From: Yersinia bercovieri ATCC 43970
Lineage (GTDB): Bacteria; Pseudomonadota; Gammaproteobacteria; Enterobacterales; Enterobacteriaceae
Direction: 5' to 3'
Assembly (NCBI RefSeq): GCF_013282745.1
Contig: NZ_CP054044.1
Coordinates: 1,240,001-1,304,000 of the forward strand
Length of the DNA stretch: 64,000 nt
Part shown: piece by piece, positions 1 through 64,000 of the stretch
How positions within the stretch are numbered: the first letter of the stretch is position 1
How the letters are laid out: each line of letters begins with the position of its first letter
Made by a program: the position numbers and the translations under genes
Notes under the pieces: generated by a model
The model's input: the letters and a program-made list of their open reading frames with translations, nothing else
Told to the model about the DNA's origin: nothing
The model's database searches: none

Positions 1-7
1 GATGAAT

Positions 8-208
8 ATGCCTTATGTAAATATTAAAATTACCCGCGAAGGGGCGACGGCGGAACAGAAAAAACAGCTGATTGCTGGCGTCACGCAACTGTTAGTCGAT
101 ACCTTGGGCAAAAACCCAGCAACAACCGTGGTGGTCATTGATGAAGTAGAGACCGATAACTGGGGCATTGGTGGTCAGAGTGTCACCGACCTACGAAAAT
201 CGTCATAA
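8..208 (+). CDS. 4-oxalocrotonate tautomerase family protein
   Basis: Small tautomerase of the 4-OT superfamily, about 66 residues, the usual size for single-domain members. The sequence opens MPYVNIKIT; the proline after the initiator Met is the catalytic base of this family once Met is removed. That is why the ATG at 8 is preferred over the in-frame ATG at 2, which would bury the proline. A conserved region with Gly/Ala-rich helix and a VVVIDEV strand follows. Substrate cannot be told from sequence; relatives include PptA/YdcE-like enzymes. It lies at the window edge, so its operon partners upstream are unseen. Confidence 0.85.
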   Translation: MPYVNIKITREGATAEQKKQLIAGVTQLLVDTLGKNPATTVVVIDEVETDNWGIGGQSVTDLRKSS

Positions 209-262
209 TTCGGCTCAGAACAGTGGGAAACTTGTCAGTTTCCCAACCTACATCATAAAAAA

Positions 263-281
263 TTTAAAACGTCGTTTTAAT
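263..281. promoter_or_regulatory. candidate KdgR operator upstream of kdgK
   Basis: TTAAAACG-T-CGTTTTAA is a perfect 8+8 inverted repeat centred on 272. Aligned to the published KdgR box AATRAAAYRNYRTTTYATT it agrees at 15 of 18 informative positions. It sits about 86 bp before the kdgK start, beside a TTGACT-like -35 (286-291), so repression of kdgK by KdgR is likely. That is expected for the hexuronate/pectin regulon; binding itself is inferred. Confidence 0.65.
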
Positions 282-366
282 ACTATTGACTCTAACTAAG
301 CCAGCAGTGAGACTAGCCTAAACCACACCCATCACTGACACACATTCAGAAATAGGCCAGCTTTCC

Positions 367-1311
367 ATGACCAGCAAAAATATTGCCGTTATCGGCGAAT
401 GCATGATTGAACTATCACAAAAAGGTTCCGACCTTAGCCGGGGTTTTGGCGGTGATACGCTGAATACAGCGGTGTATGTTGCACGTCAGGTTTCTGAGCA
501 GGCCCTGAATGTGCATTACGTGACCGCACTGGGCACTGACAGCTTCAGCGAAGAGATGCTGACCGCCTGGCAGCAGGAGAAGATCCACACTGACCTTATT
601 CAGCGTATGGATAATAAGTTGCCGGGGCTATATTTCATCGAAACCGACAGCACCGGTGAGCGCACCTTCTATTACTGGCGCAATGATGCCGCCGCCCGCT
701 TCTGGCTGACCAGCCCGGCGGCAGACGAAATCTGCCAACGTCTGGAAAAATTTGATTATCTGTATCTCAGCGGTATCAGTCTGGCGATTCTGGACAGCGC
801 TTCACGTCAGCGTTTACTGAAGTTGCTGCGCGCCTGCCGTGCTAATGGTGGCAAAGTTATCTTTGATAACAACTACCGCCCACGTCTGTGGCAGAGCAAG
901 GAGGAGACGCAGGAAGCCTACCGTGACATGCTGGCCTGTACTGATATCGCCTTCCTGACACTGGATGATGAAGATATGCTGTGGGGCGAGAAGCCACTGG
1001 AGCAGGTGATTGATCGCACTCAAGCATTAGGCGTGAATGAGATTATTATCAAGCGGGGCGCGGATTCTTGCATCGTCTGGGTCAAAGAGGGCTTTGAAGC
1101 CCAGCAATATGATGTTCCGGCAGTCAAACTGCCGAAAGAGAGAGTCGTCGATACCACGGCCGCCGGGGACTCCTTCAGTGCCGGTTATCTGGCGGTTCGC
1201 CTGACCGGTGGCAGCGCCCACGACGCAGCAGTGCGTGGCCATTTAACCGCCAGCACAGTGATTCAGTATCGTGGTGCCATCATCCCACTGGCAGCCATGC
1301 CGGCGGTCTGA
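367..1311 (+). CDS. kdgK: 2-keto-3-deoxygluconate kinase
   Basis: Cytoplasmic PfkB-family sugar kinase that phosphorylates 2-keto-3-deoxygluconate to KDPG, feeding hexuronate and pectin breakdown into the Entner-Doudoroff aldolase. Length 314 aa, close to the E. coli enzyme. The N-terminal IAVIGECMIEL strand and GFGGDTLNTA substrate loop are present. The C-terminal PfkB signature reads DTTAAGDSFSAGYLA, where Asp of the A-A-G-D motif is the catalytic base. The gene is followed by convergent yhjJ and then dctA, the same kdgK-yhjJ-dctA grouping as in E. coli. A KdgR-box candidate lies upstream. Confidence 0.95.
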   Translation: MTSKNIAVIGECMIELSQKGSDLSRGFGGDTLNTAVYVARQVSEQALNVHYVTALGTDSFSEEMLTAWQQEKIHTDLIQRMDNKLPGLYFIETDSTGERTFYYWRNDAAARFWLTSPAADEICQRLEKFDYLYLSGISLAILDSASRQRLLKLLRACRANGGKVIFDNNYRPRLWQSKEETQEAYRDMLACTDIAFLTLDDEDMLWGEKPLEQVIDRTQALGVNEIIIKRGADSCIVWVKEGFEAQQYDVPAVKLPKERVVDTTAAGDSFSAGYLAVRLTGGSAHDAAVRGHLTASTVIQYRGAIIPLAAMPAV

Positions 1312-1329
1312 TTAGCTCAGCATCGAGTT

Positions 1330-1403
1330 CGAAGGGGCTAACGCACCTCGGGGCACTTCGGCGGTTTACACCGCTACGACCCCAACGGCACGCTTCCCCT
1401 TCG
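1330..1403. repeat. nested inverted repeats between kdgK and yhjJ
   Basis: CGAAGGGG (1330-1337) pairs with CCCCTTCG (1396-1403), enclosing a second hairpin GCGGT-ttac-ACCGC (1361-1374). It lies between two convergent genes, so it may serve as a bidirectional terminator or be a REP-like intergenic element. There is no clear U-tract. No second copy was spotted by eye in the window. Confidence 0.4.
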
Positions 1404-1454
1404 TTCAGCAATAGCCATCAATCGACCCGGAGCATAGCGCGCCGGGCGACTTAA

Positions 1455-2957
1455 TTACTGTGCCGTAGTGGGTGTCGGCGGTGCCGTTTCCGCAGCACTC
1501 ACCACTGGCACAGCATCCTCAGGCACCACGGTATGCGGCGTCATAATCGCGTTATACGCCTCCTGCAACACCTTCACATTCACCTCTGGCTCGCCTTTCG
1601 GTTGCGTCAGAATCAACGTGGTATCTTGCGATAGCTGCTGTTTCAGCTCCTGATTCAGCGCGGCGAGAGTCAAGCTAGACAAAAATGCCTGCCGAAGCTT
1701 CTGATACTGCTCTGGCGCGATATCAACCACGCCACTCTGTTGTGAACGCAGGCGTTGGCTCATCAGAATGTCGGTATCGGTTCGGGCATAGGTGGCAAAC
1801 AACTTGCTGAGCTGATCATTTTTCTGCGCCATCAATGCATCAAATTCCGCCTGACTCAGGCCATTGGTGCGTAATCCGGCCAGCTCGCGGGCAACAAAAC
1901 TCATCCCCGGCGTCAGATTCTCGGTCGGCGTATTCAAGTGAATAGCACATTGGGCGCGCTGATACTGCACCCGACAATCAAAGCCCAGCTTCAGGTTCTT
2001 CTGATCGCTCTTATTCAATACTTGCTGGATATGCCAGAACAACGCCTCACGGGCTAAATCGCTGCGCCAGTAGCGGCTCAATGCGACGGAGTCCTGAATC
2101 GGATGCCATGGGGTATCCCACATCAGTGATAGCGTGTCTTGCGTTGCCTGTTCACCCATCAAGCTCACCGGCTCTGGTGGCAATGGCGCTAACATCGCCA
2201 CTGGCGCAGGTGTCGTGCGCTTCCCTTTCAGCTCTGAGAAGGTTTTGCTGATTTGGGCGGCGATACTGCGGCTATCCACATTCCCCACCACGTACAGCGT
2301 CATGGCGTCCGGGGTATACCACTGCTGATAAAACTGTTTTAGCTTCTCAACATCGACCGGTTGCGCCACCGGCTGGCCCGGATCATGCCCAATCAACGAA
2401 GAGCCTTTCAGCCGATAACGCCACCAAGGTTCCTGAATATTTTGCGGGAAAGTGGCAATCGGATCTGTCGCGCTATTCAGTGCAGCATTAACGGTTTGTT
2501 CATTTATAGCCAGTTTGCCACTGGTATCAGATAACCAGGCCAGCGCTTCCTTCATCAGGTCAGGGCGGTTATTGGGCAGACTAAGGCTGTATAAGGTGAA
2601 ATCATAAGATGTAATGGCTGGTGGCAACGGGCGCTCGTTATCGACCCCTTGCTGCCACAGCGACTGAAGTTGGGCGGGCGTAAAGCTCACGCTGCTCATT
2701 AATGCCAGACGTGGCAACAGATGGGCAAAGCCAACTTGCTGTGCGCTTTCTGATAATGAGCCAGTATTAACGACCAGACGTAACTCGATCCGATCGCTTG
2801 GGCGCTGTGGCGTTGCCAACAGCTGCCATGAAAACCCGTTTTCTAGCTTCCCCTGCTGCCAGGCAGGATCGGGTTGTAGTGCTTCAGCCTGCACATTACT
2901 GCTGGCGGCAGCCAACAATAATCCACCAACTATGAGACGAATTCTGGTGCCCTGCAT
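1455..2957 (-). CDS. yhjJ: M16 peptidase-like periplasmic protein YhjJ
   Basis: 500-residue member of the M16 (insulinase/pitrilysin) family with an N-terminal signal peptide (about residues 1-24, ending VQAEA) implying export. Both M16-type halves are visible: an N-terminal lobe with ELRLVVNTGSL and a central WYTPDAMTLYVVGNVD segment. Where active M16 enzymes have the inverted zinc motif HxxEH, this protein reads HLLPR, so the zinc ligands and catalytic Glu are missing. From memory the E. coli protein is also degenerate there, so this is a family trait rather than a local mutation. A non-catalytic or chaperone-like role is inference. The C-terminus is a Pro/Thr/Val-rich tail. Confidence 0.88.
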   Translation of the reverse strand: MQGTRIRLIVGGLLLAAASSNVQAEALQPDPAWQQGKLENGFSWQLLATPQRPSDRIELRLVVNTGSLSESAQQVGFAHLLPRLALMSSVSFTPAQLQSLWQQGVDNERPLPPAITSYDFTLYSLSLPNNRPDLMKEALAWLSDTSGKLAINEQTVNAALNSATDPIATFPQNIQEPWWRYRLKGSSLIGHDPGQPVAQPVDVEKLKQFYQQWYTPDAMTLYVVGNVDSRSIAAQISKTFSELKGKRTTPAPVAMLAPLPPEPVSLMGEQATQDTLSLMWDTPWHPIQDSVALSRYWRSDLAREALFWHIQQVLNKSDQKNLKLGFDCRVQYQRAQCAIHLNTPTENLTPGMSFVARELAGLRTNGLSQAEFDALMAQKNDQLSKLFATYARTDTDILMSQRLRSQQSGVVDIAPEQYQKLRQAFLSSLTLAALNQELKQQLSQDTTLILTQPKGEPEVNVKVLQEAYNAIMTPHTVVPEDAVPVVSAAETAPPTPTTAQ

Positions 2958-3398
2958 GTGAACCCCTACTTAATAATCTATCCAATTTTAACCCTTCTTA
3001 CTCGAAGCCACAGTGGTGTTAGCTGCCCTCCCTAACATGGGTCAGTGCATCGCTGACGGCCTACCTGCAACACCAATTGCCTTGGGTATAAACAATACAA
3101 TTTTACGTAAGTCACTTGTTTCACGTGAACAGCCAATGCTTAGCATATCAGCGACCAACGCCATATACCGCAGCTATAAAGAGATGCATAAACCATCCAG
3201 CTGGCAAAAACAGGTCACTATGCCGACATTTTTGGGCTAAAAATCAACGGTCATCGCCTCCATGAAAACTGGAGGTGGGAGTGTACCATTCTGTTAGACC
3301 GCATGCTTTTGCGGATGTCACTCATCAGAGTAAAAAAATAGTCTCTAAAGGGTAATTAATACCAGAAAACGGCGATGGGGGACTCATTTTACGGAAGT
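2958..3398. other. intergenic region yhjJ-dctA with possible dispersed repeat
   Basis: No convincing gene lies in this stretch. Roughly 2998-3110 (around ctcgaagccacagtggtg to the ttgggtata segment) reads like an intergenic sequence family I associate with Yersinia and relatives. That recognition is from memory and was not verified. A 75-codon plus-strand frame (3013-3240) lacks a ribosome site and coding character. Confidence 0.3.
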
Positions 3399-3431
3399 AC
3401 CGCCAGTGACAGCGAGCCACTGGCGGTTTTT
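3399..3431 (+). terminator. hairpin downstream of dctA
   Basis: ACCGCCAGTG (3399-3408) and CACTGGCGGT (3418-3427) form a perfect 10-bp stem followed on the plus strand by TTTTAT. It stands 34-66 nt beyond the dctA stop codon on the opposite reading direction, where it would still form the dctA mRNA 3' stem. The T-run orientation favours plus-strand transcripts. Confidence 0.55.
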
Positions 3432-3464
3432 ATGTGAATTATCTGAAACTGTATAACGCGTCTA

Positions 3465-4760
3465 TCAAGAAGAAGAGATGCTGCCCTTCATCTCACTATT
3501 CGGGGGAGTTTTATTGGATAACACCGCTTGCAACTGATCGTTATCCAGCTGGTTGCACCATTTGGCAACCACAATGGTTGCAACACCATTACCCACCAAG
3601 TTAGTCAGCGCACGGGCTTCTGACATAAAGCGGTCGATACCCAGAATCAGGGCCAACCCAGCCAGAGGCAAATGCCCTACCGCAGAAATGGTGGCGGCTA
3701 ACACAATAAAGCCACTGCCTGTCACCCCTGCCGCTCCTTTTGAAGAGAGCAGCAGCACCACCAATAATGTTACCTGATGAATCACATCCATATGGGTGTT
3801 CGTGGCTTGCGCAATAAATACCGCCGCCATAGTCAGGTAAATAGAGGTGCCATCAAGGTTAAAGGAGTAGCCGGTCGGGATAACTAAACCAACCACCGAC
3901 TTCTTACAGCCCGCTTTTTCCATCTTGTCCAGCATCCGCGGTAACACGGATTCAGATGATGAGGTCCCCAACACGATCAGCAACTCTTCTTTGATATAGC
4001 GGATAAACTTGAAGATATTGAAGCCGTTGAATTTTGCAATCGAGCCAAGCACCACCACCACAAACAGGATACAGGTGGCGTAGAAGCAGATGATCAACTG
4101 ACCCAATTGCACCAGACTGCCCACACCATATTTACCGATAGTAAAGGCCATAGCACCGAAAGCCCCGATTGGCGCTAAGCGCATGATCATATTGATGATG
4201 CCAAAGATAACGCGGGAGAAACTCTCGATAACATTGAAGATGATCTGGCCTTTCTCACCCAGACGATGCAGGGCAAAACCAAATAACACCGCAAACAGCA
4301 GCACTTGCAGAATATTGCCGCTAGCAAAAGCACCCACCACACTGCCGGGAATGATATCAAGTAAGAACGGCACAATCCCTTGCTGCGAGGCTTGCTCGGC
4401 ATAGAGTGCAACCGCTTTGGCATCCAGTGTCGCCGGGTCGATATTCATCCCGGCGCCGGGTTGCACCACATTCACAATTACCAGACCAATCAGTAGCGCG
4501 ATGGTGCTGACAATCTCAAAATAGAGCAAGGCTATCGCACCGGTACGGCCAACGGCCTTCATACTTTCCATCCCCGCGATGCCCGTCACGACGGTACAAA
4601 AAATCACGGGTGCGATAATCATTTTAATTAGTTTAACAAATCCATCACCCAGTGGTTTCATCTGAGCGCCGAGGTCAGGGTAAAAATGACCTAACAAAAC
4701 ACCCAGGGTAATCGCCGTTAACACTTGAAAATAAAGACTTTTAAATATTGACGCTTTCAT
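3465..4760 (-). CDS. dctA: C4-dicarboxylate:proton symporter
   Basis: Inner-membrane DAACS-family carrier for aerobic uptake of succinate, fumarate, malate and aspartate. The protein (431 aa) shows the family's hydrophobic segments, the serine-rich reentrant motif [16 protein letters not shown] and the [13 protein letters not shown] substrate/cation motif. The frame stays open 48 codons upstream of the chosen ATG. The start at 4760 is preferred because [12 protein letters not shown] matches the E. coli N-terminus and AAAGGAC precedes it by 6 nt. It is separated from pyrE by about 450 nt, consistent with its own promoter. Confidence 0.95.
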
Positions 4761-5207
4761 AACTATGTCCTTTTGAAGAAATACACGGCAGCCTATCGCT
4801 TTGTTCTCAGTGATGATTGAGTGACACTTCTTTTTTATCCGTGCTTGCGCGGAAAATAACACCCTCATAACAATATGGAAATTATTAGTTGCACTGGATT
4901 GCACCCTTCGTTCGAAATTAAGAACTGAAACGCTTCAAGAGAACGCAACAAGAGAAATACAGTGAGATCAACCAGACAATTAACCAAAAATGATTAATGG
5001 TGATAATGAATAAAAAAGCGGCAATTAACAGGGCGAGCAGGAAAGCGCTGAGGATTTTGTTGCACAATTTCTGCAAAAAATATGCAATCAATAACAGAAG
5101 TGAATAGCATTTTGGATGGGGGCAAAAAATCAAAAAGGCGAAAATCGTGCCGCACAGCTCCCCCAAGGGAGAAGCACGGCATGATGTTCAGATATTGCAG
5201 CGAATAA
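4761..5207. other. pyrE-dctA intergenic region
   Basis: AT-rich region of about 450 bp that should hold the dctA promoter on the minus strand. No gene is supported here. A hydrophobic 82-codon frame on the minus strand (4918-5166) starts at TTG without a ribosome site. The slmA-dut genes that follow pyrE in E. coli are not here. Confidence 0.5.
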
Positions 5208-5861
5208 TTAACGATCGAGGGTGATGCCATACTGTTCGCGATAGCGATGAACAGCCGCCAGATGATCGGCCATTTCCGGCTGCTCTTCCAGATAACTGAC
5301 CACATCACTCAGGGTAACAATAGAGATCACTTTACAATGGTAATCACGCTCAACTTCTTGAATCGCCGAGATTTCACCACGGCCGCGCTCCTGACGATCT
5401 AATGAAATCATCACACCTGCCAGTGTCGCGCCTTGCGCATTGATAATCTCCATTGATTCACGAATTGCAGTGCCGGCGGTTATCACATCATCAACCAGCA
5501 TGACTCGGCCTTGTAACGGGCTACCCACCAGACTGCCGCCTTCACCGTGGTTTTTCGCTTCTTTGCGGTTAAAGCAGTAAGGCAGATCACGCTCATGATG
5601 CTCCGCCAAAGCGACGGCGGTGGTGGTTGCAATCGGAATACCTTTATAGGCTGGCCCGAATAATAGATCGAACTCCACGCCACAATCCATTAATGCAGCG
5701 GCGTAGAAACGCCCGAGTTTTGCCAGATCAAGCCCGGTATTAAACAACCCTGCATTAAAGAAATAGGGGCTGATTCGCCCAGACTTCAGGGTAAATTCGC
5801 CGAACTTCAACACCTGCTTGTTAAGCGCAAACTCAATAAACTCGCGCTGATAGGCTTTCAT
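5208..5861 (-). CDS. pyrE: orotate phosphoribosyltransferase
   Basis: Catalyses orotate plus PRPP to OMP, step five of pyrimidine synthesis. 217 residues, slightly longer than the E. coli enzyme. The PRPP loop motif [16 protein letters not shown] lies near residues 119-134, and the flexible catalytic loop with [13 protein letters not shown] lies near 97-109. The gene follows rph on the same strand with a transcription attenuator in the 106-nt gap (separate entry), so UTP-sensitive control is expected. Ribosome site GGAGAGG occurs just before the start. Confidence 0.97.
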
Positions 5862-5932
5862 GGGGACCTCTCCTCTCTAGATTGTGACGGCTTTCGTTAA
5901 TCACTTATTCATTAGGTGCCTCAAATTGCAGG

Positions 5933-5960
5933 CAAAAAAAAGGCGACTACCGAGTCGCCT
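5933..5960 (-). terminator. pyrE attenuator (rho-independent)
   Basis: On the minus strand AGGCGACTCGGTAGTCGCCT forms a GC-rich hairpin followed by an eight-T run. It begins only 8 nt after the rph stop codon and lies upstream of pyrE. This is the arrangement of the E. coli pyrE attenuator, where translation of rph up to the hairpin under low UTP prevents termination. The mechanism is known for E. coli and inferred here from conserved geometry. Confidence 0.9.
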
Positions 5961-5967
5961 AAATCAA

Positions 5968-6684
5968 TTACTGCGCTAACGCCGCCTTCTGCGCCTGGAA
6001 GATAGTCTCTATCCCCCCTCGGGCCAATGCCAGCAACGCCAACAGCTCTTCATGACTGAACGGCTCACCTTCAGCGGTGCCCTGCACCTCTATCATCCGG
6101 CCATCTTCCATCATGACAACATTCATATCAGTTTCCGCCGCAGAGTCCTCTACATACTCCAGATCACAAAGGGCCTCGCCCTTCACGATACCGACAGAAA
6201 CCGCAGCAACCAGCCCTTTCATCGGGTTAGCTTTTAATTTGCCGCTGGCCACCAACTTATTCAGCGCATCAGCCAGCGCCACACAAGCCCCACTGATTGA
6301 AGCAGTACGGGTGCCACCATCAGCCTGCAAAACGTCGCAATCTAAAGTAATGGTGAACTCGCCCAACTTCTTCAGATCCACTGCCGCACGCAAAGAGCGG
6401 GCGATCAGGCGCTGGATCTCCAACGTACGGCCGCCTTGCTTGCCTTTCGCAGCTTCGCGGGCATTACGGCTATGGGTGGAGCGTGGCAACATGCCATATT
6501 CGGCGGTAATCCAGCCCTGGCCCTGCCCTTTTAGAAAGCGCGGGACACCCTCTTCAACCGTGGCGGTGCACAATACTTTGGTATCGCCAAACTCAACCAA
6601 CACTGAACCTTCAGCGTGTTTCGTGTAATTACGGGTCAGGGTTAATGGGCGGACTTGTTGTGCTGCTCGGTCTGCTGGACGCAT
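5968..6684 (-). CDS. rph: ribonuclease PH
   Basis: Phosphate-dependent 3'-5' exoribonuclease that trims tRNA precursors; normally a hexamer. 238 aa, full family length, opening [20 protein letters not shown]. Conserved elements include the [16 protein letters not shown] basic loop, [17 protein letters not shown] (phosphate site) and [18 protein letters not shown] (catalytic Asp region). It is intact, unlike the frameshifted rph of E. coli K-12, so pyrE attenuation coupling should be normal. Divergent from yicC. Confidence 0.97.
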
Positions 6685-6812
6685 GGACTTTCTCCGGCTT
6701 TAAATCGATATTGGTCGCGCATTATACGGCCTTAGTGATGTAATGCCTATCCTGCCCGCGCCTCGGAGGCTATAATCCCTGCATCTTTTCTTTATTAAAA
6801 CGGGTACGCACA

Positions 6813-7676
6813 ATGATCCGCAGCATGACCGCCTACGCCCGGCGTGACATTAAGGGTGAATGGGGCAGCGCAGCTTGGGAGCTGCGTTCCGTTAACCAAC
6901 GCTATTTAGAAACTTATATTCGCTTACCAGAACAGTTCCGCAGCCTGGAACCGGTCATTCGCGAACGTATCCGCAGCCGCCTAACTCGCGGCAAAATTGA
7001 GTGCAGCCTGCGCTTTGAACTGGACGCCACGGCACAAAGTTCACTGATCCTGAACGAAAAACTGGCGAAACAGCTGGTTGAAGCGGCGAACTGGGTCAAA
7101 ATGCAAAGTGATGAAGGCGAGATAAACCCGCTTGATGTTTTGCGCTGGCCGGGCGTGATGTCAGCAGAAGAGCAAGATCTGGATGCCATCAGCACTGAAC
7201 TGATGCAGGCGCTGGATGTGGCCCTTGATGACTTTATCATCTCCCGCGAGACCGAAGGTGCAGCATTAAAAACACTGATCGAACAGCGCCTTGATGGCGT
7301 GAGTGCCGAAGTGATTAAAGTCCGTGCACACATGCCCAACATTTTGCAGTGGCAACGTGAGCGGCTACTAAATAAACTGGAAGAAGCGCAGGTCCAGCTG
7401 GAAAATACCCGTCTGGAACAAGAGTTAGTGCTGATGGCGCAGCGTGTCGATGTCGCCGAAGAGCTGGATCGCCTCGAAGCGCACGTCAAAGAAACGCACA
7501 ATATTTTGAAGAAAAAAGAAGCTGTTGGCCGCCGCCTTGATTTTATGATGCAAGAATTCAACCGCGAGTCGAATACGCTAGCATCAAAATCTATCAATGC
7601 CGAGGTCACTAACTCAGCCATTGAGCTGAAAGTGCTTATTGAGCAAATGCGCGAACAGATTCAGAATATCGAGTAA
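6813..7676 (+). CDS. yicC: YicC family endoribonuclease
   Basis: 287-residue YicC/YloC family protein: an N-terminal domain starting MIRSMTAYARRD and a C-terminal DUF1732-type domain with GRRLDFMMQEFNRESNTLASK near residue 248. In E. coli YicC has been linked to RNA cleavage and sRNA turnover (family knowledge). It is divergent from rph, as in other enterobacteria, and ends at a strong terminator. The middle is a long charged helical segment. Confidence 0.93.
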   Translation: MIRSMTAYARRDIKGEWGSAAWELRSVNQRYLETYIRLPEQFRSLEPVIRERIRSRLTRGKIECSLRFELDATAQSSLILNEKLAKQLVEAANWVKMQSDEGEINPLDVLRWPGVMSAEEQDLDAISTELMQALDVALDDFIISRETEGAALKTLIEQRLDGVSAEVIKVRAHMPNILQWQRERLLNKLEEAQVQLENTRLEQELVLMAQRVDVAEELDRLEAHVKETHNILKKKEAVGRRLDFMMQEFNRESNTLASKSINAEVTNSAIELKVLIEQMREQIQNIE

Positions 7677-7713
7677 AGTTTCACAAGCTATCACCAGAAA
7701 GCATAAAACCAGC

Positions 7714-7740
7714 AAGCCCGCAGATTAGCGGGCTTTTTTA
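7714..7740 (+). terminator. yicC rho-independent terminator
   Basis: AAGCCCGC-agatta-GCGGGCTT followed by six Ts, 37 nt after the yicC stop. Classic intrinsic terminator; it separates the core locus from the accessory block that follows. Confidence 0.9.
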
Positions 7741-7774
7741 TTTAATTCACGGTCACTATTACTTAAGTAATTTG

Positions 7775-7826
7775 ACTACGTTATTCGTAGTATCAGCATC
7801 AAGAGAAAACTACGACTATCGTAGTT
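7775..7826. promoter_or_regulatory. twin palindromic operators of the XRE regulator
   Basis: Two near-identical inverted repeats, each with a 5-nt spacer: ACTACG-ttatt-CGTAGT (7775-7791) and AACTACG-actat-CGTAGTT (7808-7826). Their centres are 34 bp apart. The second ends at the base immediately before the ATG of the adjoining regulator, so occupancy would block its own expression. A separate perfect palindrome TTACTTAAGTAA (7759-7770) lies just upstream. Autoregulation is inferred. Confidence 0.75.
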
Positions 7827-8159
7827 ATGAAGATGAAAACTAATTACCATAGTGTTTTTTGTCAAAGACTTAAGCAGGCTAGACTCGCTAAAGGATTGTC
7901 TCAAAAGAAGCTGGGCATTGCTGCCGGGCTTGATGAGTTTGTGGCAAGCACACGTATTAATCGTTACGAGAAAGGCGTACATGAAGTCAGTATCGAGATG
8001 GCTAAACAACTGGCGGATGTGTTAGAGGTGCCGTTAGCCTATTTCTATACCGCTGATGATGTATTGGCCGAAATAATGCTTATTATTCTGACATTGTCGC
8101 CAATACAAAAAATGGAGATATTAGCGCGGGTAAAAGAGTGGGCAGAGCAAGATCACTGA
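7827..8159 (+). CDS. XRE-family helix-turn-helix regulator
   Basis: 110-residue DNA-binding protein with an N-terminal HTH_3/XRE domain (about residues 10-70). The turn region is RLAKGLSQKKLGIAAGLDE and the recognition part is TRINRYEKGVHEVS. A short helical C-terminal tail follows. Similar stand-alone XRE proteins are common in prophages and islands. The ATG at 7827 abuts an operator palindrome and has no Shine-Dalgarno sequence in range, so the mRNA may be leaderless or start at the second ATG (7833). It may control only itself or the helicase operon about 540 bp downstream; that link is speculative. Confidence 0.85.
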   Translation: MKMKTNYHSVFCQRLKQARLAKGLSQKKLGIAAGLDEFVASTRINRYEKGVHEVSIEMAKQLADVLEVPLAYFYTADDVLAEIMLIILTLSPIQKMEILARVKEWAEQDH

Positions 8160-8695
8160 AACAAAATAGCGCCAAACCAAATCACACAAAATAAGTAAAA
8201 AGTAACGCGTGGTTTGATTGCTCATACCTACCCCCACCGGTAAAACGCCATATCCTAGGACGATATGGCGACGCATTCAGACACGGATAACAGAATCATG
8301 GCAACCTTTCCCCGCCCTCGTGCGGGGCTTTTTTTGTCTGCTATTTAGTGATGGCGTTCACCGTTTGAAGCTTTATTTCTGGTTGGCGAGACTAAAAAGG
8401 GGCGTGCATGCCTAGAGTGCATGGATCTGCATGCAAAATACCCCCCTTAAAACCCTGTGTAGCCCCAGTACTGGCGCGGTTTGGGGGTCTGTATGCAACT
8501 GCATGAAAAGCGACCTGTAAAGCGCGCAGGCGTGGAGGGGATAGCATTGCGCGCAGAGCTAATCAGGCACAGTATCTTCAAAAAAATTAACACGTTGTGG
8601 ATGAATGTAAAAAAGAACTCTATAGATATAGGTAATTGAAGGATAATTAGAAAAAGAGTAATTTGAGGTTATTAAACGACTTAAAAGAGAAATTT
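8160..8695. other. non-coding, phage-like intergenic region before helicase operon
   Basis: No gene is supported. Structures seen are a hairpin CGCCATATC-ctaggac-GATATGGCG (8246-8270) and an intrinsic terminator (8310-8335, separate entry). There is also a cluster of TGCATG hexamers between 8400 and 8510 and a GC-rich segment around 8515-8560 (aaagcgcgcaggcg). The last two resemble sequence seen at prophage or retron edges in enterobacteria, from memory only. The final 100 bp turns AT-rich and should hold the helicase promoter. Confidence 0.4.
8310..8335 (+). terminator. rho-independent terminator
   Basis: CCCCGC-cctcgt-GCGGGG followed by C and seven Ts. It lies 150 nt after the XRE regulator gene with no other gene between, so it probably ends that transcript. 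Confidence 0.8.
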
Positions 8696-10783
8696 ATGAA
8701 CATTAATCCTCAAGGCTTTGAGATACGTAACCGAGAAGTTAACAACCTTTATCAGGCTTTAGCACAATCAGATTTATCACTTGACGATGCTGAATTATTC
8801 TTCGATTTTCCAATGTACAAAGGTGATGATGACAATCTCGTTATTTCACAAATGCTGCTTATAAGCCCTATTTATGGAGTAATAATATTTTATTCATCTG
8901 GAGCCACAGAGTATAATTTTGAAGCATTAAATAAAGATGACCGAAGCTTAGAGCGTGTTGCAAGTTTTGTTGCAGCCCGCTTACTTAAAAATGATCGCTT
9001 AAGAAGAGGTATGCTCGCTTTTAGCTTACCCGTGAATACTTTATTATATTCCCCTCTAATTGATGGAAATACTATTAGAGTAGATTCATTAAGAAACCCT
9101 GTTGTGGCGACCACCAGAGAATTAATAGCCTCTATTGAATCGTTTAGAAAAGACTTTGCTGAAAATATTTTCTACGAAGCTATTTCGACAATACAAGGAG
9201 CTAAGGGCTTATTAAAACCTGAAGACAGGAATATAGAAAAACTTCCTCCTGGTTCAAAAGCCGAAAAAATAATGGGGGTTGAGTCAAAAATTCTAATGTT
9301 CGATAAAGATCAACAAGAAGGATATATTCCTGCACTTAATGGTCCACAGCGTATTAGAGGGTTGGCTGGGTCTGGTAAAACTGTAATTCTCGCAATGAAA
9401 GTTGCACAAACATTGCTACGTGACGAAACTCGAAGAGCAACTATTCTTTATACTTTTAGTACAAAGAGCCTTTATCAGCATGTAATTAGACTTATCCAAC
9501 GATTTTATCGAGAGTTTCATGATGATTCCACGAACCTCGATAGATTGACAGTAATGCACTCTTGGGGAGGAAGATCAAATGCTGGTGTCTACTATGAAGC
9601 ATGCCAAGCTTTCGGTCATGATTTTTTGACTTATCCCGCAGCTCAAGCAGCTAGCAGAGGGGGCATGGACCCATTCGAATTTGCTTGTAAAGACTTACTT
9701 GAAAGTGTCGAAGTAAAACCTCTATTTGATTTTGTATTTGTTGATGAAGCCCAAGACTATGGTATTTACTTTATGAGGCTATGTACAAAATTAGCCCGTG
9801 ATAAACAAGTCTGCTTTGGTGCTGATATTTTTCAAAACATTTTTCAGAAGAAAAGCCCAACAGCAAAAGAGATCTTTGACGACGGCACTGAGTTTCTTAA
9901 AGATAAGTTTCTTGAGGTTTGTTATCGAACACCTCTAGGTATTTTGGTTAGTGCCCATGCTTTGGGATTAGGCGTTTATGGCAATCAAGTGCAAAAAATA
10001 GAAAGTGTCGGGTATTGGGAAGATCTTGGTTATAATGTTTTATCAAGAGAGAATGGCGAATTCCAAGAGTCAGAATTAGTTGATGTTTTAAGGGAAACAA
10101 AGAACTCTCCAACATTCTCACATGAAGATACTAGAGAACTATTAAGTTATAATTTTGAATGTAAAGACTTAGAAGATGAAATTAATAAAGTAGCAACATC
10201 AATTGAGAATGACATCATGAGGGAAGGACTTCTTCCTGAAGATATTTTAGTTATATGTGCTGATGATTACCATTGTAACCCATATTTTAACAAACTAACT
10301 AAAGTACTTTCCGTGAGAGATATCCATACAAATAATGTTCATGCTGAAAAAATATCAATTCATGATTTCAAGGTAAAAGGTAGAGTAACATTAAGTACAA
10401 TTCACAAAGCAAAAGGAAATGAAGCCTATTCTGTATATATCATGGGCACTGACTTCTTATGTCATAACTTAAATATAAGAAATAGAAATTTATTATTTAC
10501 TGCGATGACAAGAACAAAAGGTTGGCTATATATAAGTGGTATCGGTGAACTTACAAGACAACTCAAAAAAGAGATTGAGATGGCTTTAAATAACGTTCCA
10601 CATATAAGATTCACATATCCTACCGCAAAAGAAGCTCAGCAGATTGAACATGATATTAAGCACGGAGAACGAACATCCGCAAAAGACTTAAGTGAGCTTG
10701 AGGCTATGTTGCAAAAATTCGGCAGTCTAGAAAATGTGCAGAAACTCCTAGATGAGCAAGCTGGTAAAAAAGGTAGAAAATGA
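8696..10783 (+). CDS. superfamily 1 DNA/RNA helicase, UvrD-like
   Basis: About 695-residue helicase. Motifs counted from the ATG at 8696: Walker A GLAGSGKT (222-229), Walker B VFVDEAQD (347-354), GADIFQNIF (374-382, motif III position), YRTP (410-413), motif V TLSTIHKAKGNEA (565-577), and motif VI LFTAMTRTKGWL (600-611). This is a complete SF1 set, so ATPase activity is expected. The first 200 residues match no domain I can name. A stretch around residues 45-70 (VISQMLLISPIYGVIIFY) vaguely recalls NERD-type nuclease strands but lacks clear catalytic residues. AAAGAGA precedes the ATG; an in-frame TTG at 8663 is an alternative start. Its stop overlaps the next gene by 4 nt. Strongly AT-rich against its surroundings, suggesting transfer. 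Confidence 0.85.
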   Translation: MNINPQGFEIRNREVNNLYQALAQSDLSLDDAELFFDFPMYKGDDDNLVISQMLLISPIYGVIIFYSSGATEYNFEALNKDDRSLERVASFVAARLLKNDRLRRGMLAFSLPVNTLLYSPLIDGNTIRVDSLRNPVVATTRELIASIESFRKDFAENIFYEAISTIQGAKGLLKPEDRNIEKLPPGSKAEKIMGVESKILMFDKDQQEGYIPALNGPQRIRGLAGSGKTVILAMKVAQTLLRDETRRATILYTFSTKSLYQHVIRLIQRFYREFHDDSTNLDRLTVMHSWGGRSNAGVYYEACQAFGHDFLTYPAAQAASRGGMDPFEFACKDLLESVEVKPLFDFVFVDEAQDYGIYFMRLCTKLARDKQVCFGADIFQNIFQKKSPTAKEIFDDGTEFLKDKFLEVCYRTPLGILVSAHALGLGVYGNQVQKIESVGYWEDLGYNVLSRENGEFQESELVDVLRETKNSPTFSHEDTRELLSYNFECKDLEDEINKVATSIENDIMREGLLPEDILVICADDYHCNPYFNKLTKVLSVRDIHTNNVHAEKISIHDFKVKGRVTLSTIHKAKGNEAYSVYIMGTDFLCHNLNIRNRNLLFTAMTRTKGWLYISGIGELTRQLKKEIEMALNNVPHIRFTYPTAKEAQQIEHDIKHGERTSAKDLSELEAMLQKFGSLENVQKLLDEQAGKKGRK

Positions 10784-11481
10784 ACGTATTTAGAGAGATT
10801 AGAGCCATAAGAGCTTGTGTATCACTGGTCGAAAATGCCGGTTTACTAAGTGATCTTAATGAATCTGTGAACTTACCTTACAATTACGTTGCACAAGCTC
10901 GCGGACTCCCATATTTAGAGTATTGGAACTTATACAAAAGGAATTTTTGGTTTCACATTAAACTGAGTGATGATGGGCTTATTTTATTTGAAGAAACCAC
11001 CTTCAGATATATAATGAGTCCAATATCTATTCCTACGATAGGTGACTTTATTAATTATGAGTTAGGTAGTGATTGGGATTCATTCACGGAAGAAGAACAA
11101 AATAGTTACATACAGTCCCAGAATTTCAAAAATTCCTATGAAAGCTTTATTGAAACCACTTCTGACTATAAAAGTTTTACTCCAATAAGATTAGATCAAC
11201 ATCCACATCAGCGCAAAGCTATTACACATCCAGCCCATCATTTACATATAGGCTACGAAAATGAATCGAGAATACCAGTCAAACGTGTATTAACGCCGTT
11301 GGCATTCACAGCTTTTATATTATCTACATTTTATCCCGATGGATGGAAAAAACTCCATATTGATGGGCATATAAATGAGGAAAGTATCTGTGAGTTGAAA
11401 TCAAAATTATCTATGATTGGGCATATAGATCAATGTTATTGGGATACAACCTGGGAGGAGAATAGACTTTATCTAGTATGA
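10780..11481 (+). CDS. DUF2290-like protein coupled to the helicase
   Basis: 233-residue protein of unknown function. It starts inside the helicase stop (ATGA overlap), so the two are translationally coupled and probably work together. No signal peptide, membrane segment or nucleotide-binding loop is seen. A conserved-looking core HPAHHLHIGYENESRIPVKR (residues 150-169) leads into LTPLAFTAFILSTFYPDGW. This pattern of His-rich strand, basic strand and aromatic helix resembles DUF2290 as I remember it; that assignment is unverified. Cytoplasmic location is expected. The same AT-rich base use as the helicase indicates they moved as a unit. Function unknown; a role in defence is a hypothesis (see findings). 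Confidence 0.8.
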   Translation: MNVFREIRAIRACVSLVENAGLLSDLNESVNLPYNYVAQARGLPYLEYWNLYKRNFWFHIKLSDDGLILFEETTFRYIMSPISIPTIGDFINYELGSDWDSFTEEEQNSYIQSQNFKNSYESFIETTSDYKSFTPIRLDQHPHQRKAITHPAHHLHIGYENESRIPVKRVLTPLAFTAFILSTFYPDGWKKLHIDGHINEESICELKSKLSMIGHIDQCYWDTTWEENRLYLV

Positions 11482-12038
11482 ACGTGGCCATGAAGATGGA
11501 AAGTGTTTTTGCAGTCACTTTCCATAAATTATTTATTTTTCATAAAGATATATAATTTCTACTCATGCTATCGCCATTCTATTGTTTCAAAAATATCAGG
11601 TAATTATAAGCATAAAATTATATGTACCAAACTGCGTACCAAAAAACTTTAATGAAATTAAAAATAAATAAATATCAATGCATTACATCAAAAATAATAA
11701 ACAAATCCAAAATATCGATTAACTTCTCACCGCATTTCAGCACGTCGCAAAAAATTTCTAATACCAAAAATTAAGTTGCACCTCAAATGTTGGATAACAA
11801 CCTGACATTTAGAGGTGCACTTTTATGATTTCTCATCGCCACAATATCCCCGCTTACCTTGCCGGACCGCTGGTTTTAACTGGTAGTGGAGGTTTTGTTC
11901 ATAGGTGAATATGTATTCATAAAACGCAAAGGTAATTTGAGTGCTTTCCGGACGCTCAAAAATAAGAATCCGTGAGATTGCTAGTCGCTAACACTCAATC
12001 TAATATTGTGAGAGATAAGTTGGTAAAAGGAAATCATC
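11482..12038. other. AT-rich intergenic stretch with inverted repeat and tiny ORF
   Basis: About 550 bp without a clear gene. An imperfect inverted repeat pairs TGCACCTCAAATGT (11777-11790) with ACATTTAGAGGTGCA (11805-11819), followed by CTTTT, and may be a terminator or a mobile-element end. Directly after it lies a 27-codon ORF (11825-11908) with GAGGTG eight nt before its ATG, possibly the 5' scrap of a lost gene. Near 11622-11645 gtaccaaa/gtaccaaaa occurs twice, as in some recombinase sites. The cigR promoter must lie in 11910-12030. Confidence 0.4.
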
Positions 12039-12521
12039 ATGTTTAAGTGTCGCGGTTTAATCGCAGTATTGGCAGCTATTATCTCTCTTTCCATGTTTGC
12101 AACACCGGCACTGGCAAATCCGGGTAATGGCAACAGTGGTGGTAACCATGGCAATAGCGGCAATCATGGGAATAGCCAAAAAGGTAACGCTAGCCAGAAA
12201 AATACCACGTCAGCCGATCATCGTAAAAACTATGGTAAACCTGATCATGTTGACTCAGATATTAACTATAACTTAGCCCGCAATCTGGCAGTTAACTTCG
12301 GCCTGACGGGTTATCAATCATTGCCGCCAGGCATAGCGAAAAATTTGGCCCGCGGGAAACCCCTTCCTCCAGGCATTGCAAAGAAAAGTGTTCCTGCTTC
12401 CATGCTGGGGCAGCTCCCTTATTACCCAGGATATGAGTGGAAGATGGTGGGTAATGATTTGGTGCTGATCGCATTGAGCACTGCCGTCGTAACGGCAATC
12501 ATTAACGGCGTTTTTGATTAG
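12039..12521 (+). CDS. cigR: CigR-family membrane protein
   Basis: 160-residue exported protein. A signal peptide (about residues 1-26, ending TPALA) is followed by a low-complexity Gly/Asn/Ser/His-rich linker (28-58). Next is a tandem motif LPPGIAKNLARGKPLPPGIAKK (96-117), then a YYPGYEWKMVGNDLVLI strand (RcnB-like) and a hydrophobic C-terminus (about 142-158) that could anchor it. The doubled LPPGI signature and layout identify the CigR family. In Salmonella CigR is encoded on SPI-3 beside selC and acts as an anti-virulence regulator. Here it also lies about 0.8 kb from selC. AAAAGGAAATC precedes the ATG. Role in this organism unproven. Confidence 0.82.
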   Translation: MFKCRGLIAVLAAIISLSMFATPALANPGNGNSGGNHGNSGNHGNSQKGNASQKNTTSADHRKNYGKPDHVDSDINYNLARNLAVNFGLTGYQSLPPGIAKNLARGKPLPPGIAKKSVPASMLGQLPYYPGYEWKMVGNDLVLIALSTAVVTAIINGVFD

Positions 12522-12527
12522 TATCAA

Positions 12528-12556
12528 AATTGCCCTGGCTTTCAGGGCAATTTATT
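12528..12556 (+). terminator. bidirectional terminator cigR/arsC
   Basis: AATTGCCCTG-gcttt-CAGGGCAATT followed by TATTA, directly after the cigR stop and just before the convergent arsC stop. The A/T flanks suit termination from both sides. Confidence 0.75.
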
Positions 12557-12562
12557 AAGCAC

Positions 12563-12988
12563 TTATTTATATTGTTTGCCAAATGCATCAATAACCCTTT
12601 CGCCATCTTCTTTGGTAAACACACCTTTTTGTGGTTCAGGCAATATTTCAAGCACTATTTCTGAAGGGCGACATAGTCGTGTTCCCTGTGGGGTAACAAC
12701 AATCGGGCGGTTAATCAGAATAGGATATTGCAACATAAAATCGATTAACTGATCGTCCGTAAACGGGTTTTCTGCCAGCCTTAGCTGTTCATAAGGCTCA
12801 ACATTCTTACGCAATAAGGCCCTGACACTTATTCCCATATTAGCAATGAGCTTTACCAGCTTATCGCGGCTCGGGGGTGTTTCGAGATAATAAATAACTG
12901 TTGGTTCGACTCCACTATTGCGGATGAGTTCTAACGTATTACGGGATGTACCACAGTCTGGATTGTGATAAATAGTAATGTTGCTCAT
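12563..12988 (-). CDS. arsC: glutaredoxin-dependent arsenate reductase
   Basis: 141-residue cytoplasmic enzyme reducing arsenate to arsenite. It opens MSNITIYHNPDCGTSRNT; Cys12 within the HNPDCGTSR loop is the catalytic cysteine, and the RPIVVTP segment carries the third conserved arginine of the family. No arsB, arsR or arsH lies alongside, so this is an orphan arsC and must rely on an exporter elsewhere. Some ArsC-like proteins (YffB type) lack reductase activity, but the residues here favour true ArsC. Confidence 0.92.
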   Translation of the reverse strand: MSNITIYHNPDCGTSRNTLELIRNSGVEPTVIYYLETPPSRDKLVKLIANMGISVRALLRKNVEPYEQLRLAENPFTDDQLIDFMLQYPILINRPIVVTPQGTRLCRPSEIVLEILPEPQKGVFTKEDGERVIDAFGKQYK

Positions 12989-13255
12989 ATCAGTATCTCA
13001 TTACAAATTGAAAGAGAGGCGCAATGCCAGCATAAGCAGAGTCATGACAATCTCAATGCCATCATAGCGTCGATATCACCAAGTAATCATCAACATTCAT
13101 TATGTTTTAATGATCTGCTTCGAATATATGCCCCAACTGTGCCTCTGCATAGGTAGAAACCTGTAGAACGCAGTCTACCCAAATGGATCATTACCTTTTT
13201 AAATATTCGATTATAAAAAATTATGTTGAGTCACAGAGAGTTTGGAAAACTATTT

Positions 13256-13350
13256 TGGCGGAAGACCACAGGAGTCGAACCTGCCGAGGACCGCTGGCGG
13301 CCCCATCTGGATTTGAAGTCCAGCCGCCCCACCGGGGACGATGATCTTCC
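13256..13350 (-). tRNA. selC: tRNA-Sec (UCA anticodon)
   Basis: 95-nt gene running from 13350 (GGAAGATCATC...) to 13256 (...GGTCTTCCGCCA) with CCA encoded. The anticodon loop CTTCAAA gives UCA. The long variable arm and extended acceptor stem typical of selenocysteine tRNA are present, and it closely matches E. coli selC. A TATAAT box on the minus strand (13382-13377) lies 27 nt before the mature 5' end. It serves the UGA codon in fdoG at 38.4 kb through SelA and SelB. The selC 3' end is a known island integration site; here the 3' side faces arsC, cigR and the helicase pair. Confidence 0.97.
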
Positions 13351-13484
13351 ATAGATATGCATTATCTAAGTCGGCGATTATAGCGCGTTTATTGTATGGC
13401 GCTATTCATTAGATATGAGTTGGTGAATAAATGGCTCTATTGCATTAACGGAAATCACTCCGCAGCAGTGGTGTTGTCGCCAGG

Positions 13485-13514
13485 TAAGTGCAGCCTGTTA
13501 CCAGACTGCACTTA
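13485..13514 (-). terminator. hairpin after ampC
   Basis: TAAGTGCAG (13485-13493) pairs perfectly with CTGCACTTA (13506-13514), 36 nt beyond the ampC stop. There is no U-tract on the minus strand, so it may protect the 3' end or be a weak terminator. Confidence 0.45.
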
Positions 13515-13549
13515 TATCCAGCTCTAAAGGGGTCAGGCCGATATGACTC

Positions 13550-14716
13550 TCAACGCAATGCCTGAAGAATATTATAGGCAGCTTGTACGCGGACAGGATT
13601 AGGGTAATTCTTGTTAGCCAACATCACTATGCCAATATTCTCCTCTGGGATGAAGACAATATAAGCCCCAAAACCATTGGTAGCACCGGTCTTATGCACC
13701 CAAGATGCCCGTATCGCAGGGTGTGGTGGCTGCAATTCCTCAGCTTTACGCGGTTTCAACGCGATATCATTGCCACTGTCGGCAATGACCCTCTGTGGGT
13801 TGATAGGCCAGTTATACATTTCCCACCCCAACCCTTGGAACATCTCTCCCGCTTGGAAATAGCGAGACTGGGCCGCGATGAGCGCTCTCTTTAACTTATC
13901 GTTTTCAGCAGGCAGGCTATCAGGGCTCATATTGGCCTGCATAAATCTCACCATATCTTGCGAGGTGGATTTCACGCCATAGGCTTCCTCACCCAACATG
14001 CCTAATGTGACACGTACTGGCTGACCATCCTTATATCCCCATGCATAGTTTGACTGCATCGACTCAGGGACAGTGATAAAAGTATGTTTCAGTTTTAATG
14101 GCTGGAACACATTTTTCATCATGTAGTTTTCAAATGTTAACTGGCTTTTCTTCACCGCCAGCGCACCAAATAAGCCAATGCTGGCATTGGAGTAATTTCG
14201 CATTACCCCTGGAGCCCATTGTGGCTGCCATTGTTGATAATATTGCCATAATGATTTCTGGTCGGTCACCGAATCGGGGAGTTGAAGAGGAAGCCCGCCC
14301 GCAGTGTAAGTCGCCAGATGCAACATTTTCACCTTTTTCCACTGATTCCCCGTTAGCTCAGAAGCGTATTCCGTCACAGGATCATTAAGGTTCATCATTC
14401 CGGTTTGTACCGCATACTCCCCGGCAACTCCGGTAAAGGTCTTACTCACCGAACCGAGCTCAAACAGGGTATTTTCTGTTACTCGGCGGCCTGTTTTTAT
14501 ATCCGCGACGCCATAGTTAAAAAATTGCGGCTTGCCGTCATAAAATACCGCGACGGCCATACCGGGAATATCCTGTTCTTTGAGCAATGGCGTAAGGGTG
14601 TTATTAACGATAGCTGCAACCTGTTGTTCCGTCAGTATTGTTTGTGCTGAGGTACAAAGTGGGGAGGTTGCAATAGCGGCTAAGACCAAAGTAGTGATTA
14701 TAGACTTTTTCATCAT
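13550..14716 (-). CDS. ampC: class C beta-lactamase
   Basis: Periplasmic serine beta-lactamase hydrolysing cephalosporins. 388 aa from the ATG at 14716 (GGAAGATCCCCA ahead of it); the frame stays open 22 codons further but those lack a signal-peptide start. Signal peptide about residues 1-24 (MMKKSIITTLVLAAIATSPL). Class C motifs: SVSK (nucleophile Ser, in ELGSVSKTFTG), YSN (NYSNASIG) and KTG (HKTGATNGFG). It diverges from ampR with a 133-bp shared control region, which predicts induction by cell-wall recycling products via AmpR. Confidence 0.96.
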   Translation of the reverse strand: MMKKSIITTLVLAAIATSPLCTSAQTILTEQQVAAIVNNTLTPLLKEQDIPGMAVAVFYDGKPQFFNYGVADIKTGRRVTENTLFELGSVSKTFTGVAGEYAVQTGMMNLNDPVTEYASELTGNQWKKVKMLHLATYTAGGLPLQLPDSVTDQKSLWQYYQQWQPQWAPGVMRNYSNASIGLFGALAVKKSQLTFENYMMKNVFQPLKLKHTFITVPESMQSNYAWGYKDGQPVRVTLGMLGEEAYGVKSTSQDMVRFMQANMSPDSLPAENDKLKRALIAAQSRYFQAGEMFQGLGWEMYNWPINPQRVIADSGNDIALKPRKAEELQPPHPAIRASWVHKTGATNGFGAYIVFIPEENIGIVMLANKNYPNPVRVQAAYNILQALR

Positions 14717-14849
14717 TGGGGATCTTCCATAGACTGGTAAATGACACACAGTGTGGCTCCTTCTGCGGCACAAATTCTGCAAGGATTGACTATGGATAAC
14801 AATCGATTATATTTGGCATTTAATAATAGAAAATCTAACAGATAAGCCT
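14717..14849. promoter_or_regulatory. ampR-ampC divergent control region
   Basis: 133 bp between the two start codons, where AmpR is expected to bind (LysR-type T-N11-A sites). AT-rich sequence around 14806-14840 contains candidate promoters for both genes. The exact operator was not pinned down by eye. Confidence 0.6.
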
Positions 14850-15743
14850 ATGGTACGCAGCTATATTCCGTTAAATGCACTTCGTGCCTTCGAAGCTGCG
14901 GCCAGACAGTTAAGTTTTACTAAGGCTGCTATCGAATTAAATGTTACCCATGCCGCAATAAGCCAGCAAGTCAAAGCCCTGGAACAACGCCTCAACTGTC
15001 GCCTCTTTATTCGTATTTCACGCGGATTAGTGCTAACAACGGAAGGTGAGAATCTACTCCCCATCCTTAACAACTCCTTTGATAGGATAGCTGACACCCT
15101 AGACCGTTTTTCTGCTGGGATGATGCGTGAAAAAATCAGAGTGGGCGTTGTTGGGACCTTCGCCACCGGCTATCTATTGTCGCGTTTGAGGCATTTTCAA
15201 CAGCATTACCCCCATGTGGATATTTTACTTTCCACACATAATAATCGCGTCGATGTTGTGGCTGAAGGGCTGGACTACGCCATTCGCTATGGCAATGGTG
15301 CCTGGCATGGCACGGAGTCGCAATTTTTATGCGATGCCCCCCTTGCGCCTTTGTGTGCTCCCTCATTAGCAGGGTGTTTACGTACCCCTAATGACCTTCA
15401 AAAATTTACTCTGCTTCGCTCCTATCGTCGCGATGAATGGTCGACATGGTTTACCGCCGCAGGGGGGTCTGTCCCTTCACCTTCCCAGCAAATAATCATG
15501 TTCGACTCGTCGGTAAGTATGCTGGAAGCGGCGCAAGAGGAAATAGGTATTGCGCTGGCCCCGCCGTCCATGTTTATGCACCTGCTACGTAGTGAACGCA
15601 TCATCCAACCTTTTAGCACGACGATTAACCTTGGAGGATATTGGTTAACTCGCCTACAATCCCGCACAGAAACTGCCGCGATGCGGGATTTTGCTCTGTG
15701 GTTATTGTCTGAGATGAAATCTGAAAGAGTCGAATCACGGTGA
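14850..15743 (+). CDS. ampR: LysR-type regulator of ampC
   Basis: 297-residue LysR-family regulator. The N-terminal winged HTH (about residues 7-65) reads LNALRAFEAAARQLSFTKAA...LNVTHAAISQQVKALE, close to AmpR of Citrobacter/Enterobacter. The effector domain follows from about residue 93 (KIRVGVVGTFATGYLLSRL). It represses ampC with UDP-MurNAc-pentapeptide and activates it with anhydromuropeptides in studied relatives. The divergent position and 133-bp spacing match the classical inducible ampR-ampC unit. Confidence 0.94.
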   Translation: MVRSYIPLNALRAFEAAARQLSFTKAAIELNVTHAAISQQVKALEQRLNCRLFIRISRGLVLTTEGENLLPILNNSFDRIADTLDRFSAGMMREKIRVGVVGTFATGYLLSRLRHFQQHYPHVDILLSTHNNRVDVVAEGLDYAIRYGNGAWHGTESQFLCDAPLAPLCAPSLAGCLRTPNDLQKFTLLRSYRRDEWSTWFTAAGGSVPSPSQQIIMFDSSVSMLEAAQEEIGIALAPPSMFMHLLRSERIIQPFSTTINLGGYWLTRLQSRTETAAMRDFALWLLSEMKSERVESR

Positions 15744-15804
15744 CAGATTCTGCTGTATTTACGGAATCACTCAGCGGTTATGTCTCTACAACAGCTCGAA
15801 AGGG

Positions 15805-16998
15805 CTAATAGTTCACTTCGCCATATTTATCACGGTGCTCTTTCGGGGTGATGGAATAGCCTTTTTTGAATACCGAATAGAAATATTGCAGTGACGGGTA
15901 ACCACACATTTGTGATATTTCATTGATAGGCAGCGAGGTAGCGGCCAGTAAATTGCGCGCTCGATCGAGCTTTTCTTCATGAATAACGCCATGAATCGTC
16001 TGCCCAATATCGTCTTTAAAGCGCTTTTCCAAATTCGAACGCGACATCCCTACCGCATCCAGCACCTGCTCCACCTTAATCCCCTTGCAGGCGTGATGAC
16101 GAATGTAGTGCATCGCCTGAATGACCGCCGGATCACGTAGCGAACGAAAATCCGTTGAACGGCGAGCTATCACTTTCACTGGAGGAACCAGAATGCGCTG
16201 CAACGGCGGGGCCTCTTGCTGTTTTTGGCGTTGGTTAAGGCGTTGATGTAACAACTTGGCCGCCCGATAGCCCATTTGCCGCGTCCCTTGCGCGACTGAT
16301 GAAAGTGCCACTCGCGATAAATAGCGGGTTAACTCTTCATTATCGATGCCAATCACACTCAGTTTTTCTGGTACGGCAATATCCAGATGCTCGCACACCT
16401 GCAATAAATGGCGCGCCCGCGCATCCGTCACGGCAATAATCCCCGTCTGATGCGGCAAGGTTTGTACCCAATCCGCCAACCGATTTTGGGTGTATTGCCA
16501 GTTCGCCGGCGCGGTGGCCATGCCTTGATAGACCACCCCTTGATATTGCTCCGCCGCCACTAATTGGCGGAAGGCATATTCCCGCTCCTGTGCCCAGCGC
16601 TTATCACTGCTGGCCGGTAGCCCGTAGAAAGCAAAACGATTTAAACCCTTCTCTTTCAGATGCATAAAAGCGGCCTCGACCAAGGCCTGATTGTCGGTCG
16701 CAATATAATCGACCGGCGGGTACTCCTCCGGCTGATGGTAAGAGCCGCCGACCCCGATGATAGGGACATCGACATTCACCAGCAGTTGCTCTATCTGCCG
16801 ATCATCAAAATCAGCTATAACACCATCACCCAGCCAATCACGGATGTTATCGATGCGACAGCGAAAATCCTCTTCAATAAAAATATCCCAATCGCACTGC
16901 GAAGCCTGTAAATACTCGCCGACGCCTTCCACTACTTGCCGGTCGTACACTTTATTAGCGTTAAACAGCAAAGTTATCCGGTAGCGTTTCTCAAACAT
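15805..16998 (-). CDS. xylR: xylose operon activator
   Basis: 397-residue D-xylose-responsive activator. An N-terminal LacI/RbsB-type sugar-binding domain (about residues 1-280, MFEKRYRITLLFNANKVYDRQ) is followed by two AraC-type HTH motifs at the C-terminus, ending CGYPSLQYFYSVFKKGYSITPKEHRDKYG. Length and domain order match E. coli XylR. It sits last in the xylFGH-R order. A 92-nt gap with an 8-bp inverted repeat (17041-17048 with 17071-17078) separates it from xylH, so partial termination or a separate xylR promoter is possible. Confidence 0.95.
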   Translation of the reverse strand: MFEKRYRITLLFNANKVYDRQVVEGVGEYLQASQCDWDIFIEEDFRCRIDNIRDWLGDGVIADFDDRQIEQLLVNVDVPIIGVGGSYHQPEEYPPVDYIATDNQALVEAAFMHLKEKGLNRFAFYGLPASSDKRWAQEREYAFRQLVAAEQYQGVVYQGMATAPANWQYTQNRLADWVQTLPHQTGIIAVTDARARHLLQVCEHLDIAVPEKLSVIGIDNEELTRYLSRVALSSVAQGTRQMGYRAAKLLHQRLNQRQKQQEAPPLQRILVPPVKVIARRSTDFRSLRDPAVIQAMHYIRHHACKGIKVEQVLDAVGMSRSNLEKRFKDDIGQTIHGVIHEEKLDRARNLLAATSLPINEISQMCGYPSLQYFYSVFKKGYSITPKEHRDKYGEVNY

Positions 16999-17090
16999 GG
17001 GAGTGGCTCCTGAAATGGATGGGGGATTAAAACGAAATCCGCAGAGAGATCAATGCAGTATGGCACTGAACTCTCTGCTGCGGGATAGGG

Positions 17091-18275
17091 TTAAACCCGG
17101 CGTTTGGTGGCAGAATCCATCCACACGGCCAGCAGCAAAATCGCGCCTTTGACAATGTACTGCCAGAATGTCGGAACATCTAGCATACTCATCCCATTGT
17201 CGAGAGAAGCCATGATAAATGCGCCCATCACCGCACCGGCCACACTGCCGATCCCACCGGCAAGACTCGTGCCACCAATCACACAGGCGGCAATGGCGTC
17301 CAGTTCAGCAATATTACCCGCCGAAGGTGAACCGGCCCCCAGACGTGAGCTAAGAATCAAACCAGCGATAGCGACCATCAATCCATTGATCGCAAATACC
17401 GCCAGTTTAGTGCGCTCAACATTCACCCCTGATAAACGAGCGGCATCAATATTGCCGCCAATGGCATAGATTCGGCGGCCAAATGCCGTGCGGGTAGCCA
17501 TAAATATCCCTGCCAACATCAACGCCGTCAGAATCAATACCGGAGTAGGGACTCCGCGATAATCATTCAGTAAATATATTGCACCAAGAACAATAATGGC
17601 GGTAATTGATTGGCGGGTGACATCCCCTTGTGGCGCGGCGACAGGCAAACCGAGCCGGATTCGGTGACTGCGGCGATGCCACTGCCAGGCGACAAACAGC
17701 ATCAGGCCAATCGCGCCGATGCCGAACCCAAGACCATTGGGCAGATAACTTTGACCAATCTGCGACATGGCGTTACTGGTGGGCGACACCGTCGTGCCGT
17801 TGGTGATGCCAATCAAAATGCCGCGAAAAGCCAGCATTCCCGCCAGGGTGACAATAAATGAGGGCACTTTGCGATAGGCCACCCACCAACCATTCCATGC
17901 CCCAAGTACCAGCCCTAAACCCAGCGTGACCACAATGGTCAGGGGCAGCGGCCAGCCAAGCCACACGTCAAAAATCGCCGCAATTCCGCCTAGCAACCCC
18001 ATCATTGAGCCGACGGACAAGTCAATTTCCGCGGAGATAATGACAAATACCATGCCGACGGCGAGGATGCCGGTGATCGCCGTCTGGCGCAGCAGGTTCG
18101 AGATATTTCTGGCGCTGAGATAGGCCCCTTCGGTGGTGAATGTGAAAAACAGCATAATAATGGCGATAGCCGCCAACATAACAAAAACTTGCAAATTAAC
18201 TGATTTTAGCCGAAATAGCGGCTTTTTAGCGCCATTTTCTGGTGCATTAACTTCTGGTTGGTTAGCTTGCGACAT
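17091..18275 (-). CDS. xylH: D-xylose ABC transporter permease
   Basis: 394-residue inner-membrane permease of the high-affinity xylose importer. Multiple hydrophobic segments span residues about 28-390. The permease signature lies in [17 protein letters not shown] and the C-terminal [20 protein letters not shown]. The start at 18275 (MSQANQPEV) aligns with E. coli and has GAGTG ahead; an ATG three codons upstream is possible. It overlaps the end of xylG by 14 nt, so translation is coupled. Confidence 0.95.
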
Positions 18276-19794
18276 GGGTTTCACTCCTGAGTGCGGCTTC
18301 CATGACCTTTTCTTGAGTCAGGTTCTGGTTAATGAGATCGGCTTTGATGCGCCCCTGATGCATGACCAGCACCCGATCACTTAATCCCAAGACCTCCGGC
18401 AGTTCAGAGGAAATCACAATGACCGCAATCCCCTGTTGGACCAATTGATTGATAAGTTTATAAATTTCATATTTTGCGCCAATGTCGATACCACGCGTCG
18501 GTTCGTCGAGGATCAAAATCTGTGGATTCAATAACAGGCATTTAGCCAATATGGCTTTTTGCTGATTGCCGCCACTGAGGCGGGCGATGGCCAGCTCTGA
18601 AGAGGAGGTTTTCACTTTCAATCGCGCCAGAGAGTGCACAATCGTCGATTGCTCTTTAGCATCATCCAGCACGCTAAAAGCACCGGTAAAATCATCCAGC
18701 GCCGCCAGGGTAATATTGGCCCCAACCCCCATCACCGGCACAATGCCATCTTTTTTGCGGTCTTCCGGCACCATCGCGATACCCAGCTTCATAGCTTGCT
18801 GGCAATTGCTGATGGTGACAGCTTTGCCATCAATAAAAATCTCGCCCTGCCAGCGGCCTGGATAGACGCCAAACAGGCATTGCACCGTTTCTGTGCGGCC
18901 CGAACCGACCAATCCGGCCACCCCTAAAATCTCGCCGCGTTTCAATGAGAAAGAGACGCCATCTACCCGACGAATATGGCGGTTTACCGGATGCCAGGCG
19001 CAGAGATTTTCTACCCGCAGAATTTCCTCACCGATGTGGTGCGCCTCGTGGGGGTATAGCTCTTTAAGTTCGCGGCCCACCATCATGGCGATAATGTCAT
19101 CTTCACTCATAGTTGCCGCAGGACGAGTGCCAATATGACGACCATCGCGGATCACACAGATATGATCCGAGATGGCTTTCACTTCGTTCAATTTGTGCGA
19201 GATATAGATGCAGGCGATGCCGTGATTTCGCAGGTCACGAATAATATCCAGCAAAATGGCCGTTTCGTTCTCCGTCAGCGAGGCCGTTGGCTCATCCAAC
19301 ACCAGCAGCCGCACTTGTTTATTCAGCGCTTTCGCGATTTCGACCAATTGTTGCTGCCCAAGGCCCAGTTCACCAACCAGTGTATGGGGATCGACCGCTA
19401 GCTTGACCTGCGCCAGCATCCGTTGACAGCGTAAATACATGGCGTCGTAATCCATGATGCCGAAGCGGCCCCATTCTGAGCCGAGAAACATGTTCTCCAG
19501 CACAGACATTTGTTTCACCAATGCCAATTCCTGATGAATTATTGCAACGCCCTTTTGCTCTGTTTCACGAATATTTTTGGCCTGAAGCGTTTCACCTGCA
19601 AAAATTATTTCCCCTTGATAGGAACCTGTGGGGTAAATACCACATAACACCTTCATTAGTGTGGACTTTCCCGAGCCATTTTCGCCGCATAATGATAATA
19701 CTTGCCCAGCCTCCAGTGTTAGGCTGATATTATCGACTGCCTTAACGACGCCAAACTGCTTGGTGATCTCTTTCATCTCTAGCAGGTAGGCCAT
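18262..19794 (-). CDS. xylG: D-xylose ABC transporter ATPase
   Basis: 510-residue dual-cassette ATPase of the sugar CUT2 type. First cassette: Walker [13 protein letters not shown] (about residues 37-48), signature [15 protein letters not shown], Walker [13 protein letters not shown]. Second cassette: degenerate Walker [13 protein letters not shown], signature [15 protein letters not shown], Walker [13 protein letters not shown]. The degenerate second P-loop is normal for this family. GGAGGG lies just before the ATG. It works with XylH and the periplasmic XylF. Confidence 0.96.
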
Positions 19795-19815
19795 TGCTCC
19801 CTCCTGTACCTTTTT

Positions 19816-19852
19816 AATTAAAGTTGCAGCTAATAAAACTGCAACTTTAATT
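19816..19852 (-). repeat. intercistronic hairpin xylF-xylG
   Basis: AATTAAAGTTGCAG (19816-19829) and CTGCAACTTTAATT (19839-19852) are perfect 14-nt inverted arms with a 9-nt loop, inside the 151-nt gap between xylF and xylG. There is no U-tract on the coding strand. Such hairpins often stabilise the upstream binding-protein mRNA; that role is inference. Confidence 0.75.
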
Positions 19853-19945
19853 GTTTATGCCATATATGAAATAGCAGCAATTTTAATAAACTGGGGAAAT
19901 TCACCACTTATTAAAATTAGTAATAAAACCGCAAAATATACTTAA

Positions 19946-20941
19946 TCAGTAAATATCTGATTTTTTATGGAATCCATCGGCGATAATTGTGCTATCAATA
20001 TTATTTTTATCGACTTGAATCGGCGTTAATAAATAAGCGGGCACATCTTTTATGCCATTATTTAATTGGCTGTTCGCTTTGGGTTGTTCACCTTTACCCA
20101 AGCTCACGGCAATTTCTGCGGCGTCATTAGCTAATTTACTGATTGGCTTATATACCGTCATGGTTTGCGTACCTGCAACAATACGTTTTATGGCTGCCAA
20201 ATCAGCATCCTGCCCGGAAATAGCCACTTTACCCGCCAGACCTTGCGCAGCTAATGCCTGAATAGCACCGCCAGCGGTGGCATCATTCGACGCCACTACC
20301 GCATCAATCTTGTTATTATTGGCCGTCAGCGCGTTTTCCATGATTTTTAAGGCATTTTCAGGTAACCAGGCATCAACCCACTGGTCGCCAACAATCTTGA
20401 TTTTACCCTCTTTTATCAGTGGATTAAGTACTGTCATCTGCCCTTGACGGAACAACTTGGCGTTGTTATCCACCGGCGAACCGCCCATCAAGAAGTAGTT
20501 ACCTTGTGGCACTCGCTCAACCAGGCTTTTAGCTTGTAACTCACCCACTTTTTCATTATCAAATGAGATATAAAAGTCGATATCCGCATTATTTATCATG
20601 CGGTCATATGCCAATACTTTTATCCCTTCCCGTTTCGCTTCGGCAATCACATTACTTAATACCTGGCCGTTATAGGGAATAATAACTAGCACATCAACAC
20701 CACGGTTAATCATATTTTCAATCTGCGACATTTGTGTTTCTTCATTGCCGTTTGCTGATTGAACAAATACTTTAGCGCCGAGAGACTCAGCCTTGTTAAC
20801 AAAAATATCGCGATCTTTCTGCCAGCGTTCAAGACGAAGATCGTCTATCGCCATACCGATTTTAATTTCTTTACTGAATCCTGGCTGGCTAAACATCACC
20901 AGTGCGGCACATGCGGAGAGTAAAATGTTCTTAAATTTCAT
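19946..20941 (-). CDS. xylF: D-xylose periplasmic binding protein
   Basis: 331-residue periplasmic receptor. Signal peptide about residues 1-23 (ends QPGFSKE), then a RbsB-type two-lobe sugar-binding fold beginning KIGMAIDDLRLERWQKDRD. The ligand-site stretch SNDATAGGAIQALAAQG is visible near residue 218. First gene of the xylFGH unit, divergent from xylA across a 378-bp control region. The hairpin after it and the wide gap to xylG fit higher expression of the binding protein than of the membrane parts. Confidence 0.96.
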   Translation of the reverse strand: MKFKNILLSACAALVMFSQPGFSKEIKIGMAIDDLRLERWQKDRDIFVNKAESLGAKVFVQSANGNEETQMSQIENMINRGVDVLVIIPYNGQVLSNVIAEAKREGIKVLAYDRMINNADIDFYISFDNEKVGELQAKSLVERVPQGNYFLMGGSPVDNNAKLFRQGQMTVLNPLIKEGKIKIVGDQWVDAWLPENALKIMENALTANNNKIDAVVASNDATAGGAIQALAAQGLAGKVAISGQDADLAAIKRIVAGTQTMTVYKPISKLANDAAEIAVSLGKGEQPKANSQLNNGIKDVPAYLLTPIQVDKNNIDSTIIADGFHKKSDIY

Positions 20942-21319
20942 CTTTCAGTACCTTTCTTATTGTGCAAGCAGGGGAAGAGAAACGGTAAACATCAACTGCA
21001 ATAGGGATTGTTGACGCTTATTTGCACATCAGCAATTACAGATTTTCATCCGCCAATTATGTTTTTTGGTTTAATGTTAATTTTATGATAACGATCATGT
21101 TTTCTTCTCTGCAAAATGCATAATTCCACAGCGAGATGTTATCCGCACGATAAGTATTAGCGCGTTTTTATAATTAATGGGTTATTTATGAGATCTACAG
21201 CACAATTAATAATTCTCTGAATTTGAGTGTGAAATAACGTAATTGAGAGAATAGCAAACAACTCCGAAGATAAAAGCTCACCCGCCCAATAATGCGGGCC
21301 AGCTTCCAAGGAGTATTGC
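20942..21319. promoter_or_regulatory. xylF-xylA divergent control region
   Basis: 378 bp carrying the promoters of both xyl operons. XylR and CRP are expected to act here from E. coli knowledge. A weak CRP-like half site TGTGAAATAACGTAAT (21238-21253) is visible. The XylR repeats were not assigned by eye. Confidence 0.6.
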
Positions 21320-22639
21320 ATGCAATCTTATTTTGATGAATTAGAACAAGTGCGTTACGAAGGCAGCCAGAGCGCTAACCCGCTGGCGTTTCATCACTAC
21401 AATCCGGATGAAATTATCCTTGGTAAGCGAATGGCCGATCACCTGCGGTTTGCCGCCTGCTACTGGCACACCTTCTGCTGGGGCGGGGCTGATATGTTCG
21501 GAGCCAATGCCTTTGACCGCCCGTGGCAGCACTCTGGCGATGCACTGGCACTGGCAAAACACAAAGCCGATGTCGCGTTTGAGTTTTTCCATAAACTGAA
21601 TGTGCCCTATTACTGCTTCCATGATGTGGATGTCTCCCCTGAGGGCGCGTCACTAAAAGAGTATCTGAATAATTTTGCGGTGATGAGTGATGTCCTGGCT
21701 GAGAAACAAGAGAGCAGCGGCGTAAAACTATTATGGGGCACCGCGAACTGCTTCACCCACCCGCGTTATGGTGCAGGGGCGGCCACCAATCCTGACCCCG
21801 AAGTTTTCAGTTGGGCGGCAACCCAAGTCTTTACTGCCATGAATGCGACCCAAAAACTGGGCGGCGAAAACTATGTGTTATGGGGCGGGCGCGAAGGCTA
21901 CGAAACGCTGCTAAATACTGATTTACGGCAGGAGCGCGAGCAAATTGGCCGCTTTATGCAGATGGTGGTGGAGCATAAACATAAAATCGGCTTCCAGGGC
22001 ACCTTGCTTATTGAGCCAAAACCGCAGGAGCCGACCAAGCATCAGTATGATTATGATGTCGCGACGGTGTATGGTTTCCTCAAGCAGTTCGGGCTGGAAA
22101 AAGAGATAAAAGTGAACATTGAAGCCAACCACGCCACACTGGCGGGGCACTCTTTCCATCACGAAATTGCCAGTGCCATTGCATTGGGTATTTTTGGCTC
22201 CGTGGATGCTAACCGTGGCGATCCACAGCTGGGTTGGGATACCGATCAGTTCCCCAACAGTGTGGAGGAGAATGCATTGGTGATGTTTGAGATCCTTAAA
22301 GCGGGCGGTTTTACCACTGGCGGCCTCAATTTTGATGCCAAAGTGCGCCGCCAAAGTACCGATAAATATGATCTGTTTTATGGTCACATTGGGGCGATGG
22401 ACACCATGGCATTAGCCCTGAAAATTGCCGCCAAAATGATTGAAGATGGCCAGTTGGATCAGTGGGTTGCTAAACGCTATGCCGGTTGGAATACCGAACT
22501 GGGCCAACAGATTCTGAAAGGTAAAATGTCGCTGGAAGATCTGGCGCGCTATGCAGGCCAACACAATCTGAACCCACATCACCAAAGCGGCCATCAGGAG
22601 TTGCTGGAGAATCAGGTTAACCGCTATATCTTTGGTTAA
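21320..22639 (+). CDS. xylA: xylose isomerase
   Basis: Converts D-xylose to D-xylulose. 439 aa, typical class II length. Family motifs: [10 protein letters not shown] with the catalytic His, [31 protein letters not shown] (metal Glu), [12 protein letters not shown], and [19 protein letters not shown] with the metal-binding Asp residues. AAGGAG stands 8 nt before the ATG. Followed by xylB after a 160-nt gap. Confidence 0.98.
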
Positions 22640-22799
22640 TAACATTGGGCTAATAACAGCTGTTGATAGACGGGGAAATGTACCGGATGGGTTCCTATTT
22701 ATTTAAAATACAAGTGGCGTGAGCCGCCTGAGTGCCCATCGGTGCAGTCGCCCCGTCAGGCTCTGCACGATAAAATAGCCTAATAATGAAGGAGATTAT

Positions 22800-24254
22800 A
22801 TGTACCTTGGTATCGATCTTGGCACCTCCGGCGTCAAAGCAATCCTACTGGCCGAAAACGGGCAAGTGCTTGCTAGCCAAGGTGCTGCATTATCTGTCTC
22901 GCGCCCCCACCCCTTATGGTCAGAACAGAACCCTGCCGATTGGTGGCAGGCAACCGATCAGGCCATGCAAGCGTTGGCCGCAGCCCATGATTTGCAGCAG
23001 GTAAAAGCCCTCGGGCTGACGGGCCAAATGCACGGCGCGACCTTGCTGGATAAGCAGCACCAGGTGCTGCGCCCCGCCATTTTATGGAATGATGGCCGCA
23101 GTTTTTCTCAGTGCCAGGCGCTGGAACAGGCGGTGCCTGCATCGCGCCAAATTACCGGCAACCTGATGATGCCGGGCTTTACCGCACCTAAGCTGAAATG
23201 GCTGGCGGAATATGAGCCAGAGGTTTTCAGCCGTATCGATAAGGTGCTGTTACCCAAAGATTATCTGCGCTTTCTGATCAGTGGTGATTTCGCCAGTGAT
23301 ATGTCCGATGCCGCCGGAACAATGTGGCTGGATGTGGCTAAACGCGACTGGAGTGATGAGATGCTGTCCGCCTGCGGTTTAAGCCGCCAGCAGATGCCCG
23401 CATTGTTCGAGGGTAGCCAGATAACCGGCCATGTCAGCGCGGAGATAGCACAGCGCTGGGGTATCAACACCATCCCCGTCGTTGCGGGTGGGGGCGATAA
23501 TGCCGCTGGTGCAATAGGGGTTGGCCTGTACCAGACCGGTCAGGCGATGTTGTCGCTGGGTACCTCCGGCGTCTATTTTGCGGTTAGCGACGGCTTCCTC
23601 AGCAATCCGGCCAGTGCGGTTCACAGTTTTTGTCATGCGCTCCCCAACAGCTGGCACTTGATGTCAGTGATGCTCAGTGCCGCTTCCTGTCTGGATTGGG
23701 CCTGCCAGCTGACCGGTGCCGACACTGTTCCCGCCCTGATTGATGAGGTGGCAAGCTCACCTGTCGCCTCGACTCCCGTATGGTTCCTGCCCTACCTCTC
23801 TGGCGAACGCACACCCCATAATAATCCTAATGCCAAAGGGGCATTCTGGGGCTTTACCCACGAGCATCGCCGAGCAGATTTAGCGCGCGCCGTGTTGGAG
23901 GGGGTGGGGTTTGCTTTAGCCGACGGTATGGATGCTCTACATGCCAGCGGGTTACAGCCAAAATCGGTCACCTTGATTGGCGGTGGTGCGCGCAGTGCCT
24001 ATTGGCGGCAGATGCTGGCGGATATCAGCGGCCAAACACTGGAGTATCGTACTGGCGGCGATGTTGGCCCGGCGCTAGGTGCGGCACGCTTGGCTCAAAT
24101 CGCGCTAAATCCGCAGCGGTCACTGGCTGATTTATTACCCGCGCTGCCACTGGAGCAGACCCACCTGCCAGATGCGCAGCGACATCAAGATTACGCCGCA
24201 CGTCGGATAATTTTTAAAAAACTGTATCAGCAATTACTACCGCTAGCTGAATAG
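22800..24254 (+). CDS. xylB: xylulokinase
   Basis: FGGY-family kinase that phosphorylates D-xylulose, delivering xylulose-5-phosphate to the pentose phosphate pathway. 484 aa, same as family norm. N-terminal phosphate loop MYLGIDLGTSGVKAILL, catalytic Asp in AGGGDNAAGAIG, and C-terminal ATP motif LIGGGARSAYWRQMLADI are all present. AAGGAG lies 8 nt upstream. Co-transcribed with xylA; ends at a clear terminator. Confidence 0.97.
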   Translation: MYLGIDLGTSGVKAILLAENGQVLASQGAALSVSRPHPLWSEQNPADWWQATDQAMQALAAAHDLQQVKALGLTGQMHGATLLDKQHQVLRPAILWNDGRSFSQCQALEQAVPASRQITGNLMMPGFTAPKLKWLAEYEPEVFSRIDKVLLPKDYLRFLISGDFASDMSDAAGTMWLDVAKRDWSDEMLSACGLSRQQMPALFEGSQITGHVSAEIAQRWGINTIPVVAGGGDNAAGAIGVGLYQTGQAMLSLGTSGVYFAVSDGFLSNPASAVHSFCHALPNSWHLMSVMLSAASCLDWACQLTGADTVPALIDEVASSPVASTPVWFLPYLSGERTPHNNPNAKGAFWGFTHEHRRADLARAVLEGVGFALADGMDALHASGLQPKSVTLIGGGARSAYWRQMLADISGQTLEYRTGGDVGPALGAARLAQIALNPQRSLADLLPALPLEQTHLPDAQRHQDYAARRIIFKKLYQQLLPLAE

Positions 24255-24283
24255 ATAAAAGCGAAAGCGCACAGGAAGGCCAA

Positions 24284-24320
24284 TAAAAGGGAGCAACTAA
24301 AAACTGGTCCCTTTTATCCC
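24284..24320 (+). terminator. xylB terminator
   Basis: TAAAAGGGA (24284-24292) pairs with TCCCTTTTA (24308-24316), giving a stem flanked by A and T runs, 30 nt after xylB. Likely intrinsic terminator. Confidence 0.75.
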
Positions 24321-24401
24321 CTATGATGGCCCGATTTGGCATTCCACCCGGCTTGAAACCCGCGCATGATGGGTTCATACCCACACGGCGGAGGGCCGAA
24401 A

Positions 24402-25427
24402 ATGACTAACAGCGCACTATTGATCATCGATGTTCAGCAATCATTCGAGCATAAACCTTTTTGGCAGCAGCAAGAGGTGCCGGCCTTCTCAGCCGCGCTG
24501 AACCAACTTATTAGCGGTTGTAAACAACGTGGCGTCGCACTGGTGGATGTGTTCCATGTTTCGCCCGAGGGGCCATTCTCGTTGGCTTCCGGCTATGTTA
24601 AGCCGATGTCGCTGGTCTCCCATCAGGCCGATGTTTCCGTGCAAAAACGCGTGCATAACGCGCTGACCGATTCAGGGCTGGATCAATGGCTCAAAGAGAG
24701 AGATATCAGCCATCTTATTATTGCGGGTATGCGCACCGAGCAGTGTTGTGAGACCACGGCCCGCGTGGCGTCGGATCTGGGCTATCAGGTCACCTTTGTC
24801 ACCGAGGCCACACTGACCTTCCCGATGACCCAGCCAAATGGTGTGCTGTTGAGCAGCACAGAGTTGAAACTGCGCACTGAAACCGTGTTAGCGGATCGAT
24901 TTGCCGCTATCCGTACAGTCGCAGAGACACTGGATGCGCTGGATTCACAACCTGTCGCCGCCGCCGACAAAACCATAAGCTGGCAACCGCAGCCCTACTT
25001 ACCACGAGCCATCTCGCCAGCAGGCATCAAAATCCTTAATCAATGGCGGTTAAAGCGCTATGTGATTCGCTACTCGCAGGCGCAGGGTGCGACACCGGAT
25101 TACAGCCCCGCTTATCAACTTGTTGGGCAGTGGTTACCGCGCGATGCAGAGACCGTCAATCGTCCTGGCGTGGGTGTTGTGATTGAGCATCAGGGAAAAA
25201 CACTGAATTACCTGATTGTCGGATGGTGGGATAACGAAAACGAATTACGCGTGAAAGTGTGGGTGCAGGAACAGGGCGTTTGGCGCGCAGCGCGGGATGA
25301 ATCATTCTGTGTGTGGGATTTGCAGGTATTGGCCTTTGAGCGCGACGCTTTTGTTGCTACTTTGCTACAGCATACTCCGGATATTCCGGCTTATATGAAC
25401 CGTTATTTGACGGTAACTGTGGATTAA
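24402..25427 (+). CDS. isochorismatase-type cysteine hydrolase with extra C-terminal domain
   Basis: 341 residues. The N-terminal half (about 1-190) is an isochorismatase-fold cysteine hydrolase: Asp in LLIIDVQQSFE, Lys in SVQKRVHNAL and Cys in RTEQCCETTARVASDLGY form the expected triad. Usual single-domain members are about 190 aa. Here a second region of about 140 residues follows (ISPAGIKILNQWRLKRYVIR to the end), rich in Trp and beta-strand patterns, with no family I can name. Start chosen at 24402, after GGAGGGCC; the frame opens 12 codons earlier. Only 2 nt separate it from the GlxA-type regulator, so they form one operon. Substrate unknown. Confidence 0.85.
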   Translation: MTNSALLIIDVQQSFEHKPFWQQQEVPAFSAALNQLISGCKQRGVALVDVFHVSPEGPFSLASGYVKPMSLVSHQADVSVQKRVHNALTDSGLDQWLKERDISHLIIAGMRTEQCCETTARVASDLGYQVTFVTEATLTFPMTQPNGVLLSSTELKLRTETVLADRFAAIRTVAETLDALDSQPVAAADKTISWQPQPYLPRAISPAGIKILNQWRLKRYVIRYSQAQGATPDYSPAYQLVGQWLPRDAETVNRPGVGVVIEHQGKTLNYLIVGWWDNENELRVKVWVQEQGVWRAARDESFCVWDLQVLAFERDAFVATLLQHTPDIPAYMNRYLTVTVD

Positions 25428-25429
25428 CC

Positions 25430-26356
25430 ATGCAACGAAATGTCTATTTTCTCTTGCTGCCCGGCGTGCTGTCGCTGGATTTAACTGGCCCTGCTGAAAC
25501 TTTACGGCTGGCAGGGTCATTTAACCTTTGCTATATCAGCCCGCTACCGGCCGTGATCTCCTCCACCGAAATGCTGCTGGGTCAGTTGCAACCGCTGCCC
25601 GCGCACTTACCGGAAGGTAGTTTACTGGTGGTGCCAGGTGTCAGCGATTCACGCCACTACTTTGCGACCAAAACGGCAGCAGTAGCGCGCCAGTGGTTAC
25701 AGCAACAGAAAATAGCCATCGCGCAGCAAAAAACCATCTTGGTCTGTGTCTGCTCCGGTGCATTGCTGGCCGCGCAAGCAGGGTTACTGGACGGTTATCA
25801 GTGCACCACCCATCACAATGTGCTGGAGCGGTTGCGCCAACAAGCACCGGCGGCACAAACCAAAGAAAATCGCATTTTTGTTGAAGATCGCGGGGTATAT
25901 ACCAGCGCCGGGATCACGGCGGGGATTGATCTCTCTTTGCATCTGATCAGCCGCTATTGCAGCCCGCAAATCGCGCTGGAAGTGGCGCGGGAGATGGTGG
26001 TTTATTTCCGCCGCTCGGGGGATGACCCACAACTTTCGCCTTGGTTACGTTACCGCAACCATCTCCACCCCGCCGTTCACCGCGCGCAAGATGTGATGTC
26101 GGCGGAGCCACAAGCCGAATGGTCGCTGCTGCAGGTGGCGCAGAAAGCCCACGTCAGCAGTCGCCATTTAACCCGCTTGTTCCGCGAACATGTCGGCGTC
26201 AGCGTGCGCGAATTCCACGAGCAACTGCGGGTAGCGGTCGCCGAAGTGCGCTTGCAAGAGGGGTTTAATCTGGAGCAAGCCGCGCTGGCCGCCGGATTCT
26301 CCTCCGGTCGCCAGCTACGGCGCGCGCAACAGCGCGGATTGCCGACGGTTAGCTAA
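25430..26356 (+). CDS. GlxA-family AraC-type regulator
   Basis: 308-residue regulator with an N-terminal DJ-1/PfpI-like domain (about 1-190). Its nucleophile-elbow region reads TILVCVCSGALLAAQAGLL, and the domain ends at TSAGITAGIDLSLHLI. A C-terminal AraC HTH pair (about 215-305) contains VAQKAHVSSRHLTRLFREHVG. This layout is that of GlxA/FtrA-type regulators. It likely controls the coupled cysteine hydrolase; the inducer is unknown. It overlaps the end of convergent wecH by 8 nt. Confidence 0.88.
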   Translation: MQRNVYFLLLPGVLSLDLTGPAETLRLAGSFNLCYISPLPAVISSTEMLLGQLQPLPAHLPEGSLLVVPGVSDSRHYFATKTAAVARQWLQQQKIAIAQQKTILVCVCSGALLAAQAGLLDGYQCTTHHNVLERLRQQAPAAQTKENRIFVEDRGVYTSAGITAGIDLSLHLISRYCSPQIALEVAREMVVYFRRSGDDPQLSPWLRYRNHLHPAVHRAQDVMSAEPQAEWSLLQVAQKAHVSSRHLTRLFREHVGVSVREFHEQLRVAVAEVRLQEGFNLEQAALAAGFSSGRQLRRAQQRGLPTVS

Positions 26357-27341
26357 CTAAACGTCGCCGATCGATGCGCTGCAACCCCATTGACAGCAAG
26401 GTGCTCAATGCGAGGGACAGCGCAAAGACATAGAAGATATCCAGCACCGGATAAGCGGTGAAATCGTAATGATGGGTGCGGATAAAATGGATAATCAGCG
26501 CGTGAAAACCATAAATCGCCAATGAATGACCCGCCAGCCAACTCAGCCAGCCAATTTGCTGGTTGAGGCAGTTTTTAAACCACACCAGCATCGATACCGC
26601 CGCCACAAAGACCAACGGGCCACAGTACATATAAAAAGTGTCGGCAAAACTGCCATTGATCCGCGTCTGCTTTTCCGTTGAGATAACAATAAATATCACG
26701 CTCAGGATAAACAGCGCAGCCGCGCTCCAACTGATAATTCGCCCCTGAGTTTCCAACATCCCAATCGCCCGCCCCAGCAGTGCGTACAGCAAATAGTAGA
26801 AAGTATCGCCATAGATATAGAGGTTGATCGGCAGTAACTGGAAGCCGCCAAGGGAAAATTTACTGCTCTGTGGGTTGGCGAGCACCGCGAGCAGCAGGAT
26901 TATCCCCCCTAGATAGCGGCCCGACACTGGTTTAACATTGATCAGCGGTGAAACCAGGTAAACCACGATAATGGCGTAGAAAAACCACAGATGATAAAAC
27001 ACCGGTTTTTGCAAAATATGCTTCAGTGAAGCCCAGCCGTCGATGGGGGTGAGGGTCGAAATATAGATCAGTGCAATTATGCTGTAGAACAGCAGGCACA
27101 GCCCAATGCGGGTAAAATGTTTCTGTTTGGCGCTTTTTTCACCAAAAAACAGGTAACCGGAGATCATAAAAAACAGAGGCACACAGGCACGAGAGGCGGA
27201 ATTCAGCAGATTGGCAATATCCCAGTTCACTTCCCCCACCTGCGCACCACTGGTCACGTAATAGGTGGTGGCGTGGATCATCACCACCATAATGCAGGCC
27301 ACGGCCCGCAGATTATCAATCCAGCCAATCTTATTGGTCAT
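26349..27341 (-). CDS. wecH: O-acetyltransferase for enterobacterial common antigen
   Basis: 330-residue acyltransferase-3 family membrane protein with about ten hydrophobic segments. It opens MTNKIGWIDNLRAVACIMVVMIHATTYYV with the family's catalytic His in the VMIH motif. Conserved stretches such as ASRACVPLFFMISGYLFFGEKSA and KPVFYHLWFF match E. coli WecH (YiaH). The start at 27341 is chosen by that match; the frame runs open 50 codons further. WecH O-acetylates GlcNAc in common antigen in E. coli. Confidence 0.92.
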   Translation of the reverse strand: MTNKIGWIDNLRAVACIMVVMIHATTYYVTSGAQVGEVNWDIANLLNSASRACVPLFFMISGYLFFGEKSAKQKHFTRIGLCLLFYSIIALIYISTLTPIDGWASLKHILQKPVFYHLWFFYAIIVVYLVSPLINVKPVSGRYLGGIILLLAVLANPQSSKFSLGGFQLLPINLYIYGDTFYYLLYALLGRAIGMLETQGRIISWSAAALFILSVIFIVISTEKQTRINGSFADTFYMYCGPLVFVAAVSMLVWFKNCLNQQIGWLSWLAGHSLAIYGFHALIIHFIRTHHYDFTAYPVLDIFYVFALSLALSTLLSMGLQRIDRRRLVS

Positions 27342-27541
27342 GCATACTCTCGATCGCCTTAATATAAGCCAGAAAACAGTTACCTCACGAATAATAACGT
27401 AAGTTTGGGGATATACACAGGGGGATGGTAATTGTTGCCATAACGTTATATTGACGGCAAAATAGCCGACCTGACGCGCTCTAACAGGCATTCTACCTGA
27501 GCGCTTCCCTTTTTTTACGTTTACTATTAATAGCTTAATCT

Positions 27542-28771
27542 ATGCAAACTTCATTTTCACCCGCGACACGTTTAGGTCGACGGGCGCTTTTATTTCCGCT
27601 GTGCCTGGTATTATTCGAATTTGCCGCTTATATCGCCAACGATATGATTCAGCCCGGAATGCTGGCGGTAGTCGCCGATTTTAATGCCAGTGTTGAGTGG
27701 GTTCCGACCTCCATGACCGCCTATCTGGCGGGTGGGATGTTTCTGCAATGGCTGCTGGGGCCACTGTCAGACCGCCGTGGGCGTCGTCCGGTGATGCTGG
27801 TCGGCGTAGCGTTTTTTGTGGTCACCTGCCTTGCCATTTTGCTGGTCAATACTATTGAGCAGTTTATCGCCATGCGCTTCCTGCAAGGGATCGGCTTATG
27901 CTTTATTGGCGCAGTCGGTTACGCCACGATTCAGGAGTCATTCGAGGAGGCGGTGTGTATCAAAATCACCGCGCTGATGGCAAATGTGGCCCTGATTGCC
28001 CCGCTACTTGGCCCCTTGGCCGGTGCTGCGCTGATTCACGTCGCGCCATGGCAGTGGATGTTTGTGCTGTTCGCGGCACTCGGCGCTATTTCATTTGTTG
28101 GCTTGTGGCGAGCCATGCCGGAAACCGCATCGCGAAAAGGTGAGAAATTGTCAGTAGCGGCGATGTGGAGCGACTATAAGCAAGTGCTCGCTAACCGCCG
28201 TTTCCTGTGTGGTGCGCTGGCATTGGGCTTTGCCAGCCTGCCATTGCTGGCGTGGATTGCTCAATCACCAGTTATTTTGATCAGCGGCGAGCGGCTATCC
28301 ACAGTCGGATATGGTGTGCTACAGGTGCCAATTTTTGGCGCGCTGATTGTGGGTAACCTGACACTGGCGAGATTGAGCGGCAAAACCAGCATTCCACGGC
28401 TAATCCGCTACGGCGCTGGCCCAATGATAATTGGGCTGCTGATTGCCGCCGGTTCCACACTCTACTCATCCCATGCTTATCTATGGATGACCGCAGGGTT
28501 GAGCCTGTATGCCTTTGGTATTGGTCTGGCGAATGCTGGTTTGGTGCGGCTGACACTGTTTGCCAGTGATATCAGCAAAGGGACGGTCTCTGCGGCCATG
28601 GGGATGATCAGTATGATGGTCTTCACCTTCGGCATTGAATTTGCCAAATTGGCTTACCTGTGGGGCAACAGCGGCATCTTCAATTTATTCAATTTGATCA
28701 GTGGCTTGATTTGGCTGGGCTTGGTGATGATATTTATTCGCCGCCAGCCGGAGAGAGTCGCGGCAGAGTAA
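27542..28771 (+). CDS. mdfA: MFS multidrug/proton antiporter
   Basis: 409-residue twelve-segment major facilitator exporting cationic and neutral drugs such as chloramphenicol. The key membrane acidic residues Glu26 ([10 protein letters not shown]) and Asp34 ([11 protein letters not shown]) sit at the same positions as in E. coli MdfA. MFS motif [14 protein letters not shown] and motif C-like [10 protein letters not shown] are present. Similarity to E. coli MdfA runs end to end (410 aa there), so the call is firm within the DHA1 group. Confidence 0.93.
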
Positions 28772-28785
28772 TGCCCCCGGCATCC

Positions 28786-28828
28786 CCCCCTCGAAACACC
28801 TGGTATCCCGAGGGGGTAGCCGCTTTTT
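28786..28828 (+). terminator. mdfA terminator
   Basis: CCCCCTCG (28786-28793) pairs with CGAGGGGG (28809-28816); TTTTT follows 8 nt later. It lies between mdfA and the convergent denD remnant. Confidence 0.6.
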
Positions 28829-29640
28829 ATCGCCCATCCGCCGCCAATCGCACCACCCTATCCGGCAACTCACCGAGAATAAAGTCATTAATGATGCTGT
28901 CAAAATCCTTATCACTAATGAAACCAAGCTCCCTGGCATAGTGCGCCTCGAAATCACCCGGCCAAGAGTTGACGATTTTTTCAATCAACGGGTCTTGCTG
29001 CACTTTAATCCGATCCGCTACTGCATCCCCGGCGATACGCCGCAAGGCATCAATCATCTGCTGCACCTTGATGGATAGGCCCGGCAGGTTAATCACCCGC
29101 CCGGCCATCAGCTGGCTGGCGCTCAGTTGATGGCCGAGGATCAGGTTGTTAATCGCCATTTTCGGCGATAGCAACCACAGCGGCGTTTGTAGGCCAACCG
29201 GGCAAATCACCTCGATACCTTGCAGCGGCTCGCGGATAATGCCGCTGGCAAAACTGGAGGCGGCGCGGTTCGGTTTACCGGGGCGCACCACAATGGTGGG
29301 CATCCGCAGGCTGCGGCCATCAATAAATCCCCGACGGCTATAATCGGCCAGTAATAGGTCATTTAGGGCTTTTTGTGTGCCGTAGGAGCTTTGGGGCGAC
29401 CACACTTGTTCGTCTGGCACCACAGTCGGTAATGCCCCGCCAAACACGGCTACCGAACTGGTGATAATGACTTTTGGGCAGTGACCTAACTGGCGCGCCT
29501 GCTCAAATAAGTTGCGGGTCGCATCGAAGTTGACGCGCATTCCCAGATCAAAATCCTCCTCGGCCTGACTGGAGACAATCGCCGCCAGATGAAAAACCGT
29601 GTCGACCTGCCGATCAAAAACCGTGGCGAGCCATTGGGTA
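28827..29640 (-). pseudogene. denD: 5'-truncated D-erythronate dehydrogenase (DenD-like)
   Basis: Remnant of an extended short-chain dehydrogenase/epimerase. The reading frame enters at about 29640 with [22 protein letters not shown] and continues to a normal C-terminus. It keeps the catalytic Tyr-x3-Lys (SSYGTQKAL) and the VFHLAAIVS strand of DenD-type enzymes. The N-terminal Rossmann part with its GxxGxxG dinucleotide loop (about 55-60 residues) is missing. An in-frame stop (TAA) lies just across the junction, so no start codon serves it; the internal ATG at 29540 would lack the cofactor site. The upstream neighbour is a head-to-head otnI remnant. Confidence 0.8.
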
Positions 29641-30070
29641 TCAGATTAACATTTTGATTGAAGCGCTCAGCCCGCAGGTGAAACCCCACTATCTGTTCTC
29701 CAGCCAATATCAGACCCAAGAGCTGTTGTCGCTCATTGACCGTGGCAATGTATTTATGCAGTTGGATTTGTTCCACGCGCAATGGGTGGACGGCAATTTA
29801 ACCCAGCTCATTGAGCATTTCGCCGGGCGCTATGCCCACATCCAGATAGCCTCGGTTCCCCATCGCCATGAACCCGATGACGGGGAGATAAACTACCCCT
29901 ATCTATTTGATTTGCTGGATAAGGTTGGCTATCAAGGCTGGATCGGTTGTGAATATCACCCCAAAACCGACACGCTGGCGGGATTGGGGTGGATCAAGCA
30001 ATATCTCAATTCATCGACGAAAACAGCCCACTGTCGCGCAGTAAATGGTCATTGCCCCGACGGCGGGTAA
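29641..30070 (+). pseudogene. otnI: 5'-truncated 2-oxo-tetronate isomerase (OtnI/Hyi-like)
   Basis: C-terminal half of a TIM-barrel sugar isomerase: [32 protein letters not shown] and the metal-site stretch [20 protein letters not shown], with CEYHPK near the end. The first 120 or so residues of the family are absent, and the frame abuts the denD remnant at about 29640. After GLGWIKQYL the frame runs on through the 3' end of selB, so the native stop may also be lost. Together the two remnants look like the ends of a deleted tetronate catabolic cluster. Confidence 0.78.
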
Positions 30071-31946
30071 ATCCGCTGCGGTCAAAGAATTCAAGGATTT
30101 GAATCGCCAGCTTGCGGCCCACACCTAATCTGTCGCGGAAGTCCGCAGCGCAGGCGCTGCCCTGAGTGGCGTCCAACTCACGGACCAAATCCGCGAACTG
30201 CTCAATACGCTGGCTCAGATAGTAGCGATCCGGCACGATTGCCGTGATATGACCCAACTGCGCCGCTTTGCGCAGTAATCTGCGCATATCGCCCTCATCC
30301 ATATGCAGCTGGGCCGCTAAATCACGTACCCACCACGGCGAATCCGCAAAATAGGGGGCGGCTTGCTGCCACTGCGCCTGTTCCTGCTCGGTAAACCCCA
30401 GCCCGTGCGCCGGCAGATGCAGCCAGCCACGGCTGTTTTTTAACTCCCCTTGCGCCAGCATGTGGTCAATCAGCCGAAAAACCAGCCCTTCATCTAGCGT
30501 CGGCAAGGCCATGCGCCGCAAGCGCGCGCGCCCTAGCCCCAACTGATCGCCATGCTGCTGATGATAGAGGCACAATACATGCAGCAGGGTTTGCTGCGCC
30601 TGCTGAGCATGGGGTTGTGACAGCACGATATCACCGGCGACCACACTCTCACTCCCCGCCAGTAGGGCCGCCATATCAGGTTCAGCCAACTGGCGCGCCC
30701 AACTGAAACCGCGCAAAGAGACCGGCCCTTGCGCCAGATGTAAATCCAGCACCTCGCGGTCAGTGTTGGCCTGCGCCAGCGCCGTTAACCAGGCTAAATA
30801 GGCCGGTTGCCGTTTACCGCGTTTCGGCACTGACAGATGAATCACCCGCGCGCCGCCTAAGGTTCTCTTCGCCGCGATATCCCGCAGAATAAGGCGGTCA
30901 TTTTCGGTCAGCCACAGCGGGCTATCCAGCAGCAGCTCAGCCAGAATCAATGGGCGTGTATGGTCGCTGGAGATGCTATTGTCACTGGCGATGTTATTGG
31001 CAGAGAGATCGTCGGGGGATGAAGGGCTAGTCAGCAGCGAAAAACGCCCGGTAATGTGGCTGGCAGCATGGTGTAGATGCAGCGGCTGCCAGTGTTGTAT
31101 CGGCGCATCGGCATCGACGGCAACCAGCACCCGATCCACCGCCGCCGGTGGTTGCTGCGCTAATAGCCAGTCGCCGCGATTGATCTGCCCTTTGCTAATA
31201 TCACCGCTGATATTCAGGGCAATACGTTGGCCCGCCAGCGCCTGTTGCGTATCTTGATTTTGGGCATGAATACCCCGCACCCGCACCGGGCAATCACTGC
31301 CAGTGAGCCATAGCGTATCGCCCACGGCCACTCTGCCCGCCAGTGCCGTGCCAGTGACCACCAAACCGGCCCCTTTCACGCTAAATGCCCGGTCGATAGC
31401 GAGGCGAAAACGCCGCTGTAACCGATTATGCACTTTATCTTGCTGATGACATTGCGCCAGATGCTCGCGCAATTCGCTGATGCCACGATCGACCGTGGCG
31501 GCGGTCACAAACAGGGTCACTTGCTCTGGCGACCAGCCTTGCGTAGTCAACTCCGCCATCACCTGCTGATGTACCTGCGCGATGCGCTCATCATCAACGC
31601 GATCCGCTTTAGTCAACGCGACGGTGAGTGTTGGGCGACCGGTGAGCCGTAAAATCGCCAGATGCTCGCGAGTTTGCGCCATCACACCATCATCACACGC
31701 CACCACCAGCAAGGCATGATCAATACCGCCCACGCCCGCCAGCATATTGGCTAAAAACTTCTCGTGACCGGGGACATCAATAAATCCAAGAGTGGGGCCG
31801 TCAGGCTGCGGCCAATAGGCATAGCCGAGATCAATGGTCATCCCGCGCTGTTTTTCTTCCGGTAAGCGGTCAGCATCAACCCCGGTAATCGCCTGTAAAA
31901 GTGTGGTTTTGCCATGGTCGACATGGCCTGCTGTAGCAATAATCAT
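30006..31946 (-). CDS. selB: selenocysteine-specific elongation factor
   Basis: 646-residue GTPase that brings Sec-tRNA to UGA codons marked by a SECIS hairpin. The EF-Tu-like N-terminus has [12 protein letters not shown] (G1), [12 protein letters not shown] (G2), DVPGHEKF (G3) and TKAD (G4). The C-terminal third contains tandem winged helices that bind SECIS, ending [13 protein letters not shown]. Slightly longer than E. coli SelB. It overlaps the end of selA by 4 nt and follows the fdo genes co-directionally. Its 3' end borders the deletion scar but looks complete. Confidence 0.96.
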
Positions 31947-33331
31947 GGTGCCAATTCCCTGAGCAACGCGGTTTCATCCTCCAAACAGCGCAAATCTAGC
32001 CATAAGCGCCCATCAGCCACACGGCCAATCACCGGTTTAGCCAACTCACGCCAGCGCGCTGTTAGTGCTTCCAGCGTGCGCCCACTGCCATCGTTAGGGG
32101 TAAAGGTTACGGCCCAACTCGGTAAGCGGTCAACGGGTAAGGAGCCGCTACCGATTTGCGACAAACATGGCTCCACCGCCAGGGTAAAATCAGCACCATA
32201 GCGATCACTCAGTGCCGCCAGCAGCCGCTGCGCACTCTCGGCGATAGCTTCTGCCGGACGGGTCAATAGCCGCATCGTGGGCAGCAGATCAGGGAGCCTG
32301 TCCGGTTGTTGATAGAGGCGCAAGGTGGCATCCAGCGCGGCGAGCGTCATTTTGTCGACCCGCAGTGCTCGCTTGAGCGGATGCTGCTGTAAGCGCTCAA
32401 TCCACTGTTTTTTGCCGAGGATAATCCCCGCCTGTGGCCCGCCTAGCAATTTGTCGCCGGAGAAAGTAACCAAATCCACCCCGGCGGCAATCAACTGCTG
32501 TGGCATCGGTTCGGCGGGTAAGCCATAACGGGTCATGTCCACCAGCGAGCCACTGCCGAGATCGGTGGCGGTCGGAATAGCAAACTCCTGCCCCAACGCC
32601 ACCAGTTGCGGCTCGGCAACAGCGGCGGTGAAGCCAGCTATGCTGTAGTTGCTGGTATGTACTTTCATCAGCAAGCCCGTCTGCTCATTGATGGCTTGCC
32701 GGTAATCTTTTAGGTGGGTGCGGTTGGTGGTGCCCACTTCCACCAGTTCACAGCCCGCCTGGCGCATCACATCAGGGATGCGAAACGCGCCGCCGATCTC
32801 CACCAGCTCACCCCGTGAAACCACCACTTGTTTGCCCGTCGCCATCACCGTCAGCATCAACAGCACCGCCGCCGCATTGTTATTGACGATGCAGGCATCT
32901 TCCGCGCCCGTCAGTTCGCAGAGCAGATCAGCTACTGCGCGATCACGATGGCCACGGCCCGCGCCGCTGAGGGAGTATTCAAGGGTGACCGCGCCGCGCA
33001 TGGCATCATTCACCGCCGCAATGGCAGATTCCGCCAGTGCCGCACGACCTAAATTGGTGTGCAGTACCGTACCGGAGAGGTTAAAGACGGGTTTTAACGC
33101 GGGCTGACGTTGATTCAGCCGCTGACGTAAGGCCGCAGGCCAGTCCGTGCACCAATCAGCCAGCGCTTGAAACTGGCTAATGTGTTCACGGGCTTCGCAC
33201 TGCATCTGGCGTAGCGTGTCGGTCAACAGCGCGGGGCCATACTCTGCCAGTAACGGGGCCATGGCTGGCTCCCGTAATAGGTGGTCAATGGCCGGTAACT
33301 GGCTATAAAGATGGTGTGGTTCAGTGCTCAT
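31943..33331 (-). CDS. selA: selenocysteine synthase
   Basis: PLP enzyme that converts Ser-tRNA-Sec to Sec-tRNA-Sec with selenophosphate. 462 aa. The PLP lysine lies in [16 protein letters not shown], and [25 protein letters not shown] and [15 protein letters not shown] match the family. Start set at 33331 ([19 protein letters not shown]), which aligns with E. coli; six extra codons are open upstream. It lies 32 nt after fdhE, consistent with one operon. Confidence 0.96.
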
Positions 33332-33363
33332 AGTCACGCAGGTCGCCAAATCTGGGGAATACC

Positions 33364-34293
33364 TTATTCTCCGGGAAACACAAACGGATTGATACTGCTG
33401 CGCGCGAAACCCTCGCCTTCCATCTTGGCGTCGAGGATCAACGAGGCCAGATCATCCGCCACCGCTTCTACCTGCGGGTCTTTTTCCTGATACAGGATTT
33501 TCAGGTAAGTGCCGCAATCACCGCAACTTTCCGCTTTTACCGCTGCATTTTCGCTATCTAGCGACCAGTAGTTCAAATCGCGGGTCTGTTCGCAGTTGCT
33601 GCACTTAATCCGCACCACATGCCACTCGCTTTCGCACAAATTACAGTGCAAATAGCGCAGGCCATTGTTGGTGCCGATATGCACCACACTGGAGACCGGA
33701 ATACTGCCGCATACCGGACAGAATTGGCGATGCTCACCATATTCCGCGCGGGCTTTGCCTGGGATTTGGCTGGCCATCTGCGCCCAGTACAATGATAGCG
33801 CAGCCCAGATAAAGGGCGCTTTTTCGCTGCCGATCTGCGCAAATTCGCGATTTAACAGCGCATCGGCGTAGAGTTCAAGTTCATGGACTGACGCCTTCTC
33901 CAGATTATCCAGCACCGCCAGAATATGATCCGGTGCATCCGGGCGCAGCTCAGCAATCAGCGCGGAGAGCAACTTGCGCCAATGTTCGGTGCGCGGAAAG
34001 AGACTCAAATCCAGTGGCGGTTTACCGCTGGCAGCAGACTGCTCCAGCTCAGCTTTCATGTCCAACACCAGCGGATGGTCATGCAGCGCCTTTTGCTGCG
34101 CTTGGGTAATTTTGGCCGCGAAATCCAGATAATCTGACAGCGGGTTATCCAGCGCCAACTGCTGTAAACGTTCGGTGCGCCGGGTATACAGGCTTTTTAA
34201 ATTCGCGAAAAGTAACGGCGGGATATTCCCCGCCGTTGTGCCTTTTTCGCGCTGTTGCCCAAGTTGATCTTTAGGGACAATGCGAATACTCAT
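33364..34293 (-). CDS. fdhE: formate dehydrogenase accessory protein FdhE
   Basis: 309-residue cytoplasmic factor needed for assembly of active respiratory formate dehydrogenases. Four CxxC pairs in the C-terminal half (FCPVCGS, HCNLCES, KCSNCEQ, SCGDCGT) are the expected rubredoxin-like metal sites. It overlaps the fdoI stop by one base (TGATG), so it is translationally coupled to the enzyme genes. Confidence 0.95.
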
Positions 34294-34943
34294 CAGGGTT
34301 TCTCTTCCTGTTTTTTCTGAAGTTGCCGTTTGGCATTCACCTCACGATACCAGCGCGGATGGTGCTTTTTCGCCCAAGCTGCCGGTACCCAACCTTCTAC
34401 CATCGCGGTAATGGTGCCCTTCACCCACAGCGCGGCGTAGATATGCACCATAATCACGAGAATCAGCCCCACAGCCGCCAGCGAGTGCACCAGCAGCGCC
34501 AGACGAATCAGCGGGATGGGGAAAGAGGGCGCAAAGTAAGGCCGCCAAATCACCACACCACTGGCCAGCAGCAGTAGCAGACTGATAATAGCAGCCCAGA
34601 ATACGCATTTCTGCCCAAAATTATAGCGCCCAGTATCGCCCACTTCCTCATTCATGGCGATTTTATGGATATTTTTAGCCCACTCCAGGTCTTCCTTGTT
34701 AATCAGGTTATGTTTCCAGTAGCGGAAGAACATGATTAGGAAGGCGGCGAACATAATCACCCCGGCGAAGGGGTGAAGAATGCGCGCCAGCTGTGGTGTA
34801 CCAAAAATATTCATCAGCCAGTTAAATGACGGGAAGAAGAATCCCAACCCACTGATCGCCGCCAACATAAAGCAGAAGGCCACTATCCAGTGGTTGATAC
34901 GCTCCGGCGCACTGTAGCGCTGGATCCGTTTCTCTTTTTTCAT
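34293..34943 (-). CDS. fdoI: formate dehydrogenase-O cytochrome b556 subunit
   Basis: 216-residue gamma subunit anchoring FDH-O in the inner membrane and passing electrons to quinone. Four hydrophobic segments at about residues 17-36, 53-72, 110-132 and 145-170 with haem-ligand histidines (for example [12 protein letters not shown] and [12 protein letters not shown]). It overlaps fdoH by 4 nt and fdhE by 1 nt. Confidence 0.95.
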
Positions 34944-35911
34944 TTCCGCGTCTCCCCGTCGTCTGAGTGCTCAGCGGTGGTGGCCTCTGGTGCCCTGTCG
35001 GTGGTCTCGGATGGTGTGGCGTCCGGCTTATCGCCCTCCTCCTCCTCTTCCTCAACCCGATTCGGGCCGACCCCCACATAGTGGAAGATACTGGCGGCAA
35101 AGGTGGCCGCAAAGCCAATTGCTGCCAGCGGTTTCCAGATGCCCTTCCAGAAAGTGATAGTCGGGCTGATGGTTGGGTTGTCCGGCAGGCCATGATAGAG
35201 CTGGGGCTTATCCGCGTGATGCAGTACATACATCACGTGAGTGCCGCCAACACCCGCAGGGTCATATAACCCGGCGTTATCGAAGCCACGGGTTTTCAGC
35301 TCCGCGACACGGCCAGCCGCAACCTCTTTCATCGACTCTTTGGTGCCAAAGTGAATCGCGCCAGTTGGGCAGGTTTTCACACAGGCCGGCTCCTGGCCGA
35401 CACCCACACGGTCGACACACAGGGTACATTTGTACACCCGATTGTCATCTTTGTTCATCCGCGGCACATCGAACGGGCAACCGGCAATGCAGTAGCCACA
35501 ACCGATACAGTGTTCTGACTGGAAATCGACGATACCATTCGCATATTGAATGATAGCCCCTTCCGACGGACATGCCTTCAGGCAGCCCGGATCAGCACAG
35601 TGCATACAGCCATCCTTACGGATCAGCCACTCCAGCTTGCCGCTCTCTTCATCTTCGATTTCAGAAAAGCGCATCACCGTCCATGATTTGGCAGTCAAAT
35701 CGGCGGGGTTATCGTACACCCCGACGTTATGGCCCACTTCATCACGGATATCGTTCCACTCCGAGCATGCCACCTGACAGGCTTTACAGCCGATACAGGT
35801 GGTGACGTCGATAAGCTTCGCCACCTCTTCCTGATGGTTACGATCCTGTGGCGGCGGCGTAAGGGAGTTGGTGCCGGAGCGCCGGATAATGTCTTGAGTT
35901 TGCAGTGACAT
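34940..35911 (-). CDS. fdoH: formate dehydrogenase-O iron-sulfur subunit
   Basis: 323-residue beta subunit with four ferredoxin-type cysteine clusters: [42 protein letters not shown] and CTLCVDR...PACVKTCP. A single membrane helix (about residues 255-278) lies near the C-terminus. Beyond it lies an unusually long, acidic, Thr/Glu-rich tail ([16 protein letters not shown] onward), making it about 23 residues longer than E. coli FdoH. Confidence 0.95.
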
Positions 35912-35923
35912 AGGTTCTCTCCG

Positions 35924-38900
35924 TTACACCTTTTCCACATTGACCAGGAACGCCTTGAACTCTGGCGTTTGCGTATTGGCATCACCGACAAATGGCGTCA
36001 GTGTGTTCGCCAGGAAGCCTTTTTTCGCGACACCCTCGAATCCCCAGTGAATCGGGATACCAATGGTGTCCACCTCTTGCCCGTGGACATTCAGTGTGCG
36101 AATACGTTTGGTCACCACCGCCTTGGCCTTGATATAGCCTCGGTTAGAGCTGACTTTCACGGTATCTCCCTGCTTGATGCCCTTCTTCGCAGCCAGTTTT
36201 TCACCAATTTCCACAAACTGTTCCGGCTGGGCAATGGCATTGAGCAGCGCATGTTTGGTCCAGTAGTGGAAATGCTCGGTCAAACGATAGGTGGTGCCGA
36301 CATATGGGAATTGCTCATGAGAACCCATCGCGGCCAAATCGTCCTTAAAGACGCGGGCGGCCGGATTGGATATCACATTCGGATGCAGCGGGTTAGTCCC
36401 CAGCGGCGTTTCAAATGGCTCATAGTGCTCAGGGAACGGCCCTTCCGCCATTTTGTCGATGGCAAACAGGCGACCCATCCCTTCAGGCTGCATGATAAAT
36501 GGCCCGACATCACTACCCGGTGCGGCGGCGCTGTAGTCGGGGATATCAATCCCGGTCCACTTGGCCCCATCCCACTCCAGCAACTGGCGTTTCGGGTCCC
36601 AAGGTTTGCCTTGCGGGTCAGCGGAAGCACGGTTGTACAGAATGCGGCGGTTAAGTGGCCATGCCCACGCCCAGCCCAGCGTATTGCCAAGGCCTGATGG
36701 GTCGGCGTTATCGCGGCGGGCCATCTGGTTACCGGCTGGTGTCCAGCTACCGGCAAAGATCCAGCAACCGCTGGCGGTGGTGCCGTCATCACGCAGGTGC
36801 GCGAAGGTGCTGAGTTGCTCACCTTTTTTGACCAGCACTTTGCCGTCAGCATCGGTGATATCCGCCAGTGCACGACCATTACTCTCCTGCGCCACCTCTT
36901 CTGGCTCCGGATTGTCGGGGGTCAGGTAATCCCAGGTCATATTGAGCACCTGTTCTGGCACCGCGCCACCTTCCCGGCTATATCTCTCACGTAGACGCAT
37001 AAAGATACCCGCCAGAATTGCGCCATCATTCAGCGCCTGTCCCGGCGCATCCGCGCCTTTCCAGTGCCATTGCAACCAGCGGCTAGAGTTCACAATCGAG
37101 CCGTTCTCTTCAGCGAAGCAGCTAGATGGCAGACGGAACACTTCTGTTTGAATTTTCGATGGATCAACATCGTTAAATTCACCGTGGTTTTGCCAGAAGT
37201 TCGCGGTTTCCGTATTGAGCGGATCAATAGTGACCAGGAATTTCAGTTTCGACAGTGAGGCGACCACTTTGTTTTTGTTCGGGAATGACGCCAGCGGGTT
37301 AAAGCCCTGGCAGATATAGCCATTCACTTTGCCCTGCGACATCATTTCGAAATACTGCAAGACGTCGTAGCCTTTATCCCACTTCGGCAACCAGTCATAA
37401 CCCCAGCCGTTCTCTTTCTGGGCTTTATCGCCGTAGAAACTTTTCATCAAACTGACGAAGAATTTCGGATAATTGCTCCAGTAGTTAACCTGGCCCGGCA
37501 GCAGGGTTTTCGGCGTGTTGGCCTTCAGATAGGTCTCAATATCTGGCTGCTTTTCTGACGGCAGATTCAGGTAACCCGGCAAGCTTTGTGACAGCAAACC
37601 AAGGTCGGTTAACCCCTGAATGTTGGAGTGACCACGCAAGGCGTTAATGCCGCCGCCCGCCATCCCCATATTGCCCAACAGCAGCTGAATCATCGCCATG
37701 GTGCGGATGTTCTGCGCGCCGACTGAGTGCTGTGTCCAGCCCAGGGCATACAGGAAGGTGGCGGTTTTGTCGGATACACTGGTTTCCGCGAGATATTCGC
37801 AAACCTGCAAGAAATCTTCTTTCGGCGTGCCGCAAATATTGGCTACCACATCCGGCGTATAGCGGCTGACATGCTGTTTCAGCAGGTTCCACACGCAGCG
37901 CGGGTCTTGCAGGGTAGTGTCCCGTTTGGCAAAGCCGTTCTCATCCAACTGATAGTTCCAGCTGGTTTTGTCATATTTGCGGGTTTCGGCGTCATAACCA
38001 CTGAACAAACCGTCGTCGAAGGCAAAGTCTTCCCGCACCAGCAAGCTGGCGTTGGTGTACGCTTCGACGTATTCGCGATTAATTTTTTCGTGGGTCATCA
38101 GGTACAACAATACGCCGGACAGGAACGCAATATCAGTACCGGAACGGATTGGCGTATAGAAATCAGCCACCGAAGCAGTACGAGTAAAGCGCGGGTCTAT
38201 CACCAGCAGCTTGGCATTGTTGTGGATTTTGGCTTCCATCGCCCAGCGGAATCCCACCGGATGCGCTTCTGCCGCATTACCGCCCATGACGATAATCAAA
38301 TTCGCGTTCTTAATGTCAACCCAGTGGTTGGTCATCGCACCGCGACCAAATGTTGGAGCAAGACTTGCTACCGTTGGTCCGTGTCAGACACGTGCTTGGT
38401 TGTCTACGGCAAGCATGCCGAGAGCGCGACTAAATTTCTGGGTCAAATAACCGGTTTCGTTACTGGAGGCGGAAGCACACAGCATCCCGGTGCTCAGCCA
38501 ACGGTTGACGGTCACACCCGCGTCGTTGGTCTTAATGAAATTCGCATCCCGATCCTCTTTCATCAACTTGGCAATGCGATCAAAGGCATCATCCCAAGTG
38601 ATTCGCTGCCATTTATCCGAACCTGGCGCGCGGTATTCCGGGTATTTCAGGCGGCTTTCGCTGTGGATGAAATCCACCAGCCCGGCCCCTTTCGGGCAAA
38701 GTGCACCACGGTTGACCGGATGATCCGGGTCCCCTTCGATATGGAAAATACTCTCTTTAGCATTTTTCGCGCCGTCGCCGAGGCTATACATCAACAGCCC
38801 ACAACCGACAGAGCAATATGTGCAGGTATTCCGCGTTTCACGGGCACGCAGCAATTTATAATTGCGTGTTTCCGCCAGCGCCACTGACGGCGCAAAGCCG

Positions 38901-38971
38901 AGTGCCGCGACCGTGGTTCCCGCCATACCGCCAGCGCAGATCTTAAAGAACTGCCTTCTGCTGACCTGCAT
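35924..38971 (-). CDS. fdoG: formate dehydrogenase-O molybdenum subunit, selenoprotein
   Basis: 1015-residue catalytic subunit oxidising formate at a molybdopterin-guanine-dinucleotide and selenocysteine centre in the periplasm. The reading frame contains one in-frame TGA (38386-38384) at residue 196, in ARV-U-HGPTVASLAP, exactly the Sec position of E. coli FdoG. A SECIS hairpin follows immediately. Twin-arginine signal SRRQFFK at the N-terminus; [4Fe-4S] cysteines in CTYCSVGCG...CPKG. Start at 38971 (MQVSRRQFF) with GGAGAG ahead; five further codons are open upstream. Standard gene callers would split it at the TGA. First gene of fdoGHI-fdhE-selA-selB. Confidence 0.97.
38344..38386 (-). promoter_or_regulatory. 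bacterial SECIS element in fdoG
   Basis: Directly 3' of the TGA (38386-38384) on the minus strand. The outer stem GACCAA (38379-38374) pairs with TTGGTC (38349-38344), and the inner stem AGCAA (38369-38365) pairs with TTGCT (38361-38357), closing a GTC loop. The apical GUC resembles the SelB-recognition loop of E. coli fdh mRNAs. Confidence 0.9.
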
Positions 38972-39180
38972 GGGTCTCTCCTTCATTCATTGTCACATTG
39001 TTGAAATTTAAAATTCAGTTCGCGCTTCCCACAACAAAACGGGAGGCGCTAAAATCGCTGATGCGATATCACGCTTTGCAGTGTGGGATACATTTCTAAT
39101 ATAACGATACATAGCCACACTATTCTTAATGTGAATGTTACCACATTGTGATTATGGGTTATAACTTTCAGGACCGCATA

Positions 39181-40008
39181 GTGAGCCAGATCAAACCTTC
39201 AGAAAATGACCTCTCCACCGAAATCTGCGGTGCTAGACAGCTTAACGTGCTACAGCGTCATCAAATGGCCGCGCCACAATTGGATTGGCTGGCAGAAGAG
39301 GTGCCGGTAGCACTGGTCTACAATGGTATTTCTCATGTGGTAATGATGGCAACCCCTAAGGATTTGGAAGCTTTCGCGCTGGGTTTTTCGCTGTCAGAAG
39401 GCATTATTAGTGCGCCACAAGAGATCTATGCCATTGATGTCGCCCCCGGCTGTAACGGCATAGAAGTTAACATTGAGTTATCAAGCCGCCGCTTTGCCGG
39501 CCTGAAAGAGCGCCGCCGCGCAATGGCTGGCCGTACTGGTTGTGGTGTCTGCGGTATCGAACAACTGGACGATATCTTCCGCCCGATCTCCCCGCTCCCC
39601 TTTACCCAAACCTTTAATTTGAACCAGTTGGACCACGCCCTCGCGCAACTTAAACAGGTGCAAACCGTGGGTCAGTTGACGGGATGTACCCATGCTGCCG
39701 CGTGGATCAATCCACAGGGTGAATTATTGGGTGGCTGCGAAGATGTGGGCCGCCATGTCGCGCTGGATAAGCTGTTGGGAATTCGGGCCAAACAGCCGTG
39801 GCAACAAGGCGCGGTGCTGGTCTCCAGCCGAGCCAGCTATGAGATGGTGCAGAAAACCACCATGTGTGGCGCAGAAATTTTATTTGCTGTTTCAGCTGCA
39901 ACAACCTTAGCGGTTGAAGTCGCCGAGCGCTGCAATTTGACCCTGGTGGGCTTCAGTAAACCGGGTAGAGCCACGGTGTATACTCATCCGCAGCGAATTA
40001 GCGCGTAG
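39181..40008 (+). CDS. fdhD: formate dehydrogenase sulfurtransferase FdhD
   Basis: Transfers sulfur from IscS to the molybdenum cofactor before insertion into FDH. 275 aa from the GTG at 39181, chosen because AGGA sits 7 nt upstream and the length matches E. coli (277 aa); in-frame GTG 39148 and ATG 39154 are alternatives. The catalytic CxxC lies in [13 protein letters not shown], and [16 protein letters not shown] and [17 protein letters not shown] are family blocks. Divergent from fdoG, as in E. coli. Confidence 0.94.
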
Positions 40009-40034
40009 AAAGACCACATAGTTAGTACGGCATT

Positions 40035-40053
40035 GATAATCATTTTCAATATC
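40035..40053 (+). promoter_or_regulatory. candidate Fur box upstream of sodA
   Basis: GATAATCATTTTCAATATC agrees with the 19-bp Fur consensus GATAATGATAATCATTATC at 15 positions. It lies about 80 bp before sodA. Fur repression of sodA is known in E. coli and inferred here. Confidence 0.7.
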
Positions 40054-40134
40054 ATTTAATTAACTATAATGATCCGAACGCTTACGCGGTGCTTACTTTT
40101 CTTGCGCCGCCCTACACCTACGGAGACGATGATT

Positions 40135-40758
40135 ATGAGTTACTCACTGCCATCCCTGCCTTATGCTTATGACGCCTTAGAACCACACTTCGATAAGCAG
40201 ACGATGGAAATCCATCACACCAAACACCACCAAACCTATGTTAACAATGCAAATACGGTGTTGGAGAGCTTCCCTGAGCTGGCTAAATTCAGCGTTGAAG
40301 AGCTGATCCAGGATCTGGACAAAGTCCCAGCTGAAAAACGCACCTTTATGCGTAACAATGCCGGCGGCCATGCTAACCACAGCTTGTTCTGGAAGGGTCT
40401 GAAACTGGGCACCACCCTGACAGGTGACCTGAAAGCCGCTATTGAGCGCGATTTCGGTGACTTTGAGAAATTCCAAGCCACATTTGAGCAAGCTGCTGCC
40501 ACCCGCTTCGGTTCAGGCTGGGCCTGGCTGGTACTGAAAGCTGACGGTAAACTGGCGGTGGTTTCTACCGCGAACCAAGATAGCCCGCTGATGGGTGAAG
40601 CCGTTGCTGGCGCGTCAGGTTTCCCCATTGTGGGCCTGGATGTGTGGGAACACGCTTACTACCTGAAATTCCAAAACCGCCGCCCAGACTACATCAAAGC
40701 ATTCTGGAACGTGGTTAACTGGGACGAAGCAGCAGCACGTTTCGCTCAAGCCAAGTAA
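40135..40758 (+). CDS. sodA: manganese superoxide dismutase
   Basis: 207-residue cytoplasmic Mn-SOD converting superoxide to peroxide. Metal ligands are in the expected places: His27 ([11 protein letters not shown]), His in [13 protein letters not shown], and Asp and His in [13 protein letters not shown]. The FGSGWAWLV and Gly-rich GGH motifs favour manganese over iron. Start at 40135 with GGAG 9 nt upstream; the frame opens 22 codons earlier. Preceded by a Fur-box candidate, followed by a strong terminator. Confidence 0.97.
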
Positions 40759-40812
40759 TTAACCAGTACCACGTAAACCTGCCTTAAACCGCACGTTTCC
40801 GGGACTAAATCG

Positions 40813-40844
40813 ATGCCAGCAAGATCCCTCTTGCTGGCATTTTT
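40813..40844 (+). terminator. sodA terminator
   Basis: ATGCCAGCAAG (40813-40823) and CTTGCTGGCAT (40830-40840) form a perfect 11-bp stem followed by TTTT. Confidence 0.92.
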
Positions 40845-41089
40845 ATTGCTCATTTTACTGTTAAAGTTTAGCCAATTCCTGCCGATAGATTGTACAAGAG
40901 GGACACTGACATTTATGGCATGAATCTATGAGTCATGGCCCCATAAATGTCGCCACAAAAACGTTAGGGAGAGCACTCTTGCCAAGGCTACCCCACGTCC
41001 AGCGCCCCTTCACTCCTCTAATAATTAGACCTACCCCATTCACCTACGCTGATTGATTTGCAGCAAAGACACCGCATAACGGAGATAAC

Positions 41090-43051
41090 ATGGCAGCATT
41101 GAGCAAAGTTTTTGGTAACTTTGAAAACGTGAAAGTCGGTAAAAAGCTGGGATTAAGCTTTTTCCTGATGTTGTTGTTGGTTGGGATCATCGCAGGAACC
41201 ACCGCCTATCATTTCTCCGTCATTGAAGAGCACGCTTACAAAGTCGACCTAAGCTACAAAATTAACGATGAAGCCAATCAGGCAAAATATAATCGTGCGT
41301 TATATGAGCGCACTTATGATCTGAAATACATCCAAGAAAACTCGCAGCACATCAACAATATAAAAAATCTGCTGACCCAGAGCGAAGGGCTTAGCTGGTC
41401 GGAAGATAACCGCAAAACGATAGGCAGCATTGCCGATGTGGTAGACGAATACCTGCAACAGCAGAGTAATTTCGTCAATGCAGTGGCGCATAAAGATGAT
41501 GTGCGCAAAAGCTGGAATATCTCCGAAACACAGAAGAATCTCAACGAGTTACAGCAAAGTTTGCTCAATGAGGGTGCAGACACCAATACGCAAATTCTGC
41601 TCGCTGAGATGAACCAGAAGCTGATGACCGTGCGCTATAACGCGCGGGGCTTGTTACTGGATCGCAATCAGGAGGCCGAGTCGTCGCTCATTACCTCAAT
41701 CAATATCGCCAACAGTGCAGCCAATGCATTTATGCCTGTGTTATCGCCGGATCAACAAAAATTATTAGCCCCGGTTATCACCAGTCTGGGCAGCTATAAA
41801 GAGAACGTGTTGGCCTATCTACCGGCTTATCAGCAAGAGCTGGAAGTGGGTAAGGTGATGGAAACCAATGCCAATGAGTTGAATAAGCTGGCAACTCATC
41901 TGTTCACCCAAGAGCTGCAAGGCACTCACGACGAGATCAATAATGCGCAATTGCAGTTAGCCATTGCCGCCATTGCCGCCCTGCTGTTTGGTTTGCTAAT
42001 TTCATGGCGCATGACCCGTCAAATTACGGTGCCATTACGCACCACACTGGCGATGGCAGAGCGCATCGCCACCGGTGATCTAACGGCGGCGACCACCTCC
42101 AATCGTACTGATGAGTTGGGTCTGCTGATGAATGCCGTAGCGCGGATGAATGAAAACCTGCGCGCCATGATTGATGAGATCCGCATTGGCGTCAGTCAGG
42201 TGTCCCATGCCTCCGGCGAAATTGCGGCGGGTAATACCGACCTATCCTCCCGCACTGAGGAGCAAGCCGCTGCCGTAGAAGAGACCGCCGCCAGTATGGA
42301 GCAGTTGAATGCTACGGTTAAGCAGAATGCCGATAATGCCCATCACGCCAATCAGTTAGCAACCGAAGCATCACAAACTGCGCAACAGGGTGGCAAGCTG
42401 GTTAGTGATGTGGTGCGCACCATGAATGATATCTCCGGCAGCTCTAAACGGATTTCTGAAATCACCTCAGTGATTAACAGCATTGCGTTCCAGACCAATA
42501 TTTTGGCGCTGAATGCCGCCGTTGAAGCCGCCCGCGCCGGTGAGCAAGGCCGTGGCTTTGCGGTGGTCGCCAGTGAAGTGCGCAATCTGGCACAGCGCAG
42601 TGCGCAAGCCGCGAAAGAGATTGAGGGGCTGATTGGCGAATCTGTCTCCCAAGTGAACGCCGGAACCTCGCTGGTGCAAAACGCCGGTCAGACGATGGAA
42701 GAGATCGTCCGCTCAGTGACCCATGTGCGCGATATCATGGCAGAAATTGCCTCGGCATCTGATGAGCAAAGCCGTGGCATCACGCAAGTCAGCCAGGCGA
42801 TCTCCGAGATGGATAGCACCACGCAGCAAAATGCCGCCCTGGTGGAGGAGTCTGCCGCCGCCGCTGATTCACTGGCGGAACAAGCTATCTTACTGGCGCA
42901 AGCGGTCGCGGTGTTCCGACTCTCCGACGCGGAGACCCATACCGCTCAAGGGAATATCCCCGCACCAGCCACGAAAAATAGTGCATCAACACCACGCCCT
43001 GGCCCAAATATCAGTCGCGCCAATCAGCAAGATAATTGGGAAACGTTCTGA
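41090..43051 (+). CDS. methyl-accepting chemotaxis protein
   Basis: 653-residue transmembrane chemoreceptor. TM1 at about residues 21-41, a long all-helical periplasmic sensor (about 42-285, about 245 residues, larger than the four-helix Tar/Tsr sensor and suggestive of an HBM-type bimodule), TM2 at about 286-303 and HAMP after it. The cytoplasmic signalling domain has the hairpin tip [33 protein letters not shown]. It ends with the pentapeptide NWETF, the CheR/CheB tether of high-abundance receptors. The ligand cannot be named. Stand-alone gene with its own terminator. Confidence 0.92.
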
Positions 43052-43073
43052 TTATCCACTAAGCCCAGTTATA

Positions 43074-43110
43074 GAGCAGGAGTAGTCAATACGGTTATTC
43101 CTGCTCATTT
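43074..43110 (+). terminator. chemoreceptor gene terminator
   Basis: GAGCAGGA (43074-43081) pairs with TCCTGCTC (43099-43106), followed by ATTTCTT. Placed 23 nt after the stop codon. Confidence 0.65.
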
Positions 43111-43204
43111 CTTCGTCTCTAACGTGCTATCAAAATCTCTTTTGCAGCTCAGCAATCAGGCAGGTATTCTGGCTCTCCCTTCCGAACGCAGACAAGGAGA
43201 GCAG

Positions 43205-43879
43205 ATGAAGCATCCACAGGTTTATATCGGTAAAATCGAGCCTTATCACGGCAGTTCCCCGAGCGCCATTGGTAAACGTCAGGTGGTTGGCGGGATCATG
43301 CTCACACCACTAGGATTGGAGGGGGATGAGCAAGCGGAAAAACGCTTTCACGGTGGCCCGGACCGCGCGCTATGTCATTACCCACGGGAGCATTATGCTC
43401 ACTGGGCGCAGCAGTTTCCGCAGCAAGCAGAGATCTTCTCGCCACCGGCCTACGGCGAAAATATCTCCACCCTCGGTATGACCGAACAGAGTGTCTATAT
43501 GGGGGATATTTACCGCTGGGGTGAGGCCATAATTCAGGTCACTCAACCCCGCTCCCCTTGCTACAAGCTCAACTTCCATTTTGCTATCGAGGATATGTCG
43601 GTGCTGATGCAGCAAACCGGCTACTGCGGCTGGTTGTACCGCGTGATCTCAGCCGGTAAAGTCAGCGAAAGTCATCCGCTGGAGCTGTTAGCACGCAGCA
43701 GTGATATTTCAGTCGCCGAGGCCATTGGTATCGCCTGGCACATGCCGTTTGATGAAGAGCAGTATCACCGCCTGCTGGCCGTTGCCGGATTATCCGCCAG
43801 TTGGAGTAAAACCATGTTGACGCGCATTGGTGAAGGGAAAATTGAGGATTTTAATCGGCGTTTGCTGGGGAGGAGTTAG
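43205..43879 (+). CDS. yiiM: MOSC-domain 6-hydroxyaminopurine reductase
   Basis: 224-residue MOSC-domain molybdenum cofactor protein, same length as E. coli YiiM, which detoxifies N-hydroxylated bases. Conserved blocks: LGLEGDEQAEKRFHGGPDRALCHYPREHY, GENISTLGMTE and QPRSPCYKLNFHF, whose Cys is the likely Mo ligand. The 3' end matches KIEDFNRRLLG. Start at 43205 with AGGAGAG ahead; 27 open codons upstream lack a ribosome site. Confidence 0.94.
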   Translation: MKHPQVYIGKIEPYHGSSPSAIGKRQVVGGIMLTPLGLEGDEQAEKRFHGGPDRALCHYPREHYAHWAQQFPQQAEIFSPPAYGENISTLGMTEQSVYMGDIYRWGEAIIQVTQPRSPCYKLNFHFAIEDMSVLMQQTGYCGWLYRVISAGKVSESHPLELLARSSDISVAEAIGIAWHMPFDEEQYHRLLAVAGLSASWSKTMLTRIGEGKIEDFNRRLLGRS

Positions 43880-43933
43880 GTGACAAGGCGCAGTTAACAG
43901 TTAAACACAGCAGATCTTCTCGACAAACTTGAC

Positions 43934-43953
43934 TGTATCTCAATTGAGATACA
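43934..43953. promoter_or_regulatory. toxin-antitoxin operator
   Basis: TGTATCTCAATTGAGATACA is a 20-bp perfect palindrome 28 bp before the antitoxin start. It overlaps the end of a TTGACT -35 box (43929-43934), so an antitoxin or toxin-antitoxin complex bound here would block the promoter. Confidence 0.8.
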
Positions 43954-43981
43954 AAATAGAATTATTGATGAGGAGGCTAAA

Positions 43982-44263
43982 ATGGCTACACATACCACAA
44001 TGTTGCATGTCCGTATTGATGATGACGTCAAAAAACAGGCTGCGGCTGCGCTCAATGCAATGGGTCTTTCAGTTTCTGATGCTGTACGTTTATTTTTGAA
44101 TCGCATCGTCACTGATCAGGCATTTCCATTCGAATTGAAAGTACCAAATTCCCAAACACGTGCGGCCATGCTGGAAGCAGAAGAGATTGTTCGCACTCGC
44201 GACGCACGCTTTACCACTTCTGATGAGTTATTTATTGAACTTGAAAAAGACAACAGTAAGTAA
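43982..44263 (+). CDS. dinJ: RelB/DinJ-family antitoxin
   Basis: 93-residue antitoxin. The N-terminal ribbon-helix-helix segment (about 1-45) reads TMLHVRIDDDVKKQAAAALNAMGLSVSDAVRLFL, typical of RelB/DinJ. The C-terminal charged region should wrap the toxin. GAGGAGG sits 4-5 nt before the ATG. A perfect palindrome lies upstream. The toxin gene begins 10 nt beyond its stop. Confidence 0.9.
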   Translation: MATHTTMLHVRIDDDVKKQAAAALNAMGLSVSDAVRLFLNRIVTDQAFPFELKVPNSQTRAAMLEAEEIVRTRDARFTTSDELFIELEKDNSK

Positions 44264-44273
44264 GCGAACGACA

Positions 44274-44564
44274 GTGCCAAGGACGGCAGATTATACGAAA
44301 AACTTCCTTAAAGACTGGGAAAAGCTGTCCCGAAATGGTCGTTATGATATGCGCCGACTGAAACAAGCAATGTTACTGCTTATCGCAAATGATATGCCGC
44401 TAGGTGCTGAATGGTTAGACCATCCCCTTAAAGGTGAGTGGGAGAACTTTCGGGAATGTCATATTGGCGGGGACTTTTTACTCATCTACAAATTAAGTCA
44501 TCACAGTAAAATAAGCCAAATTGTCTTTGTTCGTGCCGGAACACACTCAGAACTATTTGATTGA
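44274..44564 (+). CDS. yafQ: YafQ-family mRNA interferase toxin
   Basis: 96-residue RelE-superfamily ribosome-dependent RNase. With the GTG at 44274 as start, His50 (LDHPL), His63 (ECHI) and Asp67 fall at exactly the numbers known for E. coli YafQ active-site residues, and Arg87/His91 match its Arg83/His87. Trp68 of YafQ is Phe here. The frame is open further upstream, through the antitoxin gene in another frame, and an ATG at 44223 is a weaker alternative with no ribosome site. Expected to be coupled to dinJ and neutralised by it. Confidence 0.85.
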   Translation: MPRTADYTKNFLKDWEKLSRNGRYDMRRLKQAMLLLIANDMPLGAEWLDHPLKGEWENFRECHIGGDFLLIYKLSHHSKISQIVFVRAGTHSELFD

Positions 44565-44574
44565 GTATTTTCAC

Positions 44575-44608
44575 AAAAAACCGGGTGGCGGCAATGCCAC
44601 CTACCCGG
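44575..44608 (-). terminator. yibL terminator
   Basis: On the minus strand GGTGGC-attgcc-GCCACC within a longer GC-rich stem, then CGG and six Ts. It lies 19 nt past the yibL stop and faces the toxin gene, so it may stop transcripts from both sides. Confidence 0.8.
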
Positions 44609-44626
44609 ATATATTCGACGCGGTGA

Positions 44627-44983
44627 TCAGAACGCTTTTTTAGCGTAACCGGTCACTTCTTTTAGGCCCATTTCGCGGCCTAATGCTGTCATTGGGTGTA
44701 CCACAATGATGCCGCGTACCGCTTTCTTCAAAGTGCCCATATCTGCCTGCTCTTTCTTGGTAATCGCACGGCTGAACGGCAGTTGAGCCAATTTCTGGGC
44801 TTCGGCGCTCAGATTTTTGACCCGCACTTCTTTCAGGCGCTGGATCTCAGCGGCCATTTTCTCTTTCTCTTTCATATGCTGCGCGATTAAATCCACATTA
44901 CCCTGCTGGATAACAGCTGGGTCTTTGTGGTTCATCGCATCCAGCATATCGCTTAGACGTTTGATCTCTGCATGTTCTTTCAT
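44627..44983 (-). CDS. yibL: ribosome-associated protein YibL
   Basis: 118-residue DUF2810 protein, matching E. coli YibL (120 aa), which copurifies with ribosomes. The first 60 residues are coiled-coil-like and charged. The conserved C-terminal block reads [44 protein letters not shown]. The ATG at 44983 is selected by that alignment; the long open frame upstream has no coding character. Function uncertain. Confidence 0.9.
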
Positions 44984-45074
44984 AGTATTGGCCCGTACAT
45001 GCCACGATGGGCACGATATTTCGCTAAAGTTGGAGATAGGATAGCACTGATTGTGCATCAATATAGATAGTGTA

Positions 45075-46541
45075 TCAGGATGCTGGCCTTTCAGCAGCAA
45101 GCCACTGCATTCCCGCTGGCAGGCCACTGATTTCACACGCCACCGCCCCCAGCCTCGCCAATGCCTCGGTATAGCGATTGTTGAACGGATAACAGCATGA
45201 GAGGCGAAAGGCGTTACGATAGCGACCACTGGGTGAATAGAGTGTCCCCGGTGTCAGGCAGATCTGTTCTTTCAGCATTTGATGAAACAGCGCGACTGTA
45301 TCGACGCTCTCAGGGAATTCAACCCAGAATACAAATCCCCCCGCCGGTTGAGTCACTTTGGTGCCTTGTGGGAAGTAGCGCGTAATCAACTGCTGGGCTT
45401 GCTGTACCTGGTGAGCATAACGGCGGCGCAAGCTGCGCAGGTGGTGATCATAGCCGCCAGACTCAAGGAACAGCGCCAGCGTTTCCGACAACAGTGCCGA
45501 TTCCGCCATTGAGGAGACCGCCTTTAGCTTGTGCAGGGCTTCGGCGAAGCGGCCGCCGTCAATCCAGCCGATGCGGAAATCTGGCGCCAGTGTTTTGGTA
45601 AAACTGGAGCAAAACAGCACCCAACCATCGCTATCAAAAGCTTTTACCGCCGGGGACAAGGTGGAGCCAAATTGAATTTCGGCATATAACCCATCTTCAA
45701 TCAAGGGCACTTGATGATCGTTCATCAGCTGCGCCAGCCGCTTTTTGGCCGCCAATGGCATGGTATAGCCCAATGGATTTTGCACCGTGGGCATGGCGAT
45801 CAGTGCATTCAACCGCCCCTCCTTAAGCAGCAACTCCAGCACATCCAACGATAAGCCCTGCTGCGGATCAGTTGGAATCTCCACCGCTTTCAAGCCGAGA
45901 CTTGCCAGCAGTGGCATCAGGTAGAAATAGGTCGGCGACTCCAGCCCGACGCAATCCCCCGGTTTGGTGGTGATCCGCAGCGCCAGTTGCAGTGCCTCCA
46001 TACAACCATGGGTAATGGTGATATCTGCCGGATTGGCCAGCATCCCCAGAGTCATGGCGCGGCGAGCAATCTGCTGGCGCAGGCGTTGGCTGCCGGGGGG
46101 CAGAGCGTATTGGCTGATTAATTGCGGCTCACGGCGCAGTAACGAGGCCATAATGCGCCCCAATTTCGCGCTCGGATAAAAATCTGCCGTCTGCGGGCAG
46201 GCTAGCGAAATATTGGTAAAGCGCGGGTTTTGTTGCGCGGCAAAAACGGTATCAATCAAATCCAGCACTTCGTCTACCGGCTTACCCACCGTGGCCGTCG
46301 GCACCACGGCGGTCGAGGGGCTACAGACATAGAATCCCGACTGCGGACGCGCCTCAATCAGACCGCGATCTTCCAGTGTGCGATACGCCGCCACCACTGT
46401 ATTGATGCTCACCTGATGGCTCTGGGCGTAACCGCGTATCGATGGCAGACGGCTACCCGCCAGCAAACTGCCGTTTTTAATGGCTTGCGCCATATTGTCT
46501 GCCACCTGCAAGTAGCGAATTTCATTCATAACAAGGGACAT
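45075..46541 (-). CDS. MocR-type PLP-dependent transcriptional regulator
   Basis: 488 residues. An N-terminal GntR winged HTH (about residues 8-75: [39 protein letters not shown]) is fused to a fold-type I aminotransferase domain. The PLP lysine lies in [16 protein letters not shown]; Asn-Pro-x-Gly (NPLGYTMP) and SPTYF match the aspartate aminotransferase fold. MocR regulators sense PLP or aminated ligands. Start at 46541 ([12 protein letters not shown]); an ATG 4 codons in is an alternative. Divergent from a LysE-type exporter, its likely target. Confidence 0.9.
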
Positions 46542-46564
46542 GGTGACAGTTCTCCGCAGGATCA

Positions 46565-46600
46565 ATGGGTACAGTTCGGACGCAGTTAAACTGTACCCAT
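46565..46600. promoter_or_regulatory. inverted repeat, likely MocR operator
   Basis: ATGGGTACAGTT (46565-46576) and AACTGTACCCAT (46589-46600) are perfect 12-nt arms with a 12-nt spacer, in the 163-bp region between the MocR gene and the LysE gene. Its centre is 41 bp before the MocR start. Suits a dimeric regulator controlling both promoters. Confidence 0.75.
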
Positions 46601-46704
46601 AACAATAGATAACTTCTGCTTCTGACGCCATCACGGATTGATGTTTATGCTAAATCTCTTGGCCGCAGGCTTTTTTGAAAAATAAGAAAACAGAGGATAA
46701 GTCC

Positions 46705-47313
46705 ATGTTGGATAGCGCTTTTATCAGTTACGTCACCGTCATGTCGATCACCCCCGGCCCGAACAATCTGTTATTAGCCGCATCAGGCGTTAACTTTGGT
46801 TTGCGCCGCACCTTACCGATGATGTTGGGCATTACCTTTGGTTGTGCATTGCAATGCGCATTAATGACCACACTGCTGGCCTTGATCCTTAGTTGGGTGG
46901 GCGTGATTCGCCTGCCGCTAGTGACATTAGGGTGCGGCTACTTATTGTGGTTATCGTGGAAGATTTATCATGCCGGTAGCCCTAATGCCAAAGATGGCGA
47001 GCAGCCGATGGGCTTTGCTCAGGGGGCACTGTTTCAGGCCATCAATCCGAAAGCATGGTTGATGGCAATGAATGTCGCCATCTTATTCACCCCACGCGAA
47101 GGTGCAACACTGATCCACACGTTGCTGATTGTTGGCGGCTTTGCACTATTGAACCTACCTTGTGTCGCCGTCTGGGCCGTGATGGGTGATCAATTGCGCC
47201 ATGCGCTGCGGGTGAATTGGAAATTGCGGCTATTCAATGGCGTGATGGGTGGTTTGATGGCAACCACCGCACTGTGGCTGTTGCTGGATGAGTGGCTTAG
47301 CGTATTGCGCTAA
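46705..47313 (+). CDS. LysE/RhtB-family amino acid exporter
   Basis: 202-residue membrane protein with five to six hydrophobic segments. It carries the family N-terminal signature SITPGPNNLLLAASGVNFGLRR and the central GALFQAINPKAWLMAMNVA. Start at 46705 with AGAGGA ahead. Exports an amino acid or derivative; the divergent MocR regulator suggests control by an amino compound. The precise substrate is not deducible. Its stop is 1 nt from the convergent mtlR stop. Confidence 0.9.
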   Translation: MLDSAFISYVTVMSITPGPNNLLLAASGVNFGLRRTLPMMLGITFGCALQCALMTTLLALILSWVGVIRLPLVTLGCGYLLWLSWKIYHAGSPNAKDGEQPMGFAQGALFQAINPKAWLMAMNVAILFTPREGATLIHTLLIVGGFALLNLPCVAVWAVMGDQLRHALRVNWKLRLFNGVMGGLMATTALWLLLDEWLSVLR

Positions 47314-47314
47314 T

Positions 47315-47869
47315 TTAGGCGTGGCCGAGGGGGGAAAGCTTGGAAACTTGTTTCAGGCTGATGCGGGAGAGCAGTTCAGTGATCGACAGCACCATAGTTG
47401 AGCGCACCATTTGCTGATAGCGCTGACGTTGCATGGCAATTAACGAGGCGTCTGCTTCATCGGGGCGCAAAAAAGTGGGGACGGGAGGCAGCTCCACGAC
47501 ACAATGTAACTCACCAAATGGCCCGAGGATTTCGTCGTCAGTAAAGCGATACTCGGTGCCATCGTGGTTGAGCTCTTCACGGAGCGCCATCAATAACTCA
47601 GCATCTTCATATTCATGACGCGTAATCACACCCAAGGCATAAACCAGTTTTAACCGCACCGATAACTCACCCAGCGGCCCATCCCCGACCAGCAGCGGCT
47701 CCACGGCATATTTCACCGCATAATCATCTTTACGAAAAACCTGCACCACGAGAATATTCAGCGCTTCTGCCAATAATTCAACAGCGGCCATCAGGAAACT
47801 CCGAACCGTCTTTCCGGCGTTCAGATGTTCCAGTACCCGATTCTCAAATGCCTGTGTTTTTTCAATCAT
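47315..47869 (-). CDS. mtlR: mannitol operon repressor
   Basis: 184-residue MtlR-family protein, third gene after mtlA and mtlD. Contains the family block RLKLVYALGVITRHEYEDAELLMALREELNHD. It has no obvious HTH, and MtlR is thought to act without a classical DNA-binding motif. A hairpin in the 95-nt gap from mtlD may lower its expression relative to the enzymes. Confidence 0.93.
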   Translation of the reverse strand: MIEKTQAFENRVLEHLNAGKTVRSFLMAAVELLAEALNILVVQVFRKDDYAVKYAVEPLLVGDGPLGELSVRLKLVYALGVITRHEYEDAELLMALREELNHDGTEYRFTDDEILGPFGELHCVVELPPVPTFLRPDEADASLIAMQRQRYQQMVRSTMVLSITELLSRISLKQVSKLSPLGHA

Positions 47870-47910
47870 CGTTTGTCACTGGGGTGGTTGGTGAATGCTA
47901 AATGCGTAAT

Positions 47911-47957
47911 CATTGGCCTGATAGTGGTAACAGAGTGGCAGTGATACCAGGCCAATG
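47911..47957 (-). repeat. intercistronic inverted repeat mtlD-mtlR
   Basis: CATTGGCCTG (47911-47920) and CAGGCCAATG (47948-47957) are perfect 10-nt arms with a 27-nt loop. It starts 8 nt past the mtlD stop, before mtlR. It lacks a U-tract, so it is an mRNA-stabilising or weak attenuating hairpin rather than a full terminator. Confidence 0.65.
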
Positions 47958-47964
47958 CTGAGGA

Positions 47965-49128
47965 TCAGTGCGCCAGCTTATCCTGCATGGCGTTATACAC
48001 ATTCACCGTCTGTTCGACAACCTCGCTATCTGCAGGCAAGTCTGAAATTTGCGCTAACGCAGCTTTCGGCCCTAATTTCGCCAGTAACTCAACCAATTCC
48101 TGTGCTTGCGGGTCTTGCTCACTGCGATAGCTCATGGCCGCGGCGATGCCGGTGACCAGGTTATCGTGCGGCAATTGATACTCCAACGTCCCCAACAACG
48201 GCTTGATCAAACGATCGCCTGCGCTCAGTTTACGCAGTGGCTGACGGCCAACGCGCTCAACATCGTCGTGTAGGTAAGGGTTTTCAAAACGGGAGAGAAT
48301 TTTGTTGATATAAGCGGCATGTTTTTCTGGATCAAAAGCATAGCGCTTAATCAGCACCGCGCCGCTCTCCTCCATTGCGCCTTTCACTGTCTGGCGCACC
48401 GCAGGGTCCAGAATCGCATCGCGGATGGTCTGGTGACCAGCAAGCTGACCTAAGTAGGCGGTAATGGCGTGACCGGTATTGAGGGTGAAGAGTTTACGCT
48501 CCACAAACGCCATCAGATTATCAGTCAACTCCATGCCGGCGATCTCTGGCGGCTGCCCTTTAAACTGGGTGCCATCGACAATCCACTCGCTAAAGGTCTC
48601 GACCGTCACCGCCAGAATATCGGTGCTGCCCGCCTCTGATGGCGGCACAATGCGGTCAACTGCAGAGTCGACGAAACCGACGTGTTGCTCAACCCACGCC
48701 TGCTCACTCTCCGGCAGAGCGGCAAAAACATGCTGTTTTAACTGACTGGTGCCACGCACCATATTTTCACAGGCAATAATATTCAGCGGGCGGGTGTTAC
48801 CTTGTTGATGGCGGGCAATCAACCCCTGCGCCACAGTACCGGCGATGCGGGCCAAAATTTGTGGGCCAACAGCGGTGGTGACAATATCGGCCTGCGCAAT
48901 CAGTGCCACCACTTCTGGGCTACCACTGTTTACTGCGCTGACATTTTTGACTTCTTCTACTCGCGCCTGCTCACCAACCACGTTGACCTGATAACTTTTG
49001 CGCTGATTCAACTCATCCAGCAGCGGCTGGTTAACATCAGCGAAAGTCAGTTGCGCGCCAGCATCAGCAAGAAGTTTGCCGATAAAGCCTCGGCCAATGT
49101 TACCTGCGCCAAAATGTAATGCTCTCAT
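47965..49128 (-). CDS. mtlD: mannitol-1-phosphate 5-dehydrogenase
   Basis: 387-residue NAD-dependent enzyme oxidising mannitol-1-phosphate to fructose-6-phosphate. The N-terminal dinucleotide motif [20 protein letters not shown] is intact. The catalytic Lys/His region [19 protein letters not shown] and [21 protein letters not shown] match the polyol-specific long-chain family. Follows mtlA with a 67-nt gap holding a hairpin. Confidence 0.97.
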
Positions 49129-49150
49129 ATTCGTTACCTTTTTTTGCTGT

Positions 49151-49177
49151 AAAAGGGCCGTTTACTCCCAACGGCCC
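49151..49177 (-). terminator. mtlA-mtlD intercistronic attenuator-like hairpin
   Basis: On the minus strand GGGCCGT (49177-49171) pairs with ACGGCCC (49161-49155), followed by TTTT, 19 nt after the mtlA stop. The short T-run suggests partial termination that lowers mtlD relative to mtlA. Confidence 0.6.
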
Positions 49178-49195
49178 GATTCAGTTATTACGGGT

Positions 49196-51118
49196 TTACT
49201 TCTTACCGCCAAGTAAATCCAACACCTCTTGCACGCTGGTGGTTTTGCTTAAGCGCTCAATCACCGACTCATCGTCCAGCGCGTTTGTCAGGCTGGTAAT
49301 CACTTGAATATGCTCGTTATTACGGGCGGCGATACCAATCACCAAACGGGCCACTTCATCCTCTTCATCACCAAAGCGCACGCCGTCAGGGTATTGGCAG
49401 AACACCACACCGGTTTTCAGCACACGGTCTTTAGCTTCAATGGTTCCATGAGGCACGGCAATAGATTCGCCCAGATAGGTGGAGGTCAGTTTTTCACGTT
49501 CCAACATCGCCTCAACATATTCCGGCTCGACATAACCACCTTTCACCAACTGCTCACCGGCGAAACGGATCGCTTGCTCTTTGGTCGTCGCATGTTGATT
49601 GAGGAAGATATTTTCTGCACCCAAGCGGAACAGATTAGCTTCAGTGGCTTCAAAGCTATCGTCCAGTGTTTCAATCACTTTCTGAGTGGTCGCTGTCGCA
49701 ATACCAGCTTCCACCAAACGGGTTGTCAGATTGCTGTACAGCTGGCTGTCGAGGAAGTTAGTCAACGAGATATGTTGTGCCTGCGGTGCATGACGCATCG
49801 CCCGCTCGGTCAAATCACGGTGCGTGATAACCAGATCCACATCATCCGGCAGGTTATTGATGGCGCAGTTTGTCACGGAGATATGTTTCAGACCCGCGTC
49901 TTGTACTTTTTTACGCAACACACCGGCCCCCATGGCACTGGAACCCATACCGGCATCACAGGCAACGATGATTTTACGCACGGTGCTTAAGTCGCCCGCC
50001 GCGGCGGCAGCATTCGCCGCTTGCGCGCCTTTGGACTGCGCTTTCATATCTTGCATACGGCGAGTGGCATCTTCCAGGCTATCTTCTTCGTCGTCTTTCA
50101 CTTTAGAGGTTTTCAGCAGGATAGCGGAAACCGCGAAGGAGACAGCAAACGCCGCTGCAACCGCCGCAATGTTGGCAAAATAGGCACCTTTCGGGGTCAT
50201 CGCCAATACCGCCAGAATAGAACCAGGAGAAGCCGGTGACACCAGACCGCCATTCAGCAGGGTCAGGGTGAACACGCCTGTCATACCGCCCAGAATCACC
50301 GCCAGCAATAAGCGTGGATTCATCAGCACGTATGGGAAATAGATTTCGTGAATACCACCGAAGAAGTGGATGATAGCCGCGCCGCCAGCAGATTGCTTAG
50401 CATTGCCTTTACCGAAGAACATGTAGGCCATCAACACACCCAAACCTGGACCTGGGTTCGCTTCGATCAGGAAGAAGATAGACTTACCGGTTTCAGTTGC
50501 CTGCTGGATGCCCAGTGGTGAGAAGATACCGTGGTTAATCGCGTTATTCAGGAACAGGATTTTTGCAGGTTCAACAAAGATCGAGGCTAATGGCAGCAGG
50601 TTGTTCTGCACCATGATATGCACGCCAGCAGCCAGGACTTTAGACAGGATTTCCACCAGTGGGCCAATCGCCATAAAGGCCAGAATCGCCAACAGCATAC
50701 CGATGATACCGGCTGAGAAGTTGTTAACCAGCATCTCAAAGCCGCTTTTGATTTTGCCATCTACCCAGCGGTCAAAGCGCTTGATGGCCCAGCCGCCCAG
50801 TGGGCCTGCAATCATCGCACCGAGGAACATTGGCATATCAGCACCAACGATCACCCCCATGGTGGTGATAGCCCCCACTACGCCACCACGATCGCCACCC
50901 ACCAAACGACCACCGGTAAAACCGATCAGCAGTGGCAACAGGTAGGTGATCATTGGGCCAACCAGTTTGGCTAGCGTCTCATTTGGCAGCCAGCCGGTAG
51001 GAATAAACAGTGCGGTGATAATACCCCAGGCGATAAATGCACCAATATTGGGCATAACCATATTACTGAGGAAGCGGCCAAAATTTTGAATTCTGACCTT
51101 TGCGTCTGGTGAAAACAT
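49196..51118 (-). CDS. mtlA: PTS mannitol permease EIICBA
   Basis: 640-residue mannitol-specific phosphotransferase. The IIC membrane domain covers about residues 1-340. The IIB domain has its phosphocysteine in IIVACDAGMGSSAMGAGVL (about residue 387). The IIA domain has its phospho-histidine in STYLGESIAVPHGTIEAKD (about residue 558). Order and length match E. coli MtlA (637 aa). The 540-bp upstream region carries five CRP-like sites. Confidence 0.97.
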   Translation of the reverse strand: MFSPDAKVRIQNFGRFLSNMVMPNIGAFIAWGIITALFIPTGWLPNETLAKLVGPMITYLLPLLIGFTGGRLVGGDRGGVVGAITTMGVIVGADMPMFLGAMIAGPLGGWAIKRFDRWVDGKIKSGFEMLVNNFSAGIIGMLLAILAFMAIGPLVEILSKVLAAGVHIMVQNNLLPLASIFVEPAKILFLNNAINHGIFSPLGIQQATETGKSIFFLIEANPGPGLGVLMAYMFFGKGNAKQSAGGAAIIHFFGGIHEIYFPYVLMNPRLLLAVILGGMTGVFTLTLLNGGLVSPASPGSILAVLAMTPKGAYFANIAAVAAAFAVSFAVSAILLKTSKVKDDEEDSLEDATRRMQDMKAQSKGAQAANAAAAAGDLSTVRKIIVACDAGMGSSAMGAGVLRKKVQDAGLKHISVTNCAINNLPDDVDLVITHRDLTERAMRHAPQAQHISLTNFLDSQLYSNLTTRLVEAGIATATTQKVIETLDDSFEATEANLFRLGAENIFLNQHATTKEQAIRFAGEQLVKGGYVEPEYVEAMLEREKLTSTYLGESIAVPHGTIEAKDRVLKTGVVFCQYPDGVRFGDEEDEVARLVIGIAARNNEHIQVITSLTNALDDESVIERLSKTTSVQEVLDLLGGKK

Positions 51119-51665
51119 AAAACACCCCTATTGGTACGCGCTATCAATAAGAGCGCGGTATAATTGTTTTGTTGAGGCAGTTCTGCAAAACCCGCCGATG
51201 CTATCGAATGCAAACACGCTGTATGCAAAACAAACTCTAGCACGCTCCTTTACTCACGCGTAGCTCACGGCATTTATGTGACGTAAATCACATTAACTAC
51301 CCTGCAATGGGGGGCTATTTGTTGATTGAGATCACATTATTGAGCTGTAATAAAGTCACGCTGGAGAATTTTTAAGCTAAAAACTCGATTAAGAGTGACA
51401 TTTGTCACACTTTGTATGGCTTGGTTTGTTTTGAAAATGTGATGTTAATCACAAGTTATTTTTGTTCACCGCAGGGATATGTGACATTTGTCGATTCATA
51501 CTTGCTTAGCGAGCTAATTAACGGGGAAATGTGTAATAAAGCAACAGGGATAATGGAACTTGTTTTGATTGGTCGATGGGAGCAGGTTTCGGTTGATAGT
51601 CGTTCAGCGCCCACTTGACCTCCACCGCCTCAACCGAGCAGGAGGCCAGGCCGGCACTCCCCTTT
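51119..51665. promoter_or_regulatory. mtl control region with five CRP-like sites
   Basis: Seen in order away from mtlA: TGTGACGTAAATCACA (51277-51292, ideal arms), TTGATTGAGATCACAT (about 51322-51337), AGTGACATTTGTCACA (51394-51409), TGTGATGTTAATCACA (51438-51453, ideal arms) and TGTGACATTTGTCGAT (51480-51495). E. coli mtlA is likewise preceded by several CRP sites. No gene is supported in this stretch; a 68-codon frame at 51412-51618 overlaps the sites. Confidence 0.85.
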
Positions 51666-52604
51666 TTATCCCCGCAAAATTCCCTTCACAATCTGCACAT
51701 CCTGAACCCCTAACCCGGTTAAATCTGCCAGGGTAATCTGCTGATCATGCTCTCTGAAAGAGCTGTTTTGCACTAAAACAGTCCCTATCTCGGTCAAGGT
51801 GTGATGGGCTAAAAGTTGCTGTTGAAATGCTAATGAAATCTCACCAAATTCAGTGCATTGCGCCCATGAATCCACCAAAATCTTATCGGCCTTCGCCACT
51901 AACTCAGGTGCCAGTTCGTGCTTGCCCGCACCATCGGCACCGACGGCGGTAATATGTGTGCCTGGCTGAATATCCGCAGCCTGTAAAATCGCCTCTCGGC
52001 TGGGAGTGGTGGTAACAATCAACTGGCAGTGAGCGGCTAATTCAGCGGCACTTTGGGTGGTGTTGACCTCAAAACCCTCCTCCTGAGCATATTGCCGATA
52101 CTCCTCTAATGCCGTCTCGCTGCGGCCCCAAACCCACAGTTGGCGGCATGAAATCACACTTTTCAGGTACATCAAATGCAACCGCGCCTGCATACCGGTG
52201 CCGATAATACCAATGGCGTGAATATGCTTAGGCGCACAAAGCTCCGCCACAATGCGCCCGGCCAGTGCTGTGCGCAGTGCGGTCAGCCAACCCTCATCGA
52301 GTAAAATAGCTTGAGGTTCACCGGATTGGGCCGAAAATGCCATCATCAACCCCTGATTGCTGGCGAGCCCTTGCGCTGGATTATCATAAAATCCACCGGA
52401 AACTTTCACCACGAACTGGTCGTCACCCTCTAAATAGCCACTTTTAATGCAACAATCGCCATTGGCTTGCGGAAAGAGTAAATGCTGTACCGGCGGCATT
52501 TGTACCTGTTTTTGGCTAAAAGCAATAAAGCCCTGTTTGAGTAGTAACGTGATGGCATCGGCATCGAACCTGTCGAGAATTTGCTGCTTATTGAGGATGA
52601 TCAT
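51666..52604 (-). CDS. ornithine cyclodeaminase / mu-crystallin family protein
   Basis: 312-residue NAD(P)-binding protein. The Rossmann motif GIIGTGMQARLHLMYL lies near residue 120, preceded by the substrate segment LLDEGWLTALRTALAGRIVAELC. Start at 52604, whose ATGA overlaps the upstream dehydratase stop; 16 extra open codons exist. In clusters such as eutBC of ectoine breakdown, an OCD-family protein pairs with a threonine-dehydratase-like enzyme, as here. The reaction may be imine/enamine reduction or deamination; the substrate is unknown. Confidence 0.88.
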   Translation of the reverse strand: MIILNKQQILDRFDADAITLLLKQGFIAFSQKQVQMPPVQHLLFPQANGDCCIKSGYLEGDDQFVVKVSGGFYDNPAQGLASNQGLMMAFSAQSGEPQAILLDEGWLTALRTALAGRIVAELCAPKHIHAIGIIGTGMQARLHLMYLKSVISCRQLWVWGRSETALEEYRQYAQEEGFEVNTTQSAAELAAHCQLIVTTTPSREAILQAADIQPGTHITAVGADGAGKHELAPELVAKADKILVDSWAQCTEFGEISLAFQQQLLAHHTLTEIGTVLVQNSSFREHDQQITLADLTGLGVQDVQIVKGILRG

Positions 52605-53560
52605 TCGCCGACGGCTCCCAGATATTTTTCCAGCACAATGTTCTTCCCGCACAGCACCACCGCCACCTTTTTACCTTGCCATTGTGGTGCCAGCTTCAGG
52701 GCTGCGGCCAGCGCCACGCCAGCCGCGCCTTCAATCATCCAGCGGTCAGTGCGGGCAATTAGGCGCATCGCCGCTTTAATCTCCTGCTCGCTGACCAGCA
52801 CTTTTTGATCGATGAGCTGCTGGCAGAGCGCAAAGGTGATTGCCCCTGGCTCGACGCCACCGGCAGTTCCGTCTGACAGCGTCTCTTGCTCTGCCACTTC
52901 CTGAATTTGCCCGTTTTGCAGGCTGGTGTACATGCTGGTGGCATTGGCGGGCCAGCAGCCAATAACTTGTGTTTTATCAGAGAGTTTTTTCAGCACAGTG
53001 GCAATACCAGAAATCAGACCGCCGCCGCCGACGGCAACAAATACCGCATCAAGATCTGGCTGTTGCTCCACCATTTCCATGCCACAGGTGCCTTGCCCGG
53101 CAATAATTTGTGCATCGTTATAAGGGGAAATATAGGTTTTCCCCTGCTGCTGCGCGGCGCTACCGGCGGCTAACTCGGCATTTAAAGCATCCCCCGGTAT
53201 CAGCTCAATGTGGCCGCCCAGTGCGCGAATGGCTTCCAGCTTGATGGCCGCCGCCTGTTCCGGTGCATAAATGGTGGATTTAACCCCCGCCAATTTGCCC
53301 GCCAATGCCATCGCCTGGCCATGATTACCGGTGGAGGCCGTGATAACCCCCTGCTGGCGCTGCTCATCTGTTAGCAGCCGTAACTTATTGCTGGCACCGC
53401 GAAATTTAAAAGAACCGGTGTGTTGCAGATGCTCACATTTGAGATAAATTTCGCAACCACTGTGTTGCGACAGCAGCGGGCTGTACTCCAGTGGTGTCAC
53501 CCTCACTTGCGGACGCAAAACCTGGTGGGCCTCTTTGATGGCATCAAATAGTGTATTCAT
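52601..53560 (-). CDS. threonine/serine dehydratase-like PLP enzyme
   Basis: 319-residue fold-type II PLP lyase without the regulatory ACT domains of IlvA. The PLP lysine is in TGSFKFRGASNKL (about residue 53). The phosphate-binding loop is near AVGGGGLISGIATVL, and the SSxGN-like ASTGNHGQAMA motif is present. Similar single-domain enzymes act on threonine, serine, hydroxyaspartate or hydroxyectoine products (EutB type). Operon with the cyclodeaminase-like gene (4-nt overlap) and the upstream regulator. Confidence 0.88.
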   Translation of the reverse strand: MNTLFDAIKEAHQVLRPQVRVTPLEYSPLLSQHSGCEIYLKCEHLQHTGSFKFRGASNKLRLLTDEQRQQGVITASTGNHGQAMALAGKLAGVKSTIYAPEQAAAIKLEAIRALGGHIELIPGDALNAELAAGSAAQQQGKTYISPYNDAQIIAGQGTCGMEMVEQQPDLDAVFVAVGGGGLISGIATVLKKLSDKTQVIGCWPANATSMYTSLQNGQIQEVAEQETLSDGTAGGVEPGAITFALCQQLIDQKVLVSEQEIKAAMRLIARTDRWMIEGAAGVALAAALKLAPQWQGKKVAVVLCGKNIVLEKYLGAVGE

Positions 53561-53577
53561 GTCGGTTCCTTAAAATT

Positions 53578-54180
53578 TCAGCGGTTTTTTATATTTTTCA
53601 GCTGGTTATAAACAGTGGCACGGCCAATGCCAAGAATTTTTGCGACATAACCCGCCGCATTTTTGCCGTTAAATGCCCCTTGCTGATAGAGCGCTTCAAT
53701 CAGCATTCGGCGGCTGACACTGTTTAGTGTCGCCAGTGTGAGTTGCTGCTGTTGCAGCCAATTATGGATATAAGTATTGATACGCTCCTGCCAATCATCC
53801 TGAAACAGCACATCAGGCTGTGGTTGCAGTTGATGGCCTGACAGAAACATATCCAGCGCTGCTTTGGCACTTTCGAACACCGTAATATCCAGATTGATGC
53901 ACAGCAGCCCGATAGGTTGCCCTTGGTCATCCCGCAGCACGGTGCTGATGGAGCGCAGTTGGCGGCCATTCCAGTTACGCTTTTGGTAGGGGCCGATCAC
54001 CTGCGAATGCTGGTCAAATTGCAGATCGCTGAGATTGGAGTCTTCGCCTAATTCGCGCTGCGAATAGTTATTGGCGATATAGATCAGCGATTGGCTGGCT
54101 ACGTCGTGAATGGCGACTTCCGCATAGGGGTAAAAAAGCGTGGCTATCGCGTCGGCAATGGGTTGGTAGCGGCTTAGCAT
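53578..54180 (-). CDS. YheO/DauR-type PAS-HTH regulator
   Basis: 200-residue regulator. An N-terminal YheO-type PAS-like domain (about residues 1-115: PIADAIATLFYPYAEVAIHDV, RSISTVLRDDQGQPIGLLCINLD) is followed by a C-terminal HTH ending AAGYVAKILGIGRATVYNQLKNIK. DauR of Pseudomonas, a D-arginine catabolism repressor, has this layout. It lies 17 nt upstream of the dehydratase gene on the same strand and likely regulates the three-gene unit. Confidence 0.88.
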   Translation of the reverse strand: MLSRYQPIADAIATLFYPYAEVAIHDVASQSLIYIANNYSQRELGEDSNLSDLQFDQHSQVIGPYQKRNWNGRQLRSISTVLRDDQGQPIGLLCINLDITVFESAKAALDMFLSGHQLQPQPDVLFQDDWQERINTYIHNWLQQQQLTLATLNSVSRRMLIEALYQQGAFNGKNAAGYVAKILGIGRATVYNQLKNIKNR

Positions 54181-54445
54181 AGGTCACATCGATTAGAATA
54201 AAAAATCTATATTAGACTTTTTATTCTAAATATCTAGCTAATTTGATGAAGGATCATAGATTCGAAAATTATGAATTAGTTTCTGATAGTTATCTAAAAT
54301 CAGTCCAATAGAGGTACTAATTAATACGAGAAGAGGGCTAGGGGCTATCATTATAGATATACTGTTTTTCTATACAGCCTTCTTTCATCTGGGTAAAATG
54401 AGTGATAAGATTACATTGAAAATTCCCTGAGTGAGTAATCCTAAG
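54181..54445. other. intergenic region before restriction-modification cassette
   Basis: About 265 bp, markedly AT-rich, with no gene. It holds the promoters of the divergent regulator gene and of the methyltransferase. The left edge of the AT-rich cassette lies here. No direct or terminal repeat was recognised by eye. Confidence 0.5.
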
Positions 54446-55873
54446 ATGGAAGAATTGAACTTAATTGCAAATCAGATTGCAGAACAAGCACAGCAGAAAG
54501 AACAAAAAAGATTACAACAAGATAAAGAACTTGTTCGACGAGTGCTAGAAATCTACGATCAGAAAGCTGTTGCAGAAGTTCTGCGGAAAGTCAGTAAGTG
54601 TGAATGGACTCGTGAAGCCCTCAACCGCTGGTATAACGGGAAATCCATACAGAAGCCTCTAACTGAGGCTGAAATTGATATGCTACAAAATATGCTACCT
54701 TCACCACCAAAACATCATCCTAATTATCAATTCCGCTTTATTGATCTTTTTGCTGGGATTGGTGGTATCCGAAAAGGTTTTGAGGCCATTGGCGGACAGT
54801 GTGTATTCACCAGCGAATGGAACCCTTATGCAGTTCGGACATATAAAGCCAATTGGTATTGTGACCCCGACGAGCACCGATTTAATTCAGATATACGTGA
54901 GATTACTCTTAGTGAGACTGCGGAAATATCAGATGAAGAAGCCTATAAATATATAGACCAGCATATTCCTGATCATGACGTTTTACTTGCTGGGTTTCCT
55001 TGTCAGCCATTCTCGCTAGCAGGGGTTTCAAAGAAAAATTCTTTAGGTCGTGCTCATGGATTTGAGTGTGAAACCCAGGGGACATTATTTTTTGATGTCG
55101 CCAGAATTATTGCCTCAAAGAAACCTGCTATTTTCGTACTTGAGAATGTTAAGAATCTGAAAAGTCACGACAAAGGTAAAACTTTTCAGATTATTATGAA
55201 TACACTAAATGAGTTGGGCTATTCGGTCGCAGATGCTGATGCAGTCGGATCACAAGACCCTAAAATTGTGGATGGAAAAAATTTTCTACCCCAGCACAGG
55301 GAGCGTATTGTTTTAGTGGGATTTCGTAAAGATCTTAATATCGATAAAGACTTTACACTAAAAGATATCCATAAGTTTTTCCCTGAAAAACGCCCGACCT
55401 TTGGTGAATTACTTGAGCCTGTTGTTGATGATAAGTACATACTGACGCCGCATCTGTGGAAGTACTTATATAATTACGCTAAAAAGCATCAGGCAAAAGG
55501 GAATGGTTTTGGATTTGGGTTAGTTGACCCAACGAACAGTGATAGTGTAGCCAGAACATTATCAGCCCGTTATCACAAAGATGGTTCAGAGATTTTAATT
55601 GATCGTGGGTGGGATAAAGTTTTAGGTGAAAATGATTTTGATGATAAAAAAAATCAGGAAAATCGCCCTCGTCGACTTACCCCAAAAGAGTGTGCCCGAC
55701 TGATGGGGTTTGAAACTCCGGATAAGGAATCGTTCCGAATTCCTGTATCCGATACACAGGCTTATCGACAATTTGGTAACTCCGTAATTGTTCCTGTTTT
55801 TGCGGCAGTCGCTCAGCTATTGGCTCCATTCATAGCAAAAGCAGTTAACGTACGAAAAGATAAGGCGGCTTAA
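54446..55873 (+). CDS. ecoRIIM: DNA cytosine-5 methyltransferase, EcoRII/Dcm type (CCWGG)
   Basis: 475-residue C5 methyltransferase. Counting from the ATG at 54446, the catalytic Cys of [11 protein letters not shown] is residue 186, the number known for M.EcoRII. A GTG at 54431 would add five residues. Motif I is [16 protein letters not shown], motif VI ENVKN, motif VIII QHRERI, and motif X is near [11 protein letters not shown]. The N-terminal 90 residues contain an HTH-like region as in M.EcoRII, which represses its own gene. Wording such as [17 protein letters not shown] is nearer to M.EcoRII than to E. coli Dcm. Specificity for the inner C of CCWGG is inferred from this. AT-rich. Confidence 0.93.
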
Positions 55874-55878
55874 TAATC

Positions 55879-56355
55879 ATGGCTGATGTTCATTCTTCGG
55901 AAACTCGTAGTAAAAATATGAGGGCTATCCGGGCAAGGGATACAGCCATAGAAATTAAGTTAGCAAAAATACTTGACCAGTTAGGGCTTTCTTACCTAGT
56001 TCAGGTTAGTGAGCTCCCCGGTAAGCCCGATTTTATTGTTGATGAATATCGGGCGATAATTTTTGTTCATGGCTGTTTCTGGCATAAACATAATTGCCAT
56101 TTATTTAAGAGCCCAGCTTCACACACCGATTTTTGGCTTAAAAAAATCCAAGGAAATGTAAAAAGAGATGATAAGGTTATAAAACAGCTCTCGGATGATG
56201 GCTGGAAAGTTTTAGTTGTCTGGGAGTGTGCATTACGGGGTAAGCACAAGCTAACAGATAATGATATTTCAGCGAGAGTCGAAGAGTGGATTTGTAGTAG
56301 TGAAGTAAATGCTCAAATTGATACACAAGGAATTAGCCAAATGATAAGTAGTTGA
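55879..56355 (+). CDS. vsr: very short patch repair endonuclease
   Basis: 158-residue mismatch nuclease that nicks beside T:G mispairs arising from deamination of 5-methylcytosine in CCWGG. Asp51 (PDFIVDEY), His64 and His69 of the active site are present. Zinc ligands Cys66, His71, Cys73 and the later WEC Cys are kept. Thr63 of E. coli Vsr is Val here. It starts 5 nt after the methyltransferase stop (in E. coli K-12 the two genes overlap), so they are co-transcribed. Confidence 0.95.
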   Translation: MADVHSSETRSKNMRAIRARDTAIEIKLAKILDQLGLSYLVQVSELPGKPDFIVDEYRAIIFVHGCFWHKHNCHLFKSPASHTDFWLKKIQGNVKRDDKVIKQLSDDGWKVLVVWECALRGKHKLTDNDISARVEEWICSSEVNAQIDTQGISQMISS

Positions 56356-56399
56356 CCAAACTCCGACTAGAAGCAAGTGAGAGTTCAGTCATTTTTTCG

Positions 56400-57602
56400 T
56401 TAAGGATTATATATACTTTTGGTCTCCTCAATAAAATCAGAGAGAGAAATTAACTCATTACGAATAGATTTAGGATATTTTTCGTGAAGAGGTTTAGGAA
56501 CCACTAATTGGACACCTGCATCTTTCATTTCCTGGAACTGATTAACAGACACCCCTTCCTGAAGAGTGAAAAGGTGAATATTATCAATGCGATTTGCCTC
56601 ATTGAGCGCCTGGCGCCAGCGATCTTTACAGGTGGTTTTTACTGCAAGCATTCTCAATTTTTCGGAAGGATACTCAGCATCATAATAAGCTTCAGCAGAG
56701 GGAAATAGAAAATCCGGCTTCTTATTGCCTTCAGTAATACTCTGAGTAACAAAATCAGTAAGGCTATTTTCGATAAATGTATTCTCCAGATGTAATTCCA
56801 GAGATCTTCCTGCTCGCGATTTGCGGCGATTACTTACTGAGTTTGCTAAGCTAATAAAATCATCTACTGACGAAAAACCTGCTTGCACCCGCTCCAAGAC
56901 ATGTAATTCTTCTATTCGACGAAACAGAGAATATTCAGCATCGCGTTTTTCGAGTAATAGCTCATCAGGGTTTAGACTTTTGAATTGGAATACTTTAGGG
57001 AGATAACTAATTATCTCAATACCTGGCGGGAATGAAATAGACCATTGCTCTGGGATCGGATAATTAGTGGACTTCCAGTTATAGCTTGCTATAGCAAAAC
57101 CGCCCAGAACCTGATTTGATGGGCCTGAAACTGAAAAGCCAGGGATCACTTCCCCCGTCATAGATTCCAGCAGCTCTTCCTCTACCAGAGAGTTGCATAG
57201 CCACACATCAATAAAGTCACAGGTGTTATTGGGCACACTATGAAAAGCGAAAATAGTCAGTGCCCCAGTATTCTCTTTATTTAACAGTGGGCTACCTTTC
57301 CCCCAACAAGTAATTCGTTTTTCGTTACGTGTACCATCAAAATGACGGTTATTGTAATAAATAGCCCTGACTATACTCTCAATATTGCCATGGGAGCTTA
57401 TCCTTGCCGGCAAATGAATATCTGGATTTCTAATATCAGTTCGAACAATAGAAGAGAATTGTTTCTCAATCACTTCAGCCGGTATATAGACTCCAGCCTG
57501 ATGCGCGCCTGTTGCACCAGTATCATTACCGGAAAGGCGCTTGATATAGATATGCCAGTCGCCAGATGATTTCTCAGATAACCAGTTATGGAAAGCAGAC
57601 AC
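56400..57602 (-). CDS. ecoRIIR: type IIE restriction endonuclease, EcoRII-like
   Basis: 400-residue homologue of EcoRII (404 aa), which cuts before CCWGG and needs a second site as effector. The N-terminal effector-binding domain (about 1-175) retains YIKRLSGNDTGATGAHQ and TRNEKRITCWGKGSPL. The C-terminal PD-(D/E)xK nuclease has Glu269, Asp297, Lys322 and Lys326, exactly two residues offset from EcoRII Glu271, Asp299, Lys324 and Lys328, so it should be active. Convergent with vsr, 44 nt apart. Must be balanced by the adjacent methyltransferase. AT-rich, likely acquired. Confidence 0.95.
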   Translation of the reverse strand: MSAFHNWLSEKSSGDWHIYIKRLSGNDTGATGAHQAGVYIPAEVIEKQFSSIVRTDIRNPDIHLPARISSHGNIESIVRAIYYNNRHFDGTRNEKRITCWGKGSPLLNKENTGALTIFAFHSVPNNTCDFIDVWLCNSLVEEELLESMTGEVIPGFSVSGPSNQVLGGFAIASYNWKSTNYPIPEQWSISFPPGIEIISYLPKVFQFKSLNPDELLLEKRDAEYSLFRRIEELHVLERVQAGFSSVDDFISLANSVSNRRKSRAGRSLELHLENTFIENSLTDFVTQSITEGNKKPDFLFPSAEAYYDAEYPSEKLRMLAVKTTCKDRWRQALNEANRIDNIHLFTLQEGVSVNQFQEMKDAGVQLVVPKPLHEKYPKSIRNELISLSDFIEETKSIYNP

Positions 57603-57879
57603 AACTATGCCCCTTAGCGATTCTTTTAAGATTAATTAGTAAGTTACAGCAAGCGGGTGTAGCAATTTAGTATCTATAACATAGAAAGTTGAGGTCATGC
57701 TATCCAGAGTTATCATTTCTGCATGAAATCTGAATTTATCAGCTTAATAAATTATTTTTACTGTGATTTACTTGTTCAATGCTCTTATAACATGAGATGT
57801 CTTTCATGACGGTGTGCGGAGGGTTGTTAGTGATATAATCTTTATAAATAACTTAGCCCGTCGCATCACCGGAGCCAGA

Positions 57880-59181
57880 ATGATTAGCCAGAAAGATGCC
57901 CTTTGCCGGGAGCAGCAGCTTACCTTTGATCCCAGAGGGCATCAGCTCACCAATATCAATGTCTGGACGCCGGATAGCCAGTGGCTGGTCTACGACGTGC
58001 GGCCCAATGGCAGCACTTTTAGTGGCTTAACCATTGAGCGGGTTAATTGTGTCACCCGCAATATTGAGGTGATCTATCGTGCTCAGCATGGCGCGCATGT
58101 TGGCGTCGTGACGGTCAGCCCCGACCTGCCCGCGCGCTATGTGTTTATCCACGGGCCGGAGCATCCAGACAGCCATTGGCATTATGATTTTCATCATCGG
58201 CGTGGGGTGATTGTTGCGGAGCCGGATAGAGAGCTGGCGGTCACCCTGGATGCCATGGATATCACGGCACCCTATACGCCTGGTGCTTTGCGCGGCGGTA
58301 CACATGTCCACGTTTTCAGCCCTGATGGCAGCCGCCTTAGCTTTACCTATAACGACCATGTGCTGCATGAATTAGACCCGGCGCTGGATTGCCGCAATGT
58401 CGGTATTGCGCTGCCGCTGCATGGGGTCAATCCGCCTAAACAGCACCCTCGTGAATATGATGGCAGCCACTTTTGTGTGTTGATCAGCCGCACTACACCC
58501 ATACCACAGGCGGGCAGTGATCAAATCAGCCGCGCTTATGAAGAGGGGTGGATTGGCACGCAGGGTTATCGGAGAGCGGATGGCACTCATCAGCGCTGGG
58601 CGCTGGCCTTTATTGGCGATACCCTTTCGGCGCAAGGGGAGAAAATCCCGGAAATCTTTATTGCTGATCTGCCTGAGCATCACCGAGATTATGCTCGTGC
58701 TGGAGATGCGCCGCTAGAGGGGACGCCAACCACACTACCTGCACCACCTGCCGGTGTCAGTCAGCGGCGGGTGACTTATACCACTGAGCGCCGCTTCCCG
58801 GGGCTTGTCACCAGCCCGCGTCACTGGTTGCGCGCCTCACCTGATGGCAGTGCCATTGCTTGCCTGATGAGAGATGATAATGATGTTGTGCAGCTGTGGT
58901 TAGTCTCCCCCAATGGCGGTGAACCACGGCAACTGACATCCAGCCAGTGGGGGATTCAATCCGCCTTTAGCTGGCATCCGCAAGGAGGTAGTCTGGCGTT
59001 TGTTTGTGATAACAGCGTGATGCGGTGTGATAGTACCAGCGGCCAACTTCAGCGGCTGACTGCACGTAGTGCCGTCGCCCCATTGGCTGACGCGGTGGTG
59101 TTTTCACCGGACGGCTCGCAAATTGCATTTATGCGGGAAATAGAAGGGTTCGCTCAAATCTTTACCGTAAATGCAGGTTAG
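57880..59181 (+). CDS. yidR: DUF3748 protein YidR
   Basis: 433-residue protein matching E. coli YidR. It contains TolB-like beta-propeller repeats: ASPDGSAIACLMRDDNDVVQ, SWHPQGGSLAFV and VFSPDGSQIAFMREIE. The conserved segment HYDFHHRRGVIVAEPDRE is characteristic. Start at 57880 with GGAG 6 nt before it; the frame opens 22 codons earlier. No signal peptide is evident. The role is unknown; relatives include oligogalacturonide-lyase-like propellers. Confidence 0.9.
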   Translation: MISQKDALCREQQLTFDPRGHQLTNINVWTPDSQWLVYDVRPNGSTFSGLTIERVNCVTRNIEVIYRAQHGAHVGVVTVSPDLPARYVFIHGPEHPDSHWHYDFHHRRGVIVAEPDRELAVTLDAMDITAPYTPGALRGGTHVHVFSPDGSRLSFTYNDHVLHELDPALDCRNVGIALPLHGVNPPKQHPREYDGSHFCVLISRTTPIPQAGSDQISRAYEEGWIGTQGYRRADGTHQRWALAFIGDTLSAQGEKIPEIFIADLPEHHRDYARAGDAPLEGTPTTLPAPPAGVSQRRVTYTTERRFPGLVTSPRHWLRASPDGSAIACLMRDDNDVVQLWLVSPNGGEPRQLTSSQWGIQSAFSWHPQGGSLAFVCDNSVMRCDSTSGQLQRLTARSAVAPLADAVVFSPDGSQIAFMREIEGFAQIFTVNAG

Positions 59182-59182
59182 A

Positions 59183-59521
59183 TTATTGCGCTGGTGTTTC
59201 GTCAATATGTGCCGTTGGCTGACTTGCAGCTTCAGACTGGCGGACTCGTTCACGTGGGGAGCTGGCCATTTTGTCTGCGCTGTCTGAGCGCAGATAGTCA
59301 TATGGCAGCAGCAGTGTATCCATGACTGCGGAGAAGGGCAGATCTACAGCTAGCAAGGGGCGTAGCGCCCAGCCGGTATTGTCATCTTTGAGCATCGCCA
59401 CATTGGCTTCTGTGCCGGAGTAGTAACCCTGACTGCTGCTGGTGTGCGTCATAATGCTGGAGCAGCCGCTGGATAACAGCAGCGAACAGCCAGTAACAAA
59501 AGGGATAACTGTGTTTCTCAT
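59183..59521 (-). CDS. yidQ: YidQ/YceK-family lipoprotein
   Basis: 112-residue lipoprotein of the DUF1375 family. Signal peptide with lipobox LLSSGC (Cys about residue 20), then SSIMTHTSSSQGYYSGTEANVAM and the family block DLPFSAVMDTLLLPYDYLR. The C-terminus is hydrophilic. Start chosen at 59521, where a compact signal peptide begins; an ATG 8 codons earlier is possible. Convergent with yidR by 1 nt, the same grouping as in E. coli. Confidence 0.9.
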   Translation of the reverse strand: MRNTVIPFVTGCSLLLSSGCSSIMTHTSSSQGYYSGTEANVAMLKDDNTGWALRPLLAVDLPFSAVMDTLLLPYDYLRSDSADKMASSPRERVRQSEAASQPTAHIDETPAQ

Positions 59522-59744
59522 TGTTTTTTCAGCTCTCATCATCATGCCAGGCGATCACACACTAGATAGTGTCAGGTTTTGTCGTGATTTTTTACACTCT
59601 CTTACAGACAGTTCCTATGGTCAAAGATTCAATCTTATGGCGCGATTGCATTTAAGTGTAAGTTATAGCAGCTGATTTATCGAATATTAGTCAGGTGAAA
59701 ACCCGCTATTGGGATTTTTCTCGTAAATTTTTTTGTTTTTTGCT

Positions 59745-59772
59745 CTTGAAAAGAAGCAGACCGCTACCATCT
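59745..59772 (+). promoter_or_regulatory. sigma-32 promoter of ibpA
   Basis: CTTGAAA (59745-59751) is a perfect heat-shock -35, with CTACCATCT (59764-59772) as a CCCCAT-like -10 after 12 bp. The leader to the ibpA ATG is then about 115 nt, as expected for a thermosensor leader. Confidence 0.85.
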
Positions 59773-59861
59773 TATTATTAGGTCAGAGAGAGTACGCCGA
59801 CAGGGTATTCTGACCATGGGCCTGTCCATATATGGAGGGCTTAATTAAAAATAGGATAACA

Positions 59862-59884
59862 CCCTTGCTAATCTATTTAGGAGG
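59862..59884 (+). promoter_or_regulatory. ROSE-like RNA thermometer of ibpA
   Basis: CCTTGCTAA (59863-59871) pairs with TTAGGAGG (59877-59884), which includes the Shine-Dalgarno sequence. A G opposite G stands in the middle of the stem, the hallmark of ROSE elements. Melting at high temperature should free the ribosome site. Confidence 0.8.
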
Positions 59885-59892
59885 CAGTTTTT

Positions 59893-60306
59893 ATGCGTAA
59901 TTCCGAGCTTGCTCCACTGTATCGTTCAGCTATTGGTTTCGATCGGCTATTTAATCTATTAGAGTCCGGCCAGAATCAAAGTAATGGAGGTTACCCTCCT
60001 TATAACGTCGAGCTGGTTGATGACAATAACTACCGCATTGCGATCGCGGTAGCGGGCTTTGCAGAGCAAGAGCTGGAGATCACCACTCAAGATAACATAT
60101 TGATTGTTCGTGGCTCTCATGCCGGCGAACCTGCACAGCGCACCTACTTATATCAGGGTATTGCTGAGCGCAATTTCGAGCGTAAATTCCAGTTGGCTGA
60201 GCATGTTAAGATTAAAGGTGCCAACTTGGTTAACGGGTTGCTGTATATCGACCTCGAACGAGTAGTACCTGAAAATTTAAAACCACGTCGTATTGAAATT
60301 AAGTAA
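59893..60306 (+). CDS. ibpA: small heat shock protein IbpA
   Basis: 137-residue alpha-crystallin chaperone that coats aggregating proteins and hands them to ClpB/DnaK. N-terminal [20 protein letters not shown], crystallin core with [23 protein letters not shown] and [17 protein letters not shown] at the end. Controlled by a sigma-32 promoter and a ROSE-like leader. ibpB follows after 180 nt. Confidence 0.97.
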
Positions 60307-60460
60307 TTAGCCTTTATATAGATGAAGTCATTTATTTAATAGCTGAGTGCAGCCTGCCGTAATCGGGGGCTAACCGGTCACGGATTGATAGCCGTAAATA
60401 ATATAACGCCGCTGTTTTGCGTTAGAGCTGCTTATATCATTAATTCGTGGCTGCTTATTA

Positions 60461-60479
60461 TCTCGCTTCAAAGAAGGAG
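60461..60479 (+). promoter_or_regulatory. ROSE-like hairpin before ibpB
   Basis: CTTC-aaa-GAAG (60466-60476) extends through a G-G mismatch (60465/60477) and, with C64 bulged out, T-A (60463/60478) and C-G (60462/60479), covering the AAGGAG ribosome site. The same design as the ibpA leader, in the ibpA-ibpB gap. Confidence 0.65.
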
Positions 60480-60486
60480 TATATCT

Positions 60487-60951
60487 ATGCGTAATTATGA
60501 TTTGTCACCATTACTTCGTCAGTGGATTGGTTTTGATAAACTGGCTAACTCAATGCAGGGCAGTCAGGATGCTCAAGGCTTCCCGCCATATAACATTGAA
60601 AAAACTGATGATAACCACTATCGCATCTCACTGGCATTGGCCGGTTTTAAACAGAGCGAACTGGATATCGAAGTTGAAGGCCCACGCCTGACGGTGCGCG
60701 GTAAGCCGGCACCGGTTGAAAAACAGGTTGAATACCTGCATCAGGGCTTGGTGCGTAAAGAGTTCGCGTTGACCTTCACGCTCGCTGAGCATCTGAATGT
60801 TGATAATGCTCAGTTTGAAAATGGCCTGCTGCACATTGATCTGTTGCGCCAGGTGCCTGAAGCGCTGCAACCACAGCGTATTACTATCGGCAGTGCGGCT
60901 CCACAAGAGCAGCAAGTGTTAGATAGCCCGGTCACTACTGACCAGCAGTAA
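60487..60951 (+). CDS. ibpB: small heat shock protein IbpB
   Basis: 154-residue partner of Ibp[20 protein letters not shown] at the start, crystallin domain with [22 protein letters not shown], and a tail with LQPQRITIG. The last 15 residues are Gln-rich. Start at 60487 with AAGGAG 8 nt upstream; the frame is open 34 codons earlier without coding character. Confidence 0.97.
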
Positions 60952-60956
60952 TAATA

Positions 60957-60983
60957 ACCGACACCTCTGCGTGGGGTGTCGGT
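60957..60983 (+). terminator. hairpin after ibpB
   Basis: ACCGACACC (60957-60965) and GGTGTCGGT (60975-60983) form a perfect 9-bp stem just after the ibpB stop, without a U-tract. A second strong stem, CACCGGAGAG with CTCTCCGGTG, follows at 61043-61070 with a weak T-run; one or both probably end the ibpAB transcript. Confidence 0.6.
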
Positions 60984-61210
60984 AGCGATTACCCTCTCCT
61001 TGTTTTGTCCTTTTAGCGTTAAGCTTTTTGCTGTTTTTTTTTCACCGGAGAGATTCCCCGCTCTCCGGTGCATTTTGTGGTGTATCCCACATTCAACTGC
61101 CCTCCCTTCTGACAGAATCCTTACTAATTGTAAGAATTTAAGGCCATGTCTGTATTTTGTAATAATCCACTTGGCCGGCCAGTTTTTAAACTTAGGCAAG
61201 GAAGTGATTT

Positions 61211-62872
61211 ATGAGTGCTATCGCCCTTACCGTCAGTATGTTGGCGCTGGTCGCCGTATTGGGGTTATGGATCGGTAATTGGAAGATCTATGGTGTTGGG
61301 TTAGGTATTGGCGGAGTGCTATTTGGCGGCATTATTGTGGGCCATTTCGCACAAACATATGAAGTTGTTCTTAACGGGGACATGCTGCATTTCATTCAGG
61401 AGTTTGGTCTGATTCTGTTTGTTTACACTATCGGTATTCAAGTCGGGCCGGGGTTCTTCTCTTCACTGCGCGTCTCGGGGCTGCGACTTAACTGTTTTGC
61501 CATTCTGATGGTGGTGGTCGGCGGCTTAGTGACGGCGATTATCCATAAGCTGTTTGCGGTGCCGCTACCCATCATTTTGGGTATCTTTTCGGGAGCGGTC
61601 ACTAACACGCCAGCACTCGGGGCGGCACAACAAATCCTTACTGATTTAGGTTCGCCACCACAATTGGTTAGCCAGATGGGGATGGGCTATGCCATGGCCT
61701 ATCCATTCGGCATTTGCGGCATTTTGCTGGTGATGTGGCTGATTCGTTTATTCTTTAAAATCAACGTTGACCGCGAAGCAAAAGATTTTGATAGCAGTAA
61801 TGGGCAGAACCGTGAATTGCTGCAAACTATGAATGTGGCGGTACGCAATCCCAATTTGAATGGTTTGTCAGTGCAGGAAGTGCCATTGCTCAACAGTGAT
61901 GAGGTGGTCTGCTCCCGCCTGAAACGCGGTGATTTGCTGATGGTGCCGCTGCCTGGCACAGTGATCGAGCTGGGGGATTACCTGCATCTAGTTGGGCAGC
62001 GCGAAGCCTTGGAGAAAGTGCGGCTGGTGGTGGGTGAAGAGGTGGATGTCACTCTATCCACCGCAGGGACAGTATTGCAAACCGCCCGGGTGGTGGTGAC
62101 CAATGAGGCGGTATTAGGTAAAAAGATCCGTGATCTTAATTTGAAACAGAAGTATGACGTGGCGATCACTCGGCTAAATCGTGCAGGTATTGAGCTGGTC
62201 GCCAGTAATAGTGCCAGCCTGCAATTTGGTGACATCCTGAATCTGGTTGGCCGCCCAGAGGCTATCGAGGCGGTCTCCGCCGTGGTGGGGAACGCGCAAC
62301 AGAAGTTGCAACAAGTGCAGATGTTACCGGTCTTTATCGGCGTGGGTCTGGGTGTGCTACTGGGATCTATCCCGTTGTTTATTCCGGGATTTCCAGCGGC
62401 ATTACGTTTGGGGCTGGCCGGTGGCCCGCTGGTGGTGGCGCTGATTCTCGGGCGTATCGGCAGTATCGGTAAGCTATATTGGTTTATGCCGCCGAGTGCC
62501 AATTTGGCGCTGCGTGAACTGGGGATTGTGCTGTTCTTGTCGGTGGTTGGCCTGAAATCCGGCGGTGACTTTATCAATACGCTGGTCAATGGTGATGGGT
62601 TGGCATGGATTGGTTACGGCGCGATGATTACCGGTATACCGCTGCTGACCGTGGGGATTCTGGCGCGCATGTTAGCCAAGATGAACTACCTGACCTTGTG
62701 CGGCATGTTAGCCGGTTCAATGACGGATCCACCGGCGCTGGCATTTGCCAATGGCTTGCATCCGACCAGCGGTGCGGCGGCGCTCTCTTATGCTACGGTT
62801 TATCCGCTGGCGATGTTCTTGCGCATCATGTCGCCGCAGATACTCGCGGTGCTGTTCTGGACAACCATGTAG
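61211..62872 (+). CDS. yidE: AspT/YidE-family putative transporter
   Basis: 553-residue inner-membrane protein, same length as E. coli YidE. Two five- to six-helix halves with duplicated motifs ([17 protein letters not shown] in the first, [17 protein letters not shown] in the second) surround two cytoplasmic TrkA-C (RCK_C) domains (about residues 190-360). Related to the aspartate:alanine exchanger AspT. Substrate unknown. AAGGAAG precedes the ATG. Confidence 0.94.
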
Positions 62873-62907
62873 CGCCAATGACTTTGAGTACGGTTGTAAA
62901 AACTTTC

Positions 62908-62944
62908 AGGGCCGCCTAATGAGCGGCCCTTGGCTCTTTATTTT
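62908..62944 (+). terminator. yidE/avtA terminator
   Basis: AGGGCCGC (62908-62915) and GCGGCCCT (62923-62930) form a stem between the convergent yidE and avtA stops; a loose T-run (TGGCTCTTTATTTT) follows. Confidence 0.7.
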
Positions 62945-62960
62945 CAGATATTCTCAGAAA

Positions 62961-64000
62961 TCACTTTGCTTCCTGAAACGCCCGCTCAATCTCTTCCGCC
63001 AGTATCACCACGCCCTTTTCAATCTCTTCCGGAGCAGGGACATAATTCATCCGCATACATTGATGGGTATGTGGCCAGTCATATCCCAGACCAGGGAAGA
63101 AGTAGTGGCCCGGCACCATCAGCACACCGCGTTTTTTTAGGCGCTGATAGAGCAGTTCGGTGCTGATCGGCAGATCTTTAAACCATAGCCAGAGGAAGAT
63201 GGCCCCCTCGGGTTTGTGGATCAGGCAGCGCTCCGGCGGCAAATATTTGCGCAAAATAGCAATGGTCTGCTGTACCCGCTCAAAATAGAATGGCCGAATC
63301 ACCTCGTTAGATAAGCGCAATAGATCACCACGCTCAATCATTTCGGCGGCAATCGCTGGCCCCATGCTGCCCGGCGACAAGCTGATGATGCCATTCATAT
63401 TGGTGATAGCCGAAATCACTTTCTCATCGGCAATGACAATGCCACAGCGTGAACCCGGTAGGCCCAGCTTCGACAAACTCATGCACAAAATGATATTCGG
63501 GTTCCACAGCGGGGTTGCGTCGGTAAAGATGATCCCGGGGAAGGGCACGCCATAAGCATTATCAATCAATAGCGGAATATCACGCTGCTGAGCGATAGCA
63601 TCCAGGCGAATTAACTCTTCATCAGTAATCACATTACCGGTGGGATTAGTGGGGCGCGATACACATATCAAACCAATATCATCGGTAATATTGAGGTGAT
63701 CAAAGTCAACGTGATATTTGAATTGCCCTTCTGGCAGCAGCTCAATATTGGGTTTGGCGGAGACAAATAGCTCCTCATCCAGACCAGCATCGGCATAACC
63801 GAGATACTCAGGGGCCAGCGGGAATAAGACCCGACGACGGCTACCATCAGCATAGCGGCCTGCGAATAGATTAAATAAGTAGAAAAATGCGCTCTGACTA
63901 CCATTTGTCAGTGCAATATTCTGTGGCTCAATCTGCCAACCCAGCTCGTCGCGTAGCATTTTCGCCAATGCTTTTAACAGCAAATCTTTGCCTTGTGGCC
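62961..64000 (-). CDS. avtA: valine-pyruvate aminotransferase (5' end beyond window)
   Basis: PLP transaminase making alanine from pyruvate with valine as donor. About 346 C-terminal residues are visible of about 417 expected. The frame is open to the window edge (GPQGKDLLLKALAKML), so the start lies outside. PLP lysine in CMSLSKLGLPGSRCG, Asn-Pro-Thr-Gly in SRPTNPTGNVI, and DNAYGVPFP carries the cofactor-contacting Asp. Same neighbour (yidE) as I recall only loosely for E. coli. Confidence 0.94.
   Translation of the reverse strand, partial: PQGKDLLLKALAKMLRDELGWQIEPQNIALTNGSQSAFFYLFNLFAGRYADGSRRRVLFPLAPEYLGYADAGLDEELFVSAKPNIELLPEGQFKYHVDFDHLNITDDIGLICVSRPTNPTGNVITDEELIRLDAIAQQRDIPLLIDNAYGVPFPGIIFTDATPLWNPNIILCMSLSKLGLPGSRCGIVIADEKVISAITNMNGIISLSPGSMGPAIAAEMIERGDLLRLSNEVIRPFYFERVQQTIAILRKYLPPERCLIHKPEGAIFLWLWFKDLPISTELLYQRLKKRGVLMVPGHYFFPGLGYDWPHTHQCMRMNYVPAPEEIEKGVVILAEEIERAFQEAK

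What the first reader, a model, noticed from the sequence alone, without database searches (positions are those of the whole stretch)
8696..11481. Two-gene helicase plus DUF2290-like operon, candidate undescribed defence system
Seen: an SF1 helicase with all motifs and an unassigned 200-residue N-terminus is coupled by a 4-nt overlap to a 233-residue protein of unknown function. Both are AT-rich against core neighbours. They sit in an accessory block with an XRE repressor and phage-like sequence on the 3' side of selC. Known: many antiphage systems are such helicase-plus-partner pairs in islands. Inferred: the pair moves and acts together; it is not one of the named helicase systems I can recognise (no GajA, Zorya, Hachiman or Druantia partner).
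Basis: partly seen in the sequence, partly recalled or inferred. Interest (0 to 1): 0.75.

Follow-up and report, generated by a model that had tools for sequence, protein, structure and literature searches.

The report
Known phage-defence pair in satellite remnant
The two genes are an intact copy of an already published bacterial anti-phage system (a helicase plus a DUF2290 protein), sitting in the wreck of a P4-like phage satellite in a Yersinia chromosome, so the find is ordinary apart from how clearly it shows where the genes came from.

Summary
In detail: an intact 695-aa SF1 (UvrD/PcrA-like) helicase and a 233-aa partner overlap by 4 nt at 8696-11481, at 35.6% GC against 50% for the window. 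'Undescribed' does not hold: the partner is Pfam DUF2290, the helicase matches PADLOC's 'Helicase' model, and the pair is the published Helicase+DUF2290 system (anti-T7, PMC9122126). It lies in the cos-adjacent cargo slot of a P4-like satellite. Of that satellite the window keeps only cos, the last 20 codons of delta, the cargo and a 22-bp att repeat on each side, the left one being the 3' end of yicC. Yersinia vastinensis carries the same pair (2 differences in 2,819 bp) in a full-looking 12-kb satellite at yicC. The helicase is in 2 of 25 Yersinia species genomes and beside DUF2290 at 12 of 12 evaluable loci. Mechanism (inference): a sensor helicase licenses a DUF2290 effector with an invariant R-x-D / HPxxH / R-x-P core. 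Verdict: new copy of a known system, low interest.

The parts
6813..7676 (+). yicC, core gene whose 3' end serves as the satellite attachment site
   Evidence: present in 25 of 25 Yersinia species genomes
7655..7676 (+). attL-like core (3' end of yicC), 22 bp
   Evidence: the same core recurs at the far end of the satellites in L045 (1 mismatch) and L038 (2 mismatches), and at 11701 in the window with 4 mismatches
7827..8159 (+). XRE/HTH_3 regulator, 110 aa
   Evidence: HTH_3 44.2 bits; PADLOC Control_protein 88.9 bits; 82% aa identity to a regulator that lies beyond the right att core in L038
8228..8287 (+). remnant of the satellite delta (Ogr/Delta) gene: its last 20 codons
   Evidence: tblastn, 85% to residues 63-82 of the 82-aa delta of the Y. 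vastinensis satellite
8460..8560 (+). P2/P4-type cos region; cohesive-end core at 8529-8547
   Evidence: aligned to the P4 genome ends and the P2 cosR end, 15 of 19 core bases, and to Yersinia P2-like phage vB_YenM_201.16, 18 of 19; in that phage the match lies between gpA and gpQ
8696..10783 (+). SF1 UvrD/PcrA-like helicase, 695 aa, with an unassigned N-terminal region (about residues 1-165)
10780..11481 (+). DUF2290 protein, 233 aa
   Evidence: Pfam PF10053 54.2 bits; PADLOC PDLC02998 DUF2290 55 bits
11701..11722 (+). attR-like core, 18 of 22 identical to the yicC 3' end
   Evidence: it lies where the Y. vastinensis satellite has its own right att core

Best explanation
The locus is an intact copy of the published Helicase+DUF2290 anti-phage system, carried as cargo next to cos in a P4-like phage satellite that integrated at the 3' end of yicC. 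The satellite then lost everything from its integrase to most of delta (shown by sequence comparison). Likely mechanism (inferred, about 0.4): the helicase binds and moves on single-stranded or branched DNA made by invading replication, such as phage T7 or a Rep-driven plasmid, and in doing so licenses or delivers DUF2290. DUF2290 is an effector whose invariant R-x-D / H-P-x-x-H / R-x-P residues form an active or ligand site, and its action stops the phage or arrests the cell. Identity and origin are about 0.95 likely; the confidence below is for identity, origin and 'works as defence' together.
For: Family matches to both halves. Published anti-T7 activity of this kind of gene pair from P4-like satellites (PMC9122126). 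The same pair in an intact-looking satellite at yicC in Y. vastinensis: integrase, DUF927 primase related to P4 alpha, Sid-family protein, delta, cos, pair, att. The same satellite in G015 carries other defence-like cargo after cos: SMEK, MC6 and DUF2326 genes. Yersiniaceae P4-like satellites are reported to lack psu (PMC8628076 passages), as here. Linkage at 12 of 12 evaluable DUF2290 loci. D64, R137, D139, H150, H154 and R164 identical in 36 of 36 aligned DUF2290 sequences. Helicase motifs invariant in 50 sequences. In P. aeruginosa, inactivating PA1372, the helicase of a pair that PMC11637435 calls Helicase+DUF2290, removes the cost and SOS induction caused by plasmid pNUK73 (PMC4410645 and PMC11637435 passages).
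Against: No DUF2290 activity is given in the passages I read, and the DUF2290 model (pLDDT 78) matched nothing convincing in PDB or BFVD, so 'effector' is a guess. In P. aeruginosa, mutations in two kinase genes (PA4673.15-16) relieve the same plasmid cost, the helicase mutation did not change the cost of four other plasmids, and the authors blame rep over-expression, not a defence response. This copy was not tested against any phage. Its relatives are distant: a Klebsiella variicola DUF2290 is 58% identical, and I did not compare it with the sequence tested in PMC9122126. PADLOC was run as single models, not as its system-level rules.
Confidence: 0.8

Rival explanations
1. Roles reversed: the helicase, with its N-terminal domain, is the effector that disrupts invading replication, and DUF2290 is a sensor, adaptor or restraint that recognises a phage or plasmid product.
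For: In P. aeruginosa, inactivating the helicase alone relieves the plasmid cost. One of five class-wide helicase hits, G401/L090, has no DUF2290 match beside it, so related helicases may work without it.
Against: DUF2290's invariant residues include a polar D/R/D/H/H/R set (36 of 36), more like an active site than a binding surface. No DUF2290 without this helicase was seen among the 12 evaluable loci.
Confidence: 0.25
2. Inert cargo: the satellite is decayed and the pair is no longer expressed or active in this strain.
For: No integrase, primase or Sid gene was found downstream of yicC here and delta is cut to 20 codons. The promoter scan found 8 promoter-like sites against a mean of 15.2 in shuffles, and none between cos and the helicase start.
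Against: Both frames are open, the motifs are intact, and only 2 of 2,819 bases differ from the copy in an intact-looking satellite.
Confidence: 0.12
3. Minimal non-autonomous satellite: the 4-kb att-cos-defence unit is still mobile, relying on a related satellite's integrase and a P2-like helper.
For: Two att-like cores and a cos site remain; satellites with an integrase sit at the same site in other Yersinia.
Against: The right att core has 4 mismatches in 22. The sequence after yicC is not the satellite left end seen in intact copies. No second copy of this exact unit was seen among the 25 Yersinia loci. The one portal found in this genome is 33% identical to that of the Yersinia phage.
Confidence: 0.05
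4. A genuinely undescribed defence system.
For: The pair is indeed not Gabija: the best GajB model scores 41.5 bits against 366.5 for 'Helicase', and no Zorya, Hachiman or Druantia model is among the matches listed for the two proteins.
Against: Same two families, same order and same kind of genomic site as the published system.
Confidence: 0.02

Closest known systems
Helicase+DUF2290 (Rst helicase+DUF2290) of Rousset et al. 2022, PMC9122126
   Same: [quoted passage not shown] cargo of P4-like satellites next to cos
   Different: Yersinia copy in a decayed satellite at yicC; a Klebsiella variicola DUF2290 is 58% identical; not phage-tested; not compared with the tested sequence itself
PA1372/PA1371 of Pseudomonas aeruginosa PAO1 (PMC4410645, PMC11637435, PMC8407307; passages only)
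   Same: helicase plus DUF2290, low-GC mobile region; called Helicase+DUF2290 in PMC11637435
   Different: known there for its part in the cost of plasmid pNUK73; I did not compare its sequence
Gabija (GajA+GajB)
   Same: UvrD-like helicase as one of two genes; best PADLOC GajB model 41.5 bits
   Different: partner is DUF2290, with no GajA-type match; the Helicase model scores 366.5 bits
Hachiman (HamA+HamB)
   Same: helicase plus small partner; sensor-effector logic suggested by analogy (listing and one passage of PMC12278908)
   Different: by recall HamB is SF2; here the helicase has UvrD-type SF1 domains and the partner is DUF2290
STM2767 family helicase (NCBIfam NF053713)
   Same: helicase region matches, 153.4 bits over residues 180-674
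   Different: far below that model's cut-off of 550 bits
P4 satellite, NC_001609
   Same: cos sequence, sid-delta order, cargo between cos and the int/att region
   Different: the Yersinia satellite has int beside the yicC end and no psu match; int, alpha, sid and delta are 26-42% identical over the aligned parts

Membership tests
Helicase+DUF2290 system | UvrD-like SF1 helicase of this family | tested here: met
   PADLOC PDLC03002 366.5 bits, residues 31-675; Pfam UvrD domains over cut-off
Helicase+DUF2290 system | DUF2290 partner | tested here: met
   PF10053 54.2 bits, cut-off 25; PDLC02998 55 bits
Helicase+DUF2290 system | helicase gene directly upstream of the DUF2290 gene, same strand | tested here: met
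   4-nt overlap here; same arrangement at 12 of 12 evaluable DUF2290 loci
Helicase+DUF2290 system | carried in a P4/P2 cos-proximal hotspot (typical, not essential) | tested here: met
   cos core 8529-8547, 148 bp before the helicase start; intact-looking satellite in L045
Helicase+DUF2290 system | protection against phage T7 | not testable with these tools
   published for the tested system, PMC9122126; no assay of this copy
Functional P4-like satellite (window locus) | integrase, alpha primase, sid and delta genes | tested here: not met
   of these only the last 20 codons of delta were found in the 16 kb from yicC onward
Functional P4-like satellite (window locus) | cos site shared with P2-like helpers | tested here: met
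   15 of 19 core bases to P2/P4, 18 of 19 to a Yersinia P2-like phage
P4-like satellite (Y. vastinensis L045) | int, alpha-type primase, Sid/Psu-family protein, Ogr/Delta protein, cos | tested here: met
   Pfam and PHROGs; blastp to P4 int, alpha, sid and delta; cos region 95.6% identical to the window's
Gabija | GajA OLD/TOPRIM nuclease partner (definition as in PMC10952713 passage) | tested here: not met
   the partner matches DUF2290 models only
Hachiman | SF2 helicase HamB with HamA partner (definition partly recalled) | tested here: not met
   UvrD-type SF1 domains and a DUF2290 partner

The most novel reading that the evidence does not exclude
DUF2290 is an effector enzyme of a fold not yet solved, with an invariant R-x-D ... 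H-P-x-x-H ... R-x-P core. The helicase switches it on when it meets foreign replication intermediates, so one sensor-effector pair would explain both the T7 block and the plasmid cost seen in P. aeruginosa.
Probability: 0.3. Interest if true: 0.5.

Novelty: new member of a known kind. Interest (0 to 1): 0.2.

Why it matters
It removes a false lead (the system is published) and gives a clean natural example of how a satellite leaves a defence cassette behind: the same cargo sits in an intact-looking satellite in one Yersinia species and in a stripped remnant at the same site in another. It also names six invariant polar DUF2290 residues (D64, R137, D139, H150, H154, R164; numbering of this copy) that make the open mechanism of Helicase+DUF2290 directly testable.

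Tried and rejected
Rejected: undescribed system; Gabija or Hachiman (membership test); a selC-borne island (the att repeats are at yicC); chance pairing; housekeeping locus (2 of 25 Yersinia).

Rows dropped or not counted: in the linkage count, L085 (DUF2290 reaches the end of the held contig), L037 (decayed fragment, no profile match), H36 (second Proteus record, not opened; 1 of 2 looked at), L087-L089 (same places as L062-L064) and the window's own copy. L081 and L082 gave identical scores and may be near-copies, so 12 loci may stand for 11. In the DUF2290 alignment of 36 rows: P0001 (99% copy), P0021 (partial), L082 and L085 were left out. The helicase alignment used 49 of the 120 homologues listed, themselves the best of 1594 found among 8000 scored candidates. 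Three Yersinia loci (L059, L060, L061) were under 2.3 kb, so their yicC flank was barely seen. L002 and L045 are taken as one genome because both contigs are 140,539 bases long.

Full report
What is there. The window lies in a 4.4-Mb genome of the genus Yersinia: one of its 24 same-genus genomes, G013, has a contig of the same length as the Yersinia vastinensis contig that holds the helicase. At 8696-10783 an open frame encodes a 695-aa SF1 helicase; at 10780-11481 a second encodes 233 aa, overlapping by four bases. The pair has 35.6% GC against 49.9% for the window. Pfam assigns UvrD-type domains to the first and DUF2290 to the second. The first 175 residues of the helicase match no Pfam family even at E<=5. 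ATP-binding and translocation motifs are invariant across 50 aligned sequences.

What it is. PADLOC models named Helicase (366.5 bits over residues 31-675) and DUF2290 (55 bits) match the two proteins; single models were run, not PADLOC's system rules. [quoted passage not shown] passages and section 8 read). A 2023 review lists helicase domains of the system and says their role was not explored (PMC10952713 passage).

Where it sits. At 8529-8547, 148 bp before the helicase start, is a P2/P4-type cos site. It agrees with the annotated P2 cohesive end and the start of the P4 record at 15 of 19 bases, and with the same place in Yersinia P2-like phage vB_YenM_201.16 at 18 of 19, with flanking sequence also aligned. 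In that phage the match lies between the replication gene A and the portal gene Q, which PMC9122126 describes as the cos-proximal region. Before it, 8228-8287 encodes the last 20 residues of a delta (Ogr/Delta) protein. The unit is bracketed by two 22-bp repeats: the 3' end of yicC (7655-7676) and 11701-11722, 18 of 22 identical. No other match with up to five mismatches was found on the + strand of the window.

The intact relative. In Y. vastinensis (L045) the same core brackets a 12.0-kb element at yicC: integrase, a 909-aa primase with DUF927 and Toprim domains, a Sid-family protein, delta, cos, then the same helicase and DUF2290. Of five element proteins compared with seven P4 proteins, four have counterparts at 26-42% identity over the aligned parts (int, alpha, sid, delta); the fifth, a 235-aa protein next to int, has none. 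The pair differs at 2 of 2,819 bases between the two genomes, whereas yicC is 86.8% identical, so the cargo was exchanged recently. G015 (L038) has the same element at yicC with different cargo after cos: a SMEK-domain protein, an MC6 middle component and a DUF2326 protein, parts that Pfam ties to ABC-3C systems in the case of MC6. PMC8628076 reports that Yersiniaceae P4-like elements lack psu (passages), as seen here. Integrase matches lie next to yicC in 6 of 25 Yersinia loci, one of these cut off by a contig end and one only 74% identical; three of the 25 loci were too short to judge well.

Distribution and linkage. The helicase occurs in 2 of 25 Yersinia species genomes and in none of 35 other relatives searched. 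Counts that include the window's own genome: DUF2290 by protein search in 2 of 295 genomes of the order, the second a decayed fragment; PF10053 in 4 of 369 of the class and 9 of 398 of the phylum. Of DUF2290 loci where the neighbour could be read, 12 of 12 have this helicase family directly upstream on the same strand; L085 ends at the contig edge and L037 is a decayed fragment, both left out, and two of the 12 may be near-copies. From the helicase side, 5 of 369 class genomes have it and 4 of these 5 have DUF2290 beside it; G401 does not. Of 13 viral-contig helicase hits from a capped scan, the 2 long ones have DUF2290 and the 11 local matches do not.

Mechanism. Shown elsewhere: T7 inhibition by the published pair (PMC9122126). 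In P. aeruginosa, inactivation of PA1372, the helicase of a pair that PMC11637435 calls Helicase+DUF2290, removes the fitness cost and SOS induction caused by plasmid pNUK73 and lowers rep mRNA 11-fold, with no significant change of copy number in helicase and kinase mutants taken together (PMC4410645 passages). Shown here: 11 residues are identical in 36 of 36 aligned DUF2290 proteins, among them D64, R137, D139, H150, H154 and R164. Inferred: the helicase senses replication intermediates and the DUF2290 protein acts. Against: no DUF2290 activity is given in what I read, its model matched nothing convincing, kinase mutations relieve the same plasmid cost, and the helicase mutation did not affect four other plasmids. 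I put this mechanism at about 0.4.

Scores. Identity as Helicase+DUF2290 and origin from a P4-like satellite are about 0.95 likely. Novelty: a new copy of a known system, in a tidy evolutionary setting. Interest 0.2. The part that could become interesting is the chemistry of DUF2290, which the conserved residues make testable.

Noticed in passing
window 54431-57602: A second AT-rich accessory block: C5 cytosine methyltransferase, Vsr endonuclease and an EcoRII-like restriction enzyme (EcoRII-N and EcoRII-C), i.e. a type II restriction-modification system with Vsr.
   Followed up: partly
window 11723-11752: Just right of the right att core, the sequence matches (51-53 nt, core included) what follows yicC in five other Yersinia loci (L038, L040, L045, L047, L049), four of them with the satellite integrase next; L052 has a shorter 34-nt match. 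It may be the left end of a second, tandem element.
   Followed up: partly
window 7827-8287; L038: XRE gene followed by the delta remnant. In G015 (L038) a similar XRE gene (82%) beyond the right att core is itself followed about 30 bp later by a piece of a delta-like gene (residues 18-56, 72%), so XRE-delta may be an arrangement of a second element type. The XRE gene also matches (86% over 94 bp) an HTH gene near RepL and MobQ genes in E. coli 042 and has a relative near yicC in G021.
   Followed up: partly
window 12039-12521: CigR-family gene (NCBIfam NF040487, 204.7 bits) directly beside the remnant, followed by a 141-aa minus-strand frame that looks like ArsC (by eye, not searched) and selC.
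   Followed up: no
L038 3075-5975: The sister satellite at yicC in G015 carries SMEK, MC6 and DUF2326 genes in the same slot after cos.
   Followed up: partly
L090: Helicase relative in G401 (273 bits to the family profile) without a DUF2290 match in the DNA held beside it.
   Followed up: no
G000 C1:4080299-4081096 (L093): A P2-family portal-like gene (33% identity over residues 55-323) elsewhere in the same genome, perhaps a P2-like prophage.
   Followed up: no
helicase model m5434a6875a85: Foldseek ranks human Schlafen-11 and -14 highest for the helicase model, while VIA ranks UvrD highest; the Schlafen likeness was not tested further.
   Followed up: no
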